A DNA stretch of 59,458 nt from contig JALHOD010000020.1 in the NCBI GenBank assembly GCA_022843165.1, positions 1 through 59,458 of the forward strand. The letters run 5' to 3'. This DNA comes from Pseudorhodoplanes sp. GTDB taxonomy: Bacteria; Pseudomonadota; Alphaproteobacteria; Rhizobiales; Xanthobacteraceae. The notes below the pieces were generated by a model. It was not told the origin of the DNA. It was given only the letters and a program-made list of their open reading frames with translations, and made no database searches. Of this stretch, positions 1 through 59,458 are shown one piece after another. Position 1 is the first letter of the stretch, and every line of letters starts with the position of its first letter. The position numbers and the translations under genes were made by a program.

Positions 1-168
1 CAGGCCGCGCGCGGCCGTCTCACGAACGCGTGGCCGGCGAGCGCATGCCCGCCGGCCACGGCGCCAGGCGGCCGCACGCCGCCGGCGCGTCATCACCGGC
101 CGATGGCGAGCGGCCGATGATTTCGGATCAGCGGCCCAGGCCGCCGAATGTGTCGCATTTTCAGTCAC
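1..168 (-). CDS. Possible partial phage gene running off the left edge
   Basis: A GTG at 168 overlaps the TGA of the upstream gene (GTGA) and lies just after GAGGAGGGC, a good ribosome binding site. The frame stays open for 56 codons to the window edge, beginning VTENATHSAAWAADP. By position it could be the start of the terminase large subunit gene, but the Arg-rich continuation contains no recognisable motif and may be a GC-driven open frame. Confidence 0.3.
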   Translation of the reverse strand, partial: MTENATHSAAWAADPKSSAARHRPVMTRRRRAAAWRRGRRACARRPRVRETAARGL

Positions 169-761
169 TTGCCCTCCTCGTGAGACAAGCCGCCGTGAGA
201 CACGGCATCGGGCGGCGCGGGAAGTGCCTGATTTTGTTGGGTTTCTTTCGCCCTGTCGGCGCGCTCCAGCCAGGGCGCGATGGCCTGCATCTGCGGGCCG
301 TTTGCGCCGCCCATGAACATCTGGAACATCGCCGGCGCGACGTTCCCGGCCGCGTCGGTCGGCGCCATCTGCGCGTAAAAGAACCGCGCCAGATCCGCGC
401 GGATCTTGTCGAGCCGGTCGAACGCCTCCAGTTTCGAGCATCCGAGCTCGGCCGCCAGCGTCTCCGGCGTATGCATCGCCCACCGGAACCGCTCCAGCAT
501 CGGATCGCCGAACATCTGCCGGCAAAGGTCTTTGATCTCGCGCGTCGCCTTGTTCTGCGCGCCTGGCGGCCGCCCGGCCTGGTCGCGCCGCACCGCCGCC
601 ACCGCATGCGCGTGGCGTTCATCGCCCGGCTCAAACCTGGTCGGCGGCAAAAGCTGCAGCTGCTCGCCGGCCGCCGCGTCGCGCGCCGCGGCCGCGTCGC
701 GCGCAGCATCAATGATCGCCGATTGCGTGCCGTCGCCGCCGCTCATGCGAATATCCGGCAA
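165..761 (-). CDS. Phage protein with GRPPGAQNK motif, possibly terminase-associated
   Basis: 198 residues. The middle carries GRPPGAQNKATREI, similar to the GRPKGSxNK segment of DUF5681-type phage proteins commonly found upstream of the large terminase gene. The flanks are Ala/Gln-rich and look disordered (DAARDAAAARDAAAGEQ). The stop overlaps a GTG start for the next minus-strand frame at 168. It opens the minus-strand block that leaves the window. A small-terminase-like DNA-binding role is an inference from position; the protein family was not confirmed. Confidence 0.65.
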   Translation of the reverse strand: MPDIRMSGGDGTQSAIIDAARDAAAARDAAAGEQLQLLPPTRFEPGDERHAHAVAAVRRDQAGRPPGAQNKATREIKDLCRQMFGDPMLERFRWAMHTPETLAAELGCSKLEAFDRLDKIRADLARFFYAQMAPTDAAGNVAPAMFQMFMGGANGPQMQAIAPWLERADRAKETQQNQALPAPPDAVSHGGLSHEEGK

Positions 762-851
762 TATTTAATTGGTCGCGGCGCGCTGGCTGACCGCTGGCTA
801 GGCCGGTGTCTTTCGATAAGGCTTTGAAGCATTGCCTCTAATTCCAATTCT

Positions 852-1016
852 AGACACTTAAGACAGATCAGACAGACACCCACCCTCGCGCGCCCGCGCG
901 CGCGCGCGTGCGAGGCCGATTAGGTGTCTAGAGTGGCTAATGTGTCTAAGCGCGCCATTCGCCTCGATCTCTCAACGGCTTCCGACAAGACACCGCACTA
1001 GCCAGTGGCAAGACAC
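852..1016. repeat. Cluster of AGACAC/GTGTCT motifs
   Basis: AGACAC occurs at 852-857, 874-879, 988-993 and 1011-1016. Its complement GTGTCT occurs at 924-929 and 942-947, and the variant AGACAG at 861-866 and 870-875. Same-strand neighbours are spaced 22, 18 and 23 bp apart, close to two helical turns. The two inverted copies sit between the two forward pairs. This fits an operator array or iteron-like set; the binding protein is unknown. Confidence 0.55.
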
Positions 1017-1316
1017 CACCCCGCGCCCGCCGGAAGCAGGCTGGAACGTGCCACGCCGCCCGCCGCGTCAATCACTTTCCGCGCGCGCCCGCGCGTTGCG
1101 CGAAGCCGATGCAAGGCGCGGGCGCGCGCGGAGCCTTATTTTCCTGTTCGGGCGCGGGTGCGGGGAAGATCAGCCGACGCGCTACTGGCCTTTGATGAGG
1201 CAAAGCGCGGCGCATCGCGGCGCCTGGTGCGGTGAGAACGATTGACGACGCGGCCCTAATGCGCGGCGCCGCATTCGGGCGCGCGCGCGATGCAGGGTGC
1301 GACATCCTGCCGCATT

Positions 1317-1343
1317 TTCTGCCTATGCAAATTCTGCGTATGC
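1317..1343 (+). promoter_or_regulatory. Tandem 12-mer upstream of the 1392 operon
   Basis: TTCTGCCTATGC (1317-1328) and TTCTGCGTATGC (1332-1343) differ at one base and repeat with a 15-bp period, followed by a third partial TTTTGC. They lie 49 bp before the first gene of the plus-strand operon, where a promoter or operator is expected. No consensus -35/-10 pair is obvious. Confidence 0.4.
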
Positions 1344-1355
1344 TGATTTTGCTAA

Positions 1356-1391
1356 GGCCGTAGCAGCGGCCGCAACCCGAAAGGACACCAC
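1356..1391 (+). repeat. Start-associated leader, copy A
   Basis: A 36-nt block ending directly at the ATG of the 1392 gene. It is identical base for base to the block at 2274-2309. It consists of GGCCGTAGCAGCGGCCGC, then AACCCGAAAGGACACCAC, whose AAAGGA serves as the ribosome binding site. Diverged copies precede the ATGs at 1818, 3073 and 3978. Confidence 0.85.
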
Positions 1392-1712
1392 ATGACCACC
1401 AAGCCGAACCGCCTCCAGATGCAGCAAGAGGCGCTGAACCGCGCGCGCAACGGCGCCTCGCTCACCAATTACGCCGCGATCTTTGAAGGCTTCGCCGCCA
1501 AGGGCATCGGCGCCGCCGACATCCATCCGCGCGAGAACGTGTTGACGTTCAACGCCTGGAAGGCGCTCGGCCGCTACGTCCGCAAGGGCGAAAAGGGCGT
1601 GAAGGTTGTCACCTTCATTGAGTGCAAGGCGAAGGATGACAGCGGCGAGACATTCCGCCGGCCCTCAACCACGACCGTGTTTCACGTTTCGCAGACCGAG
1701 GCGGCCAACTAG
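1392..1712 (+). CDS. ArdC-type N-terminal ssDNA-binding domain protein
   Basis: 106 residues. The segment LTFNAWKALGRYVRKGEKGVKVV matches in pattern the N-terminal ssDNA-binding domain of ArdC-family antirestriction proteins (aromatic, then ALG, then VRKGEKG, then hydrophobic strand). Only this domain is present; the ArdC protease-like C-terminal half is missing, so this is a stand-alone version. First gene of the plus-strand operon; the ATG directly follows leader copy A. In ArdC-like proteins the domain binds single-stranded DNA and is linked to protecting incoming DNA; that role here is inferred. Confidence 0.7.
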   Translation: MTTKPNRLQMQQEALNRARNGASLTNYAAIFEGFAAKGIGAADIHPRENVLTFNAWKALGRYVRKGEKGVKVVTFIECKAKDDSGETFRRPSTTTVFHVSQTEAAN

Positions 1713-1816
1713 TGGGCGCGCTCGCACCCTTCATTCCGGCCGGCGCGATCGCGCTGGCCGGCGCCCTTCTCCTGGCCGTGGCCGCGATCTGCGGCCGGCA
1801 AACCGAAAGGAACTAA
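1712..1816 (+). CDS. Small single-pass membrane protein
   Basis: 34 codons from a GTG that overlaps the preceding TAG by one base (TAGTG), so translation is probably coupled. The product starts MGALAPFIPAGAIALAGALL and continues into one hydrophobic helix of about 22 residues with a short basic tail ending RQTERN. The stop lies one base before the next ATG at 1818. It resembles the other tiny membrane proteins of this element (14699, 11608). No family recognised. Confidence 0.5.
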   Translation: MGALAPFIPAGAIALAGALLLAVAAICGRQTERN

Positions 1817-1817
1817 C
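1791..1817 (+). repeat. Start-associated leader, diverged copy B
   Basis: GCGGCCGGCAAACCGAAAGG followed by AACTAAC, ending at the ATG at 1818. The AACCGAAAGGA core is shared with copies A and C, but the GTAGCAGC part is not present. Here the leader overlaps the end of the small membrane-protein gene. Confidence 0.5.
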
Positions 1818-2219
1818 ATGCAGATCATGATTAACGTCCCGGCGCGCCGCATCGCTGACATGATGGTCGGCGCCATCGAAGGAAACCACATGACGCGCGC
1901 CTGGTGCGCCGGCGTGTTCCTCAAAGGCATGTGGGAAAGGCAACTCAAGGGTTTCGACGGTTGCTGGTACGACCATGCGCCGGTTTTTGAGGACGGCTTC
2001 ACGGTCGAAATTCACGAAATTGCAGACGAGAGCAAGCCCGCCGAGGGGAACAACATCGTTCGGCATCGCCGCAATGCCGACGATTTTCGCAAGGGCCTTG
2101 CGCTGATGGCGTCCAAGCACGGCCGCCACTTCGGCGACATGATGGCCGAGAACGACGACAACGTGACGCAAGACGTTTTCCTTCAATGCATCGCGCTCGG
2201 TGAAGTCCGCTACGGCTGA
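1818..2219 (+). CDS. Phage hypothetical protein
   Basis: 133 residues, soluble, beginning MQIMINVPARRIADMMVGAI. No catalytic motif recognised; it contains clustered aromatic and acidic residues (CWYDHAPVFEDGF) and a His/Asp-rich stretch. The start is fixed by the leader block with AAAGGA seven bases upstream. The third member of the plus-strand operon. Function unknown; I believe it is real because of start context, operon position and normal composition. Confidence 0.7.
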   Translation: MQIMINVPARRIADMMVGAIEGNHMTRAWCAGVFLKGMWERQLKGFDGCWYDHAPVFEDGFTVEIHEIADESKPAEGNNIVRHRRNADDFRKGLALMASKHGRHFGDMMAENDDNVTQDVFLQCIALGEVRYG

Positions 2220-2273
2220 CGCCAGCACCAGCGGCCGCCGCGCGCGGCCGCTCATGGTGGCGTTGCGCCTCCC

Positions 2274-2309
2274 GGCCGTAGCAGCGGCCGCAACCCGAAA
2301 GGACACCAC
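2274..2309 (+). repeat. Start-associated leader, copy C (identical to A)
   Basis: 36 of 36 bases identical to 1356-1391, again ending exactly at an ATG (2310). The two genes they precede encode unrelated proteins, so the identity is not shared coding sequence. Exact conservation over a much longer stretch than a ribosome binding site needs suggests recent duplication or selection on the leader. Confidence 0.85.
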
Positions 2310-2504
2310 ATGGCTAAGAAGGTTAAAATGGTCTGCGCGACCTGCGAAAGCGAGAATGTCAAGGCCGATGCCTACGCCACATGGAGCGTCCAAGCGCAGC
2401 AATGGGAATGCGCGCAGACCTTCGACAAAGGCGCCTATTGCGACGATTGCGACGGCGAGACCACGCTTGACGAGGTCGAGATCGGCGAGGCGACCAATGG
2501 CTAA
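2310..2504 (+). CDS. Small zinc-ribbon-like protein
   Basis: 64 residues with two CxxC knuckles, CATC (residues 9-12) and CDDC (about 44-47), spaced as in a zinc ribbon. The rest is acidic, ending DEVEIGEATNG. The start follows leader copy C. The stop overlaps the next gene, whose ATG lies at 2497. Zinc binding is inferred from cysteine spacing; specific function unknown. Confidence 0.7.
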   Translation: MAKKVKMVCATCESENVKADAYATWSVQAQQWECAQTFDKGAYCDDCDGETTLDEVEIGEATNG

Positions 2505-2751
2505 TCCGCGCGACATCCGTACCGCCTTGGAATGCGGAACGCGTCACCTCGATCGCACCCCTGCAGGCTTGCAGCACGTCCTCGCCGGCGCCGAGCGCGC
2601 CGGCCAGGGCGATCTTGCGCGCCGGAAAGCGCAGGCGCCCTTGCGGGCGCGGGCGCCGCAAGCGCCGTGCGATGTCGGTCTGTTTTCCGATGACGCGGCA
2701 CAAACTGATTTGATCGACATGGCGAGGAGCGGCACCAATGACAATCCTTGA
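2497..2751 (+). CDS. Phage hypothetical protein overlapping its neighbours
   Basis: 84 residues from an ATG inside the end of the zinc-ribbon gene (overlap 8 nt). It ends inside the start of the next gene (overlap 14 nt). The product begins MANPRDIRTALECGTRHLDR; the tail CDVGLFSDDAAQTDLIDMAR resembles tails of small tailed-phage proteins known to me only as hypothetical. The middle is Arg/Ala-rich. Function unknown. Confidence 0.6.
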   Translation: MANPRDIRTALECGTRHLDRTPAGLQHVLAGAERAGQGDLARRKAQAPLRARAPQAPCDVGLFSDDAAQTDLIDMARSGTNDNP

Positions 2752-3028
2752 AACGCCGGCATTTCGCATCGGAAAGCACGAATGGCGCGCCGTTGTTCGG
2801 GCAAGGTGCGACGGGTCGCGGAAACTTACTTACGAATGGCGGCCGCTCAGATGTGTTTACACCGGACAGATTGACGCCTGGCGCGACTATCATGAGTGGC
2901 CGGGCTATGACTTAAACGATGGCAGTTTCGGGGGGATGCCTCGCACTGTCGCCAAGCTATACAACCAGCACGCGGCGGCGATCAAAGCCGCGATTGATGG
3001 CGATCATAACCAACCATCCCTGTTCTAG
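2738..3028 (+). CDS. Phage hypothetical protein ending in QPSLF
   Basis: 96 residues, Trp/Tyr-rich (HEWRAV, YEWRPL, WRDYHEWPGYD). It ends in QPSLF immediately before the stop, which fits the bacterial sliding-clamp-binding pentapeptide QL[S/D]LF at four of five positions and lies at the usual C-terminal location. Family not recognised. It overlaps the previous gene by 14 nt and is followed by leader copy D. Clamp binding is an inference. Confidence 0.65.
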   Translation: MTILETPAFRIGKHEWRAVVRARCDGSRKLTYEWRPLRCVYTGQIDAWRDYHEWPGYDLNDGSFGGMPRTVAKLYNQHAAAIKAAIDGDHNQPSLF

Positions 3029-3033
3029 CCCAC

Positions 3034-3072
3034 GGCGTAGCAGCGCCGGCCAACCCAACGAAAGGACACCCA
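3034..3072 (+). repeat. Start-associated leader, copy D
   Basis: Contains GGCGTAGCAGCGCCGGCC, then AACCCAACGAAAGGACACCC ending at the ATG at 3073. Compared with copy A it has a small insertion in the middle and a few substitutions; GTAGCAGC and CGAAAGGACACC are retained. Confidence 0.75.
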
Positions 3073-3909
3073 ATGGCGAAACTCACCAAGGCGGAAGCCA
3101 GGAAACACGCGGCCGCCGTCGCATTGCTGCAGAAGGACGTTCTCACCTTCGATGAACGCTGTTTTGTTCTCGACAACTGGCATGAAGGCGCCAACCATGT
3201 GAACGGATCGGCCGGCGCCTTCTTCACGCCGTCCGCGCTCGCGCAGGATTTTGCGATAGACGCCTGGGGCGGCCGCACCATCGACCTTTGCGCAGGCATC
3301 GGGTGCCTGGCGTTTCATGTTTACTGGCGCCACCGCGCCGGCCACGGCAGCGATTGCCCGGAGAAGCAGATCGTCTGCATCGAGAAAAACCCGGATTATG
3401 TCGCGGTCGGCCGCAAGGTGTTGCCGGAGGCGACCTGGATTTGCGCCGATGTGTTCGCCTTCGATTTTTCGACGCTCGGGCATTTCGGCTGCGCCATCGC
3501 CAATCCGCCGTTCGGTTCAACGCCGCGCGCCGGCCAGGGACCGCGCTATAGCGGCCGCGCCTTCGAGTATCATCTGATCGACCTGGCGGCGGACATCGCC
3601 GACAATGGCGCCTTCATCATTCCGCAAATGTCGGCGCCGTTCCAGTTCAGCGGCGTGCAGTGCTATCGCGAGTGCAAGAGCGAACATTATCTGCAGTTCG
3701 AGGCGCAGACCGGCGTTGAGCTCGCGGCCGGCTGCGGCGTGGATTGCGCCTTCCATCGCGCCGACTGGCGCGGCGTCGCGCCGAGTGTGGAGATCGTGTG
3801 CGCCGACTTTGACACCGCCCGCAAGGCGCGGCAGAAGCCGGAGGAGATCGCGCCGGCGCCTCGGCCGGCCGCGCCGGTGCAAGGGTCGCTGTTCGACCTG
3901 GTGGCGTAG
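3073..3909 (+). CDS. DNA N6-adenine methyltransferase-like protein with C-terminal QGSLF
   Basis: 278 residues. SAM-binding motif I is IDLCAGIGCLAF (about 70-81), preceded by FFTPSALA as in type I/II adenine methyltransferases; catalytic motif IV is NPPF (144-147). There is no obvious separate target-recognition domain, so specificity cannot be predicted. The C-terminus is a disordered Pro/Ala linker followed by QGSLFDL (270-276), similar to a sliding-clamp-binding peptide. The start follows leader copy D. It may modify phage DNA against host restriction, alongside the ArdC-type protein of the same operon. Confidence 0.75.
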   Translation: MAKLTKAEARKHAAAVALLQKDVLTFDERCFVLDNWHEGANHVNGSAGAFFTPSALAQDFAIDAWGGRTIDLCAGIGCLAFHVYWRHRAGHGSDCPEKQIVCIEKNPDYVAVGRKVLPEATWICADVFAFDFSTLGHFGCAIANPPFGSTPRAGQGPRYSGRAFEYHLIDLAADIADNGAFIIPQMSAPFQFSGVQCYRECKSEHYLQFEAQTGVELAAGCGVDCAFHRADWRGVAPSVEIVCADFDTARKARQKPEEIAPAPRPAAPVQGSLFDLVA

Positions 3910-3924
3910 AACGAAGGCGGGCGC

Positions 3925-3977
3925 GGCGGTAGCAGCCGCCGCGCCCTATGTCCAACACGTCGAAAGGACTTCAAGCC
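3925..3977 (+). repeat. Start-associated leader, copy E
   Basis: GGCGGTAGCAGCCGCCGCGC at 3925, a 17-nt insertion including TATGTCC, then CGTCGAAAGGACTTCAAGCC to the ATG at 3978. GTAGCAGC and CGAAAGGAC are retained, the spacer is longer. The conserved AAAGGA supports 3978 rather than the ATG at 3948 as start. Confidence 0.65.
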
Positions 3978-4259
3978 ATGTCGGACGCCAAACCCTACCA
4001 CAGCATGACGCCGGCCGAATACCTCGCCGCGCTGCAGCGGCTCGGCTTTGCGAGGCCGGGAGGCAAGGCTTACACCACCCAGGGCATTCAGCCGGCCGGC
4101 CGCTTCTTTGGCAAGGCGCCGCGCACCGCGCAGGATTGGGCAAGGCACGGGCCGTCAAGCGAAGCCGCGATGATGCTGCGGCTGATGGACGCCCTCAAAC
4201 TCGACGCCGCCGGCGTTGAGGCGCTGCTCGGCAAGGCGGCGCGGCGCAAGCGCAACTAG
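3978..4259 (+). CDS. Putative HTH DNA-binding protein
   Basis: 93 residues. The pattern MTPAEYLAALQRLG, a linker with GRFFGKAPRTAQDWARHG, then MLRLMDALKLDAAGVEALL resembles an XRE/YdaS-like fold where RTAQDWARHG could be the turn and recognition helix. Basic tail KAARRKRN. Last gene of the plus-strand operon; its TAG lies in a CTAG shared with the convergent gene at 4256-4429. Assignment as a regulator is tentative. Confidence 0.6.
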   Translation: MSDAKPYHSMTPAEYLAALQRLGFARPGGKAYTTQGIQPAGRFFGKAPRTAQDWARHGPSSEAAMMLRLMDALKLDAAGVEALLGKAARRKRN

Positions 4260-4429
4260 GCGCCAGGCTTGTCACACTGCGCCTGCAGGCCGTCGCAGCA
4301 ATGGCCGATCCCCGATCCGTTGCAGTCCGGGCAAGGCACCCAAGGCCCCTGCGCCACTTCATCGGAATTTCCGAGCCGCTTTATTTCCGCGATCTTGCCG
4401 GTTCCCTCGCATCGCTCGCAGCGCATCAT
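4256..4429 (-). CDS. Small DnaJ-type zinc-finger (CxxCxGxG) protein
   Basis: 57 residues beginning MMRCERCEGTGKI, with CERCEGTG near the N-terminus and CPDCNGSG in the second half, the repeat type of the DnaJ cysteine-rich domain. Additional cysteines follow (HCCDGLQAQCDKPGA). GGAGGT lies 4 nt before the second ATG (4426), so initiation may occur there. Last gene of the minus-strand early operon; its stop overlaps the convergent 3978-4259 gene in CTAG. Zinc binding is inferred; role unknown. Confidence 0.7.
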   Translation of the reverse strand: MMRCERCEGTGKIAEIKRLGNSDEVAQGPWVPCPDCNGSGIGHCCDGLQAQCDKPGA

Positions 4430-4447
4430 TACCTCCGATCATCCTGC

Positions 4448-4762
4448 TCATATGTAAACGACGCGGTCATCCTTGACCGAGAACGGGCGGCGCTTCTTTG
4501 CGTAAATCACCTTCCGCAATTCATCCTCCAGTTCAGGGCGGCGCAACAGGCTGCGGCCTATGTCGTTGATCCCGTAGGTGGTGAAGGCGGTTTTGAAGCC
4601 GTCGCGGTACAAAATAGAGATCGCCAGCATTTCCAAAAGCTCGTTGACCACGCGCACTGTCGTCTGCCGGGTGCCGCAATAGACAACCCGGCCCTCCTGA
4701 GCGAGATCACAATCCTCGTCTGCGGCCAGTTCTTCCAGCACTCGGCGTGCGCCCGGTGTCAT
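4448..4762 (-). CDS. Phage hypothetical protein, possible winged-helix-like
   Basis: 104 residues beginning MTPGARRVLEELAADEDCDL, with a region (VNELLEMLAISILYRDGFKTAFTTYGINDIGRSLL) like the helix-then-wing of small DNA-binding proteins. The C-terminus is Lys/Arg-rich (YAKKRRPFSVKDDRVVYI). AGGAGG lies 8 nt before the ATG. Part of the minus-strand early operon. Function not recognised. Confidence 0.65.
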   Translation of the reverse strand: MTPGARRVLEELAADEDCDLAQEGRVVYCGTRQTTVRVVNELLEMLAISILYRDGFKTAFTTYGINDIGRSLLRRPELEDELRKVIYAKKRRPFSVKDDRVVYI

Positions 4763-4778
4763 TCGTCAAGCCTCCTCA

Positions 4779-4955
4779 TCAGGTAGATGGCATGTCGGGG
4801 AACTTCTCAACGCGATCCTTCGGCAGAATATCCGAGGTCTGACCGCCGAACCGAGACACGACGAAATAGGTCTCGTGTTCCTGCAAGACCTTCACGCTCT
4901 CGTATCCGCCGAAATAGCGTGTCGTGATCCGCCGACATTCGCTCGCCAATTCCAT
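4779..4955 (-). CDS. Small phage hypothetical protein
   Basis: 58 residues starting MELASECRRITTRYFGGYES, an aromatic-rich beta-type sequence (ETYFVVSRFGGQTSDILP). The ATG directly follows the TAG of the upstream gene (TAGATG), and GGAGGGG stands upstream. The ending DRVEKFPDMPST precedes the ribosome binding site of the 4448-4762 gene. No family recognised. Confidence 0.6.
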   Translation of the reverse strand: MELASECRRITTRYFGGYESVKVLQEHETYFVVSRFGGQTSDILPKDRVEKFPDMPST

Positions 4956-5090
4956 CTACCCCTCCGATCCGTTTGAGGATTGCTGACACTCACCGTGAGA
5001 TTTTTTCTCCCACTCCCGCACTCTCGCAACGGCCCGCTCGATGTCCCGCCGTAGCCAGCCCGGCCTAAGTTCGATCTTTTTCACGGTCAT
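4956..5090 (-). CDS. Small basic phage protein
   Basis: 44 residues starting MTVKKIELRPGWLRRDIERA, an amphipathic, basic, helical sequence ending HGECQQSSNGSEG. Start codon overlaps the upstream stop (ATGA at 5087-5090) and GGAGGT lies 8 nt upstream. The stop abuts the next ATG. Tight packing on both sides supports it as a gene. Function unknown. Confidence 0.6.
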   Translation of the reverse strand: MTVKKIELRPGWLRRDIERAVARVREWEKKSHGECQQSSNGSEG

Positions 5091-5356
5091 CGTGAGGCAC
5101 CTCCGCTGACTTTCGCCTTGCGGCGCTTCTCGCGCCACTCTGCAATCGTTTCGAGCCAAGAATAGCAGGCGACGCACAATCCTATAACAACGGACACCGT
5201 GAGGATGATCGCCCAGAACGAAATGAAGATCATGATAGGCCATCCGAGCAGCCAACCGAAAGTCCAGGCTGAGGTCCAGTCGAAGGTTGACCCGACGAAC
5301 AGCGCATGAAGCATCGCGCCGATGCCTAGGTAAATCGCAAATCCGATAAGCCTCAT
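5087..5356 (-). CDS. Small two-helix membrane protein
   Basis: 89 residues from the ATG at 5356 (a GTG at 5365 would add three residues). Two or three hydrophobic segments: LIGFAIYLGIGAMLHALFVG, FGWLLGWPIMIFISFWAIIL and VSVVIGLCVACYSW, then a basic tail REKRRKAKVSGGASR that would lie in the cytoplasm. ATGA overlap with the next gene. No family recognised. A role in the phage envelope programme is possible but unsupported. Confidence 0.65.
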   Translation of the reverse strand: MRLIGFAIYLGIGAMLHALFVGSTFDWTSAWTFGWLLGWPIMIFISFWAIILTVSVVIGLCVACYSWLETIAEWREKRRKAKVSGGASR

Positions 5357-5389
5357 GTCAGTCACCCGTCGAGATTTGATATGTGAACG

Positions 5390-5581
5390 TCAGTAGCCGC
5401 GACCAGGATTGTCGCAGTAACCGTTGCGGTCATAGTGCTCGTTGAAGCGCCACCACCCGATACGACCGCCATCCTTCACCTCGCGCCACTTGCCCTCGAA
5501 AACCTCGATCAGTTTTCCTTGAGCATTATAGACCTTGCCGTTCTTCTCGATTGCGCCTTTCGGCAGTTCGGATGTCGTCAT
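5390..5581 (-). CDS. Small phage hypothetical protein
   Basis: 63 residues beginning MTTSELPKGAIEKNGKVYNA, beta-rich with a KDGGRIGWWRFNEHYDRNGY tail. AGGAG lies 9 nt upstream of the ATG at 5581; an upstream in-frame ATG would overlap the 5617 gene region without a better binding site. Function unknown. Confidence 0.6.
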   Translation of the reverse strand: MTTSELPKGAIEKNGKVYNAQGKLIEVFEGKWREVKDGGRIGWWRFNEHYDRNGYCDNPGRGY

Positions 5582-5616
5582 AGTCCGCGCTCCTATCCTG
5601 TTGTGATGCGTGATAG

Positions 5617-6273
5617 TCATTCTGCCGCCTGCAGGGCGGCTGTTTCGGCAAAGCCGCCCCATTGGTCGGCCATAGCATTGGCAATCCCCTGGTACGTGCG
5701 ACTGCGAAATTTCCACCGATCGGGGCCGGGCGACGCACGATGCACGGCGGACCATGCCTTGTGTTCTGCCGTGCCGGGCTTTGGTGGCGTAAGCCGGTTT
5801 GTCTCGACCAGCGGCGGCAAGTTCCTGAGATACAGCCCTGTCGCCTTGAAGGCGGGTTCCCCGAACCACCACGGCTGCACGGTCTGCGCGGCCGGCTGAT
5901 AGTTCTCAATGCGCGCCTTGGCGTGCTTGTGCATCACCGGGTTTTCGACCGCGATGCGCGGGATCGGTGCGTTCCAGCATTTCGAGAACAGGTCGGCACC
6001 GTCGTCCAGTTCCGCCCACATGCTTTCCAGCGTCCGGCCGGGGGGCGGAACGGACAGCCATCTCACGCCCGAATTGCACAGCCGCGTGCAGGGCGGGTGC
6101 ATCACGGCGAGCAGGTCCCATCCGTCATCAAGGATGTCGCGAATATCGCCTGTGATATGACGGTTGCTGCGGTCTTCTGCGGGGAGAAGGTCGCATGACC
6201 ACGTGTCATACCCGCGCGCCGCGAAGGCCCGCCGCACCACGCCAGAGGTCTCGCAGCCGACCATGACGCGCAT
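5617..6273 (-). CDS. Phage protein resembling C5-cytosine methyltransferase fold
   Basis: 218 residues. The N-terminus MRVMVGCETSGVVRRAFAAR with YDTWSCDLLPAED resembles SAM-binding motif I and its acidic loop. HPPCTRLCNSG (about 60-70) has the Pro-Pro-Cys of C5-cytosine methyltransferase motif IV. The downstream region (HAKARIENYQPAAQTVQPWWFGEP) is typical of a phage-specific family without a classical target-recognition domain. The ATG overlaps the upstream TGA by one base (TGATG). DNA modification is plausible but activity is not certain, as motifs beyond IV are weak. Confidence 0.65.
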   Translation of the reverse strand: MRVMVGCETSGVVRRAFAARGYDTWSCDLLPAEDRSNRHITGDIRDILDDGWDLLAVMHPPCTRLCNSGVRWLSVPPPGRTLESMWAELDDGADLFSKCWNAPIPRIAVENPVMHKHAKARIENYQPAAQTVQPWWFGEPAFKATGLYLRNLPPLVETNRLTPPKPGTAEHKAWSAVHRASPGPDRWKFRSRTYQGIANAMADQWGGFAETAALQAAE

Positions 6274-6512
6274 CAATTCGCCCCGCTATCTGCCTGCTGA
6301 TGTGAACGCTCGCTGTCGATAAAGGCGATTAAATCGCGCGCGGCTGATACCTGCGCCACCTTGCTGTGCGCGAAGCCGCTGCATCCTATCGTCCCGAGTG
6401 CGCAGCGGGCGCGGCGCGCCCGATGGAGCCGGCAAAATCCCATTTTCGGGCGGGCGCGCGCCAGCCAGCGGTCGAAACTCTCCAAAGCGTTCCAGCCAGT
6501 TTTCTTGCCCAT
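6273..6512 (-). CDS. Phage hypothetical protein
   Basis: 79 residues, strongly basic first half (MGKKTGWNALESFDRWLARA, then HRARRARCALG), with a hydrophilic tail ending SHQQADSGAN. GGAGAGG lies upstream and the stop overlaps the next start (TGATG). It sits directly behind the helicase gene. Function unknown; a DNA-binding accessory of replication would suit charge and position. Confidence 0.55.
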   Translation of the reverse strand: MGKKTGWNALESFDRWLARARPKMGFCRLHRARRARCALGTIGCSGFAHSKVAQVSAARDLIAFIDSERSHQQADSGAN

Positions 6513-6519
6513 CGTGATC

Positions 6520-8439
6520 CTACCTCTCCGGCGCCGCGTGATAGCGGCTCATCACCACCAGCGTGCAACGCTCCTGTTCGCCGGCGATCGACACCCGGTT
6601 TTTTTTCGCGTCCGTCACCATCACGCCGGGCACCGGGCATTGCCGCAGCGCGTCCTTCCAGCCGCCATGCTGCCAGGGCGTGCCGCGAAACAGCTTGCGC
6701 ACCTGGGGATGATCGTTCGGGATCGCCAGCGCAAAGCCTTCATCGGTGCCGTTGACTTCGCCGGGGATCAGCAGGCCGATCCCGGTGAGCGCCAGGTCGC
6801 GGCGCGCGTCGGGAATGGTATAGCCCGGCTCGCCCACCTTGTTTTCGTCGCGCGCCAGATCCTCCAGCACCTTGCCGATCGTGGTGCGATGCCCGTTGCG
6901 GAATTGCTCGACCTGCGAGGTGAGCAACCACTTGAGGCATTTGCGCCAGTTCGGCAGGGCGTCCTCGATCTCCGGCAAGGCGTCGGCGGACAGATGCATC
7001 GCCCACCATTCCGCGTTGTCGGAGAGTTTCACGTCCAGATCCTCGGCCAGTTCCGGGCCGAGCAGGATCTCCGCACAGGCCAGGAGCGTGCCGTAGGTGT
7101 CCTGACCGCGCTTGTCGTGATTGCCGGTTTTGAGCGCCTCCTGAAACCGCTCCAGCACAACATGGAAGCGCGGCCATTCGTGCATCAGCCGGCCGAGCAG
7201 GATCCGCCCCCAGGTCTGGCGCATGTGTTCGTATTGTTCGGCCGAGATCGGCGCTTTCAGGCTGCGATCGTTCGGGCCGAGCCGCAGGATGGCGACGCGG
7301 GAGAGATCCTGCGCCTCGGTGAGCGGATTGTTGATCGCCGAAAACAGGAAGGCCGAGCGCATCTGATACTCGATGCCGTGTTCGGCGCCCGACGCGGATC
7401 CGCGCCGCGAGATCGCGCCCGACGACGCGGCGCGCATCAGGTTGGTGAGCGCCTTGTTCTTGCTGTCGTAGCCGTCCGATGACGGTTCGAGCTCGTCCAC
7501 AGCCACCGGCCGGGCATCGTGCTGCATCTTCTGATAGACGCCGGCGGCCGAGGTGTCGGCCGAGTGAAACAAGGCCGCGCCGAACAGATCCTTGAGGCCG
7601 TCCTGCAGGGTGGATTTGCCGGTGCCCTTGTCGCCGATCAGGCACACCGCCGATCGCCATTTCAGCGCGCCGCCATAGAACGCGACGCCGAGCCAGCCGA
7701 GCAGCAGCAGCGGGTCGATCTCGGGCCGGCCCCAATTCCACTTTCTGAAAATTTTCAGCAGTTCGCCGGACGGATTGATGTCGGGCGTGATCTTTTCCGT
7801 CCAGGGCGCGGGCAAGGGCGCCATGCGCGGATACAGCAGGCCCTCATGCAGCCCGGTTTCCAGCGCCTTGATGCGGCCGCCTTCGGCGATCCATATCTCC
7901 TCGCCGGCGTGATAGACGATCTCGCCGCCTTTCAGCGTCCATGATCCGCGCCCGCGCATCTTGTCGGTCGGCGAAAACAGGCCCTCCTTGGCGCAGGCGA
8001 AAAACAGCGCCTGGCGCACGGCGTCGTCCTCGAACGACTTGACCGGCGGGGGCTTCGGCTTCTCGCCATCCTCCACCTTGGGCGCGCGGCCAAAGCGCGG
8101 CCAGGCCCATTGCGGATAGTTCGGCGTCTGCGCAAACAGCCCCTGGATCCCGGCATGCGAAAAATCCGACGCGGTCATGATCCGAAACTGGCCGGCGCTG
8201 TCGATCAGGTAATAGTTTTCGCCCTCGATGCCGATCGGAATGACCGGGCAGACCGTGTCCTCGCCGGGCGCGCCGCGCGGCAGGCCCAGATGGTTGGGCT
8301 CCCACTTGCCCGGCAAAATATCCTTGTTCGGCCCGCGCGGCTCCATCGGGCGCGGGTCGTTGCGCCGGCGCGATTGCCGCGCGAGATCGCGCTGCGCATC
8401 GGCGAGCGACTGGACAACGGCGGACTGCCCCTTAGCCAT
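6520..8439 (-). CDS. Phage replicative helicase, D5/VapE-like
   Basis: 639 residues. The C-terminal half is a P-loop NTPase: Walker A GDKGTGKST (269-277), Walker B-like PVAVDELEP (311-319), then a helicase-type region with RAASSGAISRRGSASG and sensor-like FLFSAINNP. This arrangement matches the phage/plasmid D5 and VirE/VapE primase-helicase C-terminal domains. The N-terminal third is variable and may contact the primase. It overlaps the upstream primase gene by 8 nt, so both are probably made together for phage DNA replication. High certainty for the ATPase, lower for the exact family. Confidence 0.85.
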   Translation of the reverse strand: MAKGQSAVVQSLADAQRDLARQSRRRNDPRPMEPRGPNKDILPGKWEPNHLGLPRGAPGEDTVCPVIPIGIEGENYYLIDSAGQFRIMTASDFSHAGIQGLFAQTPNYPQWAWPRFGRAPKVEDGEKPKPPPVKSFEDDAVRQALFFACAKEGLFSPTDKMRGRGSWTLKGGEIVYHAGEEIWIAEGGRIKALETGLHEGLLYPRMAPLPAPWTEKITPDINPSGELLKIFRKWNWGRPEIDPLLLLGWLGVAFYGGALKWRSAVCLIGDKGTGKSTLQDGLKDLFGAALFHSADTSAAGVYQKMQHDARPVAVDELEPSSDGYDSKNKALTNLMRAASSGAISRRGSASGAEHGIEYQMRSAFLFSAINNPLTEAQDLSRVAILRLGPNDRSLKAPISAEQYEHMRQTWGRILLGRLMHEWPRFHVVLERFQEALKTGNHDKRGQDTYGTLLACAEILLGPELAEDLDVKLSDNAEWWAMHLSADALPEIEDALPNWRKCLKWLLTSQVEQFRNGHRTTIGKVLEDLARDENKVGEPGYTIPDARRDLALTGIGLLIPGEVNGTDEGFALAIPNDHPQVRKLFRGTPWQHGGWKDALRQCPVPGVMVTDAKKNRVSIAGEQERCTLVVMSRYHAAPER

Positions 8440-9547
8440 TCAGCGTCTCGTTCAGATCCTTGCCGCCCAATGCCGCGATCTCCACAACCGGCTTGCCGGT
8501 ATTCGCAAAGTGCGCCTTGCCGCGCTCGAAGGCGCTGACGGCCGCGCGCTTGCCCCAATCGTTCTGCCGCTGGATCATCCACGCCGACACGCAGGGATGA
8601 TCCGGCACATTGGCAAAGTTCGACAGCGCGACCGCCGCCCAGGAGCGCAGCTGACCTTGCGCGCCCTGCGCCATCGTCAATCCATCCTCGATCCCTTCCG
8701 ATATCCCGCACGGCTCGGCGAGGCCCTGCCCGGCCGCATCTTCCGGCGTCATGTTGGAGGATCCCCGGCACAGCCGGATCACGCCGCCGCGAAAATCGGG
8801 AAAGATCAGTTTTGGCTTCGCCACCGGCGCCTTGCCGCTGCCGTCCGGCAACAGATAGGTCCGGTGCAGCGAGAGGAATTTGCCCCGCCCGTCGCGGATC
8901 GCCGCCAGCATCACCGGAAAGTAAGGCCCCTTCGCCACCAGCCGGTCGCCGTCGCGCTTGCGGCCCATCCACCATTCCATGCCCGGATGAAAATGCAGAT
9001 CCTCCTCAAGATTGGGGATCGCGGCGATGTCGATGCCGCGCACGTCGCGCAGATAGATTTCCGCGATCGTGCCGGCGATCGGCGCCGTCTGCCTGAACAG
9101 GTTGAAGTTGGTCTTGCGAAACGTGGCGAGCCGTTCCTCGTGGCTCTCGCGCTTGCCGTTGTCGCGGCGCACGCGCTCCAGCGCGGCCGAGCGCGCGGTG
9201 TCCGACAGATAGCCGAGGCCGAGAAAGTCGATCAGCCAGTGCGACGCGCGCGAGAGCGCGTCGCGGCTCTTGAAGTCGCCGCCGCCGGTCAGGCAATAGG
9301 CGACCAGATGGACGATGTCGCCCTTCTCCTGGTCGGGATTGGCATATTCGACAAAGCCGCCCCTTTTTGCGCCCCGAAGATAAACCACGAAGGAGCCGGG
9401 CCGGGCGTCGTTCCGGGTCGGGTTGCGCGGCGTGTAGATCCCGCCATGGATGCTGCCGCCGGGGCAGATGTCGTGATGCGCCACGATGTCCTCGACGCGC
9501 TGCAGCGCATGCGCCTTGATCTCGGGAATGGACAGGCGCTTGCTCAT
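8432..9547 (-). CDS. Phage Toprim primase
   Basis: 371 residues. A zinc-free N-terminal region is followed by a Toprim-like domain: CGISEGIEDGLTMA (about 280-293) supplies the conserved Glu, followed by AVALSNFANV, a long insert and VVEIAALGGKDLNETLNG at the C-terminus with the acidic metal-binding part. This is the Toprim_3 type found in phage primases acting with a D5/VapE-like helicase. The stop overlaps the helicase start. It would make primers for phage replication in the cytoplasm. Confidence 0.82.
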   Translation of the reverse strand: MSKRLSIPEIKAHALQRVEDIVAHHDICPGGSIHGGIYTPRNPTRNDARPGSFVVYLRGAKRGGFVEYANPDQEKGDIVHLVAYCLTGGGDFKSRDALSRASHWLIDFLGLGYLSDTARSAALERVRRDNGKRESHEERLATFRKTNFNLFRQTAPIAGTIAEIYLRDVRGIDIAAIPNLEEDLHFHPGMEWWMGRKRDGDRLVAKGPYFPVMLAAIRDGRGKFLSLHRTYLLPDGSGKAPVAKPKLIFPDFRGGVIRLCRGSSNMTPEDAAGQGLAEPCGISEGIEDGLTMAQGAQGQLRSWAAVALSNFANVPDHPCVSAWMIQRQNDWGKRAAVSAFERGKAHFANTGKPVVEIAALGGKDLNETLNG

Positions 9548-9572
9548 CTTGGCTGCGCCGACGATGCGTATT

Positions 9573-9758
9573 TCACCGCAGCGGTCCCATCTGCTGGTCG
9601 ATCTGCACGCGCAGGGTGTCGAGTTTGCGGGCGGCGCGGCGCAGGCCGTTGCGGCCGGCGCGGGAGCGGCCGAACATGAAATGCGTCGCGGCCGCCATCA
9701 GGATGGTGAGGACATCGCGGATCGCAAGCGCCAGCTTGTGGTTGTAATCGTCGGCCAT
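9573..9758 (-). CDS. Small phage hypothetical protein
   Basis: 61 residues: MADDYNHKLALAIRDVLTIL, then AAATHFMFGRSRAGRNGLRR and a coiled helical tail KLDTLRVQIDQQMGPLR. It lies between the primase gene and the 9767 gene in the early operon. No family recognised. Confidence 0.6.
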   Translation of the reverse strand: MADDYNHKLALAIRDVLTILMAAATHFMFGRSRAGRNGLRRAARKLDTLRVQIDQQMGPLR

Positions 9759-9766
9759 CGGATGCC

Positions 9767-10105
9767 TCAGTTCGGACGGATGATGTTGCCGGCCTTTTGC
9801 TGCAGCATCGGCCGCGCCTGGCCGTTGATGTGTTTGAGGATGTGGTCGAGGAATTCGACGCGGCGCTGGCGCTTCACGGTCTGCCGCACGGTCTGCGCCG
9901 TGATCTGCGCCAGCGCGTTCGCCATGCCCTCGAATGTGTCGATCGGCGATCGCTGCAGGCGCGCCTCGGCCTCCATGTAGTCGATGAAGGGCGGCGCCAG
10001 CGCCAGCATGGCGCGGGCATAGGCGCCCTCGCTGTCGTGGCGCATGGCGTCGAGCACCAGGCCCGGCCGGATCTTGTTGAATTCCTCGCGCAAGGATCCG
10101 CTCAT
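9767..10105 (-). CDS. Phage hypothetical protein
   Basis: 112 residues starting MSGSLREEFNKIRPGLVLDA, all-helical and basic in the C-terminal half (QTVRQTVKRQRRVEFLDHIL). Two adjacent ATGs (10108, 10105) both overlap the upstream TGA; GGGGAGGGG stands just upstream. Position ahead of the primase suggests an early replication or regulatory role, but no motif supports it. Confidence 0.65.
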   Translation of the reverse strand: MSGSLREEFNKIRPGLVLDAMRHDSEGAYARAMLALAPPFIDYMEAEARLQRSPIDTFEGMANALAQITAQTVRQTVKRQRRVEFLDHILKHINGQARPMLQQKAGNIIRPN

Positions 10106-10695
10106 CATCCCCTCCCCGTCAACAGGTCCGCGGATTTTGCGATCAGCGCCGCAATCGCGATGTCGCTCTCGCGCAGATCCTCCACCTGGTCGCGCGCCTG
10201 TTTCACGTTCTGGCGCGAGCATCCGATGGCGCGCCCGAGCGCGGCGTTGCTGTCGATCGCGAGTTCCACGGCGGTGATGTAGATGGCCAGCCGCCGCAGC
10301 CGCGCCGCGCGCAGCCAGTCCGGCACATGCGGCTTCTCGCTGGAGAAATCCTGCGCCAGCATCAGTTCGGGGTCGGCGCCGGTTTCGGTCGCCAGCATGA
10401 CCATGAGCGCGCGATAGAACGCCACGATCGCCTCCGGCTTCGGCTTCGCCTTCACGCCCTCGATCACGGCATTCAGCTTGCGCAGCGTCTCGTCCTTCGG
10501 CGCACGCAGGCCGCGCCGCAGGTCCGACCAGGTCGAACGATGCACGCCGGATCCGCGCAGCAAGGCGCCGTGCGATATCCGCTTGTCGCGGCGGGCGCGT
10601 TCGATGGCGCGCACGCGCGCGTCGGGAATGGCGGCGAGATCGTCCTCGCTCGCCGGCGGGGATTGTGCGATGGCGATGGAATGCACGGCCAGCAT
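10105..10695 (-). CDS. Phage regulator with two HTH-like regions
   Basis: 196 residues. The N-terminal part, RAIERARRDKRISHGALLRG then SGVHRSTWSDLRRGLRAP, is an XRE-like helix-turn-helix (about 28-70). The C-terminal part, AIYITAVELAIDSNAALGRA then IGCSRQNVKQARDQVEDLRE, resembles the DnaA-type/ParB-like HTH seen in phage proteins. The two could recognise two sites or a site and a partner. Stop overlaps the next start. Likely an early transcription regulator or replication initiator; the choice between them is open. Confidence 0.65.
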   Translation of the reverse strand: MLAVHSIAIAQSPPASEDDLAAIPDARVRAIERARRDKRISHGALLRGSGVHRSTWSDLRRGLRAPKDETLRKLNAVIEGVKAKPKPEAIVAFYRALMVMLATETGADPELMLAQDFSSEKPHVPDWLRAARLRRLAIYITAVELAIDSNAALGRAIGCSRQNVKQARDQVEDLRESDIAIAALIAKSADLLTGRG

Positions 10696-10700
10696 GGCGC

Positions 10701-10970
10701 CTATCCTGCTTTCGGCGGATCGCGCCGCGCCGGCACAAGATCGTAGCCGAGTTCGTCGGCCATCAGATGCGCGATAATGCGCTTGTCGTCGTCGCAGAGT
10801 TGCATCAACGCGGCCGTGATGTCGGCGAGATCCTGCGCGCGACAGCGGCGACGGGCGTGTGGCAACTGGCGAAGGCCGCCCGCCGGGTCGGATACAAGTT
10901 TCATGCCGGGCGCGGGCGTGAAGCGCAGGATGCGGCCGGTCGGCAGGTTGATGACATTGTCGGCGCTCAT
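10701..10970 (-). CDS. Phage hypothetical protein
   Basis: 89 residues beginning MSADNVINLPTGRILRFTPA, with a C-terminal helical region LADITAALMQLCDDDKRIIA. ATG overlaps the upstream TGA (ATGA, 10967-10970). It lies just upstream of the two-HTH regulator. Function unknown. Confidence 0.6.
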   Translation of the reverse strand: MSADNVINLPTGRILRFTPAPGMKLVSDPAGGLRQLPHARRRCRAQDLADITAALMQLCDDDKRIIAHLMADELGYDLVPARRDPPKAG

Positions 10971-11317
10971 GCGACGCCTTCTTTGGTTTCGTAGTTCAGC
11001 GCCTCGTAGGCATCGGCCTGCGCCAGCGTGACGAAGGGAAGCGCGGCCTGCTCCCAATCGGCCACGACGAAAGGATCGGACGGGCTTTCGCGCTTCTGCA
11101 GGATGACCAGCAGGCAGGCGGCGAGAATGGCCGGCGCGCCGGCAAGAAACTGCCCCCGGCCGGAGGGGTCGTGCTGGCCGGCCAGCTGCATTTCATCGCG
11201 CATGGCCTCGATGCGGGCGCGCCACGCCTGGCCGCACTTGTGCCGCTCGATGACCAGCATCCGGCCGGTGTCCGCCAGGTCCAGAATGATCGCCGACGCC
11301 TTGCGGTGCGCGCTCAT
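10967..11317 (-). CDS. Phage hypothetical protein
   Basis: 116 residues starting MSAHRKASAIILDLADTGRM, containing one hydrophobic stretch AGAPAILAACLLVILQ that could be a membrane helix or a buried helix. Start and stop are tightly packed against neighbours. No family recognised. Confidence 0.6.
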   Translation of the reverse strand: MSAHRKASAIILDLADTGRMLVIERHKCGQAWRARIEAMRDEMQLAGQHDPSGRGQFLAGAPAILAACLLVILQKRESPSDPFVVADWEQAALPFVTLAQADAYEALNYETKEGVA

Positions 11318-11320
11318 GCG

Positions 11321-11611
11321 TCAGCCCCGTTGCCGCCAATGCAGCACCACGATCGCGACGCCGTTGAAGATGCCGGACGATTGCAGCACCACGGCGCGCT
11401 GCGGATGGCGCGCGCTCCATTGCTCGATCTCGCGCGCGATGTCGCGCTTGACGCTGTCGGGCCATGTGTCGAAGCGCAGCGTCAGACCGTCCTGCTTGGC
11501 CTCGTATTCGTTCAGCGCGCGGTTGATCTCGGTCGAGCCGCAGGCCGAAAGGTCGAGGCTGTCGATCAGGAAGGCCGGCGCGGTGCGGTCGGCGGATGAT
11601 GTGTCGCTCAT
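11321..11611 (-). CDS. Phage hypothetical protein
   Basis: 96 residues starting MSDTSSADRTAPAFLIDSLD, with a helical DSVKRDIAREIEQWSARHPQ and a strand-rich end AVVLQSSGIFNGVAIVVLHW. ATGA overlap with the upstream gene. An upstream in-frame ATG at 11623 would extend into that gene and is less likely. Function unknown. Confidence 0.6.
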   Translation of the reverse strand: MSDTSSADRTAPAFLIDSLDLSACGSTEINRALNEYEAKQDGLTLRFDTWPDSVKRDIAREIEQWSARHPQRAVVLQSSGIFNGVAIVVLHWRQRG

Positions 11612-11898
11612 GATGCTGTCCATGAAAACGCAGCCGGCGGCGGATTCGCCGCCGCCGGCTGCAAGGCGCCTGTCTCTTGGGAGGTACGCACAACGCCACA
11701 CGCGACGCGCAATTCCGTCTTGACCAGCGGCCCGCGCGCAGGCGCCGGACGCGCGGTGAGAAAGCCGAGCAGCGCGCCAATGATCGTGCCGGTGGCGGCG
11801 GCGAGCAGCACGGCATGCCAGAGATAGGCGGCGCGCCAGCCGGTGCGGAAATGCGGCAACCGCGTCTCGAAGCCGATGGGCTCCAGATCCCGCGTCAT
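11608..11898 (-). CDS. Small membrane protein of the early operon
   Basis: 96 residues. One clear membrane helix, LWHAVLLAAATGTIIGALLG (about 26-45), with a basic cytoplasmic-type N-terminus and a Pro/Ala-rich tail. Start overlaps the Cro-like gene's stop (ATGA). No family recognised; it is one of several tiny membrane proteins in the element. Confidence 0.6.
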   Translation of the reverse strand: MTRDLEPIGFETRLPHFRTGWRAAYLWHAVLLAAATGTIIGALLGFLTARPAPARGPLVKTELRVACGVVRTSQETGALQPAAANPPPAAFSWTAS

Positions 11899-12164
11899 GC
11901 CGCCGTCTCCGTGCGCGCCGGCACGCCATGCACCGCCAGCAGGTGGTCGCGTTGCGCGATTTCCTGCGCCGTCACGAATGCCTCGATCCGGTCGAGGGTC
12001 GCGGCGCGCGGCTCGGAGCGGCCGGTCAGCGCGCGGCTGATCGTCATGGCGTTGAGGCCGGTCCCCTTGATGATTTCCTCGTATTTGAGCCGGAGCTCGC
12101 GCACCCGCGCGGCCAGCTTTTCCACCCTGGAGCCGCTATTCGGTCCTGCACTGACAATGGACAT
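11895..12164 (-). CDS. Cro-like HTH regulator
   Basis: 89 residues. A single helix-turn-helix: IIKGTGLNAMTISRALTGRS (about 32-51), followed by a scaffold helix AATLDRIEAFVTAQE. It is the first gene of the minus-strand early operon and is divergent from the CI-like repressor, the classical cro position. Inferred role: repression at the shared 12165-12300 control region to favour lytic genes. Confidence 0.7.
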   Translation of the reverse strand: MSIVSAGPNSGSRVEKLAARVRELRLKYEEIIKGTGLNAMTISRALTGRSEPRAATLDRIEAFVTAQEIAQRDHLLAVHGVPARTETAA

Positions 12165-12235
12165 GGTCGCCTATCCGTGCCTTAATGTGAAACTTTTCAA
12201 AGTACGATCTGATTTGCGGCAGGCTGGCAAGTGAA
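12165..12235. promoter_or_regulatory. Divergent cI/cro-type control region
   Basis: The 71 bp between the Cro-like start (minus) and the first possible repressor start (plus) must hold the early promoter and probably the repressor promoter. TTGCGG and an AT-rich stretch around TGAAATGTTTAG are present, but no perfect -35/-10 pair can be assigned. An inverted repeat lies just to the right at 12277-12296. Confidence 0.45.
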
Positions 12236-12940
12236 ATGTTTAGTGGTGTATCCCCCTCTCTGCCCCTGCATATAGCGGTCTGCAACGTCGCAGACCGGGG
12301 CCGCAAACTGTCGAAAATCAGCGCAAAATCAGACGCCAAGCGCGAATTGAACGCGCTGCATCGGGCCTGGCTGCTGGCGCTGGTGAAGGCGACGGGCCGA
12401 AAGTTATCCCGCCTCGCGGCCGATGCCGGCCTGTCGGAAAGCGCGCTCACGCGCATCGTCAACGATGAAAACTATACCGGCGTCCTCTCGCCGCTGACCA
12501 TCAACCGCCTGGTCGCGAAGTTTCCGCTGCCCGGCCCGGATGCCTGGACGCCGGGCACGCCGCTGCTCGGGACCGGCGCGGAAGCCGTGCGGCTCGCCGA
12601 CGACGATGCCGAGGCGGCGGGTTGCTGCAGCGGCCTGCGCAGCCGCATTCCCGCGATCGAGATCTGGCGCATGCAGGGCCGCGCGCTCGACGCGATCGGC
12701 TACATGCCGGGCGATCTGCTGGCGGTGTATCCGGGCGCGGCGCCGGCGGCCGGCGACGTGGTGATGGCGCACCTGTTCGCGCACGGCGCCGATGAGCCCG
12801 AGGCGATCCTGCGCGTGCTGGAGCCGCCCTATCTGGTCGCGGCGTCCTTCGATACCGCTTTCCGCAAGCCGCTGCTGGTCGATAACGACCGCGTCATTGT
12901 GCGCGGCGTGGTGGTCGCCAGCATGCGCGGCGCGTTCTGA
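12236..12940 (+). CDS. CI-like phage repressor with degenerate S24-type C-terminal domain
   Basis: 234 residues from the first ATG. HTH: RKLSRLAADAGLSESALTRI (about 55-74) followed by the NDENYTGVLSPLTINRLVAK region of LexA/CI-type phage repressors. The C-terminal domain (IGYMPGDLLAVYPGAAPAAG, about 154-173) is S24-like, but the residue before MPGD is Tyr rather than the catalytic Ser, and the usual Lys position reads ILRVL. Self-cleavage is therefore unlikely. An inverted repeat at 12277-12296 lies inside the first 20 codons, so the true start may be downstream (possibly TTG at ELNAL). Confidence 0.8.
   Translation: MFSGVSPSLPLHIAVCNVADRGRKLSKISAKSDAKRELNALHRAWLLALVKATGRKLSRLAADAGLSESALTRIVNDENYTGVLSPLTINRLVAKFPLPGPDAWTPGTPLLGTGAEAVRLADDDAEAAGCCSGLRSRIPAIEIWRMQGRALDAIGYMPGDLLAVYPGAAPAAGDVVMAHLFAHGADEPEAILRVLEPPYLVAASFDTAFRKPLLVDNDRVIVRGVVVASMRGAF
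12277..12296. promoter_or_regulatory. Inverted repeat GGTCTGC-N6-GCAGACC, candidate operator
   Basis: Perfect 7-bp arms with a six-base spacer AACGTC, next to the divergent repressor/Cro pair. Location and symmetry fit a repressor operator. It would lie inside the repressor coding region if the first ATG is used. Confidence 0.55.
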
Positions 12941-13052
12941 TTAACCATTTCAGAAACTTATCCTTAATCGTCTGGAACCTTCGCTCGCTTTGGGGAACCC
13001 GAAGCGGTTTCATTGCAAGGCGTGAAAATCTGCAATGGGATGGGAGGCTAAA

Positions 13053-13331
13053 ATGTTCACGGGAGATTATCGCGACAGCCTGTTTGACACCGAAGCGCGC
13101 ATTCTGGCGGACAGCGGCACCCATGTGGTGGTCGCGCTCCGCATCGACAAAGACCTGCTGCGGCGGAACCTCACCTTCGCCGCCGCCCTGGCCGACACCA
13201 TCGGCGAGCCGCGCCGCACCGACAAGGCCGCGTGCGCCCTGCGCGGATTCTCCGGTACGGCGGCGGCGCTGTTGCTCCACCCTTTCGTTCTGGCTGCCAA
13301 TTGGCTGTTGACAGTCCTGCTGCTCGCGTGA
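13053..13331 (+). CDS. Small protein with C-terminal membrane helix
   Basis: 92 residues from the ATG at 13053, which has GGGAGG 6 nt upstream; an in-frame ATG at 13035 lacks one. Soluble N-terminal two-thirds (MFTGDYRDSLFDTEARILAD) and a tail-anchor-like C-terminus, LLHPFVLAANWLLTVLLLA. It follows the repressor gene in the lysogeny region. Not recognised; superinfection exclusion would suit the position but is speculation. Confidence 0.5.
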   Translation: MFTGDYRDSLFDTEARILADSGTHVVVALRIDKDLLRRNLTFAAALADTIGEPRRTDKAACALRGFSGTAAALLLHPFVLAANWLLTVLLLA

Positions 13332-13473
13332 GCGGCGACGCGGAAACCTGAATTGTCTCAAGTGTTTCATGTGAAACAACAGTGATAAAAATCATAAAAC
13401 TTGCACATTAAAACCATTGTGCTAGACCGCTTCTGCGACGGAGCTTTCGACCTCCGGCGCAGGAGCGAAGGCG
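13332..13473. other. AT-richer intergenic gap containing a parS-like site
   Basis: 142 bp without a gene, notably AT-richer than its surroundings around 13378-13420 (ATAAAAATCATAAAACTTGC), so it may also hold a promoter for the 13474 operon. The parS-like palindrome is at its left. Confidence 0.5.
13363..13378. promoter_or_regulatory. parS-like 16-bp palindrome
   Basis: TGTTTCATGTGAAACA matches the chromosomal ParB-binding parS consensus TGTTTCACGTGAAACA at 15 of 16 positions; the one difference is in the central dinucleotide. It is intergenic, inside the element. Whether host ParB binds it is not known from sequence. Confidence 0.6.
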
Positions 13474-13746
13474 ATGCGGCCGGATCACACATGCAGCGCG
13501 GAAAAAACCACTGACGTTGTAGAGGCATCACCCCCGGCCGCATCGCTGCCTGCCTCCCCTCTCTCCGGGCGCAGCCCATCGGCGCAGGCGCTCCTGGCTG
13601 TCGGGCGCTTCGATGCCCTTCTTGCCAATGTCTGTTTCAACTGCCGCGTCCAGCCGCCGCGCCCGCCCCGGCACCCTCACCACACCGACCCCGATCTTTG
13701 CGAAGCCTGCGACGAAGCGATCGCCGGCGTCGATTTCCTGTTCTGA
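13474..13746 (+). CDS. Phage zinc-ribbon-like protein
   Basis: 90 residues. The N-terminal half is low-complexity Ser/Ala/Pro; the C-terminal half has CFNC (about 55-58) and CEAC (about 76-79) in zinc-ribbon spacing, ending DEAIAGVDFLF. AGGAG is upstream of the ATG. First gene of a tight cluster running to the integrase. Zinc binding is inferred, function unknown. Confidence 0.6.
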   Translation: MRPDHTCSAEKTTDVVEASPPAASLPASPLSGRSPSAQALLAVGRFDALLANVCFNCRVQPPRPPRHPHHTDPDLCEACDEAIAGVDFLF

Positions 13747-13757
13747 GGAGCCGAACC

Positions 13758-14048
13758 ATGTCAGCACGCATCGACCTGGCGCCCGGCGACATCTACGCGC
13801 TGCAACAGGTCTGCGCGCGCGGCGCGCTTTACCACTTCGGGCATCACTTCGGTGTGCGCGTTCTTGGCCTGCATGGCTATGCCGAAATGGCGCACATGGT
13901 TTCACAGCGCGCGGTCATGCGCCTGCATCGGCATGGCCTGGTGAACCTGCGCGCGCTCACCGGCATCCCCGGCTGCGCCGGCGTCGCCGAACCGACCGCG
14001 AGCGGCAACTTCGCGGCCACGCAATTCGGGACGATCCGCGATGCCTAG
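13758..14048 (+). CDS. Phage hypothetical protein
   Basis: 96 residues starting MSARIDLAPGDIYALQQVCA, His-rich in the centre (YHFGHHFGVRVLGLHGYAEM). AGGAG lies 8 nt upstream of the ATG at 13758. It overlaps the next gene by 8 nt. No family recognised. Confidence 0.6.
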   Translation: MSARIDLAPGDIYALQQVCARGALYHFGHHFGVRVLGLHGYAEMAHMVSQRAVMRLHRHGLVNLRALTGIPGCAGVAEPTASGNFAATQFGTIRDA

Positions 14049-14355
14049 CGGCCGGCACGAGCGCAAGACCTATTCGCTCGCCGACATCGCGCGCGAGCTC
14101 GGCCACAGGCCGGCCTGGATCTATCGCAACGAACGCTGGCGCCAGCTGATCGCGGACGACGACATGCCGGAGCCGATCGTCGGCACCGGCCGTCCGCGCT
14201 TTCACAAGCCGACGATGGATGCCTGGCTCGGCCGCCATCATCCCAACGCACCACGGATGCGCGCCGCCAACGACACCGCGCCGGTCGCGCAGCCGGCGAG
14301 CGATGGCGAGTGGCAGGAACATTTCGCGCGGGTTTACGGGAGACAGAGCGCATGA
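14041..14355 (+). CDS. AlpA/excisionase-like HTH protein
   Basis: 104 residues. KTYSLADIARELGHRPAWIY followed by RNERWRQLI and GTGRPRFHKPTMDAWLG is the pattern of MerR/AlpA-type winged-helix excisionases and phage regulators (helix-turn-helix, wing, then LDAWL-like helix). Located a few genes upstream of the integrase, fitting a directionality factor or regulator. ATGA overlap with the MazG-like gene. Confidence 0.6.
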   Translation: MPSGRHERKTYSLADIARELGHRPAWIYRNERWRQLIADDDMPEPIVGTGRPRFHKPTMDAWLGRHHPNAPRMRAANDTAPVAQPASDGEWQEHFARVYGRQSA

Positions 14356-14702
14356 GCGATACGGAAGTTTTGATGACGGAAATTCTCGCTGAACTTGAGC
14401 GCGCCCGCGCCAAATTTCCCGGCGACAACGTGACGATGCTGGCCTTGATGGAGGAGGTCGGCGAATTGGCGAAGGCGACATTCGAGGAACCAGCTGCCAG
14501 CGTCCGCAAGGAGGCCGTGCAGGTTGCCGTCATGGCGATGCGCGTTGTCCTCGACGGAGACGCAACGCTGACAGCATGGCGGACAAGCAAAAATCTGGAT
14601 GCGCTCGCCCGTTCATCTGCCCGGCCCGCAGACCAGCCGAAGGACGCAGAAGAACAAATTTGCCTTCGGTTGGACGAGCAACGATGGAAGGACAGGACGT
14701 GA
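14352..14702 (+). CDS. MazG-like protein with altered metal site
   Basis: 116 residues. LMEEVGELAKATFEE is the EExxE helix of the MazG/dUTPase-2-type nucleotide pyrophosphohydrolase fold. The second metal-binding helix reads KEAVQVAVMAMRV, with Gln where MazG usually has Asp (ExxD becomes ExxQ). Reduced metal binding or a changed activity is possible. Start codon overlaps the upstream stop. In phages such proteins are thought to act on nucleotide pools. Confidence 0.7.
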   Translation: MSDTEVLMTEILAELERARAKFPGDNVTMLALMEEVGELAKATFEEPAASVRKEAVQVAVMAMRVVLDGDATLTAWRTSKNLDALARSSARPADQPKDAEEQICLRLDEQRWKDRT

Positions 14703-14821
14703 GCAACGCCCCGGCTGCAATTCTGCTGATCCTGACCCTTTGCGCCGCCCTGGCCGGCGGCGTCATCACCCGCCGCATGCACCGCCGGCGCATCTGGCCG
14801 AACGGCGCCCATTGGGGTTAA
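14699..14821 (+). CDS. Small single-pass membrane protein
   Basis: 40 residues from a GTG that overlaps the MazG-like stop (GTGA), with GGAAGGAC upstream. One hydrophobic helix, PAAILLILTLCAALAGGVIT, then a basic tail RRMHRRRIWPNGAHWG that would stay in the cytoplasm. Located immediately before the integrase gene. No family recognised. Confidence 0.6.
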   Translation: MSNAPAAILLILTLCAALAGGVITRRMHRRRIWPNGAHWG

Positions 14822-14861
14822 TCTGACGACGCGCGGCCGCACCCGCGCTGATGGAAACAAG

Positions 14862-16181
14862 ATGGCGAACGCAAAACTTCCACCCTTCATCACCTGGCGC
14901 AAAGGCCGCCCGCGTTTCATTCCCGGCGCGGGCGAGCGCGATCTCGGTTTCCGGGGCGAGGATCTGCGCCACCGCGACCGCGCCGGCGCGCCGTGGCTCT
15001 CCTTCGAGGAGGCATGCGCCTGGGGCGCGGCGCGGCATGCCGAGATCCTGGCCGCGCGCGCGGCCGGTCGGCGGCGGAAGGGCGCAACGGCCGCGCGCCG
15101 GATCATGACGCTGGAGGATCTTCTGCGCGACTGGCTTTCAAGCGACGCCTTCAAGGCGATCCCCTCGCCGCGCACGCGCGAGGGCTACCGCAAGCAGGTC
15201 GATGCCATCCTGCTGAAACCGCAGACGCGCGATGATCGCCGCGCCGGCCGCGCGCGCGAGCGCGAGAGTTTTGCCGCCATGCCGGTGACGGCGATCGAGC
15301 CGCCGGAGGCGAACGGCTTCATCGAATACCAGATCCGCACGCGCGGGCTCTATATGGGCCGCGCGAGCCGCGCGGTGCTGGTGCAAGCCTTCCGGTGGGG
15401 CCGCACATCGACCAGCTGGCGGCTGAAACAGAACCCGTTCGCCGGCCTGCGCTTCAAAAAGCCGGACGGCCGGATCGTGATCTGGAGCGACGCCGAAATC
15501 CGGCAACTCGTTGACGCCGCCGACGCGCTCGGTCTCGCCTCGGTCGGCGACAGCATCCTGCTCGGCCTGTTCACCGGCCAGCGCCAGGGCGACCGTCTCA
15601 GCCTGTGCGATGACGGGCTGATCGACGGCCGCCGGCAATTCCGGCAATCGAAAACCGGCGCCATCGTGGCGATCCCCGAAACGCCGCGCCTGCGCGAGCG
15701 GCTGGAACAGGCCAGGGCGCGCGTGCGCGTGGTCATGCTGAAATTCGGCACGCGGCCCGACACCATCGTGGTGTTCGAGAATACCGGGCGCGACTATCGG
15801 CCCGATACCTACCGGCACAATTTCGAGACGGTGCGCGCGGCGGCGAGCCTCGGCATGGTCGAGATCGACGGCAGGGTGACGATCGCCGATCCGAAGATCC
15901 TGGGCGCCGACTTCGCGCATCGCCTGCACAACCGCATGACCTGGCTGCTGCAGCCGATGCCGTCCTGCGCGGACAAGCGCGACCAGGACTTGCGCGACAC
16001 ATCGGTCACATGGCTGGCGCGAGCCAGCTGCACGGTGCCGGAAATCGCCGCCATCACCGGGCACGAGCCGAAGTCGATCTATAACATTCTCACGCACTAT
16101 CTGGCGATCACGCCCGAGCTCGCGGACGCCGCGATCGGCAAGCTGGTGACATGGATGGACCGGGAAGGGATCACGGTATGA
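14862..16181 (+). CDS. int: Tyrosine recombinase (phage integrase)
   Basis: 439 residues. The N-terminal arm-binding/core-binding regions extend to about residue 200. The catalytic domain has Arg241 (GQRQGDRLSL), Lys264 (QSKTGA), Arg378 (DLRDT, with Asp at the box II His position), His401 (ITGHEPKSI) and nucleophile Tyr413 (THYLAI). It would recombine attP with the tRNA-Lys site at 17138. The last codons (KLVTWMDREGITV) are duplicated 386 bp downstream, around the next gene. The stop overlaps the next start (ATGA). Confidence 0.92.
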   Translation: MANAKLPPFITWRKGRPRFIPGAGERDLGFRGEDLRHRDRAGAPWLSFEEACAWGAARHAEILAARAAGRRRKGATAARRIMTLEDLLRDWLSSDAFKAIPSPRTREGYRKQVDAILLKPQTRDDRRAGRARERESFAAMPVTAIEPPEANGFIEYQIRTRGLYMGRASRAVLVQAFRWGRTSTSWRLKQNPFAGLRFKKPDGRIVIWSDAEIRQLVDAADALGLASVGDSILLGLFTGQRQGDRLSLCDDGLIDGRRQFRQSKTGAIVAIPETPRLRERLEQARARVRVVMLKFGTRPDTIVVFENTGRDYRPDTYRHNFETVRAAASLGMVEIDGRVTIADPKILGADFAHRLHNRMTWLLQPMPSCADKRDQDLRDTSVTWLARASCTVPEIAAITGHEPKSIYNILTHYLAITPELADAAIGKLVTWMDREGITV

Positions 16182-16182
16182 G
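16138..16182 (+). repeat. Direct repeat, copy 1 (integrase 3' end)
   Basis: 45 nt covering the last integrase codons and the start of the 16178 gene. It matches 16524-16568 at 40 of 45 positions, with the last 21 nt identical, offset 386 bp. Confidence 0.85.
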
Positions 16183-16540
16183 AAAATTAAAAAGCGTGCC
16201 GGTCGCCATGTATCTTGCGGCCGCCGAGGACGTGACGCGCGCGCGCTATCAGGGCATTGCCGTTGCGCTCGCGGCCCTCAACCGGCTGCACGGCGAACCG
16301 ACGATGGTGTGCGACGTGCTGCGGAGCCTGGGTATCACGCTCGCTGACATCAAACACAACGGCGTCGAAGCCTACGATCTCGCTGAAATCCGCAAGTGCC
16401 TGATGCAAGGCGATCGAAGCGATCGCGCGCAGGCGATGGCGATCGCGGAGCCCGCCAGATATGGACGATCGCCGCTTCGCGCCGCGCTTCCACATGCTCG
16501 CACCGAGAATGCCAAACGGCGGCGCAAGCTGGTGACGTAG
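16178..16540 (+). CDS. Phage hypothetical protein, inserted between repeats
   Basis: 120 residues starting MRKLKSVPVAMYLAAAEDVT, helical, with LHGEPTMVCDVLRSLGITLA resembling a small HTH region. Its ATG overlaps the integrase stop and its last codons (KLVT then TAG) are the duplicated integrase tail with Trp changed to a stop. The whole 386-bp unit thus looks like a cassette inserted by repeat-mediated recombination. Function unknown. Confidence 0.6.
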   Translation: MRKLKSVPVAMYLAAAEDVTRARYQGIAVALAALNRLHGEPTMVCDVLRSLGITLADIKHNGVEAYDLAEIRKCLMQGDRSDRAQAMAIAEPARYGRSPLRAALPHARTENAKRRRKLVT

Positions 16541-16568
16541 ATGAATAGGGAAGGGATCACGGTATGAG
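16524..16568 (+). repeat. Direct repeat, copy 2 (remnant of integrase 3' end)
   Basis: 40 of 45 positions match 16138-16182. The reading frame is that of the integrase tail: KLVT, then TAG in place of the TGG codon, then MNREGITV and TGA. The TGA overlaps the ATG of the 16564 gene exactly as copy 1 overlaps the ATG of 16178. Confidence 0.85.
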
Positions 16569-16794
16569 CGCCGGACAGGCAAGAATAGCGATTGGCGGCC
16601 GGCGACAAGGCAAGACGATCGAGCGCCAGGTCGAGATCTGGAACGCCGCGATCGAGGCCGCCGCGCAGGACACGGAAGCTGTCGCGGACCAATACGCCGG
16701 AGACAAAGAGGATCCGGGCGCGGCGCGGGTTTGCGACATCATGCGTGGTCGCGCCGACAGCATCAGGCTGTTGAAAAAGCGGAGGCCGGCATGA
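16564..16794 (+). CDS. Phage hypothetical protein
   Basis: 76 residues starting MSAGQARIAIGGRRQGKTIE, amphipathic helical, ending MRGRADSIRLLKKRRPA. The GGRRQGKT stretch looks like a P-loop fragment but no other NTPase features follow. The ATG lies in repeat copy 2; the stop overlaps the next start (ATGA). Function unknown. Confidence 0.6.
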   Translation: MSAGQARIAIGGRRQGKTIERQVEIWNAAIEAAAQDTEAVADQYAGDKEDPGAARVCDIMRGRADSIRLLKKRRPA

Positions 16795-17054
16795 ACGGCC
16801 GCATCGCCAACCTTCACACGGTTTTTGTGCTGGACGGCGGGCTGTGCGTGCGCTGCAACGGCTGCGGCAAGCGCAACGTGCTGACCGCGCAGCAGGTCGG
16901 CGCCCACATGGGCAACATGACACAGGTGCGGGATCTGCGGCTGGTCTGCTCGGCCTGCGGCTCGCGCGACATCGACCGCTGCGTCGCGCCCTCGCGCGAC
17001 GCCGCCGCCCGTTTCATGGACGGCGTTGACATCCAGAGCGCGGTGGCGGTGTGA
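16791..17054 (+). CDS. Phage zinc-ribbon protein
   Basis: 87 residues. Cysteine pairs CVRC/CNGC (about 19-25) and CSAC (about 52-55), with CGSRDIDRC following, form one zinc ribbon with extra cysteines. Last gene of the element before the tRNA; followed by a perfect palindrome. Such ribbons often bind nucleic acid; a specific role is not visible. Confidence 0.65.
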   Translation: MNGRIANLHTVFVLDGGLCVRCNGCGKRNVLTAQQVGAHMGNMTQVRDLRLVCSACGSRDIDRCVAPSRDAAARFMDGVDIQSAVAV

Positions 17055-17078
17055 GAAAAGTCTCACGTGAGACTTTTC
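17055..17078. terminator. 24-bp perfect palindrome, possible bidirectional terminator
   Basis: GAAAAGTCTCAC followed by its exact complement GTGAGACTTTTC. As RNA it gives a stem GUCUC/GAGAC with A-run before and U-run after, the form of a short bidirectional terminator between the last cargo gene and tRNA-Lys. A further half copy, AAAGTCTCATG, lies at about 17081-17091. A recombination accessory site is an alternative. Confidence 0.55.
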
Positions 17079-17137
17079 AGAAAGTCTCATGTTCCCGGCC
17101 TGTTCTCCGGCGAACGCGCTTAAGTGATTGAAATCTT

Positions 17138-17165
17138 TGGTGGGCGCACAAGGATTCGAACCTTG
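17138..17165. other. Probable attachment site at the tRNA 3' end
   Basis: Tyrosine integrases of this type recombine within tRNA 3' ends, and the integrase gene is about 1 kb away. The intact 3' end (CCA, acceptor and T-arm) is the expected core. The partner copy should lie beyond the left window edge; its length cannot be fixed from one copy. Confidence 0.55.
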
Positions 17166-17213
17166 GACCTACTGATTAAGAGTCAGCTGCTCTACCAACT
17201 GAGCTATGCGCCC
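17138..17213 (-). tRNA. tRNA-Lys (anticodon CTT)
   Basis: The minus strand folds as a 76-nt tRNA including CCA: acceptor GGGCGCA/TGCGCCC, D-arm with AGCTCAGTTGGTAGAGC, anticodon stem CTGA/TCAG around loop CTCTTAA (anticodon CTT), and T-arm with GGTTCGAATCC. The 3' end with encoded CCA lies at 17138 and faces the integrated element, so this gene is the probable integration site. Confidence 0.97.
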
Positions 17214-17287
17214 GGTCCACCACCGGGGACCGGCGGGGCGCGGGTCGTTTAGCAAAGGGGGCCCCCCCTGTCCAGCAATTGCAGGGC

Positions 17288-17497
17288 TTATTTCGGACCC
17301 TGATTCAAGCGCGGCTTCCGGCTCTCCGGATCGCGGCGGCGGTAGAGATTTTCGGTGGCGCGGTCGCGAATATCATCGACGGCGGGGTTCCGGCGCTTGC
17401 GCCACGCCATCGCGCCATAGGCCAAGGCGCTGGCCAGGATCAGCACTAGGCCGACGTCAATCAATAGCCACATCCAGCCGCCCGCTTCACCGCTCAT
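17288..17497 (-). CDS. Small single-pass membrane protein
   Basis: 69 residues from the ATG at 17497 with GGGAG upstream. One membrane helix, MWLLIDVGLVLILASALAYG (about 9-28), then a basic cytoplasmic tail AWRKRRNPAVDDIRDRATEN. Composition is that of the chromosome rather than the phage. I recognise no named family. Confidence 0.65.
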   Translation of the reverse strand: MSGEAGGWMWLLIDVGLVLILASALAYGAMAWRKRRNPAVDDIRDRATENLYRRRDPESRKPRLNQGPK

Positions 17498-17566
17498 CCT
17501 GAACTCCCAAAATCGCCGTCCTGAACCCAACGTGCGACCGCCGGGAGCGATCCCCCCGGCCAGGAA

Positions 17567-17594
17567 AAAGCCGCCGGGCGAACCCGGCGGCTTT
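17567..17594 (-). terminator. Intrinsic terminator of the 17656 gene
   Basis: GC-rich stem AAAGCCGCCGGG/CCCGGCGGCTTT with a four-base loop; on the minus strand it ends in a run of T. It lies about 60 bp after the stop of the Spy-like gene. Confidence 0.85.
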
Positions 17595-17655
17595 CAGCGT
17601 GAGGACGGTCGCGGGGTTGGGGGCATCTCCGACCGCCGCTCTGCTGGAACGGGCT

Positions 17656-18195
17656 TCAAAGCTTGCGATCCTCGCCGCGAGACCCGCGCGGGCCATGCGC
17701 GCCGCGCCAGTACCCTCCCCGCATCGCCTGACGGGTGAGCACCGTGAGCCGGCGCTGCTGGGCCTCATCGAGGCTCTTGTAGAGCGGCTCGCTGGCATCG
17801 GCGAGGCGCTTCAGGCCCGCCGCCGTTTCGGTCATCATGTCGGCGCGCTGCCGCAGACGCTGGATCGGATCGCGTTCACGGTCGCCGTCATGCCGCGCCT
17901 CCCGGCGGGTGGTCATGCGGTCATAACGGGACTTGGCCAGATCGCGGATAGCGGTTTCCACGGCCGGCCAGTTCTTTTCCTGGTCCGGGGTGAGCTTGAG
18001 ACCGGCCTTGAGACCGGCGATGCGCGCATCGGTGAAAGCCTGCACGTCCTCCGCGGACAGCCGCCCGCGCGGCCCGTACTGACGCGCGCTGACTTCAGGC
18101 TCGGTGCCCGCTCCCGACGGCTTCTGCTGGGCGTAGACCACAGACGAACCGGCAATGACAATCGCCGCCGCTCCGGCAAGCAAAGGCTTCAACAT
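17656..18195 (-). CDS. LTxxQ (Spy/CpxP-like) periplasmic protein
   Basis: 179 residues. Signal peptide MLKPLLAGAAAIVIAGSSVV-YA, then a helical domain with LTPDQEKNWPAVETAIRD (the LTxxQ motif) and a second helical half DEAQQRRLTVLTRQAM. Start chosen at 18195 because GGAGGT lies 6 nt upstream. Family members bind unfolded proteins or sense envelope stress; the role here is inferred. It has a paralogue at 21802-22239 on the other side of the TAXI-TRAP operon. Confidence 0.8.
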   Translation of the reverse strand: MLKPLLAGAAAIVIAGSSVVYAQQKPSGAGTEPEVSARQYGPRGRLSAEDVQAFTDARIAGLKAGLKLTPDQEKNWPAVETAIRDLAKSRYDRMTTRREARHDGDRERDPIQRLRQRADMMTETAAGLKRLADASEPLYKSLDEAQQRRLTVLTRQAMRGGYWRGAHGPRGSRGEDRKL

Positions 18196-18451
18196 CGCGA
18201 CCTCCAAAACTGCTTCGATAGAGGCCAGCTAAGACCGCAAAGTATTCGGCCACAAATTAAATATTGGACAGGTTACAACCAAGTAATGTTCCAATATTGA
18301 GAGCCTCAAATCAGCGGCTTTTTGCCACCCTGCCGCCCTTTTTTGTGGCGTGCAGTGGTGGGCAGATCGGTTACACTCCGAGCTGACAGGAACGGCCCGA
18401 TCCGGTTGGCTGGATTTCTGGACAAAAATAAAATTCGCTAGGGAGAAGATC
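18196..18451. promoter_or_regulatory. Divergent intergenic region, LTxxQ gene / TAXI-TRAP operon
   Basis: 256 bp, AT-rich around 18240-18300, with the promoters of both divergent genes presumably inside. No gene, no clear consensus promoter and no palindrome stand out. Confidence 0.4.
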
Positions 18452-19498
18452 ATGGCAATTGTGAACCGAAACTACCTCTTGGCCGCCTCTGCGGTCGCGC
18501 TCGTCCTTTCCGTCTCCGCCGTCGCGCTGCATCCGGTCGAGGCGCAGGAGCGCAAGTCGATCCGCTGGTCCACCTCGAGCGTCGATTCCTACGGCTACAA
18601 GGTCGCGGCCGCGATGGTGAAAGTCGCCGAGGAAGCGCTCGGCGGCGAATATACCGTCACCGTCAATCCCTATCCGTCGACCACCGGCGCGATGAAGGCT
18701 GCCATGGATGGCACCGGCGAGATCGGCTACACGGCCGATGTCGGCATGACCCAGCTCTATGCCGGCGAAGGCGGCTTCAAGAGCTACACACCGGCCAAGG
18801 GCAAGCTGGTTCACTCCTGGTATGCCTATCCGATGGAATCCTTCATGGCGGTGCCGGCCGACAAGGCCTCGCAATACAAATGCCTGAAGGATCTGAGCGG
18901 CAAGCCGACCTTCTTCACCCCCGCCGGCTTCATGAACTGGCTGAACTTCCAGCGCATGTACAAGGCGCTCGGCTACGACTTCAAGCATGTGCAGATCGAT
19001 CCCAAGACCCAGGCCGATGCGCTCAAGGGCGGAACGATCGCGGGCTCGGTGGCCTACACCACATCCGGCGCCTCGCTTGCGCCGTACTGGAAGGAAACCG
19101 AAGTCCGCATGGACGTGACGGTGATCAATCCCTGCCCGGATGAAGTGGCCAAGCTGAAGGCGGCCGGAATGGTCATCAGCGACGTCAGCCCGAAGGTGTT
19201 TGCGAAAGACGTCGGCGTGAAGGACATCCAGGCGGTGCCGATCCTGTTCGGCTACAACATGCGCGCCGACATGCCCGAAGACGTGGTCTACAAGCTCCTC
19301 AACGCCTTCTACAAGAACCGCGACGCGCTGGCCAAGTCCGACGCCGGTTTCACGCCGATGGCGAAGGATTTCGTCGGCATGCAGGTGAACGGCATCCGGG
19401 CCAATCCGGATATTCCGGTCCATGCCGGACTTGCCAAGTTCCTCAAGGAACATAAGGCTTGGGACGACAAGTGGAAGATCGCATCCAGCGGCAGCTGA
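18452..19498 (+). CDS. TAXI-family TRAP transporter solute-binding protein
   Basis: 348 residues. Start at 18452 (AGGGAGAAG upstream) gives a clean signal peptide, LLAASAVALVLSVSAVALHPVEA, then the mature protein. The fold pattern (IRWSTSSVDSYGYKVAAAM, then STTGAMKAAMDGTGEIGYTA, then GKPTFFTPAGFMNWL) is that of TAXI-type TRAP receptors that capture small organic acids in the periplasm. Located 225 bp upstream of the fused permease gene. Ligand cannot be predicted; glutamate or related dicarboxylates are known TAXI ligands. Confidence 0.88.
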   Translation: MAIVNRNYLLAASAVALVLSVSAVALHPVEAQERKSIRWSTSSVDSYGYKVAAAMVKVAEEALGGEYTVTVNPYPSTTGAMKAAMDGTGEIGYTADVGMTQLYAGEGGFKSYTPAKGKLVHSWYAYPMESFMAVPADKASQYKCLKDLSGKPTFFTPAGFMNWLNFQRMYKALGYDFKHVQIDPKTQADALKGGTIAGSVAYTTSGASLAPYWKETEVRMDVTVINPCPDEVAKLKAAGMVISDVSPKVFAKDVGVKDIQAVPILFGYNMRADMPEDVVYKLLNAFYKNRDALAKSDAGFTPMAKDFVGMQVNGIRANPDIPVHAGLAKFLKEHKAWDDKWKIASSGS

Positions 19499-19723
19499 GC
19501 ACGCGATAGGCAGTCCGGAGCGAGGCGTCTGCACACAAGCAGCGCCTCGCTTCGCAATGCCGTTATCAGAACCTGACGGCAATGGCAGAACGGATGCTGG
19601 GGAGCGTCCGCGGGGTGACCAGATGGATTGCCCGGTCTAATCAGCCGGACCTGCATCCGTCGCCTTTCAAATCTCCCGCCAGAAAAGGCGGCAATAAAAA
19701 TCTTCCAGGGGACGAGGGCAGCG

Positions 19724-21739
19724 ATGGTGCTTGAGCAGATCAGGAAGCAGATCAATCTCGCGAACGCGATTCTTCTTTTTTCAGCCATCCTGCTGAGCTG
19801 GCTGCTCTGGTATTTCTATACAGGCTCGGGCGGCCCGCAGGAACTTGTGTCGCGGCTGCTGTCAATCGCGATGATCCTGCAAATCCTGTTCATGTACCGC
19901 GACAATTATCTTTATCCGTGGCTGCCGCCGCGCGTGAATGACATCATCGTCGCCGTCTATATCGGCATCTGCATGTATGCGTTCTGGCACTTCTGGTGGG
20001 AATTCGAGGAAATCGCGATCTACCGGCAAGGATCCTACACCAAGCAGGATTTTATCGTCGGCCTGCTGATGTTCCTGCTGGTCATGGAACTGTCGCGGCT
20101 CGCGCATCCGGTGCTGTTCTGGATCAATCTGATCCTCGTCTTCTATACCCTCTATGGTTATCTCAGCCCCGTCGACTTCTTCTGGCATCCCGGCACATCC
20201 TTCCATCGCGTCGTGACGTCCAGCACTGTCGAACTGTCGACCGGCATTTACGGCATCTACGGACAGATCGCCCTTACCGTCATTGCGGCCTTTCTGCTAC
20301 TGGCGGCCGCGGCCCGCGGCTTCGGCGCGCAAAGCGCCATGATCAATGTCATGCGGCGGCTGGCCGGCCGGTCCCGCCAGATGGTGCCACAAACCGCCGT
20401 GCTGGGATCGCTCGCGGTCGGCACCATCAGCGGCAGCGGCTCTGCCAATGCCGTGGTTGTCGGCAGCATCACGATTCCGCTGATGAAGCGCTATGGCGTG
20501 CCCGGCACTTTCGCCGCCGCGGTCGAAACCGCAGCCTCGATGGGCGGCCTGATCATGCCGCCGCTGATGGGCATCGGCGCCTTCCTGATGTCGGAATTCC
20601 TCGGCGTGCCCTATTGGGACGTGGTCGCGCGCGGATTTGCGCTTGCCCTCGTCTATTACGCCTCGCTCGCCCTCGCCGTCTATCTTTTGTGCGTGCGCCT
20701 GCTGCCGCGCGACAGCATCACGCCGCCGGCGGTCGTCACATACGACCAGGTGAAGACATCCATTTTCTTCATCTCCGTGCTGTTCCTGATCTTCCTGATG
20801 GGTTGGCTCGGAACCGGCGAACTGCTGGCTGCGCTCTACACGGCTGGGTTCATGTTTGTCGTGCTGATGCTCAATTTCTTCTACTTCAAATACGTTCTGA
20901 AGGATCCGGAAGTCGTCAAGGAATCGCTGTTCGACAATATCCGCCTGAGCATCGAGACCCACGGCGACATGACGTCCTATCTGACGCTGCTGCTCGCCAC
21001 GCTCGGCATCATGATCGGCCTGTTCACGGTGACGGGCTTCATCAACCGGATGGGCGCGACGTTGCTCGACCTCGGCTCCTGGAACATCATGGCCATGGTC
21101 GCCATGGCCTATATCTTTGGCTGGCTGGTGGGCGCCGGTTTGCCGCCGACAGCCACCTACATCATTGGCGCCGTCATCATCGTGCAGCCGCTGGTGAGCC
21201 TGGGCGTGAATCCCTGGGTCGCCCACTTCTTCGTGTTCCTGCTGTCGGTCTGGGGCGAATTGTCGCCGCCTACCTCGCTCACCGCGGCGATCTCCGCGCG
21301 CATCGCGGAAGCGTCGTTCATGCGGACCATGTGGGAAGCGCTGAAGATTTGTCTGCCGATCACGCTGATGACCTTCGCCATCTTCACCCGCTCGAACATG
21401 GTGATTACCACCGGCTGGCCGCAGATCGTGGACACCGCGCTGGTGCTGACCGGCACTGCCGGCGTCGCCTTCGCGATGTTCGGCCGCTACACCAAAGTTG
21501 TCGCAGGCGACATTGCTGCCCGGCTTCTTGCGGCCATCCTGTCCGGGCTGGTGCTGTTTCACCCCAATGACACGATCGCCCTAGCGGTCAGCCCGCTGGT
21601 TCTTGTCGCCCTCGGGATCGGTCTCTGGCGGCATCGGCTGGTCGCTCCCGGCACCAGCGCGATGATCGACACCGATGCAGACGTCCATGACGAAGCGGAC
21701 CTGTCCGCGCTCGTCATGGAGGCCAAACGGGAAGTCTGA
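19724..21739 (+). CDS. TRAP transporter fused permease (4TM/12TM)
   Basis: 671 residues, about 16-17 membrane helices. The first four helices correspond to the small DctQ-like subunit, the rest to the large DctM-like subunit (GTISGSGSANAVVVGSITIP, then ETAASMGGLIMPPLMGIGAF). Start at 19724 by frame and GAGG upstream. It partners the upstream TAXI receptor for sodium- or proton-driven uptake across the inner membrane. A terminator follows. Confidence 0.9.
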   Translation: MVLEQIRKQINLANAILLFSAILLSWLLWYFYTGSGGPQELVSRLLSIAMILQILFMYRDNYLYPWLPPRVNDIIVAVYIGICMYAFWHFWWEFEEIAIYRQGSYTKQDFIVGLLMFLLVMELSRLAHPVLFWINLILVFYTLYGYLSPVDFFWHPGTSFHRVVTSSTVELSTGIYGIYGQIALTVIAAFLLLAAAARGFGAQSAMINVMRRLAGRSRQMVPQTAVLGSLAVGTISGSGSANAVVVGSITIPLMKRYGVPGTFAAAVETAASMGGLIMPPLMGIGAFLMSEFLGVPYWDVVARGFALALVYYASLALAVYLLCVRLLPRDSITPPAVVTYDQVKTSIFFISVLFLIFLMGWLGTGELLAALYTAGFMFVVLMLNFFYFKYVLKDPEVVKESLFDNIRLSIETHGDMTSYLTLLLATLGIMIGLFTVTGFINRMGATLLDLGSWNIMAMVAMAYIFGWLVGAGLPPTATYIIGAVIIVQPLVSLGVNPWVAHFFVFLLSVWGELSPPTSLTAAISARIAEASFMRTMWEALKICLPITLMTFAIFTRSNMVITTGWPQIVDTALVLTGTAGVAFAMFGRYTKVVAGDIAARLLAAILSGLVLFHPNDTIALAVSPLVLVALGIGLWRHRLVAPGTSAMIDTDADVHDEADLSALVMEAKREV

Positions 21740-21746
21740 AAAACGA

Positions 21747-21774
21747 ACAGGGCCGCTTCTGAGAGCGGCCCTGT
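21747..21774 (+). terminator. Terminator after the TAXI-TRAP operon
   Basis: ACAGGGCCGCT/AGCGGCCCTGT stem of 11 bp with a 6-base loop, starting 8 bp after the permease stop. It may also serve the convergent 21802 gene. Confidence 0.85.
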
Positions 21775-21801
21775 GCGTATTCTAAACTCCAACGAACGCG
21801 A

Positions 21802-22239
21802 TTATTCGAAGCGCGCCGCAACGCCGCCAAAGCCCATGGCGCGGGCCAGCGTGATGGCCTTGCTCTTCTGGTCCTGATCGAGCGTCTGCATGAGCGGCTG
21901 CGCGGCGCTGATCAGGCGCTTCATCGACGCGGCCGACAGCGCCATTTCGGTCGCCCGACTGCCGATCCGGCGCAGCATTCCGCGCGGCTCGCCGCCCTCG
22001 GACTGATCGGATGCGCGAACAAGAGAGCGCAAGGCAGCCTCGACGCGCGGCCAGTGCTTCTCCTGGTCGGGCGTCAGGCGCAGCGCCGACTTGAAGCGGG
22101 CGATACCCGTTTCCAGCTCACCGGCGGGGGCTTGCGACGCGACGCGATAATTCGCCTGAATGGTCGGGGTCTCGGCGTAGGCGCCAGTCGATCCGGTGAT
22201 CGCGAGCGCAACGACACTCGCGAGTGCTGCCTTCCACAT
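21802..22239 (-). CDS. LTxxQ (Spy/CpxP-like) protein, second copy
   Basis: 145 residues. Signal peptide MWKAALASVVALAITGSTGA-YA, then LRLTPDQEKHWPRVEAALRS (LTxxQ motif) and a helical C-terminus. It shares the LTPDQEK(N/H)WP motif with the 17656 product, so the two are paralogues, but the middle regions differ. They flank the TAXI-TRAP operon in the same orientation. Confidence 0.8.
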   Translation of the reverse strand: MWKAALASVVALAITGSTGAYAETPTIQANYRVASQAPAGELETGIARFKSALRLTPDQEKHWPRVEAALRSLVRASDQSEGGEPRGMLRRIGSRATEMALSAASMKRLISAAQPLMQTLDQDQKSKAITLARAMGFGGVAARFE

Positions 22240-22514
22240 GCAGTTCTCCAGTAATGTTCGATTGCTGCGATGCGAAATACTGGATGAAAGGATCCGTTAC
22301 AACCCAAATCGTGTTTGGTTCAACCCGGAAGGGATCAATTAATCTTACAGATCAGATAGTTAAGCTTGCTCGCCCGATGGCGAAAGCTGGGCCATTTTAG
22401 GGCCACGAACCCCGCGTCGCAGCATTCCCTTGATTTTTCATCAGAATCCGGAAGAGGCTGGCTCGGCGGCGCAAGCGGCAGGCCCTTCCGGGGACCTGCC
22501 GCGCCTGCACCAGC
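22240..22514. other. Intergenic region between the LTxxQ gene and leuA
   Basis: 275 bp without a gene. It contains the promoter side of the LTxxQ gene and the hairpin downstream of leuA at 22475-22502. Confidence 0.4.
22475..22502 (-). terminator. Hairpin downstream of leuA
   Basis: GCGGCAGG(T)CCC pairs with GGGCCTGCCGC with one bulged base and a five-base loop on the minus strand, 13 bp after the leuA stop. There is no T-run, so termination efficiency is uncertain. Confidence 0.45.
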
Positions 22515-24074
22515 TTATTGCGCCGAGTGCTGGGCGTGGGTCCGCGCGCCGCGCGCCGTCAGCTTGTTGAGCGCGCCCAGATAGGCCTTGGCGGAGGCGA
22601 CCAGCGTGTCCGGATCGGCGCCACGCGAGGTGACCGAATAGTCGCCCTGCGCCAGCCGGACCGACACTTCCGCCTGCGCGTCGGTGCCTTCGGTGACGGC
22701 ATGGACCTGATAGAGCTCCAGCACCGCCTCATGCGGCACCAGCGCCTTGACGGCGTTGAAGATGGCATCCACCGGACCATTGCCGGTCGCCTGGACAGTC
22801 TGGTGCCGCCCGTCGATGTCGAGTTCCAGGGTCGCCGATTGCGGGCCGCGCGTGCCGGCGATCACGGTGAGCGACAGCAGCTTGATACGGTCCTGCGCGG
22901 TCGCGATCTCCTCGTCGACCAGCGCCTCGATATCCTCGTCATAGATGTGCTTCTTGCGGTCGGCCAGGGCCTTGAACCGGATGAAGGCGTCTTCCAGCTG
23001 ATTGCTGCCGAGCTTGTAGCCCAGCTCCTCCAGCTTGTGCACGAAGGCATGGCGTCCGGAATGCTTGCCCATGACCAGCGAGGTCTGTTTCACGCCCACC
23101 GATTCCGGCGTCATGATCTCGTAGGTCTGGGTGTTCTTCAGCATGCCGTCCTGATGGATGCCGGATTCATGCGCGAAGGCATTCCGGCCGACGATCGCCT
23201 TGTTGTATTGCACCGGGAAAGAGGTCGCCGCCGACACGAGTTTGGAGGCGCGCGTCAGCATGGTCGCCTCGACGCCGCTCCAGTAGGGAAAGACGTCGTT
23301 GCGGGTCTTGATCGCCATCACGATCTCTTCCAGCGCGGCATTGCCGGCACGCTCGCCGATGCCGTTGATGGTGCATTCGATCTGGCGCGCGCCGCCGGTG
23401 ACGCCGGCGAGCGAGTTCGCCACCGCCATGCCGAGATCGTCATGGCAATGCACCGAGAAGACCGCCTTGTCGGAATTCGGAACGCGCTCGCGCACCATCC
23501 GGAACAGCGCCGCATATTCCTCCGGCACCGTGTAGCCGACGGTGTCGGGGATGTTGATGGTGGTGGCGCCGGCTTTGATCGCGGCTTCCACGCAGCGGCA
23601 GAGGAAATCGTGCTCCGTGCGCGTGCCGTCTTCCGCCGACCATTCCACGTCGTCGGTATGGCTGCGCGCGCGCGTGACCTGCGAGATCACCATCTCGTAG
23701 ACCTCGTGCGGCTCCTTCTGCAGCTTGTATTTCATGTGCACCGGCGAGGTGGACAGGAAGGTGTGAATGCGCCCGCGCCTGGCCGGCTTGATCGCTTCAC
23801 CAGCGCGATCGATGTCCTTGTGCGAGGCGCGCGCCAGACCCGCAATCACGGCGTTCTTGGAACGCTTGGCGATCTCGTGCACGGCGGCGAAATCTCCGTC
23901 CGATGCGATCGGAAATCCGGCCTCGATGATGTCCACGCCCATCTCGTCGAGCAGCTCGGCGACTTCGAGCTTCTCGTCATGGGTCATGGTTGCGCCAGGG
24001 CATTGCTCGCCATCGCGCAAGGTGGTGTCAAAGATGACGACGCGGTCCTTGCCGGACGGTGTCTGCGTGGCCAT
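22515..24074 (-). CDS. leuA: 2-isopropylmalate synthase
   Basis: 519 residues from the ATG at 24074 (AAGGAC upstream). The N-terminal HMGL-like barrel has [16 protein letters not shown] with the metal-binding Asp, and later NIPDTVGY and [15 protein letters not shown]. The C-terminal leucine-responsive domain has [20 protein letters not shown]. It makes 2-isopropylmalate from 2-ketoisovalerate and acetyl-CoA, the first step of leucine synthesis, normally inhibited by leucine. A leader ORF upstream (24182-24283) suggests translation-linked control. Confidence 0.95.
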
Positions 24075-24145
24075 GGGAAATGTCCTTCTTCTCGTCACGC
24101 GCCCTTGACTGTCCGGGCGCTCAATGGGGTTCACTCCTGTGTCAC

Positions 24146-24188
24146 CCCCTGAGTGCCCAGGCGCGCGCGCCCAGCCGGCCCTCAGGGG
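24146..24188 (-). promoter_or_regulatory. Hairpin over the leader stop, upstream of leuA
   Basis: CCCCTGAG and CTCAGGGG pair around a GC-rich, partly palindromic loop with GGCGCGCGCGCC. The stop codon of the 24182-24283 leader ORF lies inside one arm, so a ribosome at the end of the leader would block the hairpin. No T-run follows, so control would more likely be by folding or translation than by intrinsic termination. Confidence 0.5.
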
Positions 24189-24283
24189 CTGATAAGAAGC
24201 AGACCGCCGAGAATAAGGGCAGCGGCCGGCAGAGGCTGAAAAGCCTCCCGGTTGGTCGCGCGGAACGAACCTTGCGCAGACAT
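24182..24283 (-). CDS. Leucine-rich leader peptide candidate upstream of leuA
   Basis: 33 codons with GAGGG 8 nt before the ATG. The product begins MSAQGSFRATNREAFQPLPA and ends with AALILGGLLLISP: six leucines, five of them in the last nine residues before the end. It ends 108 nt before the leuA start. Ribosome stalling on leucine codons at low leucine could change the following hairpin. A tiny membrane protein is an alternative. Confidence 0.55.
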   Translation of the reverse strand: MSAQGSFRATNREAFQPLPAAALILGGLLLISP

Positions 24284-24404
24284 GCCAAAACCCTCAAAAA
24301 TCAAGCTTCCAGCGTCGCGGAGAATACTTAATGCCGCGTAAAGCCGGAAGCCGACACCATCTCCTTCTAGCGGAGGACGGGGCCACCGGGCAAGGCCATT
24401 TGTC

Positions 24405-25319
24405 CTAGGATTTCTGGCCTTTGCCGTTCCTGCCTTTCGGCAATTCAGCCTGCAATGCGCCGCGGGCCGCCTGCATCTCCTTCAACGCGGCCTCCCCGAC
24501 CTTCGGAAAATGCAGGTCCAGGCCATCCAGAGCTCCCACGATGGCGGACGAAATCACGAGGCGGGTGAACCACTTGTTGTCGGCCGGCACTACAAACCAG
24601 GGGGCCTCCGGGCGGCTCGTTGCGCGGATGCAATCCTCGTAGAAATGCATGTACTCGTCCCAGAGCTTGCGTTCCTCGACATCTCCCATCGAGAATTTCC
24701 AGTTCTTGGCCGGTTCGTCGAGACGCTCGAGAAAACGGCGGGCCTGCTCCTCCTTGGACACATGCAGCATGAACTTGAGAATCAGCGTGCCGTTGCGCGC
24801 GAGATAGCGCTCGAAGGCGCGGATGTCGTCGAAACGCTGCTCCCAGATATTTTTGGTGACGAGTTGTTCCGGCAATTTCTGGCGCGCCAGGATTTCAGGG
24901 TGCGCCCGCACCACCAGAACTTCCTCGTAATAGGACCGGTTGAACACCCCGATACGGCCGCGCTCCGGCAGCGCGATGGTGGTGCGCCACATGAAATCGT
25001 GGTCGAGCTCGTGCGCGGTCGGCGCCTTGAACGAGAAAACCTGGCAGCCCTGCGGATTGATGCCCGACATCACGTGCTTGATGGCGCCGTCCTTGCCGGC
25101 GGCGTCCATCGCCTGGAAGATCAGCAATACAGACCAGCGGTCCTGCGCATAGAGCTTCTCCTGCAGCCTGGACAGCCGCTTGACGCTCTCTTCCAGCATC
25201 TCCTTGGCGTCGCCCTTGTCGATGGCAAGACCGCAACAATCCGCGGGATCGACGGACTTGAGCCGGAAGTCATCGGCCTTGTTGACGCGAAAGCGCTCCG
25301 CGAGGTTTTCGATTTTCAT
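24405..25319 (-). CDS. Polyphosphate kinase 2 family protein
   Basis: 304 residues. P-loop-like motif AMDAAGKDGAIKHV (about 72-85), NRSYYEEVLVVRAHPE and RFDDIRAFERYLARNGTLIL match the PPK2 kinase family that transfers phosphate between polyphosphate and nucleotides. One PPK2 domain is present, so class I or III. C-terminal basic tail PKGRNGKGQKS. Last gene of a pdxY-Nudix-ppk2 operon (8 nt after the Nudix gene). Nucleotide preference cannot be stated. Confidence 0.88.
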   Translation of the reverse strand: MKIENLAERFRVNKADDFRLKSVDPADCCGLAIDKGDAKEMLEESVKRLSRLQEKLYAQDRWSVLLIFQAMDAAGKDGAIKHVMSGINPQGCQVFSFKAPTAHELDHDFMWRTTIALPERGRIGVFNRSYYEEVLVVRAHPEILARQKLPEQLVTKNIWEQRFDDIRAFERYLARNGTLILKFMLHVSKEEQARRFLERLDEPAKNWKFSMGDVEERKLWDEYMHFYEDCIRATSRPEAPWFVVPADNKWFTRLVISSAIVGALDGLDLHFPKVGEAALKEMQAARGALQAELPKGRNGKGQKS

Positions 25320-25327
25320 GGGCACAT

Positions 25328-26050
25328 TCAGCCTTCGCCGCTCCTCTGGACAGGGGACTTCCAGCGATCCGTCAAGAATTCCGTCACAAACGGTAGCATG
25401 GCCGGCACAATGTCGCCCGGCCCTCGTGCGACATAGGCATCCGCCAGTTCCGCCGCGCTGTCTGCGGCGATGTGACGGCGGATGCGCTCGCGCAGGACCT
25501 CCGCCGTTTCCCTGGCCCGCATCGGCTTCATGAGAGCGATGCGTGGGCCGGCGAACACGACGTACCAGCCCGGGTCGATCTCGACGTCGTTTTCCGACAG
25601 CCCGGTTTCCTCGAACAGCTCGCGGCGCACGCTGCTTTCCATGTCGACGCTCCCGGCAACCACGTCGCCGGGTTCCGGCGTGCCGCTGGGGAAATATATT
25701 TTTCCGGCATTGGCGGTGCGCGGCCCCATCAGCGCCAGCACATAGGCGCCATCCGCCCCTTGCAGCGCCGCCTGCGCAAAACAGTTCAGAACGCCCGCCT
25801 CCGGACAGCCCCAATCGCGCCAACTGATGAAACTCGCGAAATCGGTTTCCAGATAGGCGCCTTCCAGCGTTTGCCCCTGCACAGCATGGTTGCACATCAG
25901 CAGCACGCGGCCGTTCCAAAGCGGCTTGTCGCGCTTCAGCGCCTCGAAATGCGCATCGATCTCCGCGCGCCGTTCGTCCGCGAAGGCCCAGCGCCGCGGC
26001 TCGACCCGCAGAGCGAGCCGCTCGATCCGGCGGATGGACATGTCGGTCAT
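25328..26050 (-). CDS. Nudix-type hydrolase
   Basis: 240 residues. The Nudix helix is visible as SVRRELFEETGLSEND (RExxEExG, about 141-156), but the first part of the box is modified (GDVVAGSVDMES). An N-terminal region of 90 residues precedes it, as in the long Nudix proteins of rhizobia. Start overlaps the pdxY stop (ATGA). Substrate unknown; a nucleotide diphosphate derivative is expected for the family. Confidence 0.75.
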   Translation of the reverse strand: MTDMSIRRIERLALRVEPRRWAFADERRAEIDAHFEALKRDKPLWNGRVLLMCNHAVQGQTLEGAYLETDFASFISWRDWGCPEAGVLNCFAQAALQGADGAYVLALMGPRTANAGKIYFPSGTPEPGDVVAGSVDMESSVRRELFEETGLSENDVEIDPGWYVVFAGPRIALMKPMRARETAEVLRERIRRHIAADSAAELADAYVARGPGDIVPAMLPFVTEFLTDRWKSPVQRSGEG

Positions 26051-26898
26051 TGGACCCGCTCGGGCGCGAACATCTCGCTCGGCCTTGCCAGCTCGTCCTG
26101 CGCATCGATCAGCAGGATTTCACGCGACCCCTTGTCGGCCGTCACCTTCAGCACCCCATAGATTGACGAGGCCGCGGCGGATACGGCATCCGCCGTCGAG
26201 CCTTTGCGCAACAGATGCGCGAAAAACAAGGCCGCGATGGCGTCGCCCGCGCCGTTGACGGAGATCGGCAGCAACGGCGTGCGGACGCGAAAACGGCCGT
26301 CCGGGCCAGAGGCGAGCAGATCAAGCCTGTCTCGTGGCGTTTCTTCCGTATGCAGCGATGTCACCAGGATGTGGCGCGGGCCGAGCGCCTGCACGATATC
26401 AACCGCTGACAGCACCTCGTCGAGTGTTTTCGTTGCAAGGCCGGACAGATAACCCAGTTCGAACTGGTTCGGCGTGATGACATCGGCGGCCGGGACTGCC
26501 TTGCTTCTCATGAAATCCGGAATGCCGTCGCGCACAAAGATTCCGCGGCCGGTATCGCCGATCACCGGATCACAGCAATACAGCGCCTGCGGATTGGCGC
26601 GCCGGACTCGCGCGACGGCGTCGAGGATGGCATCTCCGGTGGCCGCCGATCCCATGTAACCGGACAGCACACCACTGCACTCACCCAGCATCCCGCGCGC
26701 TTCGATGCCCTTCACCAGGTCGCCGATCAGGCCGGCCTCGAACACCTGCCCGGTCCAGGCGCCGTAGCCGGTATGGTTGGAGAACTGCACGGTGTGGATC
26801 GGCCAGACCTCGACACCGATCCGCTGCAGTGGAAAGGTCGCCGCGGCGTTTCCGACATGACCATAGGCGACATGAGACTGGATGGAGAGAAGATTCAC
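26047..26898 (-). CDS. pdxY: Pyridoxal kinase
   Basis: 283 residues. Ribokinase-fold B6 kinase: N-terminal [20 protein letters not shown] and [12 protein letters not shown] bind pyridoxal; [15 protein letters not shown] is the family signature; the catalytic/anion-hole motif is [11 protein letters not shown] with Asp. It phosphorylates pyridoxal to PLP (salvage). First gene of the operon pdxY-Nudix-ppk2. Confidence 0.92.
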
Positions 26899-26916
26899 GG
26901 CCTCACCAAAAAGCTG

Positions 26917-26943
26917 AAGCCCTCTCCTAGCCGGAGAGGGCTT
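26917..26943. terminator. Intrinsic terminator between the ABC operon and pdxY
   Basis: AAGCCCTCTCC/GGAGAGGGCTT stem of 11 bp with loop TAGCC. It lies 23 bp after the stop of the ABC substrate-binding gene, and upstream of pdxY. Confidence 0.85.
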
Positions 26944-26966
26944 CGCTTGTCACTCCGTCAATCGCA

Positions 26967-27983
26967 TCAGTTGGTCTTGCCAGCCGCCTCGACGAACCTG
27001 TTGGTGTAGGTCTTGGACAGATCGATATTGGCCTTGGCGACATCCGGGCTGGACTGGCTGAACACCGCCAGCACGGCCTGCGCGCCCTTGGGATCCATCA
27101 GGCCGGTCTGTGAATACATCGGGATCGTGTTCTTCAGGGCTGCGAGATAAAGCCCCTTGTCCGCCCCGATCAGTTCGTCCGGCATCTTCGCCATGATCTC
27201 TTCCGGCGTATGCGAATGAATCCATTTCAGGGTATTGACGATGGCCGTTGTAAGAGCCTGGGCGGCTTTCGGATTCTTCTCGATCCAGTCGGTCCTGGTG
27301 TAGAGCGCGCCGCCGGGATAGTCGCCGCCGAAGACATCGATGTTGTCCTTCTGGGTGCGCGTGTCCGACAGGATGCGCAGATCCTTGTTGCGGCCCTGCA
27401 ACTGCGTGACAGCCGGATCGAGCATGACGGCGGCATCGACCGAACCTTGCTCCATCGCAGCGACGGCGGTGGCGCCGAGACCGATTCCGATCACGCCGAT
27501 CGAGCCGGAATCCACGCCGTTTTTCTTGAGCAGGAAATTCAGGAAATAATGCGTTGAAGAGCCGGGCGCGCTAACGCCCACCTTCTTGCCGGCAAGATCC
27601 TTGATCGACTTGATGCTACCGACCTGCTTCGGCGAGACGACAAGGACCAGCCCGGGATAGCGGTCATAAACGACAAAAGCCTGCAGGCTCTGCCCCTTGG
27701 CGGCGAGATTGACGCAATGATCGAAATAGCCGGACACAACGTCGGCGCTGCCCCCGAGCACGGCGGTCAGCGCCTGCGAACCGCCCTTGAAGTCGACCAT
27801 GTCGACCGTGACGCCGGCCTTCTCGTATTCGCCGAGCTGCTTGGCGAGTACGGTCGGCAGGTAGCACAGGCAGCTCGCGCCGCCGATCGCGATCGTGACC
27901 TTGGATTGCGCGACCGCAAAGCCGGTCATCAGCATCAGCGCGGCGAGCGCGGATATCAGCCGCCGCAGGAACATGGCCGTCAT
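26967..27983 (-). CDS. NitT/TauT-type ABC transporter substrate-binding protein
   Basis: 338 residues. Start at 27983 with GGGAGGAC upstream; signal peptide MTAMFLRRLISALAALMLMT-GFAVAQ. The mature part has KVTIAIGGASCLCYLPTVLA and VDFKGGSQALTAVLGGSADV, the SsuA/THI5 (NMT1) receptor pattern for sulfonates, nitrate, pyrimidines or aromatic acids. Third gene of the operon after ATPase and permease. Ligand not predictable. Confidence 0.87.
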   Translation of the reverse strand: MTAMFLRRLISALAALMLMTGFAVAQSKVTIAIGGASCLCYLPTVLAKQLGEYEKAGVTVDMVDFKGGSQALTAVLGGSADVVSGYFDHCVNLAAKGQSLQAFVVYDRYPGLVLVVSPKQVGSIKSIKDLAGKKVGVSAPGSSTHYFLNFLLKKNGVDSGSIGVIGIGLGATAVAAMEQGSVDAAVMLDPAVTQLQGRNKDLRILSDTRTQKDNIDVFGGDYPGGALYTRTDWIEKNPKAAQALTTAIVNTLKWIHSHTPEEIMAKMPDELIGADKGLYLAALKNTIPMYSQTGLMDPKGAQAVLAVFSQSSPDVAKANIDLSKTYTNRFVEAAGKTN

Positions 27984-28072
27984 GACGTCCTCCCTGTTGT
28001 TGTGCGGCCCTTTGCGGGCCGTCTCATCCACAACGATAAAGCAGCACACCGGACGTGGAAAGGCCGGCGGTG

Positions 28073-28864
28073 TCACGTCCGCGTATCGGCGGCGACCGGC
28101 CGCCAGACCAGAAGACGCTTCTCCACCACGGTCACCAGACCGTCGATCACGATCACAAAGGCGGCAAGAACGAACATCCCGGCAAAGACCCCGGCGATAT
28201 CGAAGGTTCCTTCAGCCTGCAGGATCAGATAGCCGAGCCCGGCCGCCGACCCGAGATATTCGCCCACCACCGCGCCCACCACCGCGAACCCGACCGAGGT
28301 ATGCAGCGAGGAAAACATCCATGATAAGGCCGAAGGCCAATAGACGTGCCGCATCAATTGCCGCTCGTTCATGCCGAGCATCCGGGCATTGGCCAGCACG
28401 GTCGGGCTCACTTCCTTGACGCCCTGATAGACATTGAAAAACACGATGAAGAAGACGAGGGTGACGCCGAGCGCCACCTTCGACCAGATACCGAGCCCGA
28501 ACCAGAGTGTGAAGATTGGCGCCAGTACGATCCGCGGCAGCGCATTGACCATTTTCACATAGGGATCGAAGACCGCGGCAATAAGCGGCTGGCGCGCAAA
28601 CCAGAAGCCAACCAGGATTCCGGCGACCGAGCCGATGACGAAGGCCAGCGTCGCCTCGGTGAGCGTGATCCACAAATGCCGCCAGATCGTGCCTTCGGCG
28701 AACCACTTGATGATGCGGTTGATGACATCGATCGGCGTGGAGAAAAAGAAGGGCGGCACCAGCGGCTTGCCGTCGCTCATCGGGATGGTGGTGAGCAGAT
28801 GCCAGGCCAGCAACGTAACGAGCGCGACGGCGAGTTGAAGCGAAATGAGCACGATGCGGTTCAT
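28073..28864 (-). CDS. ABC transporter permease (SsuC/TauC-type)
   Basis: 263 residues with six predicted membrane helices and the permease coupling loop YWPSALSWMFSSLHTSVGFA (EAA-like region). The ATG overlaps the upstream ATPase stop by one base (TGATG); a GTG three bases before is an alternative start. Works with the neighbouring ATPase and receptor. Confidence 0.88.
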   Translation of the reverse strand: MNRIVLISLQLAVALVTLLAWHLLTTIPMSDGKPLVPPFFFSTPIDVINRIIKWFAEGTIWRHLWITLTEATLAFVIGSVAGILVGFWFARQPLIAAVFDPYVKMVNALPRIVLAPIFTLWFGLGIWSKVALGVTLVFFIVFFNVYQGVKEVSPTVLANARMLGMNERQLMRHVYWPSALSWMFSSLHTSVGFAVVGAVVGEYLGSAAGLGYLILQAEGTFDIAGVFAGMFVLAAFVIVIDGLVTVVEKRLLVWRPVAADTRT

Positions 28865-29712
28865 CACCCGCCACCCGTCTGCGCATAGCCCTTCAGCACT
28901 TCATCCTTGAGGGTCTGCCAGATCTCGCGGTGCAGATCGTGAAACGCCTTGTCGAGCCGGACTTCGGAAATATCGCGCGGACGCGCGAGCGGCACTTTCC
29001 AGTCGCCGATGATGCGCGCGGCCGGTCCCGCCGACATGATGACGACGCGGTCGGACAAGGCGATCGCCTCCTCCAGATCGTGCGTGACGAACAGCACCGC
29101 CTTCTTGTCGGCGCTCCACAGATCGAGCAGCAGATTGCCCATGATCTGCCGCGTCTGCGCGTCGAGCGGGCCGAACGGCTCATCCATCAGCAGGATTTTC
29201 GGATCGCGGATCAGCACCTGGGCCAGCCCCACCCGCTTGCGCTGGCCGCCGGACAGCATGTGCGGATAACGGCCGCCGAAATGTCCGAGGCCGACGCGGG
29301 TCAGCCAGGCTTGCGCCTTCTCCTTTGCGGCGGCCGGCGCCGCGCCGGCCGTTTCCAGACCGATCGCGACATTGTCAAGCGCGGTCTTCCACGGGAACAG
29401 GGCGTCGGCCTGAAACAGATAACCGGCCTGACGATTGAGCGCGGTCAACGGCGCCCCGAAAATCGACGCCGTGCCGGACGTCGGCGGAAACAGGCCTGCG
29501 GCCACATTCAGCAGCGTCGACTTTCCGCAGCCGGTCGGGCCGACTATGGCGACGAACTCGCCGTCCTCAACGGACAGCGAGGCGCTATCGACCGCGGTGA
29601 AGGCCGCGTTATCGGCCAAGCGAAAGGTGATCGTCACGTCGCGCAGCGACACCGCGTGGGCTGCGGCCCGCTGCGCAGACGGGCACGCCGATGCAGCCGC
29701 ACCTTCTGCCAT
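28864..29712 (-). CDS. ABC transporter ATPase (NitT/TauT-type)
   Basis: 282 residues. Walker A GPTGCGKST, Q-loop FQADALFPW, signature LSGGQRKRVGLAQ, Walker B ILLMDEPFGPLDAQT and switch His in VTHDLEEA are all present. Start chosen at 29712 because of GAGGGGGG directly upstream. First gene of the three-gene uptake operon. Confidence 0.92.
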   Translation of the reverse strand: MAEGAAASACPSAQRAAAHAVSLRDVTITFRLADNAAFTAVDSASLSVEDGEFVAIVGPTGCGKSTLLNVAAGLFPPTSGTASIFGAPLTALNRQAGYLFQADALFPWKTALDNVAIGLETAGAAPAAAKEKAQAWLTRVGLGHFGGRYPHMLSGGQRKRVGLAQVLIRDPKILLMDEPFGPLDAQTRQIMGNLLLDLWSADKKAVLFVTHDLEEAIALSDRVVIMSAGPAARIIGDWKVPLARPRDISEVRLDKAFHDLHREIWQTLKDEVLKGYAQTGGG

Positions 29713-29807
29713 GTCCCCCCTCATTGTTGTGGCGGGACAATCGAGACGCCCGCTGTTGCCGGCGAAGCTACCCGGCCTGACGGCAAATGCAAAGCGCAGC
29801 GCTGGAC

Positions 29808-30248
29808 CTACGCCATCATCGTGACAAGACGTCGCTGTTCCTGCAAACTCATCAGATTGTTGGCGAAGGCGGTATCGAAGAACTGGACGAACGAGCAGAT
29901 CTTTCCGTCCTTGAACTCGACCAGATCCAGCACCTCGGTCTTTGCGACATGACCCGTCTTGCGGGCGCGGACGGTGAACATGGACCGCACCGCCGCCTTA
30001 GGTCCCTCCACGACGCTGTCGACGATCTCGAAATCGCTGAACTCGAAATTGTCGATCAGGTCGGTCATCGCGCGGCGCAGTTCATCACCAGCGATGGCGT
30101 GGACCGCGGTCACGCGATTGAAGGGTGCGGCGTTGAGACGAAAGACCGCGTCCCCGGTGAAGACGCTCAGCACGCCCTCGACATCTCCACACACACGCGC
30201 CGCATAGCCTTTCCTGAGAACCTCCAGCATCTTGTCGCGATCACACAT
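29808..30248 (-). CDS. SnoaL/NTF2-like protein
   Basis: 146 residues. A single cone-shaped NTF2-like domain: MLEVLRKGYAARVCGDVEGV, then FTGDAVFRLNAAP, then VVEGPKAAVRSMFTVRARKT, then DLVEFKDGKICSFVQFFDTA. Catalytic residues cannot be named. Lies alone between the ABC operon and the LprI-like gene. Family function ranges from isomerases to binding proteins. Confidence 0.75.
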   Translation of the reverse strand: MCDRDKMLEVLRKGYAARVCGDVEGVLSVFTGDAVFRLNAAPFNRVTAVHAIAGDELRRAMTDLIDNFEFSDFEIVDSVVEGPKAAVRSMFTVRARKTGHVAKTEVLDLVEFKDGKICSFVQFFDTAFANNLMSLQEQRRLVTMMA

Positions 30249-30383
30249 TCCCTCCCCCCACGGCAGAACAGGTGACGGCAGATGGTCGCGCGAAAATTAT
30301 GATCTGTCTACCGGTGCGTGCGGCCGGCGGGGCGCATCATCGTGCCCCCTGAAGCCGCATGGACCCGACCGGTTCGAGCGCCG

Positions 30384-30746
30384 TCAGTTCTTGCCTTCGA
30401 GTTCCAGCGCCCGGCTCTGGGTCATGCTGCGCATGCATTCGCCGGCTTCGAGCCGGGCAATCGTCCCCTCGCCCAAACCGTAATAGAGGCAGTTTGCGTC
30501 ACGGAACTGGATCCAAAGCCGCTGAGCCGCGCGTAACTGGTCCCGCTGTTTTGGCGCCATGTCCTGCAGCAGCTTCTGATAGGCGTCGTTCAGCCGCTTG
30601 TCCCAGCGCGCGGTCAGGCCCGACATGCACTCCACCATCTCGCGCGTGTTGCCGTCGCATTGCGGCTCCGGCCCGCGCCCGTCCTGCGACCGCGCGGACG
30701 GCGCCAGCATCAGAAAAACAAAAAGGAGGGCAAATGATGTCCACAT
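30384..30746 (-). CDS. LprI-like (DUF1311) secreted protein
   Basis: 120 residues. Signal peptide MWTSFALLFVFLMLAPSARS, then a mature domain with conserved cysteines (CDGN, ECMSGL, NCLYYGLGEG, ECMRSM) and RAAQRLWIQFRDANC, the DUF1311 signature. Related LprI proteins inhibit lysozyme; the role here is inferred. Start at 30746 follows GGAGGAGGG. Confidence 0.8.
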   Translation of the reverse strand: MWTSFALLFVFLMLAPSARSQDGRGPEPQCDGNTREMVECMSGLTARWDKRLNDAYQKLLQDMAPKQRDQLRAAQRLWIQFRDANCLYYGLGEGTIARLEAGECMRSMTQSRALELEGKN

Positions 30747-30780
30747 CTGCCCTCCTCCAATCACTCTCATGTCTTTGGCG

Positions 30781-32476
<1,696 letters not shown>

Positions 32477-32516
32477 GACTGGAAATCCTTCTTTACGCAG
32501 ACGATGTGACGGCAGA

Positions 32517-34277
32517 TCACACCATCACCTTGCCTTCTTCCGTGATCGCATCCTCGATGCTTTCGCCGGCGTCGCCCAGGATCATCTCGTTATGCGCACG
32601 GCCGGACGGAATCATCGGGAAGCAGTTCTCGTTCTGGTCGACCACGCAATCGAAGATCACCGGCTTGTCGACGTCGATCATCTCCTTGATCGCCCGGTCG
32701 AGATCGCCCGGCTTGGTGCAGCGGATGCCGACGGCGTGATAGGCCTCGGCAAGCTTGACGAAGTCCGGCAGCGCCTCGGAATAGCTCTCCGAATAGCGCC
32801 CGCCATGCAGCAATTCCTGCCACTGGCGCACCATGCCCATGTATTGGTTGTTGAGAATGAAAATCTTGATCGGCAGCCGGTACTGCACCGCCGTCGAGAT
32901 TTCCTGCATCGTCATCAGCACCGAGGCTTCACCGGCGATGTCGATGACGAGCGAATCCGGATGCGCCATTTGCACGCCGACCGCGGCCGGCAGGCCATAA
33001 CCCATGGTGCCGAGACCGCCCGAGGTCATCCAGCGGTTCGGCTGCTCGAAACGATAATGCTGCGCTGCCCACATCTGATGCTGGCCGACTTCGGTCGTGA
33101 TGTAGGTGTCCCTGCCCTTGGTCAGCTCGTACAGCCGCTGGATCGCATATTGCGGCTTGATCACCGTATCCGAGTTCTTGAAGCTGAGCGACTTGCGCGC
33201 GCGCCAGCCGTCGACCTGTTTCCACCACTCGGCCAAAGCCTTCTTGTCGGGCTGCGCCGAGGTGCCGCGCCACAGACGGATCATGTCGTCGAGCACATGT
33301 CCGCAATCGCCGACAATGCCGACATCGACCTTCACCGTCTTGTTGATCGAGGACGGATCTATATCGACATGAATCTTCCGCGATCCCGGTGAAAACGCAT
33401 CCAGCCGTCCGGTGATGCGATCATCGAAGCGTGCACCGATGCAGATCATAAGATCGCAATCGTGCATCGCCCAGTTCGCTTCATAGGTGCCGTGCATGCC
33501 GAGCATGCCGAGCCATTGCGGATCGGCGGCCGGATAGGTGCCGAGCCCCATCAGCGTGGAGGTGATCGGATAGCCGGTCAGCTTGACGAGCTCGCGCAGC
33601 AGATGCGTGGCTTCCTTGCCGGAATTGATGACGCCGCCGCCGGTGTAAAATACCGGCCGCTTTGCTTTCGACATCAGTTCCACCGCGGACTTGATCTTCT
33701 CCATGTCGCCCTTGAGCCGGGGCGTATAGGTCTTGTGCTTGACGTTGGTCGGACCGGTATAGATGCCTTTGGCGAACTGCACGTCCTTCGGGATGTCGAT
33801 CACCACCGGCCCCGGGCGTCCGTTTGCGGCAATGTAGAAGGCCTCGTGCAGGATGCGCGGCAGATCGGCGATATTCTTCACCAGATAATTGTGCTTGGTG
33901 CAGGGCCGCGTGATGCCCACCGTGTCGCATTCCTGGAACGCGTCGTTGCCGATCAGGTGCGTCGGAACCTGTCCGGTGATGCAGACCAGCGGAATCGAAT
34001 CCATCAGCGCGTCGGTGAGACCGGTGACCGCGTTGGTCGCGCCGGGACCCGACGTCACCAGCACACAGCCGACCTTGCCGGTCGAGCGTGCATAACCTTC
34101 CGCCGCATGCACCGCGCCCTGCTCGTGCCGCACCAGAATATGCTGCACCTTCTCCTGCTGAAACAGCGCATCATAGATCGGCAACACGGCGCCGCCGGGA
34201 TAGCCGAAGATGTGCTTCACGCCCTGGTCGGCGAGCGCCTCGATGACCATCTCGGCCCCGGTCATTTCCTTGCTCAT
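32517..34277 (-). CDS. ilvI: Acetolactate synthase large subunit
   Basis: 586 residues. TPP/FAD-dependent three-domain enzyme: GYPGGAVLPIYDAL with catalytic Glu region RHEQGAVHAAEGYARSTGK, central FAD region, and C-terminal TPP-binding GEASVLMTMQEISTAVQY. Start at 34277 (GGAG 8 nt upstream). It joins two pyruvates, or pyruvate and 2-ketobutyrate. Preceded by a promoter, leader peptide and attenuator (34319-34487). Confidence 0.95.
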   Translation of the reverse strand: MSKEMTGAEMVIEALADQGVKHIFGYPGGAVLPIYDALFQQEKVQHILVRHEQGAVHAAEGYARSTGKVGCVLVTSGPGATNAVTGLTDALMDSIPLVCITGQVPTHLIGNDAFQECDTVGITRPCTKHNYLVKNIADLPRILHEAFYIAANGRPGPVVIDIPKDVQFAKGIYTGPTNVKHKTYTPRLKGDMEKIKSAVELMSKAKRPVFYTGGGVINSGKEATHLLRELVKLTGYPITSTLMGLGTYPAADPQWLGMLGMHGTYEANWAMHDCDLMICIGARFDDRITGRLDAFSPGSRKIHVDIDPSSINKTVKVDVGIVGDCGHVLDDMIRLWRGTSAQPDKKALAEWWKQVDGWRARKSLSFKNSDTVIKPQYAIQRLYELTKGRDTYITTEVGQHQMWAAQHYRFEQPNRWMTSGGLGTMGYGLPAAVGVQMAHPDSLVIDIAGEASVLMTMQEISTAVQYRLPIKIFILNNQYMGMVRQWQELLHGGRYSESYSEALPDFVKLAEAYHAVGIRCTKPGDLDRAIKEMIDVDKPVIFDCVVDQNENCFPMIPSGRAHNEMILGDAGESIEDAITEEGKVMV

Positions 34278-34318
34278 GGTCTGCTCCACTCGAACTCTGT
34301 CTGGCCTGCTCCGGAATC

Positions 34319-34340
34319 AAAAAGGGCCCCGAAGGACCCC
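34319..34340 (-). terminator. Attenuator terminator of the ilvIH operon
   Basis: On the minus strand GGGTCC-TTCG-GGGCCC followed by TTTTT: a six-pair stem (one G-U pair) with a stable UUCG tetraloop and U-run. It lies 28 nt after the leader stop and 42 nt before ilvI. In a leader with Ile/Leu/Val codons this is the classical attenuator terminator. Confidence 0.85.
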
Positions 34341-34367
34341 GTCAGCGCACCGCCTCTCGCGGGATGG

Positions 34368-34427
34368 TCATCCACCCGCGGCGATGCGCCTTCCTACTAC
34401 GACAAGCGAAATAAAATTGCGTGACAT
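34368..34427 (-). CDS. Leader peptide of the ilvIH attenuator
   Basis: 19 residues, MSRNFISLVVVGRRIAAGG, with Ile-Ser-Leu-Val-Val-Val in the middle. Ribosome stalling at low Val/Leu/Ile would prevent the downstream terminator. The stop lies in a hairpin GGGTGG-ATGA-CCATCC that can act as the pause structure. The ATG is about 25 nt after the predicted transcription start. Confidence 0.85.
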   Translation of the reverse strand: MSRNFISLVVVGRRIAAGG

Positions 34428-34458
34428 AGGTCTATCCAGAACGAAGATTTCGCGAATT

Positions 34459-34487
34459 TTTATATAGTCATCCCAGTCCTTGGTCAA
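34459..34487 (-). promoter_or_regulatory. Sigma-70-type promoter for ilvIH
   Basis: On the minus strand -35 TTGACC (34482-34487), exactly 17 bp spacer, -10 TATAAA (34459-34464). Transcription would start near 34452, shortly before the leader peptide. It is the cleanest promoter in the window. Confidence 0.8.
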
Positions 34488-34557
34488 GAGAAGTCGTTTT
34501 CAGCCCTTTGTGGATGGAACCCGTTATTGTGAGTATGAAACGGCGTCTTTCGGGGAC

Positions 34558-34902
34558 ATGGCCATGCAAACATCTAGAACCGTCCTGGCCGGGCTTGCCT
34601 GCCTCGCTCTGCTGCTCCCGGTGCCAGTTCTCAGCCAGTCCGCCCCGCCGACGACCCAGGAGGCCCCAGCCGCGGCCAAGGAGACGCTGCGCAAGCGGGC
34701 CTGGGACAAGGTCTCCGGCAACTGGAAGCGCTTCAAGGGCAGCGTGCGCCAGCGCTGGGGCAAGCTGACGCATAACGAGATCCAGCAGGCCCAGGGCCGC
34801 CGCGAAGTTCTCAACGGCTTCATCCAGTCCCGCTACGGGATCGACCGCGAGGCGGCCGACCGCCAGATCGACGACTGGCTGAAACTGCAGAAGATGAAAT
34901 AG
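34558..34902 (+). CDS. Secreted CsbD-like protein
   Basis: 114 residues from 34558 (ATG at 34564 is an alternative with better-spaced GGGGA). Signal peptide, then a Pro/Ala linker, then a CsbD-like domain: NWKRFKGSVRQRWGKLTHNE and RYGIDREAADRQIDDWLKLQ. CsbD proteins are small stress-linked proteins; a signal peptide on one is less common and suggests a periplasmic location. Divergent from ilvI. Confidence 0.75.
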   Translation: MAMQTSRTVLAGLACLALLLPVPVLSQSAPPTTQEAPAAAKETLRKRAWDKVSGNWKRFKGSVRQRWGKLTHNEIQQAQGRREVLNGFIQSRYGIDREAADRQIDDWLKLQKMK

Positions 34903-34916
34903 CCGTCCGGCGCGGC

Positions 34917-35861
34917 TTAGGCCTGCGCGGCTGACATCGCCTTCAGAACTGCCGCCATCCCCTCTTCCGGCTTCATCCAGATCCATCCCGGCATCTGGTT
35001 GCGAAACCAGGTGACCTGCCGTTTGGCATAGCGGCGGGTATCCATCTTGCCGCCCTCGGCGGCTTCAACGAGCGATATCTCGCCGCGCAAATAGCGGCGC
35101 AGCCACGGCACGCCGTGCGCCTTCATCGCCGGGAGATGCTCCGCCAGGTGGCGGGCATCCAGCGCACGCACTTCCTCCAGCGCGCCAGCGTCCAGCATCA
35201 GGTCGAACCGCGTCTCGATCCGGCGTTTCAGTTCGCCGCGATCCGGCGTGAGGAAGACTTTGACGGTGCGCGCGGGAGCGAGCACCGGCGGCATGCCGTC
35301 GCGATGCCAGTCCGAGATCGGCCGGCCGGTCGACTCCACCACTTCCAGCGCCCGCAGAATACGCGACTGATCCCGCACCATGACGCGCGCGGCGGTGACC
35401 GAATCGCGCGACTGCAATTCGGCATGCAACGACTCGACGCCCTCGCTTTCCAGGCGCGCGCGCAGTCCTGCCCGGATATCAGGATCGATCGGCGGAATGG
35501 CCGCGAGGCCTGTCGTCAGCGCCCTGAAATAAAGCCCGGTGCCGCCGACCAGGATCGGCATCCGTCCCGCGCCATGCGCGTCCGAAACGCTGCGCTGCGC
35601 GTCGGCCAGCCAGCGGCCGACCGAATAATTTTCAGCCGCATCGACATGACCGTAAAGCTGGTGCGGCGCCCGTGCTTCTTCCTCCGGAGTCGGGCGCGCG
35701 GTGATGATGCGCAGATCACGATAGACCTGCATGGAATCGACATTGATCACAACGCCGCCCAGGCGCTCGGCCAGGGCGAGTGCCAGGGCGGACTTGCCGC
35801 TCGCGGTCGGCCCTGCAATAAGCACGGCATCCTGGCGCCGTTCCCTGCCCCGATCGCTCAT
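34917..35861 (-). CDS. miaA: tRNA dimethylallyltransferase
   Basis: 314 residues. P-loop [16 protein letters not shown], then [30 protein letters not shown] and DWHRDG. It adds the isopentenyl group to A37 of tRNAs reading UNN codons. Start at 35861 leaves three bases to the serB start on the opposite strand; an in-frame ATG at 35873 would make the two genes overlap. Confidence 0.94.
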
Positions 35862-35864
35862 CGC

Positions 35865-36764
35865 ATGACTCACATCGCAACCCTGATTGCCAACCCGACC
35901 GGACCCGCCTTCGGCGAGGACACCGTCGCGCGGGCGCAACCTGCCCTGTCGGGTGCCGGCGCCGTGTGCTGGCTCGATCGCGGCATCGCCGCCGACATTC
36001 CCTTTACCCCGGATAAAGGCGCCGACCAACGTGTTCTCGCCGATCTGGTGCGCGCGAGGCTCAACGGCGCGCCCATCGATGTGGTGGTGCAGCCCATTGA
36101 ACACCGCCGCAAGGCGCTGTTCGTCGCCGACATGGACTCCACCATCATCGCACAGGAATGCATCGACGAACTGGCCGATCTGGTCGGACTCAGGGGGCAT
36201 GTTTCCGCCATCACCGAGCGGGCCATGCGCGGTGAGATCGCCTTCGAGCCGGCCTTGCGGGAACGGGTCGCGCTGCTCAAGGGCCTGCCGGAATCCGTGG
36301 TGGAAGATGTCATCGCACAGCGCATAACGCTTACCCCCGGCGCAAAGACGCTTGTCGCCACCATGCGCCGGCACGGGGCGCATACTTGCCTGGTCTCCGG
36401 CGGCTTCTCGCTGTTCACGCAGCGGATCGCAGGCATGATCGGTTTCGACGAGAGTCACGCCAACACGCTGCTGATCCAAGACGGCAAGATGATCGGCGAA
36501 GTCGAGGAACCGATCCTGGGCCGCGAAGCCAAGCTCGACACGCTGCTCGAACTGGCGCGGCATCTGCGCGTGCCGCTGGAAGCGACGCTGGCCGTCGGCG
36601 ATGGCGCCAACGATCTCGCCATGATCGGGCGCGCCGGGCTGGGCGTGGCCTATCACGCCAAGCCGGCGGTGGCCTCCGCCGCGCATGCGCGCATCGATCA
36701 CAGCGACCTGACTGCGTTGCTGTATATGCAGGGATACAGGCGGGACGACTTCGTCAATCCCTAG
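35865..36764 (+). CDS. serB: Phosphoserine phosphatase
   Basis: 299 residues. The N-terminal 80 residues are an ACT-like part; the HAD domain has [17 protein letters not shown] (nucleophile Asp), [15 protein letters not shown] (motif II) and [17 protein letters not shown] (motif III). It makes serine from phosphoserine. Head to head with miaA with three bases between start codons. Confidence 0.94.
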
Positions 36765-36780
36765 CCGGGATGCTCCGGCG

Positions 36781-37062
36781 TCAGCGCTGAGCCGGCGCGA
36801 CCTTGCGCGGACGAACCCGCCGCAGCACCGCGACAATATCCTGACGGCTGCACACGACCGCGCCGCGCGCAATCGCCAGCCGCCGTTCATATCCCGTCAG
36901 ATCGTAGTGAGGCGCGCCGGTTTTCGGCGGCCCCTGGTAGGAAGTCCGCTTCAGGCCAAGCAGCGCCGCAAACCTGTGCAACTCGCTTATGTCGTCGGCC
37001 AGCAGATGACACCATCGCAGTCCCTGCCAGGACCACATCGCGTCATCGACATAGACCGGCAT
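36781..37062 (-). CDS. DUF4031 protein
   Basis: 93 residues. [20 protein letters not shown] and [19 protein letters not shown] are the DUF4031 signature; [18 protein letters not shown] follows. Function of the family unknown; it could be a small nuclease-like fold. Convergent with serB, upstream of nothing else on its strand within 1 kb in its direction except miaA. Confidence 0.8.
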
Positions 37063-37083
37063 GCAGTTCCGGTCCTGTGAAGT

Positions 37084-38628
37084 CTATTGCAGGCCCAGCG
37101 CGACGAATCGCAATTCCCCCGCGGCATTGGCGACCAGAAGCAGCGCGGACTTGCGCCCGTCCTTCTTGAGCTTGTCGATCTTCTTCTGGAAGTCGTCGGC
37201 ATTCGCGACCGCTTCCTGCGCCACCTCGACGATCACGTCGCCCGCCGACAGCCGTTTCTCGGCAGCGGCCGACGACGGATCGATGGCGGTGATCACGACA
37301 CCCTTGATCGTGTCCTTGATCTTGTAGCGCTTGCGCAGTTCGTCAGAAATATTGGCGAGGTCGAGACCGAGCGCTTTCTTGACGACGCTCTTTTCCTTGT
37401 CCTGCGGTGTGGTGCTGCGCGCGGAGGCCGGCTGCGGCTTCTCGCCGTCCTCAAGACGGCCGAGTTTCACCGTCTTTCTCTCTTCCTTGCCCTTCCGAAT
37501 GATGACGACCTCGACATCCTTGCCGACCGCGGTGTCGGCCACGATGCGCGGCAGATCGCGCATCGCCTTCACATCCTTGCCGTCGAACCTGATGACAATA
37601 TCGCCGGGCTCGATACCGGCCGGCTTGGCCGGACCTTTGTCGTCGATTCCGGCGATCAGCGCGCCGCGCGCCTGCTTGAGGCCGAGGCTTTCGGCGATGT
37701 CGTCGGTGACTTCCTGGATGCGCACCCCGAGCCAGCCGCGGCGGGTCTCGCCGAATTGCCGCAACTGGTCGATCACCGCCGTCACCGTCTTCGACGGCAC
37801 GGCGAAGCCGATACCGATCGAGCCTCCGGACGGCGAGATGATCGCCGTGTTCACGCCGATCACATCGCCGTTGAGGTTGAACAGCGGGCCGCCGGAATTG
37901 CCGCGATTGATGGCGGCATCGGTCTGGATGTAATTGTCATAAGGCCCCGAATTGATGTCGCGGTTGCGCGCCGAGACAATGCCGGCGCTAACCGAACCGC
38001 CGAGGCTGAACGGATTGCCGATCGCAATCACCCATTCGCCAAGTCGCAGTTTTTCGGAATCGCCGAATTTCACCGCCTTGAGCGGCTTGTCGGACGTCAC
38101 CTTCAAAAGCGCGATATCGGTCTTCTGGTCGCGGCCGACGATTTCCGCTTTCAGCCGCGCACCGTCATTGAAAACGACGGTGACTTCGTCGGCTTCCGCA
38201 ATGACATGATTGTTGGTGACCACGAGGCCGGAAGCGTCGATCACAAATCCCGAGCCAAGCGAATTGACGCGCCGCGGTGCGTTCGGAGTCTGGTTCTCGC
38301 CCTGCTGTCCGCCCGGGCCACGCCGGTTTTTGAAAAACTCCTCAAAAAATTCCTCGAACGGCGACCCCGGGGGCACCTGCGGTGTCTGGTTCTGGCCCTG
38401 CTGGCCCTGACCGGGACGCGCGGGAGAGCGGGCATTGCCCTCCACTTTCTGCGATGTGGAGATATTCACCACCGCGTCGATCACCGTTTCCGCCACATCC
38501 GCGATGCCGTCCGGGCCGCGCGCCGAGGCGGGAACTGTCAGCGCCGGCAACGCGATCGCAGCGGCGGCCAGCAAAGCCAAGGCCGGGCGGCGCGCCGTCT
38601 CAAGGGATCGGGCAAAAAATGCGGACAT
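37084..38628 (-). CDS. DegP/Do-family periplasmic serine protease
   Basis: 514 residues. Signal peptide LALLAAAAIALPALTVPASA; catalytic triad His141 (VTNNHVI), Asp171 (KTDIALLKV) and Ser245 (NRGNSGGPL); two PDZ domains (RGWLGVRIQEVTDDIAESLG and IKGVVITAIDPSSAAAEKRL). A Gln/Pro-rich LA-type loop (66-120) precedes the protease core. Degrades misfolded envelope proteins. Start at 38628 (AGGAG upstream). Downstream of hflKC and DUF2065 genes in the usual alphaproteobacterial order. Confidence 0.92.
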   Translation of the reverse strand: MSAFFARSLETARRPALALLAAAAIALPALTVPASARGPDGIADVAETVIDAVVNISTSQKVEGNARSPARPGQGQQGQNQTPQVPPGSPFEEFFEEFFKNRRGPGGQQGENQTPNAPRRVNSLGSGFVIDASGLVVTNNHVIAEADEVTVVFNDGARLKAEIVGRDQKTDIALLKVTSDKPLKAVKFGDSEKLRLGEWVIAIGNPFSLGGSVSAGIVSARNRDINSGPYDNYIQTDAAINRGNSGGPLFNLNGDVIGVNTAIISPSGGSIGIGFAVPSKTVTAVIDQLRQFGETRRGWLGVRIQEVTDDIAESLGLKQARGALIAGIDDKGPAKPAGIEPGDIVIRFDGKDVKAMRDLPRIVADTAVGKDVEVVIIRKGKEERKTVKLGRLEDGEKPQPASARSTTPQDKEKSVVKKALGLDLANISDELRKRYKIKDTIKGVVITAIDPSSAAAEKRLSAGDVIVEVAQEAVANADDFQKKIDKLKKDGRKSALLLVANAAGELRFVALGLQ

Positions 38629-38796
38629 GATCTTCGGGGCTCCTGGAAAACGGCATAGCATGACACTGCCCCTGTCAGCGCAAGGGTGCAAGGGCAAGGC
38701 CGCTGGCCGCCATTAGCTCAGGGATTGGGGCGGAAAAGCGGCCTGAATTCCGAGGCCGGATCATTCTCACAAAGCCGTGTGCAGGCTGCGGCGACG

Positions 38797-38982
38797 CTAT
38801 CCGCGCACCGCCCAGATCAGGATCACGCCGATCACGGCGGAGGAGATTCCCACGATTCGCAACGCCGCATCATTGGCCTCCATCACGCTGGCCATGGCGC
38901 GCTTGGTCCAGTCCGGGAAGGCTGCGAACAGCAACCCTTCCAGAACGAATACAAGACCGAGTGCGACGAAAAAATCGGACAT
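38797..38982 (-). CDS. DUF2065 membrane protein
   Basis: 61 residues: MSDFFVALGLVFVLEGLLFA, then FPDWTKRAMASVMEANDAAL and a second helix GISSAVIGVILIWAVRG. Two membrane helices in hairpin form, the DUF2065 (YjeT-like) family, usually located directly after hflC as here. Function unknown. Confidence 0.85.
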   Translation of the reverse strand: MSDFFVALGLVFVLEGLLFAAFPDWTKRAMASVMEANDAALRIVGISSAVIGVILIWAVRG

Positions 38983-39020
38983 TCCGGAAATCCGTGCGCA
39001 CCCGCCCCTGAACAATCGTC

Positions 39021-39941
39021 TCAGCGCGGCGGACTTTGCTGGGCCGGCGTGCCGGTGGCGCCTTCGCGCGGCTTGCCGCTCGGATCGACGAAATAGCGGA
39101 AGAATTCCGAGTCCGGCTTCAGCACCATGCGGGTATCGGTGTGGCGTAATCCCGCTTCATAGGCCTGCATCGACCGATAGAACGAGAAGAACTCCGCGTC
39201 GCGATTGAACGCCTCCGCGAAAATCCGGTTGCGGGTGGCGTCGCCCTCGCCGCGGACCTGTTCGGATTTCGAGGTCGCATCGGCGATCAGAACCGTCACG
39301 TCACGATCGGCGCGCGAGCGGATTTCCTGGCCGCGCTGGTTGCCCTGGGCCCGGAATTCCGCGGCTTCCCGTTGACGCTCGGTCTGCATGCGCTGATAGA
39401 CCGCCTGGCTGTTCTGTTCTGGCAGATCGGCGCGGCGGATGCGGACATCCACCACGTTGATGCCGTAGCGCTCGGCTTCGCGGTCGAGCTGCTCGCGAAT
39501 GCGTCCCATCAATTGCTGACGTTCGTCGCGAACCAGCGACTGGAACGAGGCCTCGCCCAGCACACGGCGCAGAGCCGAATTCAGCAACGTCGACAATTGC
39601 GAATTCGCCGCCTGCACGGTGTTGATGGCCTGATAGAATCTCAGCGGATCGACGATCTTGTAACGCGCGAAGGCATCCACCACGAGACGCTTCTGATCCG
39701 AGGCGATAACTTCCTGCGCCGGATTTTCGAGATCGAGAATGCGCTTATCGATGTAGATCACGTTGTCGATAAACGGCATCTTGAAATGCAGACCCGCTTC
39801 ATTGACCATGCGGATCGGCTGGCCGAGACGAACCACCAGCGCCTGGCGGGTCTGGTAGACTGTGAAAATGGAGCTGTAGCCGACGACCGCGGCTGCGATG
39901 ATGAGGATGAGGGCAACGCCTCCGGCAATACCGAGCCTCAT
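39021..39941 (-). CDS. hflC: HflC, SPFH-domain FtsH modulator
   Basis: 306 residues. N-terminal membrane anchor GVALILIIAAAVVGYSSIFT, then SPFH/prohibitin domain (QALVVRLGQPIRMVNEAGLH) and coiled-coil with RAEFR-type repeats (QREAAEFRAQGNQRGQEIRS). Forms the periplasmic HflKC cage around FtsH. ATG overlaps hflK stop (ATGA). Confidence 0.93.
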   Translation of the reverse strand: MRLGIAGGVALILIIAAAVVGYSSIFTVYQTRQALVVRLGQPIRMVNEAGLHFKMPFIDNVIYIDKRILDLENPAQEVIASDQKRLVVDAFARYKIVDPLRFYQAINTVQAANSQLSTLLNSALRRVLGEASFQSLVRDERQQLMGRIREQLDREAERYGINVVDVRIRRADLPEQNSQAVYQRMQTERQREAAEFRAQGNQRGQEIRSRADRDVTVLIADATSKSEQVRGEGDATRNRIFAEAFNRDAEFFSFYRSMQAYEAGLRHTDTRMVLKPDSEFFRYFVDPSGKPREGATGTPAQQSPPR

Positions 39942-41068
39942 TGGGTGCCTCCCGTCCGGCGCTGCGGCTGTTGCGGAGCCTGCGGCCGCGCGATTTCATT
40001 CAAGGGAAGGTAGGGCACGACGCCGCTGCCGGTACCTGAATCCAGAATGATCTTGTCGGTACCGCCGAACAGCCGTTCCATGGTTTCGAGATACATGCGC
40101 TGGCGCGTAACCTGCGGCGCCTTGGCATATTCCTCGTAAACCTTCAGAAAGCGCGAGGTCTGACCGGTCGCTTCCGCCACCGTCTGCTCGCGATAGGCTT
40201 CTGCAGCCTGCAATATCTGCGCGACCCGGCCGCGCGCTTCCGGCACGACGCGGTTGGCGTAGGTCTGCGCCTCGTTCTGCGCACGCTCGAGGTCGGCGCG
40301 CGCCGCCTGCACGTCGCGGAACGCATCGATAACCTGCGCCGGCGGATCGACCTTCTGCATCTGCACCTGGGTGATCAGAATGCCGGCGCCGTATTCGTCC
40401 AGCGTCTTCTGCATCAGGTCCTGCACGGCGTTTTCAATGTTCTGCCGCGCGCCGGTCAGAACCGGCTGGATGTTCGAACGGCCGACCACTTCGCGCATCG
40501 CGCTTTCGGCCACTGCCTTCACCGTGCCTTCGGGGTTCTGGATGTTGAACAGGTAATTGCCGGCCTCGTTCGGCTTGATCTTCCACAGCACGGCGAAATC
40601 GACATCGACGATATTCTCGTCGCCGGTCAGCATCAGGCTTTCTTCCGGAACGTCGCGCATCGTGGTGCCGCGGCGCGCATCATCGACCAGCCGCATTCCG
40701 ACATCGATGCGATTGATGCGCTCGATATTGGGCGTGAGCACCGTCTCGATCGGATAGGGCAAATGATAGTTCAGGCCGGGCACGGTATCGCGGACATATT
40801 TTCCGAACCGCATCACGACGCCGAGTTCGCCGGGCTCGACCCGGTAGAAGCCGGAAAAGCCCCAGACCACGACCGCGGCCAGCGTCAGCAGCAGGATGCC
40901 GCGGCCGCCGAGATTGCCGCCCGGCAGGACGTTTTTCAGCTTGTCCTGACTGCGACGAAGGAGGTCTTCCAGATCGGGCGGCGTCGAGCCTCCCGATTGA
41001 GGACCCGAACCCCAAGGACCCTTCGGGCCCGAACCCCAGGGCCCGCCGCCCTGATTGCTCCACGGCAT
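39938..41068 (-). CDS. hflK: HflK, SPFH-domain FtsH modulator
   Basis: 376 residues. Gly/Pro-rich cytoplasmic N-terminus MPWSNQGGGPWGSGPKGPWG, membrane helix GRGILLLTLAAVVVWGFSGF, then SPFH domain YRVEPGELGVVMRFGKYVRD and a coiled-coil. The C-terminal PYLPLNEIARPQAPQQPQRR is proline-rich. Partner of HflC. Confidence 0.93.
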   Translation of the reverse strand: MPWSNQGGGPWGSGPKGPWGSGPQSGGSTPPDLEDLLRRSQDKLKNVLPGGNLGGRGILLLTLAAVVVWGFSGFYRVEPGELGVVMRFGKYVRDTVPGLNYHLPYPIETVLTPNIERINRIDVGMRLVDDARRGTTMRDVPEESLMLTGDENIVDVDFAVLWKIKPNEAGNYLFNIQNPEGTVKAVAESAMREVVGRSNIQPVLTGARQNIENAVQDLMQKTLDEYGAGILITQVQMQKVDPPAQVIDAFRDVQAARADLERAQNEAQTYANRVVPEARGRVAQILQAAEAYREQTVAEATGQTSRFLKVYEEYAKAPQVTRQRMYLETMERLFGGTDKIILDSGTGSGVVPYLPLNEIARPQAPQQPQRRTGGTQ

Positions 41069-41162
41069 AGACACATCTCCTTGGACAGTCCGGATTTGCC
41101 CCGGCAGCCCGTGTTTCCCGGCCGGGGTTATAGGGGAGCGCAAGCCCCCTTACAACGCGCGT

Positions 41163-41708
41163 TCATGCCGCGCCCCGCCGCTCATAAGTTACGAAACTAA
41201 AGCCATAATCGTCGTCCGGTCCCTTCGGCTGCGGGCGGCGTTCGATTTCGCGCCAGAGCCCCGGGTCGATCTCGGGGAAATAGGTATCACCCTCTGGCCT
41301 TGCATGCACCTCTGTGATTACCAGACGTGCGGCCTGAGGCATTATTTGCTTAAAAATCTCCGTCCCGCCGATAATGGCAATGGAATCGGCATTCCGCCGC
41401 AAGGCGTCTCCGCGTGCCGCCTCCAGCGCTTTGGCGAGATCGGCGGCCACCAGAATGCCGGGAGCGGCGTAGGCAGGGTCACGGCTGATCACGATGTTGG
41501 TCCGCAGCGGCAGCGGACGCCCGATCGACAGATAGGTCTTGCGGCCCATCACCACCGGCCGGCCGATGGTCATGGACCGGAAATACTGCAGATCGGATTT
41601 GATCCGCCACGGCAGGGTGCCGTTGCGTCCGATCACCCCGTTCTCAGCGACAGCGACGACCAGAACGATGTCGATCGGCTGTGACGCTGACGCGCAGGTT
41701 CCGCTCAC
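41163..41708 (-). CDS. folA: Dihydrofolate reductase
   Basis: 181 residues. [20 protein letters not shown], then [20 protein letters not shown] and [20 protein letters not shown]. Reduces dihydrofolate with NADPH. GTG start at 41708 overlaps the thyA stop (GTGA), so translation is coupled to thyA, which consumes its product. Confidence 0.93.
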
Positions 41709-42499
41709 ACCGCGACCTCGGCCTTGATATGCGGATGCGGGTCGTAGTTCTGCAAACGGAAATCCTCATAGCGGAAGGCGAACAGATCCTTTACGTCCGG
41801 ATTTATCGTCATCACCGGCAAAGCGCGCGGTGCGCGCGACAATTGCAGATGCGCCTGCTCGACATGATTGAGATAAAGATGCGCGTCGCCGAAGGTGTGA
41901 ATGAACTCGCCCGGTTTCAGGCCGGTCACCTGTGCCATCATCATGGTCAGCAGCGCATAGGATGCGATATTGAACGGCACGCCCAGGAAGATGTCGGCAG
42001 AGCGCTGATAGAGCTGGCAGGACAGCCGTCCCTTGGCGACATAGAACTGGAACAGGCAGTGGCAAGGCGGCAAGGCCATGCGATCGACGTCCGCGGGATT
42101 CCAGGCACTGACGATCAGCCGGCGGGAATCGGGATTGCGCTTGATCGCCGCGACGACATTCGCGAGCTGGTCGATGGCGCCGCCATCCGGCGTCGCCCAT
42201 GAGCGCCATTGCCGGCCATAGACCGGCCCGAGATCGCCTTTCGCGTCCGCCCATTCGTCCCAGATACGGACGCCGTTCTCATTCAGGTATTTGATGTTGG
42301 TGTCGCCGGCCAGGAACCAGAGCAATTCGTGAATAATGGATTTCACATGCAGCTTCTTGGTGGTGGTCAGCGGAAAGCCGTCTGCAAGATCGAAGCGCAT
42401 CTGGTGCCCGAACACCGACAGCGTGCCGATACCCGTGCGGTCGTGTTTCTCCACGCCGTCGGCGAGCACATGCTCCATCAGTTCCAGATATTGACGCAT
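41705..42499 (-). CDS. thyA: Thymidylate synthase
   Basis: 264 residues. Nucleophile Cys in [12 protein letters not shown], folate/dUMP-binding [17 protein letters not shown] and [20 protein letters not shown]. Methylates dUMP, releasing dihydrofolate for the downstream folA product. GAGG lies upstream of the ATG. Confidence 0.95.
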
Positions 42500-42595
42500 G
42501 GCGGCGCCTCGCGACCTCGACTCGACTTGTCCCGCATATAATGCCGGGACCGCCGAAAACGAAACAGGGACTTTTTCGGCCTGATTTCAACGAAA

Positions 42596-42619
42596 AAGGG
42601 CGGCCGTCTGGCCGCCCTT
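42596..42619 (-). terminator. Terminator of the tct operon
   Basis: AAGGGCGGCC-GTCT-GGCCGCCCTT: a 10-bp perfect stem, with A-run on the plus strand side giving a T-run on the minus strand. It lies 25 bp after the tctC stop. Confidence 0.88.
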
Positions 42620-42643
42620 CAACAGATCTTTCTGCGATCGCGC

Positions 42644-43630
42644 CTACTGCGTAATGCCGGACGCCTTGATGATCGGCGACCACTTATCGATTTCGCTGGT
42701 CACCAGCTTGGAGAGCGCCTCCTGCCCGCGGCGGTCCTTGCCCGGAATGTCGCTGCCCAGATCGAACAGCCGCTTGCGCGTGGCCTCGTCATCCAGAGCC
42801 TTGTCGAGCGCGGCGGTGAGCTTGTCGAGGACCGGCTTCGGCGTGCCCTTGGGCGCGAACAGCGCGTTCCAGGCAACAGCATGGAACGCCGGCAGACCGG
42901 CTTCCTTCGACGTCGGGACATCCGGGAGAGCCGGATTGCGCTCGGGCGTTCCGATCGCATAGGCCTTGATGTTGCCGGCCTTAATCTGCGGAACAAGATT
43001 GACGATCTGGTCGCACATGTAATCGACCTGGCCGCCGACCAGCGCATTCAGCGCCGGGCCGGTGCCCTGGAACGGGATCGCAGTCGGCTTGACGCCCATG
43101 AGGGAATTCAGCAGCAGGCAGGTCGTGAACGACACCGAACCGACACCGGCATGAGCCATGTTCATCTTGTCGGCATTCGCCTTCACATAGGACACGAAGT
43201 CCTTCAGGTCCTTCGCAGGAAAGTCCTTCCTGGCGACGATCAGAATCGGCGTTCCGGCAGCCAGACCGATCGTCTCGAAATCCTTCGACGGGTGATAGGC
43301 AAGCTTCGGATAAAGAGCGACGGACGCAGCATGCGTGCCCATATGCCCCATGATGATGGTGTAGCCGTCATTGGTGGCGCGCATGGCTCGCGTCGAGGCA
43401 GTGGTGCCGCCAGCGCCGACAACGTTTTCGATCACCAATTGCTGGCCCAGCGTTTTCGACATGTGATCCGCGACGATGCGGGCCACGATGTCGGTGGGAC
43501 CGCCGGCGGCAAACGGGACGATCAGGGTGATGGGACGGGCCGGATATTCGGCCTGTGCGGCGACGGGAACAGCATGCGCCAGAAGGGCGGCGCCAGCCAA
43601 AAGCCCGACAAGACGGGACATAATACGCAT
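42644..43630 (-). CDS. tctC: Tripartite tricarboxylate transporter receptor (Bug family)
   Basis: 328 residues. Signal peptide SRLVGLLAGAALLAHAVPVA-AQA; Bug signature YPARPITLIVPFAAGGPTDI, QLVIENVVGAGGTTASTRAM and AGVGSVSFTTCLLLNSLMGV. Binds an organic acid in the periplasm. Third gene after tctB and tctA on the minus strand (150 bp gap). Ligand not predictable. Confidence 0.9.
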   Translation of the reverse strand: MRIMSRLVGLLAGAALLAHAVPVAAQAEYPARPITLIVPFAAGGPTDIVARIVADHMSKTLGQQLVIENVVGAGGTTASTRAMRATNDGYTIIMGHMGTHAASVALYPKLAYHPSKDFETIGLAAGTPILIVARKDFPAKDLKDFVSYVKANADKMNMAHAGVGSVSFTTCLLLNSLMGVKPTAIPFQGTGPALNALVGGQVDYMCDQIVNLVPQIKAGNIKAYAIGTPERNPALPDVPTSKEAGLPAFHAVAWNALFAPKGTPKPVLDKLTAALDKALDDEATRKRLFDLGSDIPGKDRRGQEALSKLVTSEIDKWSPIIKASGITQ

Positions 43631-43780
43631 AACGGGATCTCCCTAACGGTCTTGCGACCTAACACCGCAGAATGCGGTGTTATTTGGCGAGGGAGATAAT
43701 CCAGGTGGGCGTATTGCGCCAGCCTGCGACGCCTCAGGCGCATTAGCTTTTCGTCCAAACCGCCCGGCGACTAACCAACG

Positions 43781-45283
43781 CTACTCGACGAAGACCTCGT
43801 CGCGCTTCTTGCGCAGTGTCGGCAGCACCGACAACAGCAGCAGGATCGCGGCAATCGTGAGCAATGTACCGGAGATCGGCCGCGTCAGGAAAACCGTCGC
43901 GTCGCCACGTCCGATCAGCATGGCGCGGCGGAGATTTTCCTCCATCAGCGGCCCGAGCACAAAGCCGAGCAGCATGGGCGCGGGTTCGAAATCATGCTTG
44001 ACCAGCCAATAGCCGACCAAGGCAAATGCCGCGGTCATGTAGACGTCGGCGGGCGCGTTGTTCACCGAATACACGCCGATGCAGCAGAAGATCAGGATCA
44101 TCGGATACAGGTGGCGGTACGGCACGCGCAGCAGACGCACCCACACACCCACCAGCGGCAGATTGATGATCACCAGCATCAAATTGCCGATCCACATCGA
44201 GGCGATCATGCCCCAGAAAAGATCGGGCTGCTTGGTCATCACCTGCGGGCCCGGCACGATGCCGTGAATGGTCATCGCACCAACCATCAGCGCCATCACC
44301 GCGTTGGGCGGAATGCCGAGAGTCAGCAGTGGAATAAACGAGGTCTGCGACGCCGCGTTGTTGGCGGTCTCCGGGGCGGCAACGCCTTCGATCGCGCCGC
44401 GACCGAAACGCGACGGGTCCTTGGCCAGCTTCTTTTCAAGTGTATAGGCCGCGAAGGCCGCGATGATCGAGCCGCCGCCGGGCAGGATGCCGAGAACGGA
44501 GCCCAGCACCGTGCCGCGGCCGATGGCGGGCGCAGCCTGGATCAGATCCGCACGCGTCGGCATCAGTCCGGTGATCTTGGCATTCACGATGTCGCGGTTA
44601 TGCGACTGTTCGAGATTGCGGAGCACCTCGGCAAAACCGAACACGCCCATCGCGATCACGACAAAACCGATGCCGTCCGCCAGTTCGGGAATATTGAAAT
44701 TCATCCGGCCGGCGCCGGTCTCAAGATCCGAGCCGATCATCGACAGGACAAGGCCGAACAGGATCATGGAGATAGCCTTGAGTACCGATCCCTTCGCCAG
44801 CACCACCGCGAAGATCAGGCCCAACACCATGAGAGAGAAATACTCGGCCGGCCCAAACAACAGTGCGATGCTGGTCAGCGGCGCCGCGGCGGCGGCGATC
44901 ACGACCGTTGCAACGCATCCGGCAAAGAATGAACCGATCGCGGCGATCGCCAGCGCCGGGCCGGCGCGCCCCTGTTGCGCCATGGCAAACCCGTCGAGCG
45001 TGGTCACAACCGACGCGGACTCGCCGGGGATATTCACCAGGATCGCCGTGGTCGAACCGCCATACATAGCGCCATAATAAATGCCGGCCAGCATGATCAG
45101 CGCACCAACCGGCGGCAAACCGTAGGTGATCGGCAGCAGCATCGCGATGGTCGCGACCGGTCCGATTCCCGGCAGAACGCCGATCAGCGTCCCGACCAGA
45201 GCGCCGATCAGGCACAGCATCAGGTTCATCGGCGTTATGGCGACGCCAAGCCCGAACACGAGATTGTTGAGGAGTTCAAGCAT
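43781..45283 (-). CDS. tctA: Tripartite tricarboxylate transporter large membrane subunit
   Basis: 500 residues, about 11-12 helices. GVLPGIGPVATIAMLLPITY and YYGAMYGGSTTAILVNIPGE are the TctA signatures; MPGGGSIIAAF-like GILPGGGSIIAAFAAYTLEK in the second half. Inner-membrane transporter acting with TctB and TctC. Starts 6 bp after the tctB stop. Confidence 0.93.
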   Translation of the reverse strand: MLELLNNLVFGLGVAITPMNLMLCLIGALVGTLIGVLPGIGPVATIAMLLPITYGLPPVGALIMLAGIYYGAMYGGSTTAILVNIPGESASVVTTLDGFAMAQQGRAGPALAIAAIGSFFAGCVATVVIAAAAAPLTSIALLFGPAEYFSLMVLGLIFAVVLAKGSVLKAISMILFGLVLSMIGSDLETGAGRMNFNIPELADGIGFVVIAMGVFGFAEVLRNLEQSHNRDIVNAKITGLMPTRADLIQAAPAIGRGTVLGSVLGILPGGGSIIAAFAAYTLEKKLAKDPSRFGRGAIEGVAAPETANNAASQTSFIPLLTLGIPPNAVMALMVGAMTIHGIVPGPQVMTKQPDLFWGMIASMWIGNLMLVIINLPLVGVWVRLLRVPYRHLYPMILIFCCIGVYSVNNAPADVYMTAAFALVGYWLVKHDFEPAPMLLGFVLGPLMEENLRRAMLIGRGDATVFLTRPISGTLLTIAAILLLLSVLPTLRKKRDEVFVE

Positions 45284-45289
45284 GACGGG

Positions 45290-45769
45290 TCAGAACCTCG
45301 GCCAGAGCTGAAGCGGCAGCTTGAGCCCATACACAAAAAGAACGACGCAGAAGACGGTCAGGATCGCTGCCCAGATCACGCTCTCAATCCATTTCACTTC
45401 GGTCGTCGCAGCCGCCGCGATCACGAGCGTGACAAAGCTGGAGATCACGAGACCGACCGGCCGGATAGTGGCCGCGAAAAAAATCACCGAGGCGATGAAC
45501 AGGATGGGGCCGCGCACGCCGTACTTTTCCAGTGGCGGTCCATCGGTGATGAACCCCATCACGGCGATGGCGAGGCCTGTAATCAGAAGCAGACCGGAAA
45601 ACAGTCGCGGCGCGGTACCTGGACCGAACGCAAATCCGCGCATGCCCGGCAGGTCGCTGCCGGCCCATATCGCAAACAGCGCAAAAGCTGCGAGCACGAG
45701 ACCGCCGTAAAAATCCTGCGGATTTCGGATCCGTTTGCGCGCGCTTGTGTTTTGCCCAGCGTCGGCCAT
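45290..45769 (-). CDS. tctB: Tripartite tricarboxylate transporter small membrane subunit
   Basis: 159 residues. Four helices (DFYGGLVLAAFALFAIWAGS, LFSGLLLITGLAIAVMGFIT, ILFIASVIFFAATIRPVGLV, IAAAATTEVKWIESVIWAAI). TctB family; start at 45769 by GGGAGGG. First gene of the tct operon. Confidence 0.9.
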   Translation of the reverse strand: MADAGQNTSARKRIRNPQDFYGGLVLAAFALFAIWAGSDLPGMRGFAFGPGTAPRLFSGLLLITGLAIAVMGFITDGPPLEKYGVRGPILFIASVIFFAATIRPVGLVISSFVTLVIAAAATTEVKWIESVIWAAILTVFCVVLFVYGLKLPLQLWPRF

Positions 45770-46180
45770 TCGCCCTCCCGCCTCAAGTTTCTGTGACAAT
45801 TTCCCGTTTCTCTAGCAGATCGCGTTCGGGGACCGGAAGCAACTTTTGTAAGCGGCGCAAAGATATCGGCCAGCGCCGATTGTGCGCCGAAACGCCGTCA
45901 TGAGCGCTATTTCGTTTGCGCCGCGGCCGTATGGCCGCGGCCGCGGTCCCCGTCTCATGTGACAAAAAATCTGAGCGCGCGGCAGCACGGGACCCGCTCA
46001 AACAGCGAACATGAAATGAGGCTGAGCGAGCATCAGTACCACGATGCGGTGCGCGGTTTTTTGATTGCGCCCCCCTAGGCCCGGCAGAGCCGCGGAACCG
46101 GAGAGGTGGGCCAGCCCACCGGCAGCCGACGGGACCCGACAATCTGCGGTCTTTTTTCCTCAACCTTCCTTCCCTATATT
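45770..46180. other. Intergenic region between tctB and ssrA
   Basis: About 410 bp without a gene. It holds the tctB promoter side, a perfect inverted repeat CCGCGGCC-GTAT-GGCCGCGG (45921-45940) of unknown role, T-runs near 46060, and the ssrA promoter with -10 TATATT at 46175-46180. No gene found on either strand. Confidence 0.5.
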
Positions 46181-46505
46181 GTGGGGTGCCGGCGCAAGCC
46201 GGCTATGGCGATAAACGGGCGTCGTAATAAACCTTTCGGACCCGGGGGCAGTACCCGGCGCCTCCACCGGAGCCCAGCGCGGCTGGGCTCCGGCGGGGGC
46301 GAAATAGGATCGACGAGGGCGTAAAGGGCGTGCTTTTGCTCGGCATGGTTCCGCCGTTATCGGGCCAAACGTATAGTTGCCAACGACAACTATGCTCCGG
46401 TTGCTCAGGCCGCGTAAGCGGTTTGAAAGACCAAGCCTAAAGCCCTGACGGGTTAAGCTCCGTCAGGCGGGGTTCGGAGGCACCTGGCAACAGAAGCCTC
46501 CACTT
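46181..46505 (+). ncRNA. ssrA: Transfer-messenger RNA, circularly permuted (two-piece)
   Basis: Permuted order. The acceptor piece comes first: T-arm GGACCCGGGGGCAGTACCCGG and acceptor strand CGCCTCC-ACC (46259-46268), with the final A not encoded. A hairpin spacer follows (46269-46294, stem GGAGCCCAGC/GCTGGGCTCC). The coding piece starts with GGGGGCG at 46295, which pairs with the acceptor strand, then GAAATAGGATCGACG. Tag ORF 46379-46417 encodes ANDNYAPVAQAA. Outer ends are estimates. Upstream -10 TATATT. Confidence 0.93.
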
Positions 46506-46598
46506 CTCCCTCTCTTCTTTATCGAGGCTGACGGGCGGCAGATGGCGCGTTAGCATGACATCGACCGAGTCTACCGAATCGAAGGGTTAGATCGCCAC

Positions 46599-47168
46599 AT
46601 GGCCGTCGATCACATCCGCTACGACCTGCTGGCCCAGGAGGCCTTGCGCGGCGTTGTCCGCCATGTCCTGGCCGACGCCGCGAAAAACGGCCTGCCAGGC
46701 GATCATCACTTCTACATTTCGTTCGAAACCGACGCCGAGGGGGTCCGCATCTCTCCGCGGCTGCGCGAGCAATATCCGGAAGAGATCACCATCATCCTGC
46801 AGCATCAGTTCTGGGATCTCAGCGTGAATGACGACGGCTTCGAGGTCGGTTTGTCATTCGGCGGCGTGCCGGAGCGGCTGGTGGTACCTTATGCCGCGAT
46901 CAAGGGATTTTTCGACCCTTCGGTGCAGTTCGGGCTGCAGTTCGAGACCATCGAAGCCGGCGCCGACGCGGCGGAAGCCGAAACCGGCGAGACCGTGCCG
47001 CAAACAAAACTCGCCGCGGTGAAGCCCGCCAACAAGATCCCGGACCAGACGGATGCCCCGGTCAAGCCGGTCGCCGACATTCCGGCCAATGCGCCGCAGA
47101 CCGCCGAACGTGCCGAGGACAAACCTTCCGGCGAAGTAGTCCGGCTTGATCGCTTCCGCAAAAAATAG
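46599..47168 (+). CDS. sspB: SspB, ClpXP adaptor for ssrA-tagged proteins
   Basis: 189 residues. Substrate-binding SspB-type domain (IRYDLLAQEALRGVVRHVLA, FYISFETDAEGVRISPRLRE, FDPSVQFGLQFE), an acidic/Pro-rich linker, and the C-terminal ClpX-binding peptide VVRLDRFRKK. It delivers ssrA-tagged proteins to ClpXP. Directly follows ssrA on the same strand (about 95 bp). Confidence 0.9.
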   Translation: MAVDHIRYDLLAQEALRGVVRHVLADAAKNGLPGDHHFYISFETDAEGVRISPRLREQYPEEITIILQHQFWDLSVNDDGFEVGLSFGGVPERLVVPYAAIKGFFDPSVQFGLQFETIEAGADAAEAETGETVPQTKLAAVKPANKIPDQTDAPVKPVADIPANAPQTAERAEDKPSGEVVRLDRFRKK

Positions 47169-47183
47169 CCGGGCGTCACGCCC

Positions 47184-48572
47184 ATGAATACACGCACGGA
47201 AAGCGACAGCTTCGGCCCGATCGACGTGGCCGCAGATCGTCATTGGGGCGCGCAGACCGAGCGCTCCCGCAACAATTTCCGCATCGGCGACGAGCGCATG
47301 CCGGTCGCGCTAGTGCGCGCGCTGGCGATCGTCAAACGCGCCGCCGCCGAAGCCAACATGAAGCTCGGCACGCTCGACACCAGACGCGGGCGCGCGATCG
47401 TGCAGGCGGCGCAGGAAGTGATCGAGGGCAAGCTCGACGATCATTTCCCGCTGGTGGTCTGGCAGACCGGTTCCGGCACGCAGAGCAACATGAACCTCAA
47501 CGAGGTGATCTCCAACCGCGCGATCCAGATGCTGGGCGGTGAGCCCGGCTCGAAAAAGCCGGTGCATCCGAACGATCACGTCAACATGAGCCAATCCTCC
47601 AACGACTCCTTTCCGACCGCCATGCATGTCGCGGCGGCGCAGGAGATCGTACAGCGGCTCCTGCCCGCGCTCGAACATCTGCATGCCGCGCTGGCAAAAA
47701 AGGAAAAGGAATTCGCCCGGATCATCAAAATCGGCCGCACCCATACGCAGGACGCAACACCCCTCACCCTGGGTCAAGAATTTTCCGGCTATGCCGCGCA
47801 GGTAAAATCCGGAATCGCGCGCATCAGGACCGCATTGAAGGATCTCTATCCGCTCGCGCAGGGCGGCACCGCGGTCGGCACCGGCCTGAATTCCAAACCG
47901 CAATTCGCGAAACTGTTTGCCCAGCGCGTCGCTACGATTACCGGACTGCCTTTTGTTAGCGCACCGAACAAATTCGAGGCGCTGGCCGCGCACGACGCCT
48001 ATGTCTTTGTGCATGGCGCGCTGAATGCGCTGGCGACCGGGTTGTTCAAGATCGCCAACGACATCCGACTGCTCGGCTCCGGTCCGCGCTCCGGCTTCGG
48101 CGAACTCATCCTGCCGGAAAACGAACCCGGGTCGTCGATCATGCCCGGCAAGGTCAACCCGACCCAGGCCGAGGCGCTGACCATGGTGTGCTGCCAGGTG
48201 TTCGGCAATCACACCACAATGACGGTCGCCGCCAGCCAGGGACATTTCGAACTGAACGTATTCAAGCCGGTGCTCGCCTATTGCATGCTGCAATCGATCC
48301 GCCTGCTGGCGGATGCGGCGCGCTCTTTCACCGACAATTGCGTTACCGGCATTCGCGCCGACGAGAAACGCATCAAGGAATTGATGGATCGCTCGCTCAT
48401 GCTGGTGACGGCCTTGGCGCCCGAAATTGGCTATGACAACGCCGCCAGAGTCGCAAAACTGGCGCACCAGCGCGGGACCACGCTGCGCGAAGAGGCCGTT
48501 CGTGGCGGATTTGTGTCTGAAAAGGAGTTCGACCGGCTGGTGCGCCCTGAAAAAATGATCAGGCCCGGCTGA
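47184..48572 (+). CDS. fumC: Fumarate hydratase class II
   Basis: 462 residues. Signature [19 protein letters not shown], with [20 protein letters not shown] and [20 protein letters not shown] at the active site. Oxygen-stable fumarase of the TCA cycle. 15 bp after sspB. Confidence 0.95.
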
Positions 48573-48738
48573 TCCCTCAAATCCGCTATTTCTGATTAAG
48601 TTAAAAGCAACCGCATTTTTGTGTGCTGTCTAATTCCGCCTTTTCAACGCCACGCTATTGGCGCAATCAACAGCCCGTATGTGACATTATGAAGGGGCCC
48701 GAGGGGTCCGTTCATACCGGTATCACCGGTCGGTAACG
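48573..48738. promoter_or_regulatory. Upstream region of the DUF4169/RHH pair with ACCGGT repeats
   Basis: 166 bp without a gene. ATACCGGTAT (48714-48723) is a perfect palindrome, and ACCGGT repeats at 48725-48730 with a 9-bp period, followed by CGGT, just before the ATG at 48739. Placement overlaps the translation start region of a gene pair that encodes an RHH DNA-binding protein. Confidence 0.45.
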
Positions 48739-48987
48739 ATGGGCGACGTCGTCAATCTTCGAAGGCTAAGAAAGCGAACCGCAAGGCAGCTGCAAGCGGA
48801 GCATGCTGCCGAGAAGCGGTTACTTCACGGCCAATCGAAGTCGGACCGTGCAACGCAAGATGCACGCAACGAGAAGGCCGCCCGCGATCTCGACCGGCAC
48901 CGGCTTGGAAGCGGAGAGGCCAATGAAATCGCCGGTCGTGAAACGGTCCATCGTGATTGCGGGTCACAAGACGAGCGTGAGTCTTGA
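48739..48987 (+). CDS. DUF4169 protein with extended C-terminus
   Basis: 82 residues. MGDVVNLRRLRKRTARQLQA and KSDRATQDARNEKAARDLDR are the DUF4169 pattern; the family usually ends near the next gene's start. Here the last 21 codons run into the RHH gene in another frame (65-nt overlap). Function unknown; highly basic, helical. Co-transcribed with the RHH gene. Confidence 0.75.
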   Translation: MGDVVNLRRLRKRTARQLQAEHAAEKRLLHGQSKSDRATQDARNEKAARDLDRHRLGSGEANEIAGRETVHRDCGSQDERES

Positions 48988-49201
48988 GGACGCATTCTGG
49001 AAGGGACTGAAGGAAATCGCCGACGAGCAGGAAAAGACCCTCTCCGATCTCGTCGCCAGCATCGATTCCCAGCGCAAGCATGGAAATCTGTCGTCGGCAA
49101 TCCGGCTGTTCGTACTCGACCATTACCGCGGCCAGACCGGCGACAATGGCAATCATCGCGAAATGCCGCGGTCCGCGTCCTCCGGACTGCGCGCTGAATA
49201 A
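48923..49201 (+). CDS. Ribbon-helix-helix domain protein
   Basis: 92 residues. MKSPVVKRSIVIAGHKTSVS gives the strand, LEDAFWKGLKEIADEQEKTL and LVASIDSQRKHGNLSSAIRL the two helices of the RHH fold of this alphaproteobacterial family. Probable DNA-binding regulator; stop next to the convergent AsmA gene. Overlaps the DUF4169 gene by 65 nt. Confidence 0.8.
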   Translation: MKSPVVKRSIVIAGHKTSVSLEDAFWKGLKEIADEQEKTLSDLVASIDSQRKHGNLSSAIRLFVLDHYRGQTGDNGNHREMPRSASSGLRAE

Positions 49202-52200
49202 CTAGAAACTTGATCCGCGCGGACTTGGCGCCAAAATCTGCGCCGGCCGCTCCTGCGGACGTGACCGCAAACCCGGTTGCGACAGCCCGACGCCCGGCGC
49301 CGGCTTGATGTCCACAGGCGGCGGCAGCGGTGCCGCGGCAGGCGCGGCGACGGAAGCCGCGGGCCGTGTCCGCGGCAGAATGGACAATCGTTCCGGCAAT
49401 ACATCCGGTACAGGCATCCGGGCGGCAGGCGGCACGGAATGCGTGATCGGCGGCGGGTCTCCGCGTTCGATCGCTTCCAGCTTTTTCGATTGCTGCTCGA
49501 CTGCGCGCAAGGCGAGCCAGCCGGTCAGTGCCGCGACGTCAATCGTGCGCGCCGGCGTCGCGACAGGCCCCTTCAACTGGATGGCGATTTCCGGGCGGCC
49601 AGCGGATATGGCCACCGCGCCGTCCGTGAGCAGAATCCGCGACTCCAGGGTCCGGTCCTGCAAGTCCAGCATTCCGGTCATGACGAGATCGGCACCATCA
49701 GCTTGCGCCAACAGCATGCCAAATCGCGCCTGTCCGGCGGTGATCGTGAACGGCACCTCGGCACGGCGCAGCGATAACGCTCCACCATCCAGCGCCGGAG
49801 TCACGATGTCGCGGATGCGAATGCCATCCAGCGGCAGGCCCTGATCCACCGCACGCATCGCCACGGCAAAGGCTTTCGGATCGAGGCCGCCGATATGCAT
49901 ATCGGCCAGGGTCATCGTGCCGGTGCCGCTCAGCGAGCCGACCAGTGCTTTCGGACTGCGCCCCGTTCCATCGACCTCGATGCCGATATCCACCGACCCG
50001 GAAATGCGCGAACGGGATTGTCCCGGAATGATGATATCCGCGTCCGCGCCCTTGAGAATCAGACGCGCTTTGGCTGCGGTGCCATCCGGGGTGCTGCGGG
50101 TCGAAAGTTCTCCGGACAGGCGTCCTTTGGCGAGCGCCCCGTCCAGAATCTCGACGCCGATCTCCGAAGGGGAAAAACGCAACGCACCGCGCAAATCGGT
50201 CACTGCCATCGTATCGGACAGTCCCGCACTCTTTGCGCGGAACGCGACGCGTCCGGTTGCCGATGCGTGCAAGCCTCGCACGAAGGGAGTTTCGGACCAC
50301 AGCGTGTCCGGACCGTGTCCCTGCGCGCCGTTCGCCGCGGCCAGCAACGCGGCCGCGTCAACGGTGTCCGTTTCGATATCGCCCTCGACACTGACCACCG
50401 GCCCAAAGGTCAGGCCGAACTGGCCGCGCAGATTTGTGCCCGCGACCTGTGCAGCCAGGCCGGTCACTTTCAGCGAAGAACCCAACAGAGTTGCACGCGC
50501 CGTCATCGCCACCGGCAAGGTAGATTGCGTCGATACCACAGGGCCCGCATCCGCCTTGGATATGGCCAGGTCGAACCCGCCCGAAATGAGTTGATCGGAG
50601 AACAGCCGCAGGGTGCCGTTCGCGCGCGCATCGAGATCGCTGGCGGCAATCCGGCTGGCAAGATGGAGATCGCCGTCCAGCGGCCCCTTGACCGAAATTG
50701 TTATATTGCCGGCCGTTTTGCCGGCGGCAATGACGCGGTCCAGGCTGGTGATGCGCAATAGCATGCCGGTGTCATCGCTGTCGATCGTACCATCCACTTG
50801 CACCATCGCCTTCATCGGATCCGCAAGAGCGCCAACCGCGCTGGTCTTGAGATTGATGCGCGCCGCACCGAGACGTCCGTTGATATCCAGGCGGGCCTCG
50901 CTTTTGCCGACTCGCTCGGCCGAGGCTCCGACCTCCAGCGTCGCGCGCAGATTGGCGCGGCCAACGCGATCGGGAATGCCGCGCACCAGTTCGAGCGTTT
51001 GCGGTGCGAATTTCGCCGCCAGAGCCGTCAGGCCGGACAGATCGCGCGCATCCAGATTGACCGTCACGTTGCCACGCGGCGACGCCGAGGCGGTGTCGAT
51101 CATGCCATGGGCGTCAATTTTCATGCCGCCGAAATCGCCGACACTAAGTCGTTCGATCTTCAGCCCGCCAGCATCGAAACTGGCTTTCACCTGCGCGCGC
51201 TGCGCGTCGAGGCCGGCGAACTTCGCGCGCTCCATGTCGATCGCCAGCGATACCTCGCCGGGTTTTTCGATCTTGGTGTCTTTGAACACAGCGCCCGAAA
51301 GGGCGATCATGGCGTCGATGTCGGCGTCCGCTGCCTTAAGCTCGGCGTCGAGCCGCGCCTTGCGACCGTCCACGGCGCGGATATAGATGAGACGACCCTC
51401 AAGCGGCCGGCGATCGACTTCAAACGTGAGCCGTTCGAGGATCAGCTTGCTGTCGTCGATCGTCAAATCTCCGCGTCCGCGCAGGGGCGAGGCCGCGCCC
51501 GATGGCGTTTCGGCTGCACCTTCGATCCAGGCGACAAAGGCGCGCGGGTCCACCGAATTCACCTCGACCGGCCCGGAGAAGGACGACGCGCCAGGAGACA
51601 AAGCCAGATGTCCGCTCATCTGGACTTGCGTGAAGCCCGGCGCGCGAAACTCCACGCCGGTCAGCGACCATCCTTGCGCGTCAGCGGTCACATCGCCACG
51701 GAGCGACTGCACGGTCCCGCCGCCCAGCGTCAGGCCGTCAATTCCAAACCCGATCTGCACCAGAATGGGAGGATGCTCCGCGCCGCCAGCGAACAGGTCA
51801 GCCAAGGCCCTGATTGCCGCCACCGGATCGCGGCGCGGCTGATCCTGCATGGCCAGCACGCGATCGAGATCGATCTGGCGTGCCGACAGCACGCCTTCGA
51901 TCCGCGGCGTCTCGCCTAAGGTGAATTCTGCAGTGCCGGTCGCCTTGAGCGCGCGTTCGTCGGGCCCGTACTGCAGTTCGATCTGCTCGAACAGCGCCGA
52001 TGTGGTCGTTGCGGTGACGCGCGAAATGATCCGCCATGGCTCGTTCATCGCAGTCTTGCCGCCGCCCAAAGCCGCACCCGCCGGACGCGCCAGAGTCAGC
52101 TGGCCCTCGAAACGCGGAGCCCCCTGCGCAATGGAGAGCGTGCCTTCGCCCTCCGCCAGCAAAGGCTTGTCCGACGGCTCCACGCCGAACTTGATCCTGG

Positions 52201-52804
52201 TATCGCCGTCATCCGGACGCGTCGCCGAAACGCGATAGCCATACAGTTCGCCGCCCAGAACGAAGGCGCCCTCGCCTCTGAAGACGCCGGCGAGCGAACG
52301 CACCTCGCCGCCAAACCACAATTTCTCGAACACCGCCCGTTTGCCGCTCGCCGCATCGGCAAGAGACAGACGCGCATCTTCAATGCTCAGCTTTGAGATT
52401 GACACATCGTTGAGATTGAAACCGACCGCCATGTTGGGAACGTCAAGACGGCCGTCCATGCCTAGATTGAGCGCGACTTGGGGGCCGACCAGCCGCAGCT
52501 GCGTCGCTCGCAACTGACCGCGGATCAGACTGCCGAGAGCGAGCTCAATGCCCAGCGCTTTCGCGCGCAGAGGCTGCTGCGCGGCATCCGCGCCGATCTC
52601 GATCCCGCTCAGCAGCAACGAGGGCGATGGCAGCAACCGCACATCGATCGGCCCGCTGACCCGCACCGGAAGACCGACCAGCCGGCTCGCCTGCGCCTCA
52701 AAAGCCGGGCGATGATAATTCCAGTCAACGAAAAGCGGCCCGAGCAGCGCGGTCAACAGCGTCAGGATCAATGCGATCGCCAGACCAAGCAGGGTCGTCT
52801 GCAC
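49202..52804 (-). CDS. AsmA-family large envelope protein
   Basis: 1200 residues. N-terminal membrane anchor TTLLGLAIALILTLLTALLG, then the AsmA N-terminal domain (FVDWNYHRPAFEAQASRLVG and GIEIGADAAQQPLRAKALG), long beta-rich repeat region, and C-terminal AsmA_2-type part (MTLADMHIGGLDPKAFAVAM). The last 70 residues are Pro/Ala-rich. Such proteins form periplasmic grooves thought to carry lipid between membranes. The assignment to AsmA is firm, to a subtype not. Confidence 0.9.
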   Translation of the reverse strand: MQTTLLGLAIALILTLLTALLGPLFVDWNYHRPAFEAQASRLVGLPVRVSGPIDVRLLPSPSLLLSGIEIGADAAQQPLRAKALGIELALGSLIRGQLRATQLRLVGPQVALNLGMDGRLDVPNMAVGFNLNDVSISKLSIEDARLSLADAASGKRAVFEKLWFGGEVRSLAGVFRGEGAFVLGGELYGYRVSATRPDDGDTRIKFGVEPSDKPLLAEGEGTLSIAQGAPRFEGQLTLARPAGAALGGGKTAMNEPWRIISRVTATTTSALFEQIELQYGPDERALKATGTAEFTLGETPRIEGVLSARQIDLDRVLAMQDQPRRDPVAAIRALADLFAGGAEHPPILVQIGFGIDGLTLGGGTVQSLRGDVTADAQGWSLTGVEFRAPGFTQVQMSGHLALSPGASSFSGPVEVNSVDPRAFVAWIEGAAETPSGAASPLRGRGDLTIDDSKLILERLTFEVDRRPLEGRLIYIRAVDGRKARLDAELKAADADIDAMIALSGAVFKDTKIEKPGEVSLAIDMERAKFAGLDAQRAQVKASFDAGGLKIERLSVGDFGGMKIDAHGMIDTASASPRGNVTVNLDARDLSGLTALAAKFAPQTLELVRGIPDRVGRANLRATLEVGASAERVGKSEARLDINGRLGAARINLKTSAVGALADPMKAMVQVDGTIDSDDTGMLLRITSLDRVIAAGKTAGNITISVKGPLDGDLHLASRIAASDLDARANGTLRLFSDQLISGGFDLAISKADAGPVVSTQSTLPVAMTARATLLGSSLKVTGLAAQVAGTNLRGQFGLTFGPVVSVEGDIETDTVDAAALLAAANGAQGHGPDTLWSETPFVRGLHASATGRVAFRAKSAGLSDTMAVTDLRGALRFSPSEIGVEILDGALAKGRLSGELSTRSTPDGTAAKARLILKGADADIIIPGQSRSRISGSVDIGIEVDGTGRSPKALVGSLSGTGTMTLADMHIGGLDPKAFAVAMRAVDQGLPLDGIRIRDIVTPALDGGALSLRRAEVPFTITAGQARFGMLLAQADGADLVMTGMLDLQDRTLESRILLTDGAVAISAGRPEIAIQLKGPVATPARTIDVAALTGWLALRAVEQQSKKLEAIERGDPPPITHSVPPAARMPVPDVLPERLSILPRTRPAASVAAPAAAPLPPPVDIKPAPGVGLSQPGLRSRPQERPAQILAPSPRGSSF

Positions 52805-52969
52805 ACATGCACCAGGGAAATTTCTTCAGCGCACCTGATCGCCCCAACAGAGCGGACCAGCGCCACCATAACCGCGGAACCCGATTGGCAAAAGCAATCA
52901 TGCCAACAGCCGCAAATCCTTGCGAGCACCGGAAAATGCCGCGCAACAGCGGCATTTCTGTGGTCCCGC

Positions 52970-54391
52970 TCACGCCTCCGGCAGCATTTTGCCCGGATTC
53001 ATGATGTTATTTGGATCCAGCGCCTGCTTGATCGCCTGCATCGCGCCCATCGCCGCCGGCCCGTGTTCGGCGGGAAGATATTTTGCCTTGCCCTGCCCCA
53101 CCCCATGCTCGCCGGTGCAGGTGCCTTCCATCGCCAGCGCGCGTTCGGCCAGCCGTTCCAGAAACTTTTTCGCGGTTTTGACTTCGTCCTGACTGTCCAT
53201 GTCAACCAGTAGAGAGAGATGGAAATTGCCGTCGCCGACATGCCCGACAAGCGGCGCCAGCAGGCCGGTCTCCTTGGCGTCGCGCTGCGTCTCGGTCACA
53301 CATTCCGCAAGCCGCGAGATCGGCACGCAGACATCGGTGGCGAGCGCGCTGGCGCCGGGGCGCAATCCGCGCGCGGCCCAGTAGCCGTCATGCCGGGCCT
53401 GCCAGAGCCGTGTGCGGTCTTCCGCCTTGGTCGCCCATTCGAACGGACCGCCGCCGAGTTCTTTCGCGATTTCGCCGAAACGCTCCGACTGCTCGGCGAC
53501 GCCTGCCGCGGTGCCGTGGAACTCCACCAAAAGCATCGGCGTCTCGGGCAAATCGAGTTTCGAATAGGCGTTGCAGGCGCGAACTTGCACCTCATCGAGC
53601 AATTCGATACGCGCCACTGGAATGCCGGACTGGATGGTGAGGATGGTGGCGTTGCAGGCTGCTTCCACCGACGGAAACGGACAGATGCCGGCGGCGATAG
53701 CCTCCGGAATGCCTTGCAGTTTCAGCGTGAGTTCGGTGATGACGCCGAGCGTGCCTTCCGAGCCAACGATCAGCCGGGTGAGATCGTAGCCGGCCGACGA
53801 TTTGCGGGCGCGGCGCGAGGTGATCATCGTCTCGCCATTGGCGAGCACGACCTTCATCGACAGCACATTGTCCTTCATTGTCCCATAGCGCACCGCATTG
53901 GTGCCGGAGGCGCGCGTCGCCGCCATGCCGCCGAGCGACGCATCGGCGCCGGGATCGATCGGAAAGAACAGACCCTGATCGCGCAGATGCTCGTTCAGCA
54001 TCTTGCGGGTGACGCCGGGCTCAATCACGCAATCGAGATCCTCGGCATGCACGGCCAAAATACGATTCATGTCGCGAAAGTCGATCGATACCCCGCCCTG
54101 CGGAGCATTGATATGGCCTTCCAGCGAAGTTCCGGTGCCATAGGGAATGACCGGCACACCGTGCTGCGCGCAGATGCGCACGATCTGCTGCACATCCTCG
54201 GCGGCCTGCGGAAACACCACCGCGTCGGGCGGCTGGTTGGGAATCCAGGTCAGCGTATTGCCATGCTGCTCGCGCACGGCATTGGAGGTGACCACGCGAT
54301 TGCCGAAGGCGGCCGTCAGCACCTGAACGGCGGCGGCGACGGCCTTGCTGTTGCGTGAGCCGGAGACTTTATCCTGAACCAGTGAGGCCAT
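52970..54391 (-). CDS. FAD-linked oxidase, D-lactate/2-hydroxyacid dehydrogenase type
   Basis: 473 residues. VAO-type FAD-binding domain with PYGTGTSLEGHINAPQGGVS and GADASLGGMAATRASGTNAV; C-terminal FAD-oxidase_C with HVGDGNFHLSLLVD and EGTCTGEHGVGQGKAKYLPA. Similar to D-lactate dehydrogenases and GlcD. Oxidises a D-2-hydroxyacid; substrate unresolved. Start at 54391 (MASLVQDK). Confidence 0.88.
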   Translation of the reverse strand: MASLVQDKVSGSRNSKAVAAAVQVLTAAFGNRVVTSNAVREQHGNTLTWIPNQPPDAVVFPQAAEDVQQIVRICAQHGVPVIPYGTGTSLEGHINAPQGGVSIDFRDMNRILAVHAEDLDCVIEPGVTRKMLNEHLRDQGLFFPIDPGADASLGGMAATRASGTNAVRYGTMKDNVLSMKVVLANGETMITSRRARKSSAGYDLTRLIVGSEGTLGVITELTLKLQGIPEAIAAGICPFPSVEAACNATILTIQSGIPVARIELLDEVQVRACNAYSKLDLPETPMLLVEFHGTAAGVAEQSERFGEIAKELGGGPFEWATKAEDRTRLWQARHDGYWAARGLRPGASALATDVCVPISRLAECVTETQRDAKETGLLAPLVGHVGDGNFHLSLLVDMDSQDEVKTAKKFLERLAERALAMEGTCTGEHGVGQGKAKYLPAEHGPAAMGAMQAIKQALDPNNIMNPGKMLPEA

Positions 54392-54492
54392 TGCATGCTT
54401 CCAAAGGCCGTGCCCCGGCCCATGCATGCAATCTAGCAGAACCCGCGCGCCGCAAGCAAAGCGGCGCGGCCGGCTCAGATCATGGGTATCGA

Positions 54493-55227
54493 TCAGACCG
54501 ACTTGCCGAAAAACGGCACCAGCATCGAGACCCGCGCCCGGTAACGGCGATAGTCGTCGCCGAATTGCGCGATTAGATCGCGTTCTTCCAGCGCAATGCC
54601 GACCATGATATAGGCCGTGGTCACGACCGAAAACAGCAGGTGCCCGATCGTCATTACCGGCGCCGCCCAGAAGGCGATGATGAATCCGAGATAGATCGGA
54701 TGGCGGACGGCCTTGTAGAAGCCGGGGGTTTTGAAGCGGACCTCTGGCGTCTTGCGGCCCATCATGTTGTTGAACACCTGGTGCAGGCCGAACAGTTCGA
54801 AATGATTGATCAGGAAGGTTGCGATCAGCACGATCACGATGCCAACCATCGCCAGCACCTGGACCGCGACCGCGAGTTCCGGATTTGGTACCTGCCACAC
54901 CACGTCGCGGACAGGCCGCCACTGCCAGTACATTAGGATCAGCGACAGGCTGGCGGCCAGCACATAGGTGCTGCGCTCCATCGCTGCCGGCACGTGGCGC
55001 GTCAGCCAGCGCTTGAAGGCCTTGCGCGCCATGCCGCTGTGCTGGACGGCGAAGACCGACAGCAGCAACATATTGACGATGAGGGCTTCCTCCAGCGGCA
55101 CCGCGGGCCCGCTGTCGATTGATTTCGGCACGACGAGATTGGTGACGAAACCGGCGGCGTAACAGAAGGTGACGAAGAAGATCGCATAGGCGATCACTCC
55201 GTAGGCAAAGATCAGAATGCGTTTCAT
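54493..55227 (-). CDS. Methanethiol S-methyltransferase-like (MddA/NnrU family) membrane protein
   Basis: 244 residues, about six membrane helices. The C-terminal motif RHPIYLGFIIAFWAAPVMTI with ALEERDLIAQFGDDYRRYRA is the isoprenylcysteine-methyltransferase-like SAM-binding region; among these, RHPIYLGF plus EERDL and a 245-residue length resembles MddA, which methylates methanethiol to dimethyl sulfide. NnrU-type and other lipid-thiol methyltransferases cannot be ruled out. The FAD oxidase is next downstream. Confidence 0.65.
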   Translation of the reverse strand: MKRILIFAYGVIAYAIFFVTFCYAAGFVTNLVVPKSIDSGPAVPLEEALIVNMLLLSVFAVQHSGMARKAFKRWLTRHVPAAMERSTYVLAASLSLILMYWQWRPVRDVVWQVPNPELAVAVQVLAMVGIVIVLIATFLINHFELFGLHQVFNNMMGRKTPEVRFKTPGFYKAVRHPIYLGFIIAFWAAPVMTIGHLLFSVVTTAYIMVGIALEERDLIAQFGDDYRRYRARVSMLVPFFGKSV

Positions 55228-55422
55228 GACGGCATCTCCTCTGGAAGCGTGAATTGCGCGTCGCTTTAGAGGCCACGGCCGCCGCGCTGAATGCCTGCGC
55301 GTCCGAGGGATTTGACCGAACGTCCAAATGCCGAGCGTAAACATGCGGCTAAAGCGTCTAAAATGCGGGTTTTTCAGCGGAATCCGATTTACAGGAATAA
55401 TGTGGGATATCAGAATGGTGAC

Positions 55423-55932
55423 ATGCTGGACCGCATCGATTTCGAGCCCGTCTTTTTCGCGCCCTTCGTCTCCTCGGCAATGAAGGTCGAATCCGGCTGG
55501 ATCGATTACAACGGCCATCTCAACATGGCCTATTACAACGTGCTGTTCGACCGCGCCGTGGACGAGATGTATGAACTCGCCGGAATCGGCGAGGATTACC
55601 TGAAAGAGCGCCGGCGATCCTTCTTCACCGCCGAAGTGCATATCCGCTATCTGCGCGAACTGCATGCCGGAGATCCGGTGCGGGTGACGTTCCAGCTGCT
55701 GGATTTCGATTCCAAGCGGCTGCACTATTTTGAGCAGTTATTTCATGCAGTTGACGGGTGGGTGGCGGCGACGTCGGAAAACATGTCGCTGCATGTCGAC
55801 ATCGACAGCAAAAAGACCGCGGCGTTCCCCGACGACATCGCCAAGCGATTGGACCAGCTGAAGAATTCGCATGCCCGCCTGCCGCGCCCGGAGGCCGCCG
55901 GACGCCGCATCGCGATGCCGGAACGGGCCTGA
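55423..55932 (+). CDS. Hotdog-fold thioesterase
   Basis: 169 residues from the ATG at 55423 (earlier in-frame ATGs give an unlikely basic extension). WIDYNGHLNMAYYNVLFDRA has the DxNGHxN signature of 4HBT-type acyl-CoA thioesterases; FFTAEVHIRYLRELHAGDPV follows. Hydrolyses an acyl-CoA or related thioester. No good Shine-Dalgarno near this start, so its start is less certain. Divergent from the methyltransferase gene. Confidence 0.8.
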   Translation: MLDRIDFEPVFFAPFVSSAMKVESGWIDYNGHLNMAYYNVLFDRAVDEMYELAGIGEDYLKERRRSFFTAEVHIRYLRELHAGDPVRVTFQLLDFDSKRLHYFEQLFHAVDGWVAATSENMSLHVDIDSKKTAAFPDDIAKRLDQLKNSHARLPRPEAAGRRIAMPERA

Positions 55933-56159
55933 TTTCCGCGCCTCCCCGCCCCGAACGCCCTGTTTTTCCAGCGAAAAAAACGATCTTCCACCGCGAATAC
56001 GGGCATCGCCCGCCCGCCCTCGCGATTCCGGCTTTCGTTGCCATGTTGGGGCCGTCATGCTCGTAGAAACGCCGATCCTCGCGCGCGAGGACGGGGTTCC
56101 TCGCCGCGAGCACCTTGATCCTCGCTCCAAACAAAGAGAACACGTCCGTACACGCAGCC
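55933..56159. other. Intergenic region before the uvrD-like gene
   Basis: 227 bp without a gene. It is AT-rich near 55970-55990 and contains TCGCGCGCGAGG-type inverted sequences. No repeat element or consensus promoter assigned. Confidence 0.35.
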
Positions 56160-58838
56160 ATGTCCGATTCGACCAAGCCCCTTTCCGTTCCTCCGCCGCC
56201 CGCCTCGGGCGGCATCGCCGCGCGTGCGATGGCCGCCGCGCGCGGGGGCGCCGCCTATCTCGAGGGGCTGAACGCCGAGCAGCGCCTCGCCGTGGAGACG
56301 CTGGACGGCCCCGTGCTGGTGCTGGCGGGCGCCGGCACCGGCAAGACGCGCGTGCTCACCACCCGCATCGCCCATATCCTCAATCTCGGCCGCGCGCACC
56401 CTTCGCAAATTCTCGCCGTCACCTTCACCAACAAGGCCGCGCGCGAGATGAAGCTGCGCATCGGCCAGATGGTCGGCGGCGGCGTGATGGAGGGCATGCC
56501 CTGGCTCGGCACCTTCCACGCCATCGGGGTGAAGATCCTGCGCCGGCACGCCGAACTGGTCGGGCTGAAAAGCGGCTTCACGATCCTCGACACCGATGAC
56601 CAGATCCGCCTGATCAAGCAACTCCTCGAAGCCTTCAACATCGACGAGAAGCGCTGGCCGGCGCGCATCTTTGCCGGGATCATGGACGGCTGGAAAAACC
56701 GCGGGCTGACGCCCGACCAGATTCCCGGCGGCGAGGCGATGGCGTTTGCCAACGGGCGCGGCAAGGATCTCTATGTCGCCTATCAGGAACGGCTGAAGAC
56801 GCTGAACGCGGTCGATTTCGGCGACCTCCTGCTGGAGATGATCCGGCTGTTCCGGGAGAACCCGGACGTGCTGCGCGATTACCAGCGCCGTTTTCGCTAC
56901 ATCCTGGTGGACGAATATCAGGACACCAATGTCGCGCAGTATCTGTGGCTGCGGCTGCTGGCGCAGGCGCCGAGCGCGCCAAAAGGCGGCCTCATCCTTC
57001 GAGACGCATCGCTGCGCGATGCTCCTCAGGATGAGGGGGAAGATGGACGCACGCTGCGCAGTGCCTCTCAGGATGGGGAGAAAAGTGACAACGCGCTTGC
57101 CATCGATCCTCATCCTGAGGAGCGCGGCGGCACGCCGCGCGTCTCGAAGGATGAGGCCCCGGCGCGCGAACTCAAGAACATCTGCTGCGTCGGCGACGAC
57201 GACCAGTCGATCTATGGCTGGCGCGGGGCGGAGGTGGACAACATCCTCCGCTTTGAAAAGGATTTTCCCGGCGCGACGGTCGTCCGGCTGGAACGAAACT
57301 ACCGCAGCACGGGCCACATCCTCGCCGCCGCCTCGCACCTCATCGCCCACAACGAAGGACGACTGGGCAAGACTTTGCGCACCGAGGACGTGCCGGGCGA
57401 AAAGGTCACCGTCACCGGCTCCTGGGATTCGGAGGAGGAAGCGCGCTCCATCGGCGACGAGATCGAGGAATTGCAGCGCGCAAAACATAAATTGAACGAG
57501 ATCGCGATCCTGGTGCGCGCCTCGTTCCAGATGCGCGAATTCGAGGACCGCTTTGTCACGCTGGGCCTGCCTTATCGCGTGATCGGCGGACCTCGTTTCT
57601 ACGAGCGCGCGGAAATCCGCGATGCGCTGGCCTATCTGCGCGTGGTCAATTCCGCCTCCGACGATCTCGCCTTCGAGCGCATCGTCAATGTGCCGCGCCG
57701 GGGCCTGGGTGACGCGACGCTGCAGCAGCTTCACGACCATGCCCGCGCGCGGCGCATCCCGCTGTTCGAAGCCGCCCGCGCCATGATCGAGACCGACGAG
57801 CTGAAACCCAAGCCGCGCGGCTCCCTGCGCGATCTGGTCACCAGTTTCGAGCGCTGGCGCGCGCAGAACCAGACCCTGCCGCAGGACGAGCTGGCGGAGA
57901 TCGTGCTGGACGAGTCGGGCTACACCGCGATGTGGCAAAAAGACCGCTCGGCCGACGCCGCCGGCCGGCTGGAAAACCTCAAGGAGCTGGTGCGCTCCAT
58001 GCAGGACTTTGAAAATCTCTCCGGCTTCCTCGAACACATCTCGCTGGTGATGGACCGCGACGGCGAGGCCAATGCCGACGCCGTCAACATCATGACGCTG
58101 CATTCGGCCAAGGGGCTGGAATTCGACACCGTGTTCCTGCCCGGCTGGGAGGAAGGCCTGTTTCCTCACCAACGGTCATTGGACGAGACCGGCCGCGCGG
58201 GCCTGGAGGAAGAGCGAAGGCTGGCGCATGTGGGCTTAACGCGCGCGCGCAGGCGCGCCAAGCTCTATTTCGCCACCAACCGCCGCATGCACGGCATGTG
58301 GAACTCCACCATTCCCTCGCGCTTCCTCGACGAATTGCCGGAAGCGCATGTCGAGGTGACCGAAAGCAAGTCGAGCTTTGCCGGCGGCAGCGGCTATGCC
58401 GCCTCGCGCTTCGACTCATTCGCCGCCGGCGGCTCGAGCTATTCAACGCCCGGCTGGCAGCGCGCGCAGAAGAACCGCGCGAAGAAGGATGAGTTCGACG
58501 GTTTTGGCGACGAGGGCGCGGAATACGAGGCGGAGGCGCGCTTTCTCGATGCCGACGACAGCGGCGCCGCGCGCCCGGTGCAGTCCCCTCCCCCCTTGCG
58601 GGGGAGGTCGGCGGCCGAAGGCCGCCGGGTGGGGGGTCAGCGCCGTGAGCCTTTGACCATCGAAGGCGAACTGGTGGCCAAATCCACCGGCGCCTCGCAT
58701 TTCAGCGTGGGCGACCGGGTGTTTCACATCAAGTTCGGCAACGGCAACGTCACCGCCGTGGACGGCAACAAGCTGACGATTGCCTTCGACAAGGCGGGCG
58801 AAAAGCGGGTGGTGGACAGTTTTGTGGAGCGGGTGTGA
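56160..58838 (+). CDS. UvrD/PcrA-type DNA helicase with repeat-derived insertions
   Basis: 892 residues, longer than the usual 720-780. All SF1A motifs are present: GAGTGKTRVL (I), DEYQDTN (II), GDDDQSIYGWRGA (III), RNYRSTGHIL (IV), TLHSAKGLEFDTVFLPG (V) and VGLTRARRRAK (VI), and a C-terminal Tudor-like VGDRVFHIKFGNGNV. Between motif II and motif III about 55 extra residues (about 277-333) are encoded by palindromic repeats at 56990-57156; another 20 (about 808-827) by a second repeat class at 58585-58638. Start at 56160 gives MSDSTKPLSV. Unwinds DNA in repair or replication. Confidence 0.93.
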   Translation: MSDSTKPLSVPPPPASGGIAARAMAAARGGAAYLEGLNAEQRLAVETLDGPVLVLAGAGTGKTRVLTTRIAHILNLGRAHPSQILAVTFTNKAAREMKLRIGQMVGGGVMEGMPWLGTFHAIGVKILRRHAELVGLKSGFTILDTDDQIRLIKQLLEAFNIDEKRWPARIFAGIMDGWKNRGLTPDQIPGGEAMAFANGRGKDLYVAYQERLKTLNAVDFGDLLLEMIRLFRENPDVLRDYQRRFRYILVDEYQDTNVAQYLWLRLLAQAPSAPKGGLILRDASLRDAPQDEGEDGRTLRSASQDGEKSDNALAIDPHPEERGGTPRVSKDEAPARELKNICCVGDDDQSIYGWRGAEVDNILRFEKDFPGATVVRLERNYRSTGHILAAASHLIAHNEGRLGKTLRTEDVPGEKVTVTGSWDSEEEARSIGDEIEELQRAKHKLNEIAILVRASFQMREFEDRFVTLGLPYRVIGGPRFYERAEIRDALAYLRVVNSASDDLAFERIVNVPRRGLGDATLQQLHDHARARRIPLFEAARAMIETDELKPKPRGSLRDLVTSFERWRAQNQTLPQDELAEIVLDESGYTAMWQKDRSADAAGRLENLKELVRSMQDFENLSGFLEHISLVMDRDGEANADAVNIMTLHSAKGLEFDTVFLPGWEEGLFPHQRSLDETGRAGLEEERRLAHVGLTRARRRAKLYFATNRRMHGMWNSTIPSRFLDELPEAHVEVTESKSSFAGGSGYAASRFDSFAAGGSSYSTPGWQRAQKNRAKKDEFDGFGDEGAEYEAEARFLDADDSGAARPVQSPPPLRGRSAAEGRRVGGQRREPLTIEGELVAKSTGASHFSVGDRVFHIKFGNGNVTAVDGNKLTIAFDKAGEKRVVDSFVERV
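56990..57036 (+). repeat. Palindromic repeat element inside the helicase gene, copy 1
   Basis: 47 bp with perfect 9-bp ends CCTCATCCT/AGGATGAGG and an inner GCATCG/CGATGC hairpin. Of the type found many times between genes in Bradyrhizobium-related genomes (from memory). Read in frame as part of the protein. Confidence 0.75.
57040..57078 (+). repeat. Degenerate palindromic repeat, copy 2
   Basis: GATGGACGCACGCTGCGCAG then TGCCTCTCAGGATGGGG aligns with the second half of copy 1 (GACGCATCGCTGCGCGATGC then TCCTCAGGATGAGG) with several substitutions. It lies three bases after copy 1, in the same orientation. Confidence 0.55.
57108..57156 (-). repeat. Palindromic repeat element, copy 3 (inverted)
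   Basis: 49 bp with the same 9-bp ends CCTCATCCT/AGGATGAGG; the interior (GAGGAGCGCGGCGGCACGCC then GCGCGTCTCGA) corresponds to copy 1 read on the other strand, where TCGAGACGC lies next to the other end. Confidence 0.75.
58585..58638 (+). repeat. Second class of palindromic repeat in the helicase gene
   Basis: CCCCTCCCCCCTTGCGGGGG pairs CCCC(CC) with GGGG, then GGTCGGCGGCCGAAGGCCGC and CGGGTGGGGGGT. This C-rich/G-rich pattern is common between genes in rhizobial genomes. It is translated as SPPPLRGRSAAEGRRVGGQ. Confidence 0.65.
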
Positions 58839-59029
58839 GTCCGTTCCCGCCGAAGCAAAAGCAGGTAGAGAGTTAAACGCCCGGTCGTATTTTACGGCTT
58901 GACCGCTGCGGAATTCCTGCAAATTCGGGCTTTTCTTCGCGCCCGCAAGGCATCATCCTGCCTTTGCGCTTAACGCTTGCGCGCTTGGGCCGGACTTTTC
59001 CAGCATTTAAATCACAGCCAGAGGCGGCT

Positions 59030-59224
59030 ATGCTGAGAGACAGTCGACAAATCATCGCTCGCTTAAGGCAAGAGGGCTTTGAAGAAGTAGCGGTGCGCGG
59101 CTCGCATCATAAATACGTACATCGCGCAACGCGCCGCATGGTGATCGTGACGCATCCGCGCAAGGATATTCCACTTGGCACCGTGCGTTCGATTTACAAG
59201 CACGCGGGCTGGGCGAAGGACTAG
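59030..59224 (+). CDS. hicA: HicA toxin
   Basis: 64 residues from the ATG at 59030. MLRDSRQIIARLRQEGFEEV, then GSHHKYVHRATRRMVIVTHP with the catalytic His, and KDIPLGTVRSIYKHAGW: the dsRBD-like HicA mRNA interferase. Standard partner order with hicB, 17 bp apart. Confidence 0.9.
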   Translation: MLRDSRQIIARLRQEGFEEVAVRGSHHKYVHRATRRMVIVTHPRKDIPLGTVRSIYKHAGWAKD

Positions 59225-59241
59225 GACGCAAGGACATAGCG

Positions 59242-59458
59242 ATGACTCACTATATCGCGCTCATCCATAAGGACCCGGATTCGGGCTACGGCGTGTCGTT
59301 TCCCGACCTGCCGGGCGTGATCACCGGCGGCGACACCATCGACGAAGCGATGCGGAACGCACCAGACGTCCTGGCCTTTGCCGCCGAGGACTGGACCGAG
59401 CAGACCGGCCGCCCCTTCCCGCAGCCGCGCAGCATCGACGACTTGCGCAAGGATGCCG
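59242..59458 (+). CDS. hicB: HicB antitoxin, cut by the window end
   Basis: 72 codons seen. MTHYIALIHKDPDSGYGVSF, then PDLPGVITGGDTIDEAM is the HicB RNase H-like fold; the DNA-binding C-terminus lies outside the window. AAGGAC is upstream of the ATG. Neutralises HicA and probably represses the pair. Confidence 0.88.
   Translation, partial: MTHYIALIHKDPDSGYGVSFPDLPGVITGGDTIDEAMRNAPDVLAFAAEDWTEQTGRPFPQPRSIDDLRKDA

What the first reader, a model, noticed from the sequence alone, without database searches (positions are those of the whole stretch)
56990..57156. Palindromic repeat elements inserted in frame in a UvrD-type helicase
Two 47-49-bp elements with identical 9-bp ends, in opposite orientation, and one degenerate copy between them, lie between helicase motifs II and III. 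The frame stays open and adds about 55 residues between DEYQDT and GDDDQSIYGWRGA. Elements of this sort are normally intergenic in Bradyrhizobium relatives. The situation parallels Rickettsia palindromic elements inside proteins. Tolerance so close to an ATPase motif is surprising.
Basis: partly seen in the sequence, partly recalled or inferred. Interest (0 to 1): 0.75.

Follow-up and report, generated by a model that had tools for sequence, protein, structure and literature searches.

The report
Repair-helicase loop filled by palindromic repeats
One loop of the DNA-repair enzyme UvrD has been filled, in frame, with short palindromic repeat DNA in this bacterium and in many relatives, nearly every Bradyrhizobium species examined among them, and even close species carry unrelated repeats at the same spot, so a conserved enzyme keeps an unexpected record of repeat movement.

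Summary
Two ~49-bp palindromic elements in inverse orientation (56988-57036, 57108-57158) and a degenerate copy (57046-57078) lie in frame between motifs II and III of an intact 892-aa UvrD/PcrA helicase. The element has at least 14 other places in this genome, nearly all between genes. It is no one-off: the same loop holds palindromic dimers of at least four families (A-D) in 35 of 104 uvrD loci, against 4 hits in the other 258 kb of uvrD frames. All 145 readable Bradyrhizobium loops are long (53-108 aa) and open, 135 with a recognised family. Family scatters over the gene tree almost as if shuffled (49 changes, shuffled 52.3), and some loops hold remnants of older elements around newer ones. 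uvrB and uvrA show fewer cases; UvrC and MutL none that I trust. I read this as tolerated, frame-filtered colonisation of a loop followed by turnover; whether by fresh insertion or by exchange between species is unresolved. In-frame REPs in repair genes, UvrD included, were reported in 2013 (PMC3733652); the multi-family turnover in one loop I did not find in nine searches.

The parts
56160..58838 (+). uvrD/pcrA-type DNA helicase gene (892 aa from ATG 56160; the open frame starts at TTG 56115)
   Evidence: UvrD-helicase, UvrD_C and PcrA_UvrD_tudor domains; best NCBIfam match pcrA, 761.8 bits, below its equivalog cut-off of 911.2
56910..56927 (+). helicase motif II, DEYQDT
   Evidence: read from the sequence; motif name recalled
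56967..57173 (+). 69 codons between ...WLRLLAQ and KNICC where short-loop relatives have a short turn
56988..57036 (+). family A palindromic element, first copy
   Evidence: 98% over 51 bp to another place of the genome
57046..57078 (+). degenerate family A remnant, 3' part only
   Evidence: 82% over 34 bp
57108..57158 (-). family A palindromic element, second copy, inverse orientation
56988..57007 (+). outer inverted-repeat arm, pairs 20/20 with 57139-57158
57139..57158 (-). outer inverted-repeat arm, partner of 56988-57007
57021..57036 (+). inner inverted-repeat arm, pairs 16/16 with 57108-57123
57192..57230 (+). helicase motif III, GDDDQSIYGWRGA
   Evidence: motif name recalled
58584..58637 (+). 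second in-frame palindromic repeat, in the C-terminal linker before the tudor domain (PPPLRGRSAAEGRRVGG)
   Evidence: 79% over 68 bp to another place of the same genome (L177); similar peptides, by eye, at this linker in five other genomes of the genus (L010, L011, L015, L026, L028)

Best explanation
The insert is a pair of REP-type palindromic repeats that entered a loop of UvrD and is translated. The loop, on the far edge of the 1A ATPase domain, tolerates added disordered sequence, so insertions that keep the frame survive and others are purged (open frame shown; translation, tolerance and surface position inferred). The loop has been entered by at least four repeat families in different lineages (shown). 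Since then its occupant has turned over: in some loops newer elements lie within or against remnants of older ones, and the family in residence hardly follows the gene tree (shown). The most likely history is a limited number of original insertions per family, followed by replacement confined to the loop, by exchange of loops between species over very short tracts and/or by further insertions into the old palindrome (inferred; the balance is unresolved). The added peptide most likely has no specific role, but no readable Bradyrhizobium loop is back to the short form.
For: Genomic copies of families A-D hit the loop 54 times in 35 of 104 loci (15.3 kb), the rest of the uvrD frames 4 times (258 kb), flanks 13 times (482 kb). 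18 of 29 loops read from the window's family (37 genomes) and 135 of 145 Bradyrhizobium loops hold a recognised family. 58 of 58 long loops are open in the used frame; each other frame is open in 16-28 of 58. 145 of 146 Bradyrhizobium loops reached end to end are open; the exception, L504, has a loop of 205 nt. Family scatter: A 9 rows/9 changes, B 5/5, C 8/8, D 12/12; Bradyrhizobium 49 changes in 132 rows, shuffled mean 52.3, 33 of 200 shuffles as low; 4 of 6 pairs at 2-3% gene divergence differ in family. Remnants, by peptide pattern: a C start before a full C in 30 loops and before D in 9; old 3' ends outside in 3. Few origins: uvrD copies need 2, 3 and 3 changes (B, C, D) to separate from other copies; B 16 of 16 and D 48 of 48 aligned loops stand in one orientation and frame, C 51 of 70. 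Replacement confined to the loop: 11 close different-family pairs differ by 1.8% in the nearest 30 bp against 4.5% for more distant pairs. Loop residues are 79% disorder-promoting against 60% in UvrD 60-300.
Against: The gene is near linkage equilibrium beyond ~30 bp, so the gene tree on which changes are counted is weak and the flank tests have little reach. Scatter is not complete: C alone is more clustered than shuffles (36 changes against 44.1, 5 of 500 as low). The loci are a biased set: one search fetched the 30 best matches, which favours query-like loops, and by alignment spacing five family genomes that were not fetched (G013, G020, G022, G025, G030) have short loops. Same-genus genomic copies are thin in the origin trees (2 distinct Bradyrhizobium C copies), so 'few origins' is not firmly shown; 9 of 70 C loops align best in the other orientation, although the dimer is nearly self-complementary. 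The window's first A element looks like a fresh copy: 98% to its own genome, 80-88% to other uvrD loops. Tolerance alone does not explain why MutL, which also has a flexible linker (recalled), has 0 of 30.
Confidence: 0.66

Rival explanations
1. Repeated fresh insertion: the repeats are still mobile and land in this loop again and again from the same genome, preferring existing palindromes, so each species' occupant is its own recent insertion.
For: Swaps without imported flanks; nested remnants; stacked B, C and D elements in L026; window element 1 98% to an own-genome copy; 5' A elements of uvrD match genomic copies at 0-2 arm differences.
Against: B inserts of L020 and L026 match uvrD loops of other species (94%/105 bp, 92%/85 bp) better than the own-genome copies on hand (84%/62 bp, 76%/85 bp) (only a part of each genome's copies was on hand); one orientation and frame for B and D although the few near-full genomic copies (6 B, 14 C, 10 D) are open in other frames too; six 3' A elements share a uvrD-type variant, or nearly so, across genera.
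Confidence: 0.3
2. Exchange only: a handful of ancient loop alleles circulate between species by homologous recombination and no new element has entered for a long time.
For: Few-origin trees; linkage decays within ~30 bp; 151 of 3526 same-family pairs have loops more alike than the third codon positions of their genes, e.g. L361/L365 2.1% against 17.4%.
Against: Flank divergence is not raised in switched pairs; nested and stacked elements need additions; the window's own young-looking A element.
Confidence: 0.3
3. The insert is functional: loop length or the mRNA hairpin regulates UvrD, and repeats are recruited as a convenient spacer.
For: In the clade that holds the window 3 of 48 rows have a short loop (biased set, at least five more short loops were not fetched); the 10 Bradyrhizobium loops without a recognised repeat still have 54-93 aa; very stable RNA fold; elements occur in uvrD, uvrB and uvrA but not, as far as I trust, in UvrC or MutL.
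Against: Sequence and length are free (19-245 aa); many related genera keep a 19-31 aa loop; the used frame is the most hydrophilic open frame in 23 of 53 loops against 17.9 expected, no clear choice of peptide.
Confidence: 0.14
4. Assembly or frame error.
For: The window's genome is in 37 contigs.
Against: The same kind of insert stands in many independent assemblies, including single-contig genomes G005, G007 and G031.
Confidence: 0.01

Closest known systems
Intragenic REPs of the GTAG and CGTC super-families (Di Nocera et al. 2013, PMC3733652; sections 6, 15 and 17 and other passages read, supplements not)
   Same: Short palindromic repeats, mostly intergenic, some in frame inside genes, dimers common; many hit genes are for DNA synthesis and repair (uvrA, uvrB, UvrD/REP helicase, recB, polA); recB of two Xanthomonas species hit at about the same site by different REPs. 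Family B here fits the CGTC plan.
   Different: That paper reports cases per genome. Here one loop is occupied across a bacterial family by at least four repeat families with turnover between close species. [quoted passage not shown]
Rickettsia palindromic elements (RPE), Ogata et al. 2000 and 2002 (recalled; seen only as cited in passages of PMC3733652 and PMC5896051)
   Same: In-frame palindromes that lengthen otherwise intact proteins.
   Different: RPEs spread one family over many genes (recalled); here several families share one site. No RPE sequence was compared.
Br-REP1 and Br-REP2 of Bradyrhizobium (Hahn et al. 2016, PMC5082802; passages read)
   Same: Family C contains the Br-REP1 core CCGGAATCTCGAGATTCCGG, or close variants split by a spacer, and a Br-REP2-like second half (compared by eye).
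   Different: Described at about 200 and at least 50 intergenic sites of USDA 110; the words helicase, UvrD and 'in frame' do not occur in its main text.
REPIN/BIME elements moved by RAYT transposases (PMC3116915, PMC2817692; search listing only)
   Same: Inverse pairs of palindromes.
   Different: No RAYT was tied to families A-D; the own genome has one Y1_Tnp match just over its cut-off (25.5 bits against 23) with no A-D element in its 2.6-kb locus.

Membership tests
CGTC-type REP (family B of the loops) | unpaired CGTC tag at one end | tested here: met
   L054 loop: CGTC then ATTGCCGGG (by eye)
CGTC-type REP (family B of the loops) | 8-9 bp stem beginning with AT, 4-5 nt loop, CCA tail | tested here: met
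   ATTGCCGGG-CTTGA-CCCGGCAAT-CCA in L054 (by eye); definition from PMC3733652
CGTC-type REP (family A, the window's element) | CGTC/CCTC tag outside an 8-9 bp stem with a 4-5 nt loop | tested here: not met
   CCTCATCCT pairs with AGGATGAGG at the element ends, so the would-be tag lies within the terminal stem
Rickettsia palindromic element | in-frame palindrome in an otherwise intact gene | tested here: met
Rickettsia palindromic element | sequence belongs to a described RPE family | not tested
   no RPE sequence was fetched or compared
REPIN/BIME with RAYT | cognate RAYT gene flanked by the element | tested here: not met
   own genome only: one Y1_Tnp match, no A-D element hit in its 2.6-kb locus L179
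UvrD/PcrA helicase | both SF1A helicase domains, motifs intact | tested here: met
UvrD/PcrA helicase | helicase activity of this protein | not testable with these tools
   needs purified protein

The most novel reading that the evidence does not exclude
The loop is an actively used landing site: palindromic repeats, including CGTC-type ones suggested to be dying out, still move and enter nucleotide-excision-repair genes (uvrD above all, then uvrB and uvrA) out of proportion to tolerance, because of a target preference or because altering repair helps the repeats persist.
Probability: 0.25. Interest if true: 0.88.

Novelty: new variant of a known kind. Interest (0 to 1): 0.68.

Why it matters
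REP-type repeats have long been known, yet how and how often they move is mostly unclear, and PMC3733652 found no transposase for the CGTC type. A single conserved loop in which well over a hundred species carry one of a few repeat families, some with remnants of earlier ones, is a natural recorder of repeat gain, loss and exchange, and can be read by PCR in strain collections. It also shows a conserved repair helicase taking in up to ~220 residues from palindromic DNA, a clear case for studying how proteins acquire new sequence.

Tried and rejected
Rejected: chance repeat (E 1.4e-18); assembly error (relatives); a known structured RNA (Rfam at E up to 0.1 gave only a sub-threshold mir-632 match, 27 bits against 67); 'all nucleotide-excision-repair genes are hit' (UvrC: 27 frames found in 30 loci, two hits, both on conserved RDEAHRFA protein sequence); 'every loop is a fresh insertion' as the sole reading. 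My first view, that the loops are independent insertions from each genome, was weakened and is kept as a rival.

Led nowhere: plasmid collection (D fragments in 63 records, no B or C match at E 1e-5); viral contigs (three stretches on two contigs with a D pattern, none with the C or B pattern); linkage of family to flanks had little power.

Not done: no structure; no proteomics or transcriptomics; no within-species strain comparison. Rows dropped: L001 (duplicate of L009), L039, L041 and L057 (duplicates), L028, L098 and L114 (motif pattern not found), L360 (duplicate of L020), L359 (fetched off target). Several Bradyrhizobium genomes occur both in L042-L054/L104 and in L360-L506; they inflate row counts, were removed and are not. 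Seven loops labelled AD were counted as D because the A hit was weak (34 bits). The element places were picked from the matches listed for G005, G007, G031 and G034, not at random; known uvrD places and the uvrB place of G007 were left out.
Full report
OBSERVATION. The window holds an intact helicase gene, 56160-58838 (+), with UvrD N- and C-terminal domains and a tudor domain. Between motif II (DEYQDT, 56910-56927) and motif III (GDDDQSIYGWRGA, 57192-57230) the loop is 86 residues long. It contains element 1 (56988-57036), a degenerate remnant (57046-57078) and element 3 in inverse orientation (57108-57158). The outer arms pair 20/20 and the inner arms 16/16. The RNA folds with z -9.4.

THE ELEMENT IN ITS GENOME. 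A search with the insert gave 43 matches in the 3.87-Mb assembly: uvrD itself and, by my count of the rows, 14 other places, many as inverse pairs; 40 of 65 candidates were scored, so this is a lower bound. I fetched 19 regions with copies of A and of the other families plus the one Y1_Tnp locus and called genes with a codon model trained on the window. Elements fell between genes, except an ambiguous, spurious-looking frame in L165 and weak D hits inside frames of L175 and L177.

RELATIVES. UvrD gave a match in 61 of 61 genomes (in G027 only a C-terminal fragment); the 30 best were fetched. Of at least 588 stretches in titled genomes the best 80 were kept. The loop is 19-31 residues in most Rhizobium and Agrobacterium, in Caulobacter, Hyphomicrobium and others, and 36-245 in most of the loci fetched from the window's family and in some Mesorhizobium, Aurantimonas, Ensifer and other relatives. 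Within the family L029 and L037 are short (19), and by alignment spacing so are five genomes not fetched (G013, G020, G022, G025, G030), so the fetched set overstates occupancy. Many long loops are made of palindromic dimers: A (the window's), B (CGTC-type REP), C (Br-REP1/2 composite) and D (CCCTCTCCCCG...). In 61 genomes a match to the query dimer was found in 33 (A), 41 (B), 24 (C) and 37 (D) (copy numbers are lower bounds because only 13-14 candidates per genome were scored). 23 of 104 rows have a long loop that matched none of the four.

HOW CONCENTRATED. With genomic copies as queries, 104 distinct loci gave 54 hits in the loop (35 loci, 15.3 kb), 4 in the rest of the uvrD frames (258 kb; three in the C-terminal linker, one near a frame start) and 13 in flanks (482 kb). 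The loop length is itself raised by the inserts, so the ratio is descriptive. Among the 40 loci L120-L159 (best element matches) eight held an element inside a called gene: six uvrD, one uvrA, one uvrB. Of further element places in four complete genomes (59 loci picked from the listed matches, known uvr places left out), 2 of 90 hits lay inside called genes: one clear case in hrpB (L311, confirmed by NCBIfam) and one at a doubtful gene start (L345). In 30 loci each, uvrB had hits in 8 (all family D, two weak; in the C-terminal linker, plus two in L213 that lie before the UvrB domain and may precede the true start) and uvrA in 5 by the script, of which I trust 3 (L180, L181, L189), one is weak (L187) and one spurious (L207). 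UvrC had none that I trust in 27 frames found and MutL 0 of 30 although its flanks had 13 hits.

TURNOVER. On a tree of 104 UvrDs without loop and C-terminus, families are as scattered as shuffled labels (A 9/9, B 5/5, C 8/8, D 12/12), while the short-loop state is clustered (46 rows, 10 changes, 0 of 500 shuffles as low); all labels together need 38 changes against 53.1, 0 of 200 as low. In 147 Bradyrhizobium genomes (genus inferred; drawn evenly from a larger group) I could read 145 loops: C 69, D 49, B 16, C+D 1, none 10; all open, 53-108 aa. L505 is a contig edge. L504 holds a D element and a loop of 205 nt, so its frame is broken. On a DNA tree of 143 there are 49 changes among 132 B/C/D rows; shuffled mean 52.3, 33 of 200 as low. 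Singly, B (15 against 15.4) and D (41 against 39.4) are as shuffled, C is somewhat clustered (36 against 44.1, 5 of 500 as low); well-supported branches force 26, 30 and 13 changes for C, D and B. Family memory is weak already at small distance: 4 of 6 pairs at 2-3% gene divergence and 51% of 39 pairs at 3-4% differ, against about 60% for distant pairs.

STRATIGRAPHY. By peptide pattern, a C start stands before a full C in 30 loops and before D in 9; in L463, L483 and L506 an old 3' end lies outside a newer element. Close relatives L454 (D) and L456 (C), 2.4% apart, share the same left margin up to GTCATTCCGGG and then differ. L026 (1107-aa frame) stacks B, C and D.

INSERTION OR EXCHANGE. For few origins and exchange: uvrD copies separate from other copies with 2 (B), 3 (C) and 3 (D) changes (1, 2 and 3 with duplicates); the Pseudorhodoplanes B loop L012 is 0.17-0.20 from five Bradyrhizobium and Rhodopseudomonas loops (0.22 from L442) but 0.25-0.31 from genomic copies of its own genus, although a genomic copy of another genus (L131) is at 0.21; B 16 of 16 and D 48 of 48 aligned loops have one orientation and frame, C 51 of 70, with 9 aligning best in reverse; 151 of 3526 same-family pairs have loops more alike than the third positions of their genes. 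For insertion or element-bounded replacement: the flanks of 11 close different-family pairs (gene 2.9%; 1.8% within 30 bp, 2.05% within 60) are not raised to the 4.5-4.9% of distant pairs; 10 close same-family pairs show 3.3% and 2.9%; the window's element 1 is nearest to its own genome; 5' A elements match genomic copies. Limits: same-genus genomic copies are few, the gene is near linkage equilibrium beyond ~30 bp, and pairs are not independent.

READING FRAME. All 58 long loops of the first set are open in the used frame; each of the other five frames is open in 16-28 of 58. Near-full genomic copies (6 B, 14 C, 6 and 4 D) have lengths of mixed remainder modulo 3, except the last four, and are often closed in a given frame. 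So the frame is filtered by selection and the loop is presumably translated. Cases in other genes differ in frame or orientation (by eye): B in uvrA is in the opposite orientation, the 5' A element in uvrA is in another frame, C in hrpB is in the uvrD frame.

MECHANISM. Shown: open frame throughout, multi-family occupation, scatter, nested remnants. Inferred: neutral tolerance by a surface loop. By alignment the insert replaces a turn at E. coli UvrD residues 237-242; in RecA-like folds the nucleotide lies at the other edge of the sheet (established knowledge). No structure could be run. A functional role for loop length is possible: 10 Bradyrhizobium loops without a recognised repeat are still 54-93 aa long.

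LITERATURE. Nine searches of an open-access library. PMC3733652 already reports in-frame REPs in UvrD/REP helicase, uvrA, uvrB and recB and speculates on mutators. PMC5082802 describes Br-REP1/2 (passages). PMC5896051 was seen in passages. I found no report of one UvrD loop occupied by several repeat families across a bacterial family; subscription papers and supplements were not seen.

Noticed in passing
window 58584-58637: A second in-frame palindromic repeat in the C-terminal linker of the same UvrD; this linker also carries repeat-like peptides in L010, L011, L015, L026 and L028 (by eye).
   Followed up: partly
L215 (own genome, uvrB): The window's own UvrB also has a family D element hit in its C-terminal linker (42.8 bits).
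   Followed up: partly
L026 (G007): UvrD frame of 1107 aa with a 245-residue loop made of stacked B, C and D repeats.
   Followed up: partly
window 57108-57158 against L011: Element 3 has the same central loop as its L011 counterpart but differs at three arm positions (by eye), such that its arms pair perfectly with element 1; hairpin-templated correction or gene conversion is possible.
   Followed up: partly
L504 (G085): The one Bradyrhizobium uvrD of those reached end to end whose loop (205 nt, D element) breaks the frame; a run of C in the element is a possible place; a real mutation or a sequencing error.
   Followed up: partly
L311 (G005): A family C element in frame inside an hrpB helicase gene.
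   Followed up: partly
window 59030-59458: A small gene pair that looks by eye like HicA/HicB toxin-antitoxin genes downstream of uvrD (names recalled, not searched).
   Followed up: no
window 56055-58172 (-): A 705-aa open frame antisense to uvrD that runs through the insert; probably a by-product of high GC.
   Followed up: no
L475, L484 and others: Some C elements carry a further small palindrome (TGCGCAATTGCGCA-like) in frame within them (by eye).
   Followed up: no
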